This document shows positions 1 through 42,713 of a DNA stretch of 42,713 nt, piece by piece. A program made the position numbers and the translations under genes. Location of the stretch: contig JAHECW010000006.1 of the NCBI GenBank assembly GCA_024641545.1, positions 23,142 to 65,854 on the forward strand, given 5' to 3'. Under the pieces are notes generated by a model, which saw nothing but the letters and a program-made list of their open reading frames with translations, did no database searches and had not been told where the DNA came from. Numbering within the stretch: position 1 is the stretch's first letter; every line of letters starts with the position of its first letter. The DNA is from Acidobacteriota bacterium. Lineage in GTDB: Bacteria > Acidobacteriota > Thermoanaerobaculia > Thermoanaerobaculales > Sulfomarinibacteraceae.

Positions 1-11
1 TATGTTGATGA

Positions 12-701
12 TGTTACTGTTACTTCATTCCGGCCGCCGCCCGCGCTGATGGTGTCGGTGACTCGTTCTTCGTCACCGACGTCGACGTCAACAACGGCGG
101 TATCGCCACCGCCACCTATCAGGTGCTCTGGCTGCCCCGCGACACCGACAACTCGAGCCCCGCAGCCAGCGCCCCGGTGAGTGTCGCGTCAGGTCGCACC
201 GAACGCTGGGAAGATGTCCTGGGTGCGGTCTTCAACGTCAAGGAAGGGGAGACCGCCCTCGGCGCGTTGGCCTTCATCTCCGATCGCAAGGACCTCAAGC
301 TCTTTTCGCGCACCTTCAATCTGAGTGACACCGGGACTTTCGGTCAGGCCATTCCCGGGATCGCCAGCGGTGACCTCATCCCCGCCGGTGAGATGAAGCG
401 GATCCTCTTCTTCACCGAAAACAGCGACTACCGCTCCAACATCGGTATCCTCAACGGCACCGGTTCGCCGATGACCATCAAGTGGCGCCGCTACACCGAG
501 GACGGCATGATGGTCGACCAGTCCATGGCCGATCTTCCCGCCTGGGGCAACGTCCAGCTCAACCGCGTCTTCAGCGCCGAAGCGCCGGTCAAGGGCGGCT
601 ACATCGATGTCTGGACCGAGACCGAGGGCGCAGCCTTCGCCGCCTATGGTTCGGTTCTCGACAACGCGACCTCCGACCCGACGACCGTGCTGCCGCAGTA
701 A
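12..701 (+). CDS. C-terminal part of a secreted/cell-surface protein, 5' end outside or disrupted at the window edge
   Basis: Open frame from about nt 12 to TAA at 701 (ADGVGDSFFVTDVDVNNGG...YGSVLDNATSDPTTVLPQ). Ending resembles that of CDS 18582..19676 (YGSVVNNNANDPTSILPS). Followed by an intrinsic terminator. Confidence 0.7.
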   Translation, partial: CYCYFIPAAARADGVGDSFFVTDVDVNNGGIATATYQVLWLPRDTDNSSPAASAPVSVASGRTERWEDVLGAVFNVKEGETALGALAFISDRKDLKLFSRTFNLSDTGTFGQAIPGIASGDLIPAGEMKRILFFTENSDYRSNIGILNGTGSPMTIKWRRYTEDGMMVDQSMADLPAWGNVQLNRVFSAEAPVKGGYIDVWTETEGAAFAAYGSVLDNATSDPTTVLPQ

Positions 702-728
702 CGTCGATCGGACTCACGCAACCACCAA

Positions 729-756
729 CGGGGGGGCTTCGGCCCCCTCGTATTTT
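729..756 (+). terminator. Intrinsic terminator, C(UUCG)G tetraloop hairpin plus T-run
   Basis: cgggggggc-ttcg-gccccctcg stem (one G-T pair) followed by tattttt. Confidence 0.85.
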
Positions 757-759
757 TGG

Positions 760-1725
760 TCAAACCCGCAGCCGCAGTGCGACGAAGCTCAGGTCGTCGT
801 CGAGGCGGTCGAGGTGGTGAAAGTCGCTCACGGCGTCGGTGAGAGCGGAGAAGACTCCACACGGGCTTCCGTCGGACGCGGCGAGACTCTTGGCGGTGTG
901 TTCGATACCGAAGACCTCGCCATCGGCATTCTCCAGCTCGAACAGGCCATCGGTGCAGATGAGCAGGGTGTCTTCCCCACCGAGTTCGAAGGATGCGGAC
1001 GCCGTCTCCATTTCCGGAAACAGCACGAGTGGAACCGAGGTCGCCTCGAATAGGTCCACTGCGCCCTCCCGGCGCCGGACGAGAATCGGCGGATGACCGG
1101 CCGACAGATAGTCGACGGTTCCGTCGCGAGCGATTCTGACGAGAACGCCGGTCGCGTAGATGCAACCGGGGTCGTCCGGGTTTCTGGTTTCGATGAATCG
1201 TCTCTCGATTTCTTTCGCCAGCTCGGTGAGCGGCAGCCCCGGATCGGTGTCACCGAGAATGAGCTTGAGGACCACCGCCGCGAAACCGGCCCGGACCCCG
1301 TGGCCGGAGACATCGAGCACCCAGATGGTGAGTTCGTCCGCTCCGGTGGACCTCCAGCCGAAGAGATCGCCGGAAAGGTGACAGTAGGATTCGAGCATGG
1401 CCGCGACCTCGACCGGCGCGTTCGGCGGGAGTTCCCGCGGCAGCAGGGAGTACTGCACGAGGTGGCCGAGGTGCAGGGCGGGGTCCATGCCGGGGAAGAG
1501 GTGGGGCCGATATTGAAAGGTCATCACGCCTTCTGAGCTGCGCGAGAGCTCGGCGCCTTCCCCCGGCGTGCCGAACTCGATGAGCTCGGCGGCCGCGGCT
1601 TCGCGAATGATGTCCTCGAGGCGTTTGCCGAGAGAACGGCCGCCGAACGGTCGATCCAACCGGAAGCTCGATCCGAGGTTTTTTACCAGATCAGCGACCG
1701 TCCGGTCGAGGTCAATCGAGTTCAT
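760..1725 (-). CDS. PP2C/SpoIIE-family serine phosphatase
   Basis: 321 aa; SGDLFGW...IWVLDVSGHGVRAGFAAVVLK...LLICTDGLFELENADGEVFG motifs. Confidence 0.88.
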   Translation of the reverse strand: MNSIDLDRTVADLVKNLGSSFRLDRPFGGRSLGKRLEDIIREAAAAELIEFGTPGEGAELSRSSEGVMTFQYRPHLFPGMDPALHLGHLVQYSLLPRELPPNAPVEVAAMLESYCHLSGDLFGWRSTGADELTIWVLDVSGHGVRAGFAAVVLKLILGDTDPGLPLTELAKEIERRFIETRNPDDPGCIYATGVLVRIARDGTVDYLSAGHPPILVRRREGAVDLFEATSVPLVLFPEMETASASFELGGEDTLLICTDGLFELENADGEVFGIEHTAKSLAASDGSPCGVFSALTDAVSDFHHLDRLDDDLSFVALRLRV

Positions 1726-1744
1726 ATTCGGCGATTCTACCCGC

Positions 1745-2707
1745 TTACCAAAATTGGATCGGCGCGAAGCTGAAACACAGGACGAAGACGGCGATGGCGA
1801 TCCAGCCGATGATCTTCCGTCCGCGGTCGAGGGGTTCGCGCTCGTCGAGGATCGGTGGGTGCTCAGGGCCGACCAGCACCAGGATCGCCGCCCACAGCGC
1901 CCAGCCGGGCCACAGGGCGATCATGATGACGAAGACGGCCAGCAACCGGCGCGCCCAGCGCCGGTGCCCCGCGCCGAAGAGAGCGTAGGCGATGTGGCCG
2001 CCGTCGAGCTGGAAGAAGGGGAGGAGGTTGAGCGCCGTGACCAGCAGCCCCCACCACGCCGCCCACGCCATCGGGTGCAGCATGATGTCCTCGGCGCCGG
2101 TGAGACCGGGAAAGAACACGACCCGAGCCAGGAACTTGAAGAGGATCGGTTCGGAGAAGTAGACCAGTGGACCCTCGTGCGGGAACTCCCGGACCTGGGA
2201 CATGGCGAGCCCGGCGACCAGGGTGGGGACGGCGACGATGAAACCGGCGAGGGGACCCCAGGCGCCGATGTCCATGAGTTGGTTGCGGGTGGTGATGGGT
2301 TGCTTGATCCGCATCACCGCGCCGAGGGTGCCCGGACTGAAAGGCATCGGCACCGGCATCGGAAGAAAGAACGGCGGCGTGGTCAGGAGGCCGTGACGCC
2401 GGGCGGCGATGAAGTGGCCCATCTCGTGCGCCAGAAGGATGAGCAGCAGGGGAACGGCGAACTTGAGTCCCTCGCCGACAAAGGTCGGGTGGACCATGAG
2501 ATCGAGCCAACCGAGGCGAGCGAGTTCGACCGGGGTCCAGCCGTAGAAGATCGCCCCCATGAAGGTCGAGGTGCCCAGCGTCAGGACAAAGAGCAGGACG
2601 TGCAGCCACCACCGCGGCCGGTACTCCGGTTGTTCAAACGGAAAGGCCCCGGCGGTCTGACCGTCGGGGCCGATGGATCCGAAGATCTCGCGTGAACTCA
2701 AGATCAA
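1745..2707 (-). CDS. Site-2 protease family (M50) membrane metallopeptidase
   Basis: 320 aa; LLAHEMGHFIAARRHG (HExxH) and FFQLDGGHIAYALFG motifs; several TM segments; TTG start overlaps the upstream stop codon. Confidence 0.88.
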   Translation of the reverse strand: MILSSREIFGSIGPDGQTAGAFPFEQPEYRPRWWLHVLLFVLTLGTSTFMGAIFYGWTPVELARLGWLDLMVHPTFVGEGLKFAVPLLLILLAHEMGHFIAARRHGLLTTPPFFLPMPVPMPFSPGTLGAVMRIKQPITTRNQLMDIGAWGPLAGFIVAVPTLVAGLAMSQVREFPHEGPLVYFSEPILFKFLARVVFFPGLTGAEDIMLHPMAWAAWWGLLVTALNLLPFFQLDGGHIAYALFGAGHRRWARRLLAVFVIMIALWPGWALWAAILVLVGPEHPPILDEREPLDRGRKIIGWIAIAVFVLCFSFAPIQFW

Positions 2708-2973
2708 CTCATGTTGCGCAACGACTTCCCGGGTTTGAAGCGGATGGTCTTTCCGGGCGGAATCTCGACCTCTTTCCCCGTCTTCGGGTTGCGGCCGATA
2801 CCACGCTTGCGGTCCTTGACCTGGAAGACGCCGAAGCCTCGGAGCTCGATGCGGTCGCCTCGCAGAAGCGCTTCTTTCATGCCTTCAAAAAGCGCATTGA
2901 CGGCGTCAGTGGCCTTCGGTTTCGCAAGGTCCGTGGCCTCCATCACCTTTTCTACGAGATCCGACTTGATCAT
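2704..2973 (-). CDS. HU/IHF family DNA-binding protein
   Basis: MIKSDLVEKVMEATDLAKPKATDAVNALFEGMKEALLRGDRIELRGFGVFQVKDRKRGIGRNPKTGKEVEIPPGKTIRFKPGKSL; AAGGAGGAG upstream of ATG. Confidence 0.95.
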   Translation of the reverse strand: MIKSDLVEKVMEATDLAKPKATDAVNALFEGMKEALLRGDRIELRGFGVFQVKDRKRGIGRNPKTGKEVEIPPGKTIRFKPGKSLRNMS

Positions 2974-3056
2974 CCACTCCTCCTTCAAGCGACAGGAATT
3001 GCGAAGATACCGGGAAGCTCTAACTGTGTCAAGGGTTAGCTCGTCGTTGGATACGG

Positions 3057-3088
3057 AAAACGCCCCCCAGGCGAGGACCGGGGGGGCG
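3057..3088 (-). terminator. Intrinsic terminator downstream of ssb
   Basis: Perfect 8-bp arms cgcccccc/ggggggcg; read on the minus strand the hairpin is followed by TTTT. Confidence 0.75.
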
Positions 3089-3111
3089 GTTCGGGCGTTT
3101 GCTCGGTCGGT

Positions 3112-3513
3112 CTAGAACGGAACGTCGTCGGAGTCGTCGGGGAAGCCGCCGGATGGACCCTGGTCGCGGAACCCGCCGTCATTGGATGACGGCCGGCCGC
3201 CGAGAAGTTCCATCTCCCGGACGTGAATCTCGGTCGAGTACTTTTTCTGCCCGTCCTGGTCCCAGCTCCGGGTTCGGATCTGGCCCTCGATGTAGAGCTG
3301 CTTGCCCTTGCTGACGTACTGCTCGACGATGTCCACCATGCGGTCCCAGAAGACCAGTCGGTGCCACTCGGTGCGGGGGTTACCGCTCTCGTCCTTGGAC
3401 CGGCGGTCGGTGGTTGCGAGGGAAACGGTGGCGAGACGGATGCCGCTCGGAAGCGATTTGATTTCCGGATCCCGGCCGACGTTGCCGACAAGGATGACTT
3501 TGTTGATCCCCAT
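3112..3513 (-). CDS. ssb: Single-stranded DNA-binding protein
   Basis: MGINKVILVGNVGRDPEIKSLPSGIRLATVSLATTDRR...acidic tip DDSDDVPF. Confidence 0.95.
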   Translation of the reverse strand: MGINKVILVGNVGRDPEIKSLPSGIRLATVSLATTDRRSKDESGNPRTEWHRLVFWDRMVDIVEQYVSKGKQLYIEGQIRTRSWDQDGQKKYSTEIHVREMELLGGRPSSNDGGFRDQGPSGGFPDDSDDVPF

Positions 3514-3578
3514 GGGAGTCTCCTTCCTGCGTGGACAGGGTAGGGGGAGTTTACTAGGCCCGGAGGGGGAGGGCAACA

Positions 3579-3606
3579 CCCCGCACCCTTCCCCTTTCCC
3601 TCTCCC
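3579..3606 (-). repeat. G-tract array (G-quadruplex-capable) in the ssb leader region
   Basis: Minus strand reads GGG AGA GGG AAA GGGG AA GGG TGC GGGG. Confidence 0.7.
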
Positions 3607-3717
3607 GCTCTCGCGTCCGTATCCGTTTCGGTTTCCGTCTTCCGCACCACAGTGTCAGTTGGATAAGGTCACTTTTCAGAGATTGATCGCTGTTCAAACG
3701 GGAACGGGAGAAGGAGA

Positions 3718-3744
3718 GGGAGAGGGAGAGGGAGAGGGAAAGGG
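3718..3744 (+). repeat. Hexanucleotide (AGAGGG)n tract, G-quadruplex-capable, upstream of murJ
   Basis: Five GGG tracts with 3-nt loops: gggagagggagagggagagggaaaggg. Confidence 0.8.
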
Positions 3745-3787
3745 AAATCGGCCCCGAACCGGCCGCATTCCCGCCACACTCCGGTGG

Positions 3788-3793
3788 TACTCT
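3788..3793 (+). promoter_or_regulatory. Candidate -10 (TACTCT) 6 nt before the murJ GTG
   Basis: TACTCT-N6-GTG, no Shine-Dalgarno visible. Confidence 0.35.
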
Positions 3794-3799
3794 CTGCTC

Positions 3800-5368
3800 G
3801 TGAGCCAGGAACAGCGTCTGCTCAGGCACGCCTCGCGGATGGCGGTGGTCACCCTCTTCTGTCGGGTGTCGGGCTACCTCCGCGACAAGGCGCTGTACTC
3901 GGTGATCGGCGCCGGGTTCCTCAACGACGCCTACCGGACCGCCAACCGGATTCCCAACGCCTTCCGCGGGCTCTTCGCCGAGGGCACCCTGCACGCCGCC
4001 TTTGTCCCGACCTTTTCGCAGCTCGTCGGTCGTGACCCCGAGAACCGGGAAGCCCGCGAGCTCTTCCGCGGCCTCCTCGCGGTGCTGCTGCTGGTTGTCG
4101 GCGCCGTGGTGGCGGTCGGCATCGTCGCCTCGCCGTGGCTGGTGCGGCTCTTCGCCGCGGGCTTTTCCGATGTCGCCGGGAAGCTCGAGACCACCGTGCT
4201 CATGAACCGGATCATGTTCCCGTATCTGCTGCTGATCTCGTTGGCGGCGCTGCTCCAGGCGGTGCTCAACAGCCACGAGCGCTTCCTCCTTGCGGCCTCG
4301 ACTCCGCTGTTCTTCAACCTGACCCTCGCCGTGGTCGCCTGGGCGGTGGTGCCGAGAGTCGACGACCCGACGCTGGTGCTTTCGGGCGCGGTTCTCGTCG
4401 GCGGTGTGTTCCAGTTCGCCGTTCAGCTGCCGGCGGTCCGACGGCTCGGTTTTTCGATCCGCCCGCTGTGGTCGTGCTTTCGCAGCGCCCGCGTTCGACA
4501 GGTTCTCCTGCTGATGCTGCCGGGGATCCCGGTGCTCGGAATCAACCAGCTCAACCAGCTCATCTCGAACCGTTTCGCATCGTTCATCGACGGCGGCGTG
4601 AGCTACACCTACGGCGCCTACCGGGTGACCGAGCTGCTCTTCGGCGCGGTGGTGGTGCAGATGACGACGGTTCTGCTGCCGCTGCTGTCCAAGGAACTCC
4701 GCGAAGACCCCGAACAGGCCTCGACCACGCTGCTGAGGACCGTCAGCCTGGTCAGCTTCGTCACCCTGCCGACGGCGGTGGTGATGGCGGTGCTGTCGCA
4801 ACCCATCATCGGCCTGCTCTTCGGCGGCGGCCGGTTCAACCCGGCCGACGTGGCGATCACCGGCACCACCCTGACGGCCTATGCGTTTTCGCTCGTCGGC
4901 ACCGGCCACGTCAAGGTCATGGCGAGCGCATTTTTCGCCCAGCGGAACACCAAAACGCCGATGTGGGGAAGTCTGGTCGCGCTGCTGGTCTTCACCGTGG
5001 TGTGCTGGCGGCTCGTCGGGCCGTACGGAACGCCGGGCTTGGGCTGGGCGAACACCGCCGCGATGATCTGCTTCGCCGGCTTCCTGACCGCGCTCTACCA
5101 CCGCCGCTACGGTCTCGCGGGGCCCGCCGTCGGTCCGACCCTCAAGGCTCTTGCCCGTCAGGTCGTGGCGAGCGCGGTGGTCGCGGCCGGTCTCCTGGAA
5201 CTGCGCTGGTGGCTGGTCGGAATCGACCACACCTCTCTCGCCGGCGCGCTCCGCCTGGCCGCGGTCCTGACGCCCACCATCGTGGCATACGTCGGGCTGG
5301 TGACGCTGCTCGGGGGGCGGGAACTGGCCAACCTCATGGCAACCTTCAAGAAGGAGACCGCCGGGTGA
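3800..5368 (+). CDS. murJ: MurJ/MviN lipid II flippase
   Basis: 522 aa from GTG; SRMAVVTLFCRVSGYLRDKALYSVIGAGFLNDAYRTANRIPNAFRGLFAEGTLHAAFVPTFSQL; polytopic membrane protein. The tracked ORF start (3302) is upstream of the likely true start. Confidence 0.93.
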   Translation: MSQEQRLLRHASRMAVVTLFCRVSGYLRDKALYSVIGAGFLNDAYRTANRIPNAFRGLFAEGTLHAAFVPTFSQLVGRDPENREARELFRGLLAVLLLVVGAVVAVGIVASPWLVRLFAAGFSDVAGKLETTVLMNRIMFPYLLLISLAALLQAVLNSHERFLLAASTPLFFNLTLAVVAWAVVPRVDDPTLVLSGAVLVGGVFQFAVQLPAVRRLGFSIRPLWSCFRSARVRQVLLLMLPGIPVLGINQLNQLISNRFASFIDGGVSYTYGAYRVTELLFGAVVVQMTTVLLPLLSKELREDPEQASTTLLRTVSLVSFVTLPTAVVMAVLSQPIIGLLFGGGRFNPADVAITGTTLTAYAFSLVGTGHVKVMASAFFAQRNTKTPMWGSLVALLVFTVVCWRLVGPYGTPGLGWANTAAMICFAGFLTALYHRRYGLAGPAVGPTLKALARQVVASAVVAAGLLELRWWLVGIDHTSLAGALRLAAVLTPTIVAYVGLVTLLGGRELANLMATFKKETAG

Positions 5369-5811
5369 AGCTCGTGATCCAGCGGGTGTCCCGGGCGTCG
5401 GTTCGGGTCGGCGCCGAGATCGTCGGCGCGATCGGGCCCGGTCTGCTGGTGCTGGTCGGTCTCGAGCACGACGACGGTGAGGGCGAGGTCGACAAGGCGG
5501 CCCGGCGGATCGCCACGCTGCGGGTCTTCGAGGACGACGGCGGCAGGATGAATCGCGGGCTCGACGAAGTCGGGGGCAGGGTCCTCGCGGTCTCGCAGTT
5601 CACCCTCGCGGGCTCCATCCGCAAGGGCCGTCGGCCGAGCTTCGACGGCGCCATGCCGGGTGAACGGGCCGAGCCGCTCTTCGATCGCTTCGTCGAACTC
5701 CTGCGCGGCCTCGGAGTCGAAGTGGAGACCGGGAAATTCGGCGCGATGATGGAGGTCGAACTCGTCAACGACGGACCGGTGACGCTGATCTGGGAAAGCG
5801 ACGCCGGCTGA
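5365..5811 (+). CDS. dtd: D-aminoacyl-tRNA deacylase
   Basis: VKLVIQRVSRASVRVGAEIVGAIGPGLLVLVGLEHDDGEGEVDKAARRI...AVSQFTLAGSIRKGRRPSFDGAM; GTGA overlap with the murJ stop. Confidence 0.95.
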   Translation: MKLVIQRVSRASVRVGAEIVGAIGPGLLVLVGLEHDDGEGEVDKAARRIATLRVFEDDGGRMNRGLDEVGGRVLAVSQFTLAGSIRKGRRPSFDGAMPGERAEPLFDRFVELLRGLGVEVETGKFGAMMEVELVNDGPVTLIWESDAG

Positions 5812-6067
5812 CGCCGACGAATTCTCAGTTATTGATTATGAATTATGAATTTTCCATCGCATCGATTCTCGCAGAGAGAATCCAATAGTTCGACGATTGA
5901 ATCGTCACTGAATTTTCCATTACTTTGCGAAATTGACTTCGATGTCATTAAGAATTAAGAATTTAAAATTGAGAATCATGAGTGAATTTACACAATGTCA
6001 GCAGCGCTTCGAGCTGCGTCCATCATTCATAATTCATCATTCATAATTCATAATTCATAATTCATAA
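5812..6067. repeat. AT-rich intergenic island with heptanucleotide repeats and hairpins between convergent genes
   Basis: ttcataa tandem units at about 6034-6067, inverse ttatgaattatgaa near 5836-5849, hairpin GATTCTC-gcaga-GAGAATC (5864-5882), palindrome GACGATT-g-AATCGTC (5892-5906), 12-bp direct repeat tgaattttccat (5846, 5909). Confidence 0.75.
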
Positions 6068-7651
6068 TTATTTCTTCCGTTCTTCGATAAAAGCATCCCA
6101 GAATTCCGCGGCCTCGCCGAAGTGGTCGATGGCGGCGGCCATCTGATCGTCGCCCTCGAGCGCCTTCCGATAGCCGGCGGTCAAACCGATGGTGGCGTTG
6201 TAGACCTCGACCGTGATGCTTCTCATGATATCGGCGGACTCGGCCTCGTCCTCCTGGAGGCTCTCGATGACCCCGGGCTCGAGGATCTCCTCCTCGACAA
6301 CCCAGCTCCAGAACTTCTCGGCGATCTCGCCGTCGGGCTCGAAGCTCTCGGCGAACGCGGCATAGTCGGTCTCCGGAACGTCGGCCAGGAGTTCCACCGC
6401 GAACCGGAAGAACGCCGAGACGCTGAAGAGCCGCACCATGGACTCCGACAACGTCCGATTCTCGACGGTGATGTCCGGGGTGATGCCGCCTCCGCCCATG
6501 ACCGTCCGCCCGGCGTCGGTCTCGTAGATCTCGGCCGTCGATTCGTCGGTTCCATTCCGGTGGGTGACATAGTCGATGAAAGACTCGTAGTCGCGTTGGA
6601 TGCAGCGACCCGAGGGCGTGTAGTAACGGGCGGTGGTGAGCGCGAGCCCGGTGTCGCGCACCGTGAACACGGTCTGGACGAGGCCTTTGCCCCAGGTCAC
6701 CTCACCCAGCACCAGACCGCGATCGTGGTCCTGGACGGCGCCGGCGACGATCTCGGAGGCCGATGCCGAGCCCTCGTTGACCAGGACCACCAGGGGCCCG
6801 TTGAAGCCGCCGGGGTTGCCGGGGGCGCGGAAAGTCGTGTTGTTCTCGGGTGTCCGGCCGCGGGTCGACGTGATGAACTGATCGGGCTTGAGGAAGAGAT
6901 CGGAGACCCCCACCGCGGCGTCCAGAGGGCCTCCCGGGTTGTTTCGGAGATCGAAGATCAACCGTTTCATCCCCTGGGCCGAGAGGGTGGCGATGGCGTC
7001 CGTGACCTCACGCGTACTGGTGTTGGAGAACTCGGAGAGCCTGATGTAGCCGATATCGGGCTCGATGAGGAAGGAGTATCGAACCGAGGTCTGGGGAATC
7101 CTCGTGCGTTCGATCTCCACATCGAAGGGCTCCTTGAAGCCCGGACGGGCGATGGTGAGGACCACGGTGGTCCCTTCGGGACCCCGGACCAGATCGACGA
7201 CCTCATCGAGGCTGAGGTCTTCGGTCTCATCGCCGGCCACCTTGGCGATGACATCGCCGGCGCGCAGGCCCCGCGAGGCGGCCGGGGTGCCCGCGATGGG
7301 AGAGATGACGGTGACGTTGCCGTTGCGGCGGGAGATGATGATCCCGACGCCGAAGAACGAACCCTCCTGGCGCGCCCGCATCTGGCGAAAGGAGCGCGGA
7401 TCGAGGTAGCTCGAATGGGGGTCGAGAACCTGGAGCATCCCGCCGATCCCGTCATAGACGATGTCTTCCGGCTGGTGCTCTTCGGGCAGCCACTCGAGAA
7501 GGGTCGTAACGATCTCCGAAGCCCGCAGGACGAGCTCCTGCTCGTTTTCTGGAACCGATCGTTCACCGAAGATGACGCCGCTGGCGGCGCCGATCATCAG
7601 CGTGCAGGCGACGAAGATCAGGGCGAATGGACGATGTGTGGTTTGGCTCAT
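6068..7651 (-). CDS. S41-family carboxy-terminal processing peptidase with PDZ domain
   Basis: 527 aa; N-terminal signal/TM; PDZ-like VISPIAGTPAASRGLRAGDVIAKV; GPLVVLVNEGSASASEIVAGAVQDHDRGLVLGEVTWGKGLVQT catalytic Ser/Lys region. Confidence 0.92.
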   Translation of the reverse strand: MSQTTHRPFALIFVACTLMIGAASGVIFGERSVPENEQELVLRASEIVTTLLEWLPEEHQPEDIVYDGIGGMLQVLDPHSSYLDPRSFRQMRARQEGSFFGVGIIISRRNGNVTVISPIAGTPAASRGLRAGDVIAKVAGDETEDLSLDEVVDLVRGPEGTTVVLTIARPGFKEPFDVEIERTRIPQTSVRYSFLIEPDIGYIRLSEFSNTSTREVTDAIATLSAQGMKRLIFDLRNNPGGPLDAAVGVSDLFLKPDQFITSTRGRTPENNTTFRAPGNPGGFNGPLVVLVNEGSASASEIVAGAVQDHDRGLVLGEVTWGKGLVQTVFTVRDTGLALTTARYYTPSGRCIQRDYESFIDYVTHRNGTDESTAEIYETDAGRTVMGGGGITPDITVENRTLSESMVRLFSVSAFFRFAVELLADVPETDYAAFAESFEPDGEIAEKFWSWVVEEEILEPGVIESLQEDEAESADIMRSITVEVYNATIGLTAGYRKALEGDDQMAAAIDHFGEAAEFWDAFIEERKK

Positions 7652-7785
7652 GGTCCTTCAACGTGTACAACCCGAGATGGTTGCGCTTCCCAGCTCACGA
7701 TACAGGAAACCGGCTGGAGACCAAAATCGTTCCCGGCGGTGCCGATCCGTCGTTGCGAAGCTATACTGTCCCCCGGAGGTGCGCG

Positions 7786-8082
7786 GTGTTCGGTCCTCTC
7801 GGGATGCCCGAGATCATCATGATCTTCATCGTCGGTCTGCTCTTGTTCGGACCGAGAAAGATGCCCCAGCTCGGCCGCTCCATCGGTCGTGCCCTGGGCG
7901 AGTTCCGCCGCGCTTCCAACGAATTCAAGCGAACTGTCGAGGACGAGGTCGCGGCGGAGGAGATTCGATCGGTCGAGAAGGAGATCCGCGACATCAAGAG
8001 CACGGGCACCGAGTTCGTCAAGACCACCGTCGACGACGCCGAAAAAGCGCCGGCGACCCCCGAGGAGCAGACCCAAAAGTGA
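7786..8082 (+). CDS. Sec-independent translocase TatA/TatB family
   Basis: VFGPLGMPEIIMIFIVGLLLFGPRKMPQLGRSIGRALGEFRRASNEFKR; GGAGG before GTG. Confidence 0.9.
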   Translation: MFGPLGMPEIIMIFIVGLLLFGPRKMPQLGRSIGRALGEFRRASNEFKRTVEDEVAAEEIRSVEKEIRDIKSTGTEFVKTTVDDAEKAPATPEEQTQK

Positions 8083-8858
8083 CCGGCGTCAATCCGGAAC
8101 TTCCGGACGAGCTCGAGGAGGGGACCGAAGATCTCCCGCGCATGACCCTGCTCGACCACCTGGATGAGCTCAGGAAACGCCTCTTCGCCAGCGTGGTCGC
8201 GGTCTTCATCGCATTTATGGCTTGTTGGTACTTCTCACCGGCCATCTTCCACTGGCTGCAGCTGCCGATCCTCGAGGTGCTTCCACCGGACGACAAGCTC
8301 GCCTTTACCGATCTTGCCGGCCCCTTCATGCTCTACATCAAGGTCGCCCTGCTGTCGGCGATCTTCGTCGCCTCGCCCTTCTTGCTGCTCCAACTCTGGC
8401 TCTTCCTCAAACCCGGCCTCTACAAGCGAGAGCGGCGGCTTGCGGTGCCGTTTATCGTGTTCACCACGCTCTTCTTTGTCGCCGGCGGTCTCTTCGGCTA
8501 CTACGTGGCTTTCCCCATGGTGGTCGATTTTCTCCTTGGAATCGGCAAGGACTTCAAACAGGTCGTCACCATCCAGGCCTACTTCGGCATGATGTCCAAG
8601 ATCCTTCTCGGACTCGGCCTGGTTTTTGAAATGCCCATGCTGATGTTCTTCCTCGCCCGGATCGGAGTCGTCAACGCGCGGCAGCTGATCAAGGGTTTCC
8701 GCTGGGCGGTGTTGGGCATCTTCGTGACCGCGGCGGTGATCACGCCGACGCCGGATATCGCCACTCAGACCGTCTTCGCGGTGCCGATGATTCTTCTTTA
8801 TCTACTGGGTGTGGTTGTGGCTGCGATCTTCGGCAAGCGACGAGCGACCGACGACTGA
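8079..8858 (+). CDS. tatC: Sec-independent translocase TatC
   Basis: MTLLDHLDELRKRLFASVVAVFIAFMACWYFSP...; multiple TM segments; GTGA overlap with tatA. Confidence 0.93.
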   Translation: MTGVNPELPDELEEGTEDLPRMTLLDHLDELRKRLFASVVAVFIAFMACWYFSPAIFHWLQLPILEVLPPDDKLAFTDLAGPFMLYIKVALLSAIFVASPFLLLQLWLFLKPGLYKRERRLAVPFIVFTTLFFVAGGLFGYYVAFPMVVDFLLGIGKDFKQVVTIQAYFGMMSKILLGLGLVFEMPMLMFFLARIGVVNARQLIKGFRWAVLGIFVTAAVITPTPDIATQTVFAVPMILLYLLGVVVAAIFGKRRATDD

Positions 8859-8871
8859 CTTGAATGATGGG

Positions 8872-8961
8872 TGTTGAATTCTCAGTTTTAAGTTGCATTG
8901 CGGGGGCGCCGTGATGACCAGCGATGGACAATTGTCACTTCAAGATTGAGAATTGAGAATC
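8872..8961. repeat. Small AT-rich intergenic element with imperfect inverted arms
   Basis: attctcagttttaagttgc (8878-8896) versus reverse complement of 8934-8953 attctcaatcttgaagtgac; heptamer attgagaattgagaatc at the right end. Confidence 0.55.
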
Positions 8962-8972
8962 GAGGAGGTGCC

Positions 8973-9551
8973 ATGGCGACCTGGAATACCGGTTGGGAGA
9001 TTGAGTTTCCGGCAACGAACGCCGACGAGATCCTGCTTGCGTTGGTGGTCCGCGACCTGATTCATGGCGCCTCCTTCGACGTCGAGGCGGAAGAGACGGG
9101 CGCCGAGTTCGCTGTCGACTACACCGCCGGCGACGAGCTCGAAGGCGGAGAGTACCGGCTGCTGTTGATGGCCGAGGTCGACGGGCCCGAGGACGCCGCT
9201 CTGCTTCAGGCCTTCACCGAGCAGGCCCTGGAGGAACTCATCGAAGAGGCCGAAGCCGCCATCGCCGAGCGTTCCCCGGTGCAGGAGGCGCCGCTGGCGC
9301 GGTTGCGGTTTGCGGTCGTTCCGGAGGATGAGGAGCGTTGGGACCTGGTGATCCCGGACTGGCTTGCCCCCGACGGCGCCGAGGTGCCTTTTGGATTCAG
9401 GAGTTTCGACGATGCCTCCGGAGAGCCGTTTCCCGACAACGCGACGCTCGATGCGCATGGCCGCGTGATCGCGGTTCCATTCGAGGACAAGGTCATCTTC
9501 GTCGGGATCCCGGCCCCCGAGGAACACGACCACGAGGACGACGAGGCGTAA
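8973..9551 (+). CDS. Acidic protein of unknown function
   Basis: 192 aa; [41 protein letters not shown]...; GAGGAGG before ATG; His/Asp/Glu-rich tail [10 protein letters not shown]. Confidence 0.75.
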
Positions 9552-9555
9552 TCCG

Positions 9556-9594
9556 TTTCTGCTCGCCGGGGACCCGGTTGCCGGCGAGCAGAAA
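9556..9594 (+). promoter_or_regulatory. Perfect 14-bp inverted repeat upstream of rplS
   Basis: tttctgctcgccgg - 11 nt - ccggcgagcagaaa; no T-run. Confidence 0.7.
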
Positions 9595-9605
9595 TGGTGT
9601 ATACT
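9578..9605 (+). promoter_or_regulatory. Candidate sigma70-type promoter of rplS
   Basis: TTGCCG - 16 nt - TATACT. Confidence 0.5.
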
Positions 9606-9660
9606 CCGCGTCCCCGAGGGTCCGAGACCGGTCCCTTGTGTTCCCGCATGGAGGCATACG

Positions 9661-10011
9661 GTGGACCTCATCAGAGAAGTCACGCAACAGTATCTCAAGA
9701 CCGACATCCCGGATTTTCGTCCCGGCGACAGCCTTAAAGTCCACGTGCGGCTCAAAGAAGGCGAAAAAGAGCGCATTCAGATCTTCGAGGGTCTGGTGGT
9801 TGCACGCAAGCACGGTGGAGTGTCCGAGACGTTCACCGTCAGGAAGATCTCGTCGGGGATCGGCGTCGAGCGGACCTTCCCGCTCAACTCGCCCTCGGTT
9901 GCCAAGGTCGAGGTGACGCGCCGCGGACGAGTCCGCCGCGCCAAGCTCTACTACATCCGCGGACTCCGCGGTAAGGCCGCGCGCATCCGGGAGCGTTCGC
10001 AGGTCCGCTGA
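9661..10011 (+). CDS. rplS: 50S ribosomal protein L19
   Basis: [77 protein letters not shown]...[17 protein letters not shown]. Confidence 0.96.
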
Positions 10012-10041
10012 CCCGGGCTCCGCAGCTCGCGCGACGTCGAG

Positions 10042-10671
10042 ATGGCAACCCCGAGGAGACGAGTTCCCCCAACCACGTTGGGGGAACTTGATCGTGGGAT
10101 TCTTCGTCGAGCTCGAGCGGTGGTGGGCGTGGATGAGGTCGGACGAGGATCTCTCGCCGGGCCGGTGGTGGTGTGCGCCGCGAAATTCGACCATGTCCCC
10201 GTTTCGCCGCTGATCCAGGACTCCAAACGCCTGACCCCGGGACGGCGGCGGGAAGCCGCGATCTTGGTGCGTGAGCACTGCATGGCATGGGTAGCGGTGG
10301 AGATCTGGCAGGAGCTCATCGATCGCATCAATATCCTCGAAGCAACGCGTCTCGCCATGAGGGCTGCAGTTCGAACCCTCGTGGAGCCGGGGATCGAGGT
10401 GGTGGTGGACCATGTCGAACTCGGCGATCTGGGCGTCCCTGTACAGTCGTTGAAGCGGGCCGACGATTCGTTTTTCTCGGTGGCGGCGGCGTCGATCCTG
10501 GCCAAGGTTCACCGCGACGGAATCATGAGGGAATTGGGCGCCCTGGACGACCGTTGGGACTGGTTGAGGAACATGGGTTACCCGACCCTCAAACACCGTC
10601 GCGGTATCGGTCGTTATGGTCGCAGCCACCTGCATCGTCGGAGCTTTCAGGTATCTCCTGTGCTACGATGA
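10042..10671 (+). CDS. rnhB: Ribonuclease HII
   Basis: VVGVDEVGRGSLAGPVVVCAAKF...IQDSKRLTPGRR...SILAKVHRDGIM. Confidence 0.94.
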   Translation: MATPRRRVPPTTLGELDRGILRRARAVVGVDEVGRGSLAGPVVVCAAKFDHVPVSPLIQDSKRLTPGRRREAAILVREHCMAWVAVEIWQELIDRINILEATRLAMRAAVRTLVEPGIEVVVDHVELGDLGVPVQSLKRADDSFFSVAAASILAKVHRDGIMRELGALDDRWDWLRNMGYPTLKHRRGIGRYGRSHLHRRSFQVSPVLR

Positions 10672-10710
10672 AAGCCGCGGACTAAAAGCGTTAAGGGATA
10701 GAGTTAACGG

Positions 10711-13428
10711 ATGGCCATCAAACGGGACAAGATCCTGAAGACTGCTGAAAAGCTTGTCCAGAAGGGGAAGCTCGAGCAAGCCATCAAAGAGTACGAAAAA
10801 CTCCTCGGCGCGAGTCCGAATGACACCAACACCATCAACCGGCTCGGCGACCTCTACGGCAGGGTCGGAGAGATCGATCAGGCGGTCGAGCGCTACGAAC
10901 AGGTTGCCGATCGGTTCGCGGAACAGGGTTTTCTGCCCAAGGCCATTGCGATCTTCAAAAAGATCAACCGGCTCGCGCCGCAGCGGCTCGATATTTTCGA
11001 ACGACTCGGCGAGCTGTATGTCGAGCAGGGACTCATGGTCGAGGCCAAGGGTCAGTTCAGGATGCTCGCCGAGCACTATGCGAAGAACAACGACATGGAG
11101 AGCGCCGTTCGCGCCCACCAACGTCTGAATGACCTCGATCCGAACGATTCCACATCGAGGCTGAAGTTCGCCGACATGCTGCTCGAATCGGGAAATACCG
11201 AGGCGGCGATGGAGGCCTACGGCGCCCTCGGCGCAAGCCTCCTCCGGCGCGACCAGCTCGACGAAGCCGAACGGCTGTTTCGGCGGCTGCTCGATCATGA
11301 ACTCCCCGACGGCGAGATCATGGCGCCGGTCTGCGATCGACTGCTCGACGCCGGGCGAACCACCTCCGCGCAAGAGCTGCTCACCGCCGGTCTCGAGGTT
11401 TCTCCGGAAAGCGTTTCCCTCCGTACGCTCCAGGTTCGAGCCTTCATGGCGTTGGGTGAGACCGGGCCGGCGACCGAGCTCGCGAGAGCGGTCCTCAAGG
11501 TCGAGCCCGAAAACCCGACCGTCCGCGGTCTGGTCGGCCACCTCCTGATGTCGGAAGGCGATGATGTCGAAGCGACCGAGATGATGATCCCGGCTGCCGA
11601 GGCCCTCCTCGAAAAGGCCGATTACTCGAGGGCGCAGAAGATGCTCCGCGAGCTCGTCGGGATTGCACCGACCGACGAACGCATTCTGCGGTTGGCGATC
11701 CGTGCGTTCCGTCCGTCCGGCGACCAGGAGATGATCACCCGCCTCACGGCGTCGTTGGCCGATGTGTGCTTCACCGGCGGCCAGGAAGATCAGGCCAAAC
11801 GGTTTTATCTCGAGTTGGTTGCATCCGATCCGACCAATCAGCTGTACCGGGAGCGGTTGGCGCAACTCGATGGTGCGGTGATCGAAATCGAGGACGAGGA
11901 CGAAGCGGTCACCCTCGACGATGACCTGCCCTCGGAGATCACCTTCGCCATCGACGGCGACGAGATCATCGACGCCATCGGTGAATCCGATCCGGTCGCT
12001 CGAGATTCACCGGCTTTCGATCCCAGCGAACGGATCAATGAAGCCGCGGTCTTTGCCAAGTACGGACTCAACGACAAGGCGGTCAAACACCTCGAAGAAG
12101 TGATCGAGCATCTGCCCGATCACGCCGAGGCTCGGACCGCGCTGGCCAAGATGTATGTCGCGGTGGGCGATGGCGAGGCAGCCGCCACGACCATTCGACC
12201 GGTCGTCGAACGACTTCGCAAATCGGGCAGGTACGACGAGGCGGCGGAACTCGAGAACCTGTATGGAACGCCGTCTCCCGACGTCGAGGAAGAGGACGAC
12301 GACATCATCATCGTCGAGATCGAGGACGACGTTGAAATCTCGGATTCGACCGCCCGGGACGCCCTTCCGCTGGAGGTCGATTTCAGCGATACCAACGTCG
12401 AGGAGATGGTGGCCGCAGCCATCGGCGATCTCGATTTCAACCGCGGCCCCGGCGCCGCAACCCCGGCGCCCGCGACTCCGTCAATCGACACTCGGTTCGC
12501 AGACGAGGTCGACCTCTCGTTCGAAGAGGCCTCGCTACCGGTCGCCGAGGCCGAGGTCGTCGAGGAGGAGCTGGTCGAGATCAGCGCCGGCGTCGACGGC
12601 CCGTCATTCAACGAGCTCGCTCAGCTCGACCTCTTCATCGATCAGGAACTCTTCGACGACGCGGTCGGGATCCTCGGCCGACTCGAGGACAGTTACCCCG
12701 GCGATCCGGATCTCGCTCTGCGGCGGCAGACGCTCGAGGACCGCGGTGTGACGGGAGGTTCTGCGGCCGCAGCCGCGGTCGAGGCGCCCCCGGCGGTTAT
12801 GTCGCGCGCCAGGCCCGTCGAGCCCGTGCGGCCGCCGGCTCCGGTTGCGTTCGAGCCCAAACCGTCATCCGATGACATCTTCGACGATGCGCCCGATGGG
12901 GATTACATCGACCTCGCAAAGGAACTCGAGGAAGAACTTGCCGAAGAGGAGGCCATGGTCGAAGAGGCCACCGGGCGCGGCAAGGGCGAGGCGCTGCTCG
13001 ACGAGGTCTTCAGAGAATTTCAGAAGGGCGTGGCCGAACAGCTCTCCGATGAGGATTCCGACACCCACTTCAATCTCGGAATCGCCTACAAGGAAATGGG
13101 ACTCCTCGAAGAGGCCATCGGTGAGTTCCGAATCTCGTCCCACGATCCGAGCTTCTTCGTCGAGGCCTGCTCCATGATCGGTGTCTGCGCCAACGAACTC
13201 GGAAAGCACGACGATGCGGCCGAGTGGTATCAGAAGGCCCTGGTCGCTCCCGATCTCTCCGCCGACGCCCGTACCGCCCTCCGCTACGAGTTGGCGTTCT
13301 CCTTCGAAATGACCGGCGAGATCGACCAGGCCGTCGGCCTTTTCGCGGATATTCAGAGAATCGACCCATCCTATCGCGACGTCAGCGCACGCCTCGCCGC
13401 GCTGACCCAGCAGCGACAGGTGAACTAG
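10711..13428 (+). CDS. Large tetratricopeptide repeat protein with acidic linker
   Basis: 905 aa; TPR-like helices at both ends; acidic stretch EEEDDDIIIVEIEDDVEI. Confidence 0.85.
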   Translation: MAIKRDKILKTAEKLVQKGKLEQAIKEYEKLLGASPNDTNTINRLGDLYGRVGEIDQAVERYEQVADRFAEQGFLPKAIAIFKKINRLAPQRLDIFERLGELYVEQGLMVEAKGQFRMLAEHYAKNNDMESAVRAHQRLNDLDPNDSTSRLKFADMLLESGNTEAAMEAYGALGASLLRRDQLDEAERLFRRLLDHELPDGEIMAPVCDRLLDAGRTTSAQELLTAGLEVSPESVSLRTLQVRAFMALGETGPATELARAVLKVEPENPTVRGLVGHLLMSEGDDVEATEMMIPAAEALLEKADYSRAQKMLRELVGIAPTDERILRLAIRAFRPSGDQEMITRLTASLADVCFTGGQEDQAKRFYLELVASDPTNQLYRERLAQLDGAVIEIEDEDEAVTLDDDLPSEITFAIDGDEIIDAIGESDPVARDSPAFDPSERINEAAVFAKYGLNDKAVKHLEEVIEHLPDHAEARTALAKMYVAVGDGEAAATTIRPVVERLRKSGRYDEAAELENLYGTPSPDVEEEDDDIIIVEIEDDVEISDSTARDALPLEVDFSDTNVEEMVAAAIGDLDFNRGPGAATPAPATPSIDTRFADEVDLSFEEASLPVAEAEVVEEELVEISAGVDGPSFNELAQLDLFIDQELFDDAVGILGRLEDSYPGDPDLALRRQTLEDRGVTGGSAAAAAVEAPPAVMSRARPVEPVRPPAPVAFEPKPSSDDIFDDAPDGDYIDLAKELEEELAEEEAMVEEATGRGKGEALLDEVFREFQKGVAEQLSDEDSDTHFNLGIAYKEMGLLEEAIGEFRISSHDPSFFVEACSMIGVCANELGKHDDAAEWYQKALVAPDLSADARTALRYELAFSFEMTGEIDQAVGLFADIQRIDPSYRDVSARLAALTQQRQVN

Positions 13429-13658
13429 CCCGGGTCTCGCCCTCGATCCGAGGTCGCTCCGTGCGACGGTGCGATGAGTCAATCATGGGGCGCCTCTGCG
13501 CACCTTTGCGATGGGTGCTCGTGGCGGCCTTTGCGACTCAACCCTGAGATGTGCGATGTCGTCCGTGTGATGTGCGGGCTGCAGCGAATCCCGGCGGTGC
13601 AGCGATCCGGCGCCCGTCTGCGTCGTGACGGGTCCAGCGGTCCGCGTACACTGATGGC

Positions 13659-14759
13659 GTGACTGAAGCCAAGACCCGCCCATCCGATTCCCGCTGGTCG
13701 TTTCACGTGGCCACGGTTCGCGGCATCCCGGTCAGCGTTCACGCCAGCTTCCTGCTGTTGATGCTGTTTCTCGGGTGGCGGACCTTTTCGACGTCGGGTC
13801 TGCGAACCGCGCTCATCCAACAGGTTTTCGTGCTCGCGGTCTTTGTCTGTGTCGCCCTGCACGAGTTCGGCCACGCCATCGCGGCGATCCGCAGCGGGGT
13901 GCCGATGAGCGGGATCACGCTCTATCCCTTCGGCGGCGTTGCGCGGATGGCTCGTCGTCCGCCGCAGGGTGCGGTCGAGGTCGTCATCGCCTCCGCCGGA
14001 CCCGCGGTCAACCTGGCGATTGCCGGCGTCCTCTTCGTCGTCAGTGGCGGCGGCGTCGTGGGGCCCGGCGACAGCTTCGGGCTGAGGATGCTGTCGCTGC
14101 TGTTCTGGACCAACCTCATTCTCGCCGGCTTCAACCTCCTGCCGGCCTTTCCCCTTGACGGCGGGCGGATTCTGAGGGGACTCCTGACCACCCGGTTCGG
14201 CTGGGCCCGGGCCACGGTGTGGGCGGCATCGATCGGTCAGGTCGCCGCCGTGCTCCTGATCCTGATCGGTTTGATGCAGGATTTCTGGCTTGTCCTGGCC
14301 GGCCTGCTCGTCCTGCCGGCGGCCAACGCCGAGCTCCGGTACGCCCTGGCCGTGAGGCAGTTCGCCAACCGCCTGGTCGGGGAGGTGGCGCGGACCGAGG
14401 TCGTGGCCGTGGATGCGACGACCACCATCACCGAGGCGGCCGATCTCTCGGTCGCGACCCCCATCGCGGACTTCCTGGTCATGGACCGCCGCCGGCCGGT
14501 GGCCTATCTGTCGGCGCCGCGGCTCTGGGCCAGGGTGCGCTCCGACGAGCCCGGAACCCAGCCGGTGATCGCCATCGCCGAACCTCTTGCGGATTCGATC
14601 CCGAGCGAGACACCGGTCGAAGACGCCATCGCGTTCTTCCGTCCGGACGGTCCGGAGATCGCCGCGGTCGTCGACAACCGGGGCAACTCCGTCGGCGTCA
14701 TCGCTCGGGGAGACCTCATCCGGGCCGCCCAGCTCGCCCGCCACGCCACATCGCGCTGA
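13659..14759 (+). CDS. Site-2 protease family (M50) peptidase with C-terminal CBS-like region
   Basis: LHEFGHAIAAIRSGVPMSGITLYPFGGVARM and NLLPAFPLDGGRILRGLL motifs; GTG start. Confidence 0.88.
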   Translation: MTEAKTRPSDSRWSFHVATVRGIPVSVHASFLLLMLFLGWRTFSTSGLRTALIQQVFVLAVFVCVALHEFGHAIAAIRSGVPMSGITLYPFGGVARMARRPPQGAVEVVIASAGPAVNLAIAGVLFVVSGGGVVGPGDSFGLRMLSLLFWTNLILAGFNLLPAFPLDGGRILRGLLTTRFGWARATVWAASIGQVAAVLLILIGLMQDFWLVLAGLLVLPAANAELRYALAVRQFANRLVGEVARTEVVAVDATTTITEAADLSVATPIADFLVMDRRRPVAYLSAPRLWARVRSDEPGTQPVIAIAEPLADSIPSETPVEDAIAFFRPDGPEIAAVVDNRGNSVGVIARGDLIRAAQLARHATSR

Positions 14760-14823
14760 CGCGGTTGCCTCGCCTGGGAGGAATCGACGATGTGGATCGA
14801 TGGTGACGGCTTGATCGTCATTA

Positions 14824-15096
14824 TTGAAACACAAAGGGCACGAAGGGCCACAAAGAGGGCCACACAGCATCGCTTCTGAAAGTGGAACCTCGGTTCCGGA
14901 GCGCCATGCGACTTTGGAGCCGACGGTTGCGGCTTCAACGGCATTTTCTGCAAGGCAAAGAACGCTACGACCGCTATGGCCATCGCAAAGGTCGGTTATC
15001 GACTCATACTGAGGCCCTGTGTGCCTTCAAGGTCGGGGTCTATTGATGCGATGCCTTGTGGCTCCCTCGCGGTTCTTGGTGATCTTCGCGTTTCAA
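14824..15096. repeat. Intergenic element with long imperfect terminal inverted arms
   Basis: Left arm ttgaaacacaaagggcacgaagggccacaaag...; reverse complement of the right arm ttgaaacgcgaagatcaccaagaaccgcgaggg... Confidence 0.6.
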
Positions 15097-15106
15097 ATGA
15101 AATGGC

Positions 15107-15799
15107 CTACCGGTGCCGGGTGACGCCGATTCTGGGACAGAGATCATCGAGCGGGCAACCGGTGCACTTCGGCGATGTCGGGTGGCAGCGGTTCTGGCCG
15201 AAGGTCACGAGGAGATCGTTGATGTCGATCCACAGGTCCTCGGGCAGGACGGGCTGGAGCGCCCTTTCAGTTGCGTCGGGGTTGTTGCTGTCCACCATGC
15301 CGAGTCGGTTCGAGATCCGGTGGACATGGGTGTCGACGCAGATCGCCGGGATCCCGAAACCGAGACCGAGGACGAGGTTGGCGGTCTTTCGGCCGACCCC
15401 GGGCAGATCGAGCAGCGCGTCCCGGTCCGTCGGGACCTCACCGCCGTGGTGGCGCGCCAGGATCGCTCCGATCCCGCGGAGCTGACCCGCCTTGGTGTTG
15501 TAGAAGCCCGCGGGATAGATGGCGCCGGCGATGACCTCCTCCTCGAGGGCAGCGAGTTCGGCAGGCGTGTTCGCCAGCCGGTAGAGCCGGCGGCTGGCGC
15601 CGTGGGTCACTTCGTCTTTTGTCCGCAGCGAGATGATGCACGAGACGAGCAGGTGGAACGGCGATTCTCTCGAGCTCTGGACCTCGGCCAGGGTCGTCAC
15701 GCGGCAGGTTGATCGGAAGGCGTTGAGGCGTCTTTCGAGATCGCGGACTTTTGCGAGCGGCCAGAGCGGACTGCCGGGGTGGGACCGTCGGGTGGTCAT
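15107..15799 (-). CDS. nth: Endonuclease III
   Basis: [39 protein letters not shown]...[17 protein letters not shown] Fe-S ligands. Confidence 0.94.
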
Positions 15800-15921
15800 C
15801 CGACGATGATGAGTGGCGGCGCCGTCAAGGTCAAGAATCGATGGGACCGCGATATCGCGATGCGTTCGCATTGACCGAGGTCCGCCGGGCTGGTAGTGTT
15901 GGCGCCCTATTTGGAGGATGC

Positions 15922-17073
15922 ATGGCGCCCAATGGAAAATACGTTTTCACTTCGGAATCGGTGACCGAAGGCCACCCGGACAAGATCGCGGACCAGATCT
16001 CCGATGCCGTCCTGGATGCGGTCCTCGCCGGGGACCCGAACGGACGAGTCGCCTGCGAGACCCTGGTGACGACCGGGCTCGCGTTTATCGCGGGTGAGAT
16101 CACCACCGATGTCTATGTCGAGTTCCCGACCCTGGTGCGCGAGACCATCCGGGAGATCGGCTACACCCGCGCCAAGTTCGGCTTCGACTGCGAGACCTGC
16201 GCGGTGATCTCCTCCATCGACCCGCAGACCAGCGACATCGCCATGGGTGTCGACACCGGCGGCGCCGGCGATCAGGGACTGATGTTCGGCTACGCCACCA
16301 ACGAGACCAAGGCGCTCATGCCCATGCCGATCTCGCTCGCCCACAAGCTGACCATGAAGCTGAGTGCCACGCGGCGGACGGGAGAACTCGAGTGGCTCCG
16401 TCCCGATGGCAAGAGCCAGGTGTCGGTGGAGTACGACGGCACCACGCCAAAACGCATCGAGGCGGTGGTCGTGTCCTGCCAGCACGCGGAAGAAATCGCG
16501 ACCGAGGATCTCCGGGCGCAGATCACCGAGCGGGTGATTCGACCGACGCTGCCCGTCGAGATGTTCGACGAAAGAACCAAGATCTACATCAACCCGACCG
16601 GGCGCTTCGTCACCGGCGGTCCGCAGGCCGACTGCGGTCTCACCGGACGGAAGATCATCGTCGACACCTACGGCGGGGTCGGCTCGCACGGTGGCGGCGC
16701 CTTTTCCGGCAAGGACCCGTCCAAGGTCGACCGGTCGGCTTCCTACATGGCCCGCCACGTCGCCAAGAACATCGTCGCTGCGGGTCTTGCCGGCAGAGTC
16801 GAGGTTCAGGTGGCCTACGCCATCGGCGTCGTCGATCCGGTTTCGGTCATGGTCGACACCTTCGGCACCGAGGAGGTCCCGGTCGAACGCATCGCCGCGG
16901 CGGTTCGCGAGGTCTTCGATTTGACCCCGCGGGGCATCATCAAATACCTCGATCTGCTGCGCCCGATCTACAAAAAGACCGCGGCGTTCGGGCATTTCGG
17001 TCGCAACGACCCCGACTTCACCTGGGAATCGACTCACCGGACGGGCGATCTGCGGACGGCCTGCGGCGTCTGA
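15922..17073 (+). CDS. metK: S-adenosylmethionine synthetase
   Basis: [27 protein letters not shown]...[12 protein letters not shown]...[27 protein letters not shown] before start. Confidence 0.97.
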
Positions 17074-17179
17074 CACCCGGCGCGATTCGACCGGCGGACT
17101 GGCACGCCGCCTGCATGGAGGTCTCGACGGATCGTTCGATTCGAGGGATTCGAGCGCGTTGATGCGTCGATAGGGGGTT

Positions 17180-18547
17180 GTGGACGTCAGGATGGCGCGT
17201 TTTGAAGGCATCTTCGGCACAAGAGGGTCGCTCCAACGGCACTACGCAACCGCGACCGCGGTCTTTCTCGTGCTCGTCATCGGGATCATCTTTCTCTTCG
17301 GCCACCTGATCTCGCGGTCGCTCTCTCGGCGGTACATCGACGACATGCTCGTCGGCGGGCGCGAGGATGCGCGCCGGATCGCCGACGAGCTCGAAGGCGG
17401 CGGCATCCAGGATCTCCAGGTCCTGGAGCAGCGGCGAGAGCACCTTTTCCGCAGCTTCGAAGGAATCCCGCGGCGACGGGTCTACGAGTCCATCGTCGTC
17501 ACCGATCGTGAAGGCAAGATCGTCTGGCGATCCGAGTTCAACTCCATGGAGGATCTTCCGGACGACCTCCGCGATGATCTCGAAATCGGCGGGGAGATCC
17601 CCGATCAGGAGACCATCGAAACCGAAACCCCGTATCGGATCATGGTCCCTCTCGGGGACGACGTCGGGGAGGTCGTGCTCAATGTGAGCCGCGCGCGCGT
17701 CAACCAGCGGGTGGGCCGGCTGCAACGTGAGCTCATGACTCAGACCGTCGCCGCCGCGGTGTTGACGCTTGCCACCCTGATCGTCGCTTTTGTCCTGGTC
17801 TGGCTCCTCGTCCAGCGGACGCGGAGGCTCGAGGCCAAACAACACGACGCGGAAGAGCTCGCGGCCCTTGGGACCCTCGCGGCCAACCTCGCGCACGAGA
17901 TCAGAAACCCGCTCAACTCCATCAATCTCAACCTGGAGCTGCTCGACGAAGACCTCGGCGATCAGGACTCCGCCGCACGGACGTCGCTGGCGACCACCCG
18001 GCGCGAGGTCGGTCGGTTGGCCAAGCTCGTGAGCGATTTCCTGACCTATGCGAGACCCGCCGAGCCGCACAAGGAGGAGATCATTGTTCCGGCTCTCTTG
18101 ACCGATGTGTGCCGGTTTCTCCACGCCGAGGCGACGAGCATGGCTGTCCACATCAGGGTCGCTCCGGAGATCCCCGATGTGACCGTTGTGGCTGACGAGG
18201 GTCGGCTCAGGCAGGTGATTCTGAATTTGGTGCTCAACGCGATTCAATCCGTGGCCGACCTCAAGGCGGAACGCCGCGTGGTCGAGTTGTCGGCCGTCGT
18301 GACCGAGCCCGAAGTCGCCATCGTCGTCACCGATCGCGGCGACGGGATCGCCGCCGACGATCTCTCCCGGGTGCGTGAGGCATTTTTCACCAAGCGGCGG
18401 GGCGGTTCGGGTCTCGGTCTCGCCATCGCCGAGCGTTTTGCCGAGGCCCACGGCGGCCGGGTCGAGCTCGAAAACATGGAACCTCATGGATTTACTGCAC
18501 GGATCGTCTTGCCCGTGGGCGATGATGCTGGCAAGATGAGCGAGTGA
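17180..18547 (+). CDS. Membrane sensor histidine kinase
   Basis: Two TM segments; LGTLAANLAHEIRNPLNSINLNLELL (H-box), VILNLVLNAIQS (N-box), VTDRGDGI, GGSGLGLAIAERFAEAHGG. Confidence 0.92.
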   Translation: MDVRMARFEGIFGTRGSLQRHYATATAVFLVLVIGIIFLFGHLISRSLSRRYIDDMLVGGREDARRIADELEGGGIQDLQVLEQRREHLFRSFEGIPRRRVYESIVVTDREGKIVWRSEFNSMEDLPDDLRDDLEIGGEIPDQETIETETPYRIMVPLGDDVGEVVLNVSRARVNQRVGRLQRELMTQTVAAAVLTLATLIVAFVLVWLLVQRTRRLEAKQHDAEELAALGTLAANLAHEIRNPLNSINLNLELLDEDLGDQDSAARTSLATTRREVGRLAKLVSDFLTYARPAEPHKEEIIVPALLTDVCRFLHAEATSMAVHIRVAPEIPDVTVVADEGRLRQVILNLVLNAIQSVADLKAERRVVELSAVVTEPEVAIVVTDRGDGIAADDLSRVREAFFTKRRGGSGLGLAIAERFAEAHGGRVELENMEPHGFTARIVLPVGDDAGKMSE

Positions 18548-18581
18548 CCGGTCGCGTGGTAGACCGGCAAGGAGGATTTTG

Positions 18582-19676
18582 ATGGATCGACGACTCGTGA
18601 TCGGAGCGGTGGTGCTGGCTCTTTTGGCCACCGGTTCGGTCCTTGCTGGATTCGGCGCGTCTGAACTGCTCTACGTTCCGGTGGTCTCGTACAGCCCCGG
18701 TGCGGTGGGATCGCTTTGGAAGACCGACCTCTACATCACAAACGTGGATGATGTCGCCATCGACGTGGCGCTCGTGTATCTCCCTTCCGGGCTTGTCAGC
18801 AACGGGCCGGTCTTCTACAACCGCCAGACCTGGCTCGGCGGTCGCGAGGACGACGAGTTCGGCATGATCAACGAGGAGCTCGCCGACATTCCGCCCAACG
18901 GAACCGTCGTGTTGCGCAACATCGTCGGTGAGTACTGGGTCGACCGGCTTGGTCTGAACGGCAACGGAGCGTTGGTCATCACCGCCTACGAGGCCGATTC
19001 CCTCGATCCCGACGGGACGAACGTGGCCGCGCTCGCCATCGCCAACGCGAGGATCTACAACGCCACCACGATCTGGGTGCCGGATCCGGACAATGAGGAC
19101 GAGTTCCTCGAAAAGAACGGACAGTACGGTCAGACCATGCCCGGTGTCCCGTGGTACAACTTCGCCGACGGCGGTGCAGTCGATGAGACCATCGATTTCA
19201 GCTTCGAAGAACTCACCGGCGGCGAGGAAAACGCCAGGCTGAGGTACAACGTCGGGATGGTCAACGCCTCCGACCCCCTGACCAGCCTGACGGTGCGGTT
19301 CCAGCCCTATCAACCCAACGGCGAGCCCTATCTCGATGACAACGGCGACGAAATCAGGACCATCGTCCCGGTCCCGCCGGCCGCACATCTCCAGTTCTTC
19401 CGGCCGTTCCGTGAGGATTGGGGTATCGAAGAGGTCGAGGGTGCGACGGTTCAGGTCGCCATCGAGGGGTGGTCGTCCCAGGGAGAGAATCCCATCCCGA
19501 TGATGACGAGCTACGGTTCCGTGGTCAACAACAACGCCAACGATCCGACGTCGATTCTGCCGTCCTTCGCCTATCCGTACGATGTCGACTGCATGTGGGG
19601 CGGCGGCACGCCTCAGGGAGCAGGCAAGGGCGCCCTGCTCAAACGCCGCCCGGTGGAGATTCCGCCCGTCCGTTGA
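18582..19676 (+). CDS. Secreted protein of unknown function
   Basis: Signal peptide MDRRLVIGAVVLALLATGSVLAG; ELLYVPVVSYSPGAVGSLWKTDLYITN; C-terminal YGSVVNNNANDPTSILP; GGAGG upstream. Confidence 0.8.
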   Translation: MDRRLVIGAVVLALLATGSVLAGFGASELLYVPVVSYSPGAVGSLWKTDLYITNVDDVAIDVALVYLPSGLVSNGPVFYNRQTWLGGREDDEFGMINEELADIPPNGTVVLRNIVGEYWVDRLGLNGNGALVITAYEADSLDPDGTNVAALAIANARIYNATTIWVPDPDNEDEFLEKNGQYGQTMPGVPWYNFADGGAVDETIDFSFEELTGGEENARLRYNVGMVNASDPLTSLTVRFQPYQPNGEPYLDDNGDEIRTIVPVPPAAHLQFFRPFREDWGIEEVEGATVQVAIEGWSSQGENPIPMMTSYGSVVNNNANDPTSILPSFAYPYDVDCMWGGGTPQGAGKGALLKRRPVEIPPVR

Positions 19677-19693
19677 GATTGTCCGTTGAGATT
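19668..19693 (+). repeat. Perfect 13-bp tandem duplication gtccgttgagatt x2
   Basis: 19668-19680 and 19681-19693 identical; spans the stop codon of the preceding CDS. Confidence 0.9.
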
Positions 19694-19719
19694 GACAGGC
19701 ATCGGGCCTGTGGTAGCAT
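19692..19719 (+). promoter_or_regulatory. Sigma70-type promoter of the ferredoxin gene
   Basis: TTGACA - 16 nt - TAGCAT. Confidence 0.65.
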
Positions 19720-19760
19720 GCGAAACGTTGCGGGAAGAACCCGCCGGAAGGAGACTGATC

Positions 19761-19991
19761 ATGGCCGATCCTGATGACAAACTCCCGGACCAGGCGTCTG
19801 GTAAGTACTACGTCGATTCGAGTTGTATCGATTGCGACGTGTGCCGTACGACCGCCCCGAACAACTTCGAAGCCAACGAGGACGAGGGTTATTCCTTCGT
19901 GGTCAAACAGCCGGAAGGCGACGAGGAAGAGGCCCAGTGCGAAGAGGCGCTCGAGTCGTGTCCGGTCGAAGCCATCGGTAACGACGGCTGA
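19761..19991 (+). CDS. Single-cluster [4Fe-4S] ferredoxin
   Basis: 76 aa; SSCIDCDVCRTTAPNNFEANEDEGYSFVVKQ...ESCPVEAI; GGAAGGAG before ATG. Confidence 0.92.
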   Translation: MADPDDKLPDQASGKYYVDSSCIDCDVCRTTAPNNFEANEDEGYSFVVKQPEGDEEEAQCEEALESCPVEAIGNDG

Positions 19992-20017
19992 TAACCGTTC
20001 GCACACGAATGCATGCC

Positions 20018-20048
20018 GACCGGCGCACCGCGCCGGTCGTTTTGTTTT
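20018..20048 (+). terminator. Intrinsic terminator after ferredoxin
   Basis: GACCGGCGC-acc-GCGCCGGTC followed by gttttgtttt. Confidence 0.93.
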
Positions 20049-20117
20049 GGTCGCAGGTAACCGGCCGGCCGCGACCTGCAACCTGGAGTGCTATCATCCG
20101 CCCGCGAAGGAGCCTTC

Positions 20118-21083
20118 ATGCGTGTTCTGTCCGGAGTCCAACCCTCGGGAACTCTCCATATCGGAAACTTCTTCGGTGCCATCCGGCAGTTCGTGGCGCT
20201 GCAGAGTGAGCACGAGTGCTACTACTTCCTCGCCGACATGCACGCGCTCACGACCGTCCAGGACGCCGGCCGGATGCGGTCGCTGGTGCGCGAACTCGCC
20301 GCCGGCTATCTCGCCCTCGGTCTCGACCCGGCTCGAAGCGTCCTCTACCGCCAGTCCGATCTGCCCGAGATTCCGGAGCTCACCTGGTACCTCTCGACCG
20401 TCACCTCCATGGGGCTGCTCCAGCGCTGCCATTCCTTCAAAGACAAGGTCGCCCAGGGCGTGGTTCCCAACCACGGGCTCTTCGCCTACCCGGTGCTGAT
20501 GGCCGCGGATATTCTCATCGTCCGCAGCGATCTGGTGCCGGTCGGCAAGGACCAGAAACAGCACCTCGAGGTGACCCGCGACATCGCCGCCTCGTTCCAC
20601 GCCGTCTACGGTCGCGAGATCTTCACCCTGCCCGAGCCCCTGATTCAGGATGACGTTGCGGTGGTCCCCGGCATCGACGGTCTGAAGATGTCCAAGTCGT
20701 ACGGCAACACCATCGACATCTTCGGTCCCGAGAAGCCCATCCGCAAGCGGATCATGTCCTTGGTGACGGATTCGACGCCGGTCGAAGATCCAAAGCCCAG
20801 GGAGGGCAGCGCGCTCTATCAGCTTCTCAAGATCTTCGCTCCGGTCGAGGAGCGGCCGTGGGTGGAAGGTGCGTTCGACAACGGCGGCGTCGGCTACGGC
20901 GAGATGAAGAAGAAGCTCTTCGAGTATTTTCTCGCCACCTTCGGCGCTGCGCGATCCCGCTATGACGAGCTCATGGCCGACCCGGCCGAGGTCGATCGGA
21001 TCCTCCTCGCCGGCGCCGCGCGCGCCCGAGAGACCGTCGCGCCCCTCATGGACGACGTCCGCCGCGCGGTGGGGATTCGATAA
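20118..21083 (+). CDS. trpS: Tryptophanyl-tRNA synthetase
   Basis: MRVLSGVQPSGTLHIGNFFGAIRQFV...GLKMSKSYGNTIDIFG; AAGGAG before ATG. Confidence 0.96.
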   Translation: MRVLSGVQPSGTLHIGNFFGAIRQFVALQSEHECYYFLADMHALTTVQDAGRMRSLVRELAAGYLALGLDPARSVLYRQSDLPEIPELTWYLSTVTSMGLLQRCHSFKDKVAQGVVPNHGLFAYPVLMAADILIVRSDLVPVGKDQKQHLEVTRDIAASFHAVYGREIFTLPEPLIQDDVAVVPGIDGLKMSKSYGNTIDIFGPEKPIRKRIMSLVTDSTPVEDPKPREGSALYQLLKIFAPVEERPWVEGAFDNGGVGYGEMKKKLFEYFLATFGAARSRYDELMADPAEVDRILLAGAARARETVAPLMDDVRRAVGIR

Positions 21084-21131
21084 GGCTGTCCGCCAGCTAA
21101 ATTGTGTTTCAAGAGATGATGCCCGATTGTG

Positions 21132-21152
21132 GAGCAGGCATCCTGCCTGCTC
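21132..21152. repeat. Perfect hairpin gagcaggca-tcc-tgcctgctc in intergenic repeat-like DNA
   Basis: 9-bp perfect arms with a 3-nt loop; related aggatgcctgtc at 21213. Confidence 0.75.
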
Positions 21153-21330
21153 ATGGAATCATCAGGAGAAGATCGACATTGACGCCGACCGGAGAGTCGC
21201 TGAAGAACAGCCAGGATGCCTGTCTGACACCGGACAACCCTCCTCCTGTCGGACGAACCCGGGTGCAAGCACACGATCTGTCCGGATTCCGCTGACTCTT
21301 TTACCCGGGATCGGCTAAGCTGGCCCCACC

Positions 21331-23373
21331 ATGGCGCGCCATCCACAGGACGACGACACCGATCCCCACGGGGGCCCGGTCGACGACGTGTTTTTTGACG
21401 ACCCCGCGCCCGGGTGGGACCGCTACGCAGTCGTCGATTTTGTCGGCGAGGGAGGGATGGGGGTGGTCTACCGGGCCATCGACCGTCAGCTCCGACGGAC
21501 CGTGGCGATCAAGTTCCTCCGCTCGCGCGATCCCACCGAGATTGCACGCTTCCAGCGCGAGGCGCGCGCTCAAGCGAGGATCGATCACGAGCACGTCTGT
21601 CGGGTCTTCGAGGTCGGCGAGGTCGGCGGCCGCGGTTTCCTCGCCATGCAGTTCATCGATGGCGAGACCCTGCGCAGCCCCGTCGACGAGCTCGATCTCG
21701 AAGAGAAGCTCGAATTGATGGAACAGGTCGCGCGAGCGGTCCAGGCGGCCCACACCGGCGGCGTCGTCCACCGCGATCTCAAGCCCGGCAACATCATGGT
21801 CGAGAGGCGGCACGACGGCCGCCTCCACGCCTACGTGCTCGATTTCGGCATTGCCCGCGATTCGAGCGGGCCCGATGAGGACGCGGCCACCGTACCGACG
21901 GGGACCGCGGCCTTCATGGCGCCGGAGCGGATCAGCAGCGACGGCCGCCCGCTCGACCACCGGGTCGATGTCTACGGCCTCGGCGCCACCCTCTATGCGC
22001 TGCTTGCCGAACAGACGCCGTTCTACGGAGCGACCCGCGCCGAGGTCAGGGAGAAGGTCCTGAATGAAGAGCCCCTCCGGCTCGGTTTGGTCGTTCCCGG
22101 GATGTCGGAAGATCTCGAAACCATGGTCGCGGTCGCCATGGACAAGGATCCGTCCCGCCGCTACCCGAGTGCGCGGGCGTTTGCCGATGATCTCCGCCGT
22201 TGGCTCGAGGGCAAGCCGATTCGGACCCGGAAAGCCGGCCCTCTCTACCACCTCAGAACTTGGGTCCGCACTCGACGGGTGGCCGCCGCGGCGCTGGCGC
22301 TGGTGCTGCTGGTGGCGGTCGCTGCTGCGGCGGCTGCGCTGCGGCTCCGCTATCGCGAAAACCAGCGCCGGGCGCTGATTACCTGGCACCAGAACGAGAT
22401 CGAGCAGATCGACAGTCTGTTGCGGCGGGCCCGGATGATGCCGTTGCACGACACGACCGCTGCCCAAGTCGCGGTGAGGCAGCGGTTGGCCGAGGTTGAG
22501 GCGAGCCTGCTCGCGACCGGACCGCTGGCGCGCGGTCCCGCTCATTACGCCCTCGGCTTCGGCCATCTGGTGCTGCGGGAATTCGATCAGGCGGAGGTGT
22601 GGCTCCAGGCCGCGGTCGACGACGGATTCGACCGCCCCGAAGTGGAGTCGGCGCTGGGGGTCGCCCAGGCGATGCAGATCCTCGCCAACCGCAGGCTCGA
22701 AGGCATGGCCTCTCAAGAGAGCGGTTCTCGGGTGGCTGAGGCGGTCCGCCACCTGAACCACCGCGGGCCGCAGACCGCCGATCGCGACGGGTTCCACGAC
22801 GCCCTCGGGTTCTTCATCGCCGGCCGACTGGACGAGGCCCTCAACCGCGCACGCCAGGCGTCGGCGCGGGTGCCGTGGCTGTATGAGGCGCTCCAGCTCG
22901 AAGGTGACGTCCTGGTGGCGAGATCAGAGGTGAGGGCGAGCGGGGGAGACCTCGACGGCGCTGAAACCGATCTCCTGTCCGCCGGTGAGGCCTACGCCCG
23001 CGCCATCACGGTCGCGCGCAGCGACGCCTGGCTCTACGAGGCCGAGGCGGCGAGGTTGTTGCGGCTCATCGAGTTTCGACCCGACGAAATCGACCGCCTG
23101 CCGGAGCTCTTCGATCGGGCCATCGGGGCTGCCCAAGCCGCCGGCACCGCTCTACCGCAACGCGCGCTGCCGCTGGTGCTCGCCTCCCGGGTCTACCTCC
23201 TCAAAGCGGCGAACGTCGAAAAGCACGGCGGCGATCCTGAATTCGAGCTCGCCGAGGCGCTGCGGTTGGCGCGCGGCGCGCTGGAACTCGATCCCGAGAA
23301 CGATGAACAGACGGATCTCCGGACCCGCACGGAGGCCCTGCTTTCGGAATCGCGTGGCGCCGGCAGCGGTTGA
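21331..23373 (+). CDS. Membrane-anchored Ser/Thr protein kinase with C-terminal TPR-like region
   Basis: VGEGGMGVVYRAIDRQLRRTVAIKFL, VVHRDLKPGNIMV, LDFGIARD; TM VAAAALALVLLVAVAAAAAAL. Confidence 0.92.
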   Translation: MARHPQDDDTDPHGGPVDDVFFDDPAPGWDRYAVVDFVGEGGMGVVYRAIDRQLRRTVAIKFLRSRDPTEIARFQREARAQARIDHEHVCRVFEVGEVGGRGFLAMQFIDGETLRSPVDELDLEEKLELMEQVARAVQAAHTGGVVHRDLKPGNIMVERRHDGRLHAYVLDFGIARDSSGPDEDAATVPTGTAAFMAPERISSDGRPLDHRVDVYGLGATLYALLAEQTPFYGATRAEVREKVLNEEPLRLGLVVPGMSEDLETMVAVAMDKDPSRRYPSARAFADDLRRWLEGKPIRTRKAGPLYHLRTWVRTRRVAAAALALVLLVAVAAAAAALRLRYRENQRRALITWHQNEIEQIDSLLRRARMMPLHDTTAAQVAVRQRLAEVEASLLATGPLARGPAHYALGFGHLVLREFDQAEVWLQAAVDDGFDRPEVESALGVAQAMQILANRRLEGMASQESGSRVAEAVRHLNHRGPQTADRDGFHDALGFFIAGRLDEALNRARQASARVPWLYEALQLEGDVLVARSEVRASGGDLDGAETDLLSAGEAYARAITVARSDAWLYEAEAARLLRLIEFRPDEIDRLPELFDRAIGAAQAAGTALPQRALPLVLASRVYLLKAANVEKHGGDPEFELAEALRLARGALELDPENDEQTDLRTRTEALLSESRGAGSG

Positions 23374-23418
23374 TAGGCGATAATGCCCACCGGCGCCGCC
23401 GGAGGCCGAGAAGGAATC

Positions 23419-25218
23419 ATGGACAACGTACGCAGTTTTTGCATCATCGCCCACATCGATCACGGCAAGTCGACGCTTGCCGACCGCCTCATCCAGTTCT
23501 GCGGTGGGGTGGAGGAACGTGATTTCCGCGACCAGATCCTCGACTCCATGGACATCGAGCGCGAACGCGGCATCACCATCAAATCCAACACCGTGACCCT
23601 GAGCTACACGGCGAAAAACGGCGAGACCTACCAGCTCAACCTCATCGACACCCCCGGGCACGTCGATTTCTCGCACGAGGTCCGGCGCTCGCTGATGTCG
23701 TGCGAGGGTGCGCTGTTGCTGGTGGACGCCTCCCAGGGCGTCGAGGCCCAGACCGTGGCCAACATGTACCTCGCCATCGAGCACAACCTCGAGCTGGTGC
23801 CGGTGATCAACAAGATCGACCTGCCGGCGGCCGATGTCGAACGGGTCAAGGAGGAGATCGAAGAAGACCTCGGTCTCGATGCCGAACACGCAATCCTGTG
23901 CTCGGCCAAGAAGGGCATCGGGATCGAAGGTGTCCTCGAAGCCATCGTGGCCCGGCTGCCGGCGCCGACGGGCGACCCGAAGGCGCCGCTCCAGGCGCTC
24001 ATCTTCGACGCCCAGTACGATCCCTACCGCGGCGCGGTGCTGCTGGTTCGGGTCATGCAGGGCACGCTGCGTCCGGGCCAGAGGTTGGTGCTCATGCACA
24101 CCGAAATCGAGCATGAGCTCGAAGAGGTCGGCCTGCTCCAGCTCAAGAAGGTCAAGGTACCCAAGCTCGAGGCGGGTTCGGTGGGCTACGTCATCGCGGG
24201 GATCAGATCGGTATCGGACATCAACGTCGGCGACACCATCACCGATGCGGACAACCCGGCCGAGAAACCGCTGCCGGGCTACAAGGAGGCCAAACCGGTG
24301 GTCTTCTCCTCGGTCTATCCCATGTCCACCGAGGAGTACCCCGAGCTCGTCAAGGCACTCGAGAAGCTCAAGCTCAACGACGCCGCTCTGACCTATGAGA
24401 AGGACTCCTCCGCGGCGCTCGGTTTCGGGTTCCGCTGCGGTTTTCTCGGCCTGCTCCACCTCGAAGTCGTGCAGGAGAGGCTGCGCCGCGAGTACGATCT
24501 CTCGCTCATCCTCTCGGCGCCGTCGGTGCGCTATCGGGTGACCACCACCGACGGCAACACCACCTGGGTCGACAACCCGAGCTACTTTCCCAATCCGGCC
24601 GAGATCGAACGCACCGAGGAGCCGTTCATCAAGGCCGCGGTGATGATGCCGGAACGGTATGTCGGCGCGGTGATGGAGCTCTGCCGGGAACGCCGCGGTG
24701 AGAAGACGACCTTCACCTACCTCGCGGTAGGCCGGGTCGAGCTGACCTCCGAGATGCCCCTCGCCGAGGTCGTCTTCGACTTCAACGACCGGCTCAAGTC
24801 GACCACCCAGGGCTATGGCTCGTTCGACTACGAAATGCTCGACTACCGCGACACCGATCTGGTCAAGGTCGACATCCTGGTCAACGCCGAGCCGGTTGAC
24901 GCCCTGTCCCAGCTCGTCCACCGCGACCGCGCCCGGATGCGCGCCCTGCACTACTGCGAACGCCTCGAAGACACCATCCCGCGGCAGCAGTTCAAGATCG
25001 CGATCCAGGGCGCCATCGGCGGCGAGATCGTTGCGAGAAAGACCATCAACGCCTACCGCAAGGACGTCACCGCCAAGTGCTACGGCGGCGACATTTCGAG
25101 AAAGCGAAAGCTCCTCGAGAAGCAGAAGAAGGGCAAGAAGCGGATGAAGATGGTCGGCAGCGTCGAGATCCCGCAGTCCGCCTTCGTTGCGGTGCTCAAG
25201 ACCGATCGCGAGAAGTGA
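23419..25218 (+). CDS. lepA: Elongation factor 4 (LepA) GTPase
   Basis: [26 protein letters not shown]...[16 protein letters not shown]...[34 protein letters not shown]. Confidence 0.97.
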
Positions 25219-25345
25219 CAGGCAGCGGCAACCGCCGCCTGTCATCCTGAGCCAGCGAAGCGAGTCGAAGGATCTCCCGAGGGGAGGACGATCCCTGTCC
25301 GCTCTTTCAACTCACTCGTCGGTCTCGTTCGCTCAGGGTGACAGG
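25217..25345. repeat. Intergenic hairpin plus 108-bp element with 15-bp terminal inverted repeats
   Basis: Hairpin gacaggcagcgg-caa-ccgccgcctgtc (25217-25243, one mismatch); cctgtcatcctgagc (25238-25252) versus reverse complement of gctcagggtgacagg (25331-25345), 14/15 match. Confidence 0.75.
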
Positions 25346-25393
25346 GTGGGGGAGAGGGAGTGGACTCGGGATGATTCTGTGATAATCAGGGAG

Positions 25394-26527
25394 GTGAAAC
25401 CCGCCGGCCTCTACATCCACGTTCCGTTCTGCTCGTCGGTCTGTCCCTACTGTGATTTCGCGGTCACCATCGCGGGTGCTGACCGGCGCAGCGCCTACCT
25501 CGACGCCCTTGACCGCGAGGTCGCCGGCTCCGCCGACCACGGGCTCCGCTTCGACACCGTCTACTTCGGCGGCGGGACGCCATCGAGCCTGGCCCCGGAT
25601 CAGCTGGCCCGGATCCTCGCGACGATCAACGCCAGGCTCGATCTCGCACCCGATGCGACCCGCCACATCGAGATCAACCCGGACGATGTCAGCCGCGCCG
25701 CGGCAGCCGCATGGCGCGAGCTTGATTTCACCTTCGCCAGTCTCGGCGTCCAGAGCTTCAGCGACGAGGTTCTCGGTTTCCTGGGCCGCAGGCACGGCGC
25801 CGCGGATGCTCGGCGGGCCGCCGGAACGCTCCTCGAGGCCGGTTTCACCACGGTCTCCGTCGACCTCATCTTCGGTCTTCCGGGGCAAACCGCCGATGAC
25901 TGGCGGCGGCAGCTCGAAACCGTCCTCGAGCTCGGGGTCCACCACCTCTCGTGCTACCAACTCACCATCCACGACGGAACCGTTTTCGGGCGCCGGCACG
26001 CCCTCGGCGAGCTCCGTGAGCTTGACGAAGACGGTCAGGCCGACCTCTATCTGATGACCCACGAGATTCTCGGCGGCGCCGGTTGGGAGGGTTACGAGGT
26101 CTCCAATTTTGCCGCCGGCGCCGATCACCGGTCGAGACACAACCGCAAGTACTGGGACCACACCCCGTACCTCGGGCTCGGCCCGTCGGCGCATAGCTTC
26201 GTCGGCCGCAGACGGTGGTGGAATCAGCGCAAGTCGAGGCTCTGGACCGCCGCCATCGAAGAAGACCGTTCCCCGATCGAGGGGCGGGAGACCCTGAGCG
26301 ACGCCGAGCTTTTCTTCGAGGCGGTGATGTTGGGTCTGAGAACCGCCGACGGCATCGACCGGGACGCACTCCAGCGGCGTTTCGGCGACGAGGTTGCCGC
26401 TTTCGACGAGCCCGCGGTCGAACGCCTCGCCGAATCGGGGCACCTCCTCGTCGATGGCGCTCGAATCCGACCCAGCTCCAAGGGGATGGCGGTCGCCGAG
26501 GGCCTCGTCCGCACTGTCCTTCCGTGA
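25394..26527 (+). CDS. hemW: HemW-like radical SAM protein (oxygen-independent coproporphyrinogen III oxidase family)
   Basis: VKPAGLYIHVPFCSSVCPYCDFAV (CxxxCxxC), YFGGGTPSSL, FGLPGQTADDW, KYWDHTPYLGLGPSAHSF. Start codon 25394 or 25379 uncertain. Confidence 0.9.
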   Translation: MKPAGLYIHVPFCSSVCPYCDFAVTIAGADRRSAYLDALDREVAGSADHGLRFDTVYFGGGTPSSLAPDQLARILATINARLDLAPDATRHIEINPDDVSRAAAAAWRELDFTFASLGVQSFSDEVLGFLGRRHGAADARRAAGTLLEAGFTTVSVDLIFGLPGQTADDWRRQLETVLELGVHHLSCYQLTIHDGTVFGRRHALGELRELDEDGQADLYLMTHEILGGAGWEGYEVSNFAAGADHRSRHNRKYWDHTPYLGLGPSAHSFVGRRRWWNQRKSRLWTAAIEEDRSPIEGRETLSDAELFFEAVMLGLRTADGIDRDALQRRFGDEVAAFDEPAVERLAESGHLLVDGARIRPSSKGMAVAEGLVRTVLP

Positions 26528-26652
26528 CGAGCGTGGAACGCTCGTCTCGTCCAATTCGTGGTGCAGATTTCCGCCCGTCCGACGGGTGGAAATGGGCGCC
26601 GCGAATTGGAAGCTCAACGGAACCGCCATCCAGTACGTACTATCATCGACCC

Positions 26653-27855
26653 ATGGGCGAACTGATTCCAGACCCCGAGCTCGAACGGATCATCCTCGAG
26701 ATGAACCGCGCAGCGAGCGCCGAACGCGGCGAGCCGGACGAGGCGCCGGCGTGGGACGGTCCTGATCTTCGAGAGGTCCACGGCGACGAAGCCCTCGACG
26801 TGATTCTCCGCGAGATGGTGCAGCGTCAGGCATCGGATCTCCTGCTCGTGCCGGATTCACGGCCGGTCGTCCGGATCGACGGCCGGCTCGAGACCCTGGC
26901 GCTCGCCGAGGTCACCGATGAGGCGATACGGGGGCACTTCACACCGCACCTCGGCCGCCGCGCTCAACGCGCCCTCGCCGAGCTGGGTTCGACCGATTTT
27001 TCGCTTCACCTCGCAGGTTCGAGCGAGCGGAAGTCCTGGCGCCTGCGGGTCAATCTCCAACGCCAGGGCGGCCGGCTGGCGGCGGCGATCCGCGCGTTGC
27101 CGCGGCGCGTTCCAAGCCTCGGAGAGCTCGCCCTTCCGCCGGCGCTGGGCGATCTGGCAACCAGCGCCAACGGCCTCGTTCTCGTCTGTGGTCCCACCGG
27201 TTCCGGCAAGTCGACGACCCTTGCCGCCATCCTCGATCGACTCAACCAGACCGAGTTCCGACACATCATCACGATCGAGGATCCGGTTGAGTACGAGCAC
27301 CGCAACACGCGCTCGGTCTTCGAGCAGGTCGAGGTCGGGAGCGACGCCCCCGAGTTCGCCCTCGCCTTGAGGGCGGCCCTCCGGCGCGACCCGGATGTGA
27401 TCCTGGTGGGGGAGATGCGCGATCTCGAGACGATCTCGACCGCCCTCACCGCGGCCGAGACCGGCCACCTGGTCCTCTCGACGCTGCACACCGCCGACAG
27501 CGCCCAGGCCATCCACCGGATCATCGACGTCTTCCCGGGGACGCAGCAGGAGCAGATCCGCCATCAACTCGCCCTTTCGCTGCGGGCGGTCGTGAGCCAA
27601 CAGCTGGTTCCCTCGGCGGCCGGCAGCGGGCGTGTGCCGGCGGTCGAGATCCTGCTCGCGACCTACCCGGTGCGCAACCACATCCGCCGCGGCAACATCG
27701 ACCGGCTCTACAACGAGATCATGGCGGGCCGCAGCCGCGGCATGCAGACCATGGAGCAGGCGCTCACCGATCTCGTGCGCACCGGTGTGATCTCGGTCGA
27801 TGAGGCGCAGGCCCGCTCGAGCCGCCCGGACGAGCTCAGCCGGATGCTCGGCTGA
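26653..27855 (+). CDS. PilT-like type IV pilus retraction ATPase
   Basis: VCGPTGSGKSTTLAAILD (Walker A), IITIEDPVEYEH, RDPDVILVGEMRDLETI, TGHLVLSTLHTADSAQAIHRIIDVFP. Confidence 0.93.
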   Translation: MGELIPDPELERIILEMNRAASAERGEPDEAPAWDGPDLREVHGDEALDVILREMVQRQASDLLLVPDSRPVVRIDGRLETLALAEVTDEAIRGHFTPHLGRRAQRALAELGSTDFSLHLAGSSERKSWRLRVNLQRQGGRLAAAIRALPRRVPSLGELALPPALGDLATSANGLVLVCGPTGSGKSTTLAAILDRLNQTEFRHIITIEDPVEYEHRNTRSVFEQVEVGSDAPEFALALRAALRRDPDVILVGEMRDLETISTALTAAETGHLVLSTLHTADSAQAIHRIIDVFPGTQQEQIRHQLALSLRAVVSQQLVPSAAGSGRVPAVEILLATYPVRNHIRRGNIDRLYNEIMAGRSRGMQTMEQALTDLVRTGVISVDEAQARSSRPDELSRMLG

Positions 27856-27912
27856 TCCCGTTCGTTCAATCCGTCGAGCGCAATAACGAGCGACGCTCCA
27901 CCTTCCCCCTGC

Positions 27913-27918
27913 TATCCT
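27913..27918 (+). promoter_or_regulatory. Candidate -10 (TATCCT) 6 nt before the GTG of CDS 27925
   Basis: TATCCT-N6-GTG, no Shine-Dalgarno. Confidence 0.4.
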
Positions 27919-27924
27919 GACGGG

Positions 27925-30099
27925 GTGCGGGAAACCGACCTCTTTGAGACGTTTGCCGGCCGCGGCCTGTATGGTGAAATCGCCCGCTTTCACCGCCCCG
28001 ACGATGTCGTCGCCGAGATCGAAAGGCTGATCGACCCCGCATCCGCAACGGCCACCATCCACTGGGGTCGCAACTACCTTTACACGGCCGACATGACGAC
28101 ACCGGACGGCGTCGTTCCGGTGGTGGTCAAACAGTTCCGCAACCAGGGCTGGCGGAAGAAGCTCGAGCGCCGTTTCCGCGGCAGCAAGGCGACCCGCAGC
28201 TGGCGGGTGGCGAAGGAGCTGCTGCGGACCGGGATCGAGACCCCGGAGCCCATCGCCCTCGTCGAGTCCGACCGCCTCGACGGCCCCTCGTTCTTCATCG
28301 CCCGCCTGCTCGAGAGCCCGTGCGAGGTCCGCCAGTTCTTCCGCCGTCTCAACCACGAACCCGACCCGGGGCGGTTTCCCGACGTCGAGCCGCTCGCCTT
28401 TCTCGAGCAGCTCGGGCGCCACGCGCGCAGCCTCCACGACGCCGGCATTGTCTACCGCGATCTTTCGATGGGCAATGTTCTTGCGATCTCCGACGGTCCG
28501 GAGCCCGTGCTCTCGGTCGTCGATTTCAACCGCGCCCGGATCCACCAGCAACCCGGGGTCTACCGCCGGACCCGCGACATCTGCCGCCAGCCCGTGGTCG
28601 AGCCCGAACACCGGGCCGCATTCCTCAAGGGTTACTGGGGAAAGGTGCCGTCCCGCCGGTCACTCAAGTGGCGGCTCTTCGGCCTCAGCGTCGATGCGTA
28701 CATCACCAAGCACGTGGTCAAGAGGTGGTTGCGGAGCCACAGGCTGCGCCGCCAACACGCTCACCGGGACGGCCACCACGACCACATCCCGCCGGCCCCC
28801 GAGCGCGCCGGGAAGCGTGACCTCGCGGTCTGGGACCATCTCTCGGATCAGCCCCACCAACACGCCGGCCGCTGGTCCAAGCTTGGAATCCGGTTGATGG
28901 ACAGTCCGCATCACGCCGCCGATTTCGCCGTGGTGGCCGCGTCGACGCCGAGGATCTGGACCCGCTTTCGAAAGCTGCAACGCGAGCTCCACGCCGATCC
29001 TGTGGTCATCGACGGCATCGGGATCTGTCTGCGCCCGTGGGACGACAACCCCGAAGCACACCTCAGCGCGGTCGAGGCGCTGGGATTGAAGAAGATCCTC
29101 ATCCGTCTCCACCCGTGGCAGACAAACCACGACACCGAGGAGGCTCTTGCGGCGGAGCTTCACAGCCGGGGCTACGACCTCACGTTCGCCCTGCCGCAGA
29201 TCCGCGACCTGGTCACCGATCTGCCGCGCTGGCGCGCTGCGGTCGAGGAGCTCGGCGCGCGCTTCGCACCTTACGGAACCCGCTTCCAGATCGGCCAGGC
29301 CGTCAACCGCAGCAAGTGGGGGATCTGGAGTCGAAACGAGTACGTCCGCCTCTTCCGGACCGCGGCCGAGGTCCTGCGCCGGATCGACGGCATCGAACTG
29401 CTCGGTCCGGCGGTCATCGACTTCGAGTTCCAGATCACCGCCGCCGTCGCCAACCACCGGGCCGAGGGCCTCGACTTCGATATCCTGGCAAGCCTGCTCT
29501 ATGTCGACCGCCGCGGGGCTCCGGAAAACCGCCAGCTCGGTTTTAATACCATCGACAAGGTCCTGTTGCTCAAGGCCATCGCCGAGACCTCCCGCAATAC
29601 GACGAGCCGGAGCTGGATCACCGAGGTCAACTGGCCGTTGGCCGAGGGCCCGCACTCGCCGGCGGGCAAGACCGTCGCCGTCAGCGAGGAGGCCCAGGCC
29701 GACTACCTGGTCCGCTACTACCTCGAGACCCTGGCCAGCGGCGCCGTCGAACGGGTCTATTGGTGGCGGATGGTCGCCCGGGGCTATGGCCTCATCGCCC
29801 CGGAACCGGACGGCTCCCTGCACCGCCGTCCGTCGTGGCACGCGCTGAAGACCCTCAACGACGAGCTCGACGGCGCGACCTTCACCGGCTGTCTTCCGTC
29901 GCCGGAGGACACCTTCCTCTACCGGTTCGCGCGCAAGGGCGAGACCGTGGTCGTCGCCTGGAGCCTCCGGGCGGGCGGCGCCGCCGATCTGCCCGGACCC
30001 GTCCGGCGGGCCGTCACCCGAGACGGCGCCGAGATCAAGCCGCCGAAGGGCACCGCGGTCACCACCACACCCTCCCCGGTCTACTACCTCCTCGGGTAG
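27925..30099 (+). CDS. Fusion: WaaP/InaA-like lipopolysaccharide kinase domain plus glycosidase-like (TIM-barrel, GH clan A-like) C-terminal region
   Basis: 724 aa. N-term VPVVVKQF, GIVYRDLSMGNVLA, VVDFNRARI. C-term DGIGICLRPW, FQIGQAVNRSKWGIW, LLGPAVIDFEF, SWITEVNWPL. Confidence 0.8.
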   Translation: MRETDLFETFAGRGLYGEIARFHRPDDVVAEIERLIDPASATATIHWGRNYLYTADMTTPDGVVPVVVKQFRNQGWRKKLERRFRGSKATRSWRVAKELLRTGIETPEPIALVESDRLDGPSFFIARLLESPCEVRQFFRRLNHEPDPGRFPDVEPLAFLEQLGRHARSLHDAGIVYRDLSMGNVLAISDGPEPVLSVVDFNRARIHQQPGVYRRTRDICRQPVVEPEHRAAFLKGYWGKVPSRRSLKWRLFGLSVDAYITKHVVKRWLRSHRLRRQHAHRDGHHDHIPPAPERAGKRDLAVWDHLSDQPHQHAGRWSKLGIRLMDSPHHAADFAVVAASTPRIWTRFRKLQRELHADPVVIDGIGICLRPWDDNPEAHLSAVEALGLKKILIRLHPWQTNHDTEEALAAELHSRGYDLTFALPQIRDLVTDLPRWRAAVEELGARFAPYGTRFQIGQAVNRSKWGIWSRNEYVRLFRTAAEVLRRIDGIELLGPAVIDFEFQITAAVANHRAEGLDFDILASLLYVDRRGAPENRQLGFNTIDKVLLLKAIAETSRNTTSRSWITEVNWPLAEGPHSPAGKTVAVSEEAQADYLVRYYLETLASGAVERVYWWRMVARGYGLIAPEPDGSLHRRPSWHALKTLNDELDGATFTGCLPSPEDTFLYRFARKGETVVVAWSLRAGGAADLPGPVRRAVTRDGAEIKPPKGTAVTTTPSPVYYLLG

Positions 30100-30257
30100 G
30101 GCGGGCGGCGGCCCGCCTTGAGGACCTCCCGGCGACTTCGATGCACATCCGGGTCGAACATCACCACACGAAACCCGCCGATCGCGCCTTGCAGGAGGAA
30201 ACGTTGGTGGGGGGCGCCACCGGCGGGAGCGATCAGGCCGGTACGGATGCCGGACCT

Positions 30258-31865
30258 TCAGGGCGCCACCCGTCCTCTCGGTCGCCGCGGCGCGGGCGAC
30301 ACCATCGGCTCCCACGTGAAGCTGATTTCCTCGACGACCGGCGATGCTGCCTCGCTCGTCGACTCGAGGAGAATGCGGTACTGCAGATAGCGGGTGCCGC
30401 GGGGCAGTCCCGAGCAACCCGCTCCAGACACCACGGGCAACCACGTCCCCATCCGGTCCGGGTCGCGCGACGCACGCGCCTCCACCGTCATCGCCGTCGA
30501 ACCCGGCATGACAACCCGCCAGTCACAGCCGACCCAGTCCACGGGCCCGCCGCAGTCGAGGATCGACGACGTCAGCGACCCGTGTTCCGCAAAATCCCCG
30601 ACCCGCCACCAGGCGAGCGCACCGAGATCCCACGATGAGCCCAGCACGTCCTGACTCCCGTTGCCGTCAACGTCGGCCACGTGCACCGAGCTCGACTGGT
30701 CGAAGCCGAGGTCGATATTTCGAAATTCCCAGGCCGCACCCCGTCCGTCGAGGTTCTCGAACCAGGCCATGCGCCCGGACCCGTCCCACCCGGCGCCCGC
30801 GACGTCGAGATCGCCGTCGCCGTCGAGATCGCCCGCCACGGCCGAGACCGCGCCGGAGAGCGAGGTGGTGATCACGGTTTTCCGCCACGACGTCTGACCC
30901 GCCCCGTCGTTGCGCCACCAGGCGACCTGGCGAAGATCCATGGCCGCGCCGATGACGTCGATCCAACCGTCGTCGTCGACATCGGCGGCGTGAACCCAGT
31001 GGGCTCCGACGAAACCCTCGCCGATGATTTCGCCGGTCCACTCGATGGGATCGCCGCCGTCGTTGCGCCACCAGGCGACCTGCCGGCCGTGCCACGCCAC
31101 CCCGAAGACATCGAGATCGCCGTCGAGGTCGACATCGGCGACGGCCACCTTGGTCGGGTAGTCGAAGCCGGAGGCGACGACGAGCTTCTGCCAGGCGGTT
31201 CCGGCGCCGCCGTCGTTGCGCCACCAGAGGATCTCGTCGTTTACGAACGACACCCCGATCACGTCCGTGTCGCCGTCGCCGTCGAGATCGGCGGCGGCGA
31301 GGTCGTGTGCGCCGGGAACGTCGTCGTCGATGGAAAACCGCGACCACCCGGGCGGGCTGCCGCCGAGATTGCGCCACCACGCCACCTCGGCGCCGGCGGC
31401 GCTGCCGCCGAGAATATCGGGTAGCCCGTCGCCGTCGAGATCCGCCACCGACACCGCCAGCGCCTCGTCAAACCCACCGTCGATGACCTGACGCTCCCAC
31501 GAGGGGGGAGAACCGCCGTCGTTGATGAAGGCGATGAGTTGGTCGCCGTGGTAGGCGTTGCCGAGCACGTCCGTGTCTCCGTCGAGATCGATGTCGGCGG
31601 CGTAGACCTTGATCGCGCCCTCCGCTTCACCCGGAAGGGCGGCGCGAGTCGGATTCGCCACCGGCGAGGTCGCCAGGGCGATCTGACCGGGGATCGCGCG
31701 CCAGGCGGCGGCGTCGGTGGAATCGAATCCCGCACCCCACTCGATCACGGGTCCTTCGAGCCCCGGCCCGCCCGACCAGTCGCTCTGGGTCGCCGTCACT
31801 TCAGTCGCGGCCGCCGCTGGAGCAAGACCGGCAATGATCACCAGCGAAAGAAGTCGACCCTTCAT
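30258..31865 (-). CDS. Secreted FG-GAP/VCBS-repeat protein, probable seven-bladed beta-propeller
   Basis: Signal peptide MKGRLLSLVIIAGLAPAAAA; seven about 51-aa repeats with DxDxDG motif and WWRNDGG. Confidence 0.87.
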   Translation of the reverse strand: MKGRLLSLVIIAGLAPAAAATEVTATQSDWSGGPGLEGPVIEWGAGFDSTDAAAWRAIPGQIALATSPVANPTRAALPGEAEGAIKVYAADIDLDGDTDVLGNAYHGDQLIAFINDGGSPPSWERQVIDGGFDEALAVSVADLDGDGLPDILGGSAAGAEVAWWRNLGGSPPGWSRFSIDDDVPGAHDLAAADLDGDGDTDVIGVSFVNDEILWWRNDGGAGTAWQKLVVASGFDYPTKVAVADVDLDGDLDVFGVAWHGRQVAWWRNDGGDPIEWTGEIIGEGFVGAHWVHAADVDDDGWIDVIGAAMDLRQVAWWRNDGAGQTSWRKTVITTSLSGAVSAVAGDLDGDGDLDVAGAGWDGSGRMAWFENLDGRGAAWEFRNIDLGFDQSSSVHVADVDGNGSQDVLGSSWDLGALAWWRVGDFAEHGSLTSSILDCGGPVDWVGCDWRVVMPGSTAMTVEARASRDPDRMGTWLPVVSGAGCSGLPRGTRYLQYRILLESTSEAASPVVEEISFTWEPMVSPAPRRPRGRVAP

Positions 31866-32239
31866 CTCTGCCTCCGATCGGGCGGATCGAGTCCGCCCGC
31901 CGCGATTCGGGCTCGGCAACGACTGTGGCGGCATTGTCGGTCGTTCGCGAAGACATTGCTCAGAAACGCCGCGACTTTTGCAAGGTTTGACGTCGTCGGC
32001 CGTGGTCCCACACGACCGAGGCCGCGCTTCGGAAGGCATCGGTAAGGCGCGTGCCGAGCCTCCGGCGGGTTGGCACCTCCAACTCGTGCAGAGAGGAGAT
32101 TGATCATGGGATCAGCAGGTGATCTGACCCGCGGCGGTTTCAAGTCGAAGCCCTCGATCCGGGACGCGGAGTTCGCAAACCCGGCCCGCTTGACGAATTC
32201 TCAGGTCCTGCCAGGATGCTCACTGGACGGAGCATCGAA

Positions 32240-34420
<2,181 letters not shown>

Positions 34421-34443
34421 ACCCGCAAAACGCGCTGGGATCG

Positions 34444-34460
34444 GCGGTCACTTTGACCGC
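34444..34460. repeat. Perfect hairpin gcggtca-ctt-tgaccgc between convergent genes
   Basis: 7-bp arms, 3-nt loop; possible bidirectional terminator without T-run. Confidence 0.5.
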
Positions 34461-34483
34461 GGTCCTGGGCCGGTCTGAAGCCC

Positions 34484-34843
34484 TCACGATGTCTCGGCGC
34501 TCAGCGCAACGGCGGTCCAGACCGCCGTCGCTGCGTCGATGAGCCCGAACAGGATGAGAACCGGCGGGGCGAAGCCGAGCACGACGAACGCGATGAAGAA
34601 CAACAACACCGCGAACCTCCCCGCTACAGTGGCTCGAAGAAACGGCGTCAGCCCGTGACGGGCCGCGGTGGAGTAGTAGTACCCGAGGATCACCACGAGC
34701 ATGCCCACCACCCGGATCCAGACCTCGTCGGTCTCCGGAATCCGGAACAACGAGAGCAGGAGGTTCGGAGCGGAGACGAGCACCAAACCGAGCACGTAGA
34801 GATAGATGGAGAAGACAAAGACGCTGAAGGCGGCACTTTTCAT
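34484..34843 (-). CDS. Small multi-pass membrane protein of unknown function
   Basis: 119 aa, about four hydrophobic segments; GGGAG upstream of ATG. Confidence 0.75.
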   Translation of the reverse strand: MKSAAFSVFVFSIYLYVLGLVLVSAPNLLLSLFRIPETDEVWIRVVGMLVVILGYYYSTAARHGLTPFLRATVAGRFAVLLFFIAFVVLGFAPPVLILFGLIDAATAVWTAVALSAETS

Positions 34844-35007
34844 GGCTCTGCTCCCGACGAGGTGATGCTCGACTCTCTCACGGATCGGCAAAACGGGTTC
34901 CCGCCCGGCTCCGGACTTCCGGCCGGACATCCCGCGACCCGCGCCCGCGGCGGCTCCGTTCGAGCCGTCCTGCGACGCGCCGCAGCAGCGTTTTCCTCAC
35001 GATGGAC

Positions 35008-35985
35008 TCAGGGAGCGCCGACCACCATCGGGTTGGCGGGGTCCGCCGCCCACTCCTGGAGCGAGGCGGTGTAGACAGCGACATCGGTGTAGCCGAGACG
35101 GGTCATGACGAAGGCGGTCGACGAGGCCGCGATCCCCCCGCCGCAGTAGGTGATGGCACGGGCCTCGCGGTCGTCGCCGAAGAGCGCCGCGAGCTCTTCG
35201 TTCGGCTTGTAGCGGCCGTTTTCGTCGAGCAGCGCCGTGACGGGGACATTCTCTGCGCTGGGGATGTGGCCGAGCCGGCCATACATGGTCATCTCGCCCC
35301 GGAAATGGGGTTCGGGCATGGCGTCGATGATCGCAACCGCGTCGTCGTCGATGGCGGCGAAGACCTCGTCCCGGTCGGCGATCAACTCCGGTCGGGGTGC
35401 CGGCGTGAGCGTTCTCACCGGTTCGCCGGCCGGATCGGTTGACAGCGCTCGGCCCTCGGCCGTCCAGGCCCCCAGGCCGCCGTCGAGCACCGCCGCCCGG
35501 TCGAACCCGGCCCAGCGCAGCATCCACCAGACCCGCGCCGCCCAGGCCGACATGCTCGCGTCATAGAGCACCACGCGGGTATCGTCACCGACGCCGAGTG
35601 CGCCCATGACGGCGGCGAACCTCTCCGGTGTCGGCAGCGCATATTCGTACGGGCTGTCGCCGTCGGCGAGATCGCCCATCAGATCCGCAAACCCGGCGGT
35701 CGGGATGTGACCGGCCTCATAGCCGGCCCGACCGCTCTTGATCGCGAGGCCGCCGTCCTCGCCCCGCTCCACGCTGACGGTGCAGTCGAGCACCACCAGA
35801 TCGGGGTCGTCCAGGTGCTCGCTCAGCCATTGCGCCGTCACCAGCGTGTCCATCGGCGGCGCCGGCTGGACGGCTTCCCGGGTTGTCGTGACGTCGGGCG
35901 GCGACTGGGGGCCGGCGCAGCCGATCGTCACCGCCACGAACGCGATCAGAAGAACGACGTTCCGCGAACACTGATGGAAACCCAT
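35008..35985 (-). CDS. Lipoprotein thiosulfate sulfurtransferase/rhodanese, two domains
   Basis: MGFHQCSRNVVLLIAFVAVTIGCAGP lipobox; VVLDCTVS, GHIPTAGFADL, GHIPSAENVP, ITYCGGGIAAS active-site loop; GGGAGGA before ATG. Confidence 0.88.
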   Translation of the reverse strand: MGFHQCSRNVVLLIAFVAVTIGCAGPQSPPDVTTTREAVQPAPPMDTLVTAQWLSEHLDDPDLVVLDCTVSVERGEDGGLAIKSGRAGYEAGHIPTAGFADLMGDLADGDSPYEYALPTPERFAAVMGALGVGDDTRVVLYDASMSAWAARVWWMLRWAGFDRAAVLDGGLGAWTAEGRALSTDPAGEPVRTLTPAPRPELIADRDEVFAAIDDDAVAIIDAMPEPHFRGEMTMYGRLGHIPSAENVPVTALLDENGRYKPNEELAALFGDDREARAITYCGGGIAASSTAFVMTRLGYTDVAVYTASLQEWAADPANPMVVGAP

Positions 35986-36393
35986 GATTCCTCCCGGTCT
36001 GATGTGAATACGCACTCCAGGCCTTCCAGGTTACCCGATCCGGGTCGGCTCGAAGACCGGTGGCCCGTGTCGTCTTGTCGAACGGAACATCGTTCGAGAC
36101 GTCCCGATTCAATACACAGAATTCAACACGAGGTTGAGAAGATTGTTTTATTAATGGCATCGGCATTGCATAAAGCATCTGTCGATGTCGGATCTCGACA
36201 GCAACGGACCTCGATGGCGGATCGCGTTCGGATTTGCCGGGGGTGCTGCGAGGGTCGGCGAAAGCGCGGGTGCCGCCGACCACGACCCGTCGTCGAGCGT
36301 GCCATCGAGGTCACGGTTGTGCGGCCGGCGCCGGCTGTATCGACCACGGGGGAACCCGGAAACCGGCAGACGCGGATGACAAGGGAGTGGATC

Positions 36394-38220
36394 ATGAGGC
36401 TTTTTCCGATTTCGTTCTTGATTTCAGCGGTTCTCGTTGCTGTGTGCGCCGCACCGGACACGGTGTTTTCCGGCGACGGGTACTGGAGCCCGGCTCCCGG
36501 CATCAGTGACGTGAACGAGTTCGCCGTCTGCGGCACCACCGTGTATGCGGCCACCGAAAACGGCCTCTACCGATCATTCGGTGATCCCGAGGCCTGGACC
36601 CGGTTGCGGACCAATTACACCAGCCAGGTCGCCTGCGAGGGTTCCAAGGTCATCTGGGTGGAGATCATCGGGATCGTCGACACGGTCTTCCTGTCGCACG
36701 ACAACCTGCAGACGGTTGCGGCTGTCAACGGCCTCGACGGGGCGGCCGGAACCGGAATTCGCGATCTGGCGATCGCCGGCGATCTTGCCCTGGCGACCAC
36801 GCTGTGGGGTGTCTACCGGTCCACGGACGGGGGTTTCAACTTCCCGTCGGCCTATCCGGTGTTGTGGGAATCCAGCGGCGAGTACCAGTTGACCGCTGTG
36901 TGGACCAACGGCGCCGACTGCGTGGCGGCGGGATCGGGCGGTTCCGCCGGATGGGGGATCTGGCACTCGCCGTCGGGAGACACGGGCACCTGGGTCAACC
37001 TGCTCACCGCCGGCGGGCAGAGCTGGCTCAGCGGCTCAGGCAGCAGCACGATCATCTCCGGCGACAGGTACTCCGGAGCGGGTCCGGTGGGGTATCTCTC
37101 GACCGACGCGGGTCTGAGCTGGACCCAGCTGCCCCTGTCCTGGGGAGCGACCGACGGCTCGTATCAACGCCCGTTCATCTCGGAAACGCGGATTCTGAGC
37201 AAATATGTGCATGAGATCTTCGATCCCGGTACCGGTCAGTTCATCACGGTCACGGACGGACCGTTCCTGTACGATACGGCCACCGGAATCGGCAACGACC
37301 TCGACCCGTCGTTCGCATCGGAGGCGGAGTTCCGAAATCAGGCGATGGTGGAGACGGCGGACCCGCTCATGCTCATCGCCGATCACCAGGGGCCGGTCTA
37401 CTGGTTCCGGGTTCCCGGCGGTTGGCCGCAGTCGGGATTCGACTTCACGCCCCCGTTTTCGCCGAGGCTGAACGCAACGCCCCGCCTGGCGGCGGCGCCT
37501 TCACAGCTCTCGGTCAACCTCTATCCAACCGCCGGAGACGCCACCTGGATGTATCTCATTGAGGTGTTCGACTCGCTGCAGCTGGCGATCGATCCCGGCA
37601 CCGGCTTTCTCACCGGGTCGTTGACGACGCAGGTCGGGCCGAGCACCAACGGCTGGACGGCTTATTCAACCAGCCTCGCCTGGGACCTCTACCCGGGCAA
37701 CGGGACCCACACCTTCTACGCGTGGTTTGCCGACGCAGCAGGCAACATGACGGACCCGGCGGTGAGGTCGGGAACGACCACCCTGCCGTCAAACCTCTAT
37801 CTCGACTCGAACGGGTGTTGGGGCGTCTGGCTCTACGCCGAGACGGGAGAAACCTTCACCATCGGCACCTCGAGCTTCACCGGCGACATCGACATCTATC
37901 ACTGGAATCCGCCGGGCAGCGGATACTGTGACGACTGGGCGAACGGCGCTTCCAACGACAGCCTGAGCTTTACGGCGGCGAACACCGGGTACCACCTGAT
38001 TCTTCTCCACAACTACCCCGGCGTCGGTGCGTTCGACGGAACCGTCACGGCGTCGGACACCCTCGAGGCCGCCGGCGGCGGAGCGCACAGCAGGATCAAG
38101 GTGGATCCGATTTCCACCGTCGAACCCCGTGCCGACGATCTGCCGCCGTACGCGGAGTCCCCGGCCGCCAGCCTGATCTTCGGGGACGGGTTCGAGTCGG
38201 GCGATCTTTCAGCCTGGTAG
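36394..38220 (+). CDS. Secreted beta-propeller-like protein with C-terminal GFESGDLSAW motif
   Basis: Signal peptide MRLFPISFLISAVLVAVCAAPDTVFS; repeated GVYRSTDGG/YLSTDAGLSWTQL motifs; ends IFGDGFESGDLSAW; AAGGGAG before ATG. Confidence 0.83.
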   Translation: MRLFPISFLISAVLVAVCAAPDTVFSGDGYWSPAPGISDVNEFAVCGTTVYAATENGLYRSFGDPEAWTRLRTNYTSQVACEGSKVIWVEIIGIVDTVFLSHDNLQTVAAVNGLDGAAGTGIRDLAIAGDLALATTLWGVYRSTDGGFNFPSAYPVLWESSGEYQLTAVWTNGADCVAAGSGGSAGWGIWHSPSGDTGTWVNLLTAGGQSWLSGSGSSTIISGDRYSGAGPVGYLSTDAGLSWTQLPLSWGATDGSYQRPFISETRILSKYVHEIFDPGTGQFITVTDGPFLYDTATGIGNDLDPSFASEAEFRNQAMVETADPLMLIADHQGPVYWFRVPGGWPQSGFDFTPPFSPRLNATPRLAAAPSQLSVNLYPTAGDATWMYLIEVFDSLQLAIDPGTGFLTGSLTTQVGPSTNGWTAYSTSLAWDLYPGNGTHTFYAWFADAAGNMTDPAVRSGTTTLPSNLYLDSNGCWGVWLYAETGETFTIGTSSFTGDIDIYHWNPPGSGYCDDWANGASNDSLSFTAANTGYHLILLHNYPGVGAFDGTVTASDTLEAAGGGAHSRIKVDPISTVEPRADDLPPYAESPAASLIFGDGFESGDLSAW

Positions 38221-38426
38221 ACGGGCGCCGGTGGAAGGGCGCCGAGCTTTTCCGCGAGCATCTCAACATCAAAGAGCACTCCATCTGGGAGCTCTTCAGC
38301 ACTGGTGAAACGCAGCTCGGAGGGGTGGGGCGTTCAGGGTTGCCGATTCGTGGTGTGACGGTCCCTTTCGAGAAGCCCGTTGCGGGCCCTCTCCCGGGGT
38401 CGGCCGGTCACCCGCCGCGGCTTCCC

Positions 38427-39998
38427 TCAGTTCCAGTGTTTGAGCCGGGGCCAGAGCTCGGCGAGAGGCATTTTCAACCCGCGGCAGACGAGGATCGGGT
38501 GGTTCTCCTCGGCCATGCCCCACGGGTGGAAGTGGTTTCCCGCCTCCTCGACCGATTCGAAGACCTCGGCGAGGTCGTCGGCGTCGACCTGGAGCACGAT
38601 CACCACCTCGCCGGTGCAACCGCCGGGACCCCACATGGAGTGGGTCTGGTGGCCGCTGATCGCCGCCGGCAACCCATATTGCGATCCGAAGAGGTTGACC
38701 GCCCCGGCCTCGCCGTAGTTGCCGGTGAAGACGCAGGCTGCGGCGCGCTCGTCTTCCGGGAGGGCCCGGTAGATCGTTGCGACATCGGCCACCAGCTCCT
38801 CCCAGCCGAACTGGTCGCCGAAGATCTGCGGCAGCGGCCCGACGTGGTTGACCTCGGTCTTTCCCGGGGCAATGCCGAGGCGCTCCTGGTAGGCGACCAG
38901 ATCTGCCGGCGCCAATAGCGGGAGGACCAGCGGCGCCGCCACCGCGCCGAAGACGACGACCACCGCGAGCACGGCGCCGCGCAGCACCAGTCTTGCCCGC
39001 GCCCGGGAGAGCGCGTTGATCGCACCCTCGAACGCGACCCCGCCCGCCGCCAGCGCGAGCGGGTAGATCGGCGCGAGGTAGTACGACTTTCCCTTGAGGA
39101 CGAGCAGGGTGGCGAACAGCACCGCGAAGATCCAACCGATCACCCGAAATCGACGTCCGCGCCCGACAAACAGGAACCACAGCCCGGCAAGCCACACCGG
39201 CAGCAGCACGGGGTGGACGATGAAGATCTGTTCGGCGACGAACGCGACCGGGGCGAGCTCGACGTTCTTGCCGGTCTCCTTGACGGTGTGCAGGTCCTCG
39301 AGGGTCGGAAAGCCGTTTTGGAATTGCCAGACGATATTGGGCAGGAAGAGCAGCAGCGCCACCCCGGCGCCGAGCCAGATCCAGCGGCGGCCGAGCTCGC
39401 GCCGCAACGGCGTGAGGACCACGGCGAGGGCGGTGGCGAAGCCGAAGAACAGCATCGAGTGTTTGTTCTCGAGCCCGATCCCGGCGAGAGCGCCGAAGAG
39501 GAGCCACCAGCGGGAGTCGCCGGATCTGATGATGTGGACGACCACCAGGGCGCACCCGGTCCAGATCAGCGGTTCGAACACATTCATCGAGAAGAGGCTC
39601 GACACGGCGAGGTTGATCGGGGCGACGATGACGGCGATCCCGGCGAGTGCCTGGGCGAACCGGCCGCCGCCGAGCCGCTGGGCGAGCACCATCGTCAGGG
39701 CGACGAGGGCTGCGCCGGCGACCGCGGAGACCAACCGGAGCAGCTCCAGCGAACCCCCGAGATCGAGCACCACGCGCGCGACCCAGGCAATGAGAGGAGC
39801 GAGGTCGACGTAGCCCCACGCGAGATGCCGCCCGCAGTCGAGGAAGTAGAGCTCATCGCGGAAGTAGCCGTATCTTCCGAGCAGCGGCAGGTGGATGGCG
39901 AGCTTGACCGCCACCAGCGCCAGCAGCGTACCCCGGGCCAGGGGCTGCAAAGGGGGGATTTCCACCGGACCTTCTCGATCGGCTTTCTTTGTGTCCAT
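38427..39998 (-). CDS. GT39/ArnT-like glycosyltransferase, integral membrane
   Basis: 523 aa; GYFRDELYFLDCGRHLAWGYVDLAPLIAWVARV, many TM helices, KGKSYYLAPIYPLALAAGGV. Confidence 0.88.
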   Translation of the reverse strand: MDTKKADREGPVEIPPLQPLARGTLLALVAVKLAIHLPLLGRYGYFRDELYFLDCGRHLAWGYVDLAPLIAWVARVVLDLGGSLELLRLVSAVAGAALVALTMVLAQRLGGGRFAQALAGIAVIVAPINLAVSSLFSMNVFEPLIWTGCALVVVHIIRSGDSRWWLLFGALAGIGLENKHSMLFFGFATALAVVLTPLRRELGRRWIWLGAGVALLLFLPNIVWQFQNGFPTLEDLHTVKETGKNVELAPVAFVAEQIFIVHPVLLPVWLAGLWFLFVGRGRRFRVIGWIFAVLFATLLVLKGKSYYLAPIYPLALAAGGVAFEGAINALSRARARLVLRGAVLAVVVVFGAVAAPLVLPLLAPADLVAYQERLGIAPGKTEVNHVGPLPQIFGDQFGWEELVADVATIYRALPEDERAAACVFTGNYGEAGAVNLFGSQYGLPAAISGHQTHSMWGPGGCTGEVVIVLQVDADDLAEVFESVEEAGNHFHPWGMAEENHPILVCRGLKMPLAELWPRLKHWN

Positions 39999-40175
39999 GA
40001 CTCAGTCTAGCCCGGATGATTCATGAGACGAAACCCCACGGACAGTCCGCCGGCTCGAACCGCCGGAGATGACTTTGACGGTGTGGGTTCCGCGGTGCTC
40101 AGGTCGACGGAAAGGAGCGGCGTTGCAGGTCCAGCGAATCTCGAACGTTGCGGGAGGCTCGCGCGGCAGCGTTTG

Positions 40176-40200
40176 AAAAAGGGGCCCCGCAGGGCCCCTT
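40176..40200 (-). terminator. Intrinsic terminator downstream of the secreted protease
   Basis: aaggggccc-cgca-gggcccctt; on the minus strand followed by T-run. Confidence 0.88.
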
Positions 40201-40221
40201 CCCGATTGGAGCTTACGGGAA

Positions 40222-41829
40222 TCAGCTGCAGGTGAGCTTCCTCGGGTGGCACCGATTGGAACAGCACTCGCTGTTGCTGGTGCAGGGGTCGTCCTTGGGA
40301 AGACACGATCCGCCGCACCCCTCGTCGATCGTGCCGTCGCAGTTGTTGTCGATGCCGTCGCAGATCTCGGGGGCGCCGGGATTGATCGCGAAAACGTTGT
40401 CGTTGCAGTCGTTGCCGCCGCAGCTCTCGGCGATGTAGCCGTCGCTGTCGAGATCGTCGCTGCAGCCGGAGCCGCCGCCGAGGAAGGGCGCGACCTGGCT
40501 GTAGTAGCTCGCGAAGGCGCCGTCCACCGTTGCGTTTCGCACCGAGTCGCAGGCATCGTTGACGTTGGTTCCGCAGGCGCCCGACAACTGGCCGACGACG
40601 AGGCCCCGGCTGTTCACCACCGGCGAGCCGCTCGAACCGCCCTCGGTGGCGCCCAGGGTGTCCCGGCTGTAGATCCAGCTCCCGCGCGGCCACGAGGCGC
40701 AGGTCCCCGCCGCCGTGTCGACCCTGTGCTCGGAGTAGGCCTGCGGCGCACCCTTGGGGTGGCTGACCCGGCGGAGGTCGTATCCGTTGCTGAAGGCGAC
40801 CTCGTCGGTGGTCCAGCCGAGGAAGGCCGCGTCCGAGGGGGCCGAGCCGTCGAGCCGGAGGAGGGTGAAGTCGCCGGTCTTGTTGGTCGCCGCGATCGCC
40901 GCGCCGACCGTGTGCTTGGCCACCGGTCCGGAGCAGCTGGCGGAGCTCGTTGTGTAGAAGAAATAGGTCTCGACGGTGTCCGCGACCTTGTCCCGGCTCA
41001 CACAGTGGTTGGCGGTGAGGAAGTACGGGGTGGTGGACGGGGGGGCGGTCGCGATCAGACCGCCGGTGCAGATGTAGATGTAGGGCCGCTGGACGAAACT
41101 GTAGTGGGCGATCGAGTCATCGGTGCCGCTGTTCGCCACGACACAGGGTTCGTTGTAGCTGCAGAACGCCTTCGTGTCCGACCGCTGCCGGTACTGGGCG
41201 TAGGCGAAGTCGGAGCCGAAATGTCCGACCTCGGCGAGGGTGAAGAACCCGTCACCGGCGCCGACCGGGGTCCGCGTCTGGATGAGCAGGGTGGTTCCGG
41301 TGATGGTGTTCGACCAGAAATCGCCGTTGCCCCGCAGACCCATCCCCGTGTACGGTCCGAACGCCTCGCCGTGTTCGTTGTAGATGTAGAGCTCCGCGCC
41401 TTCGGGAAGCGCAAAGTCGGTGAAGTGGATCCTGAGCGCGGAGGCGCCCTCGGAGCGGACGGCGCCGGTCCAGATCCGCACTCCCTTGGCGGCGGCCGTC
41501 GCGCCGACCTCGGGGGTCCCGAGATCGACGAAAACACCGAGGTCTTTGGTGACGCCGACGAGCATCTTCGAGACCGCTTCGTTCGCCAGCCCTTTGCTGT
41601 CCATGACCGCCAGGTCCTCGGCGGTGACGAAAACGGCGAGTGGTTGTTGCAGCGCCCCGGGCGCCTGCTCGGAGACCAGCCATGCACTGAGCGCGGCCTG
41701 TTGCAGCTCGGCGGCCTCGGCGTCGTAGAAGCCCGGCGCGCGGTAGCCCTGAACCTCGATCGCCGACACCGGCGCAGTCGCACCAACCATGCACACAGCC
41801 AGGAACACCAAAGATCTCACTACCTTCAT
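40222..41829 (-). CDS. Secreted trypsin-like serine endopeptidase with MopE-like Ca-binding segment and C-terminal six-Cys knot-like motif
   Basis: Signal peptide MKVVRSLVFLAVCMVGATAPVSA; FLTANHCVS, GDFTLLRLD, GGSSGSPVV triad; DLDSDGYIAESCGGNDCND, EICDGIDNNCDGTIDEGCG; CLPKDDPCTSNSECCSNRCHPRKLTCS. Confidence 0.9.
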   Translation of the reverse strand: MKVVRSLVFLAVCMVGATAPVSAIEVQGYRAPGFYDAEAAELQQAALSAWLVSEQAPGALQQPLAVFVTAEDLAVMDSKGLANEAVSKMLVGVTKDLGVFVDLGTPEVGATAAAKGVRIWTGAVRSEGASALRIHFTDFALPEGAELYIYNEHGEAFGPYTGMGLRGNGDFWSNTITGTTLLIQTRTPVGAGDGFFTLAEVGHFGSDFAYAQYRQRSDTKAFCSYNEPCVVANSGTDDSIAHYSFVQRPYIYICTGGLIATAPPSTTPYFLTANHCVSRDKVADTVETYFFYTTSSASCSGPVAKHTVGAAIAATNKTGDFTLLRLDGSAPSDAAFLGWTTDEVAFSNGYDLRRVSHPKGAPQAYSEHRVDTAAGTCASWPRGSWIYSRDTLGATEGGSSGSPVVNSRGLVVGQLSGACGTNVNDACDSVRNATVDGAFASYYSQVAPFLGGGSGCSDDLDSDGYIAESCGGNDCNDNVFAINPGAPEICDGIDNNCDGTIDEGCGGSCLPKDDPCTSNSECCSNRCHPRKLTCS

Positions 41830-41903
41830 CTCGACCCTCCAAAGTGAATTTGCCCGGCAAACGGGCGTGACCAGATTTGATTTCCCCCAGAACTGTCGAA
41901 AAA

Positions 41904-41918
41904 TACTGCAGTAGTATA
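41904..41918 (-). promoter_or_regulatory. Candidate -10 (TATACT) overlapping palindrome TACTGCAGTA upstream of the protease gene
   Basis: Minus-strand TATACT at 41918-41913; perfect palindrome tactgcagta 41904-41913. Confidence 0.5.
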
Positions 41919-42114
41919 GAAGAACGGGAGACCGAAGAACAGGGGCCGCGAAACCCGGCGTGCAGTGCCTGATCAGTTCGTCTTTTTCCCTCCCGAGGGG
42001 TGGCCGGGCGCCCCAAGACGGTAAGTGGAAGCTATCTGTCGTTTCCCGGTATCCTGGAAGACCCGATCTCGCCGGATGCGTGCACGGGACCTGTCGTCTG
42101 GGGGTTGTGGCGAA

Positions 42115-42713
42115 GTGACCGACAAACATCATCATCTGGTCGATGGGAAACACTCCTTCAAGAACATGGTCGAGATCTCTCGACTCGAGGCCATCTTCAA
42201 ACGCTTCTCCCAGGCGACCGGATTCACCATCGGCCTCATCTCCTATCCAGACCAGGAAACGCTCATCTCCACCGGACTCGGCGATGTCTGCAGCCGATTC
42301 CATCGAGTCAATCCCCGGTCGCTGCCGGACTGCCAACGCAGCTGTCTCGAGCGCACGTCCCATCTGACGGCCGATGTGGAGATGACGATCCACCATTGCA
42401 GAACCGGAATGATCGACGGTGTGGTCCCGATCGTCATCGAGGGCGCACACCTGGCCAACCTGATGACCGGCCAGGTTCTCTTCGAGGAACCCGACCCGCA
42501 GCGCTTCGCACGCCAGGCCGCGGACTACGGATTCGATGTCGACTCCTATCTCGCCGCGATCGGTCGTGTCCCGGTGGTTACCGAAGATGACTTTCGCTCG
42601 GCCCTTCAGCTGTTCTCCGACATGGCCCTTCTGCTCGCGGAACTCGGACTCGCCAACTTGAAAACCCGCGAAAGCGTTCTCGCAGCGCGCGAAAGTGAGG
42701 CCAAGTACCGGGA
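42115..42713 (+). CDS. PocR-domain sensor protein, N-terminal part, probably leading into a PAS domain; truncated by window end
   Basis: Open frame from GTG with no stop: EISRLEAIFKRFSQATGFTIGLISYPDQETLISTGLGDVCSRFHRVNPRSLPDCQRSCLERT...HHCRTGMIDGVVPIVIEGAHLANLMTGQVLFEEPD...RESEAKYR. Absent from the supplied ORF track. Confidence 0.85.
   Translation, partial: MTDKHHHLVDGKHSFKNMVEISRLEAIFKRFSQATGFTIGLISYPDQETLISTGLGDVCSRFHRVNPRSLPDCQRSCLERTSHLTADVEMTIHHCRTGMIDGVVPIVIEGAHLANLMTGQVLFEEPDPQRFARQAADYGFDVDSYLAAIGRVPVVTEDDFRSALQLFSDMALLLAELGLANLKTRESVLAARESEAKYR

Follow-up and report, generated by a model that had tools for sequence, protein, structure and literature searches.

Within a 42,713-nucleotide stretch of DNA from an Acidobacteriota bacterium, analysed as a whole and hereafter called the window, we identified a gene that encodes a kinase of the Kdo/WaaP type joined to a GH39-like barrel, a two-domain arrangement that is widely conserved and that we have not found described. 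Kinase and barrel probably constitute one unnamed LPS-building enzyme, because at least six bacterial phyla carry the two domains side by side, in one chain or in adjacent genes, often with lipid A/LPS genes nearby. Our preferred reading, to which we assign a probability of about 45%, is a cytoplasmic two-domain enzyme of the LPS inner core, in which the kinase would phosphorylate and a catalytic barrel would cleave or transfer sugar, both acting on the same nascent molecule.

The fusion gene and its kinase domain

The gene occupies positions 27925 to 30099 of the window on the forward strand. In line with the sequence-only reading, which had described a continuous frame of 724 residues, the 724 codons and the stop codon (30097-30099) form one unbroken frame that begins with GTG. 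Full-length orthologues share 42-79% identity with the protein; the nearest named relative, at 79%, is a Thermoanaerobaculales MAG, and the close relatives are mostly named Thermoanaerobaculia or Holophagae. The third-position GC content stays within 0.87-0.90 from the kinase through the linker to the barrel. This uniformity, the full-length orthologues and a Pfam match of the kinase half above its cut-off argue that the fusion protein is real and not a product of chance. A search of plasmid and phage collections yielded no match, and a sequence search of the PDB with the whole protein returned weak kinase matches only. Since the protein contains no strongly hydrophobic segment, it is probably cytoplasmic.

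The GTG start lies 70 bases past the end of a pilT-like gene, and the neighbours in the window, namely trpS, a Ser/Thr kinase gene, lepA, hemW, pilT and tex, are housekeeping genes that are silent on LPS. Directly 5′ of the GTG, at positions 27911-27919, the window reads TGCTATCCT, and the 79% identical locus L062 carries TGCTATTCT at the same spot; the element resembles an extended -10, and the transcript could be leaderless. On the opposite strand a gene for an FG-GAP repeat protein (30258-32039, reverse strand) adjoins the fusion gene. Further along, the window contains an 837-residue open frame (35707-38220, forward strand) that has no Pfam match and a weak NCBIfam match to the F510_1955 family glycosylhydrolase (23.5 of 175 bits), as well as a gene for a membrane glycosyltransferase of the PMT_2 type (38427-39998, reverse strand).

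The kinase domain comprises residues 1-275 (27925-28749, forward strand), and the full-length model shows a kinase fold there. Its match to PF06293 (Kdo/WaaP) at residues 77-208 scores 29.7 bits against a curated gathering cut-off of 21.3, and thus the domain is, as judged from its sequence, a member of a known family. Moreover, Lys69 in VVVKQF (28129-28131), Asp179 (28459-28461) and Asn184 of the catalytic loop YRDLSMGNVL, and the metal-binding Asp200 of DFN (28522-28524) are invariant in 92 aligned kinases, a set that includes the window's own and in which each sequence derives from a locus that also holds a barrel. The kinase should therefore be active, and both the family match and the invariant catalytic residues sustain the Kdo/WaaP-type call made initially. 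The domain accordingly resembles the Kdo/WaaP kinases of PF06293 (KdkA, WaaP/RfaP, InaA-type) in family match and in the Lys, the HRD-type Asp, the Asn and the DxN Asp, and an LPS gene context is likewise seen for kinase/barrel loci in other phyla. In contrast to these kinases, it scores far below the equivalog cut-offs for 3-deoxy-D-manno-octulosonic acid kinase (NF002475; 25.7 of 142 bits) and RfaP (NF011703; 22.6 of 170 bits), and it has a glycosidase-like barrel fused to it or encoded next to it. By fold comparison of the full-length model, the kinase half is near small kinases of the PRPK/Bud32 type; none of the Foldseek matches listed for this model is a solved structure spanning both halves. 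The His/Arg-rich linker noticed earlier is present between the domains at residues 276-296 (28750-28812, forward strand; about 270-297 in a wider delimitation) and coincides with the lowest confidence of the full-length AlphaFold model (block means 59-82).

A glycosidase-type barrel with an altered active site

Residues 297-724 (28813-30096, forward strand) are modelled as a TIM barrel followed by a beta-sandwich. The AlphaFold model, built on an 80-sequence alignment, reaches a mean pLDDT of 95 and a pTM of 0.94, and its best Foldseek match in the PDB is PslG, a GH39 protein (9g17; E 1e-18, TM 0.67/0.70), ahead of GH30 xylanases, GH51 and further glycosidases; model and matches indicate the (b/a)8 fold of clan GH-A. 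Comparison by hhalign with a profile of six GH39 proteins from related genomes gave a probability of 98.6 over 302 columns with an E-value of 1e-15, which refers to this one pairwise comparison and not to a database search; controls with the alignment reversed or its columns shuffled, and a control with the kinase family, all remained below 1%. The assignment to a clan GH-A type of glycosidase, originally made from motifs, is thus upheld by model, Foldseek and profile comparison. The structural check proposed for this half found a glycosidase fold, and a non-glycosidase barrel is ruled out by the Foldseek matches together with the controlled profile comparison.

A scan of Pfam and NCBIfam gave no match for the window's barrel and no convincing match for 79 aligned relatives; PF01229 (GH39) is absent from the matches of the 80 barrel members and has no match in the window's genome. 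Likewise, a PDB sequence search with the barrel profile returned nothing firm (best 5jvk, E 0.013). Despite its nearness in fold and profile, we did not file the barrel as GH39, because both the acid/base residue of the clan and the Pfam model failed to be recovered. On the sequence and model evidence, the barrel belongs to a family without a name in Pfam or NCBIfam that is near GH39.

In the model, the motif IGQAVNR lies at the end of b4, LLGPAVIDFEF forms b5 and SWITEVNWPL forms b7. The hhalign register places Glu567 (29623-29625, forward strand), in WITEVNWP at the end of b7, opposite the GH39 nucleophile, the Glu of TEW, and Ala459 (29299-29301, forward strand), in IGQAVNR, opposite the acid/base Glu of NEP. 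An alignment of barrel homologues demonstrates that the putative nucleophile is conserved, with Glu567 in 113 of 113 sequences at the position where clan GH-A carries it. At position 459, the same sequences have Ala (107) or Gly (6), and none has Glu or Asp; the acid/base Glu that follows an Asn in the clan is hence missing throughout, so that the loss suspected from IGQAVNR turned out to be a property of the whole family. The residue preceding position 459, at the place of the clan Asn, is Gln in 53, His in 49, Asn in 7, Glu in 3 and Ile in one sequence, the Glu occurring in three Campylobacterota sequences. Because this Asn is replaced as well, normal glycosidase chemistry appears doubtful. 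R394, Q425, N461, R462, K464, W465, G466, D499, Y526, R529, K545, N569, W570 and P571 are invariant in the 113 barrels, too, and the several basic residues among them suggest that the ligand would be an acidic or a phosphorylated sugar.

The barrel and PslG/GH39 of clan GH-A have in common the TIM barrel with beta-sandwich, the b7 nucleophile Glu in register and a GPA motif in b5. They differ in that the barrel has Ala or Gly for the acid/base Glu in all members, lacks a Pfam GH39 match, is 18% identical to PslG and comes with a kinase, either in one chain or as a partner gene. A kept nucleophile without acid/base has a precedent in clan GH-A in the GH1 enzyme myrosinase, which manages with a good leaving group; this plant thioglucosidase has Gln at the position of the barrel's Ala/Gly and no link to a kinase or to LPS.

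Distribution and genomic context of the pair

A species-level genome collection yielded 74 barrel loci. The barrel is fused to a kinase at 32 of these and lies adjacent to a kinase gene at 30, while six loci are located at contig ends and six stand alone. At the adjacent loci, the kinase gene is on the same strand, nearly always directly upstream, and often overlaps by a few bases. Linked pairs were found in Acidobacteriota, Aminicenantota, Schekmanbacteria, Verrucomicrobiota, Pseudomonadota and Planctomycetota. The fusions of Thermoanaerobaculia fall into a single clade of 37 rows with a support of 100/98. A Schekmanbacteria locus (L113) encodes the domains in reverse order, with the barrel first and the kinase at residues 538-770, so that this fusion originated separately; one more kinase-barrel fusion (L136) sits on a long branch, and its placement is unsure. 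The survey of homologues thus revealed a fusion that is kept across Thermoanaerobaculia and was separately made in reverse in Schekmanbacteria. The separate genes seen elsewhere are true two-gene arrangements and do not stem from frameshifts or assembly joins. Moreover, no named family was found for the architecture, and a literature search did not find a description of the kinase and barrel pair. At least one carrier, Pelagicoccus mobilis KCTC 13126, is a cultured and named strain, which makes the question testable.

In one family of the window's order (f2), the barrel has no detectable adjoining kinase, and kinase relatives are located on other contigs. These relatives (L035, L038-L041 and L043) are stand-alone proteins of 263 residues, encoded by the same genomes as the barrels but on separate contigs. 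At L104, on a contig labelled Clostridiales, the barrel falls within the Aminicenantes clade and the neighbouring genes are common to Aminicenantes; this contig is probably mis-binned or mislabelled.

The neighbours of the separate-gene loci are informative. In Aminicenantes they comprise an hldE-type heptose kinase, a GT9 heptosyltransferase, an O-antigen-ligase-like Wzy_C protein and a GT4 glycosyltransferase, in Gammaproteobacteria an LpxL-like lipid A acyltransferase and GT4, and in Verrucomicrobia an MsbA-like transporter, the MsbA and LpxL labels denoting the best-scoring named family, yet below equivalog or subfamily cut-off. This context in other phyla points to lipid A/LPS inner-core assembly rather than to a general envelope glycan. 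An arrangement comparable to that of the Verrucomicrobia loci is seen with the LPS-type kinase PA4998, which adjoins msbA in Pseudomonas core-LPS clusters (PMC8005017). No barrel of the window's family is described there, and the sole gene of that cluster to bear the label 'glycoside hydrolase family' has been given the role of a glycosyltransferase, wapH (PMC8005017).

WaaA and LpxC are present in the window's genome, and WaaA was found in 60 and LpxC in 56 of 61 relatives, with or without the barrel. The presence or absence of LPS genes is thus uninformative as a discriminator, and since relatives without the barrel have these genes as well, the barrel step would be accessory. Finally, in a branch from Campylobacterota and Nitrospirota that lacks a kinase, the barrel carries a membrane anchor at its N-terminus. 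At L111, L124, L125 and L128, no kinase was found near the anchored barrel, and each is followed by a gene of one family, which scans as a PMT/ArnT-like glycosyltransferase. Anchor and neighbour suggest a periplasmic variant.

Possible functions of kinase and barrel

In the preferred reading, the N-terminal kinase would phosphorylate a core sugar, Kdo or heptose, of nascent LPS, and the C-terminal barrel would bind the same acidic core by its invariant basic residues. The barrel may then cleave or transfer a sugar unit with Glu567 as nucleophile and without a canonical acid/base, the leaving group either needing little protonation or being protonated by Asp499, Glu501 or Asp528; this order of the kinase and barrel steps is presumed. 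Since the barrel may not cleave at all, a coupling of phosphorylation to cleavage is hypothetical. In fact, the lost acid/base and the kept nucleophile would fit an unusual transglycosidase or hydrolase and a docking module alike. It is quite conceivable, if short of probable, that the barrel, as a glycosidase that has lost its activity, acts as a sugar-recognition module and holds the LPS core in place for the kinase to which it is fused or with which it is paired, given that none of the 113 homologues retains the acid/base Glu and that the physical coupling to an intact kinase is tight. However, Glu567 and about 20 more residues are invariant across phyla, which is beyond the usual demand of binding, and the same residues are kept in the branch without a nearby kinase (L111, L124, L128). 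Because these pocket residues have stayed fixed across phyla, the kinase-less branch included, we lean, only modestly, towards a catalytic barrel.

PslG, which has the closest fold, is described as a glycosyl hydrolase that resides inside the cell and whose activity is important for making Psl (PMC9075953), and the barrel might by analogy be an active endoglycosidase that serves an exopolysaccharide pathway, with another acid/base and a regulatory link to the kinase. We consider this improbable, as PslG has Glu165 and Glu276 as its key residues (PMC9075953), whereas the b4 acid/base is Ala or Gly in the barrel, and as the informative genes nearby are of the lipid A/core kind rather than an exopolysaccharide cluster. 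The window derives from a draft assembly in 310 contigs, in which two unrelated genes could be brought together by an assembly join, a frameshift or chance adjacency; this explanation is refuted by the orthologous fusion in many independent assemblies, forming the single clade mentioned above, by uniform codon use across the junction and by the reverse-order fusion elsewhere, and we give it practically no credence.

Taken together, the preferred two-domain LPS-core enzyme would, in its furthest form, which we advance tentatively and hold to be rather unlikely in full, imply a new GH39-like barrel family that works without acid/base on a phosphorylated or acidic LPS-core substrate and is physically linked with the kinase by which this substrate is made or marked. 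The pair would then be a sugar-kinase/transglycosidase machine of LPS assembly that spans no fewer than six phyla and underwent fusion on two or more occasions, in opposite orders. A glycosidase fold with an invariant nucleophile and never an acid/base offers a direct test case for a change of chemistry in such folds. To our knowledge, the chemistry of the LPS core beyond Proteobacteria is largely unknown, and a two-part enzyme kept across phyla and fused in opposite orders would be a sign of an undescribed LPS-core step in these bacteria.
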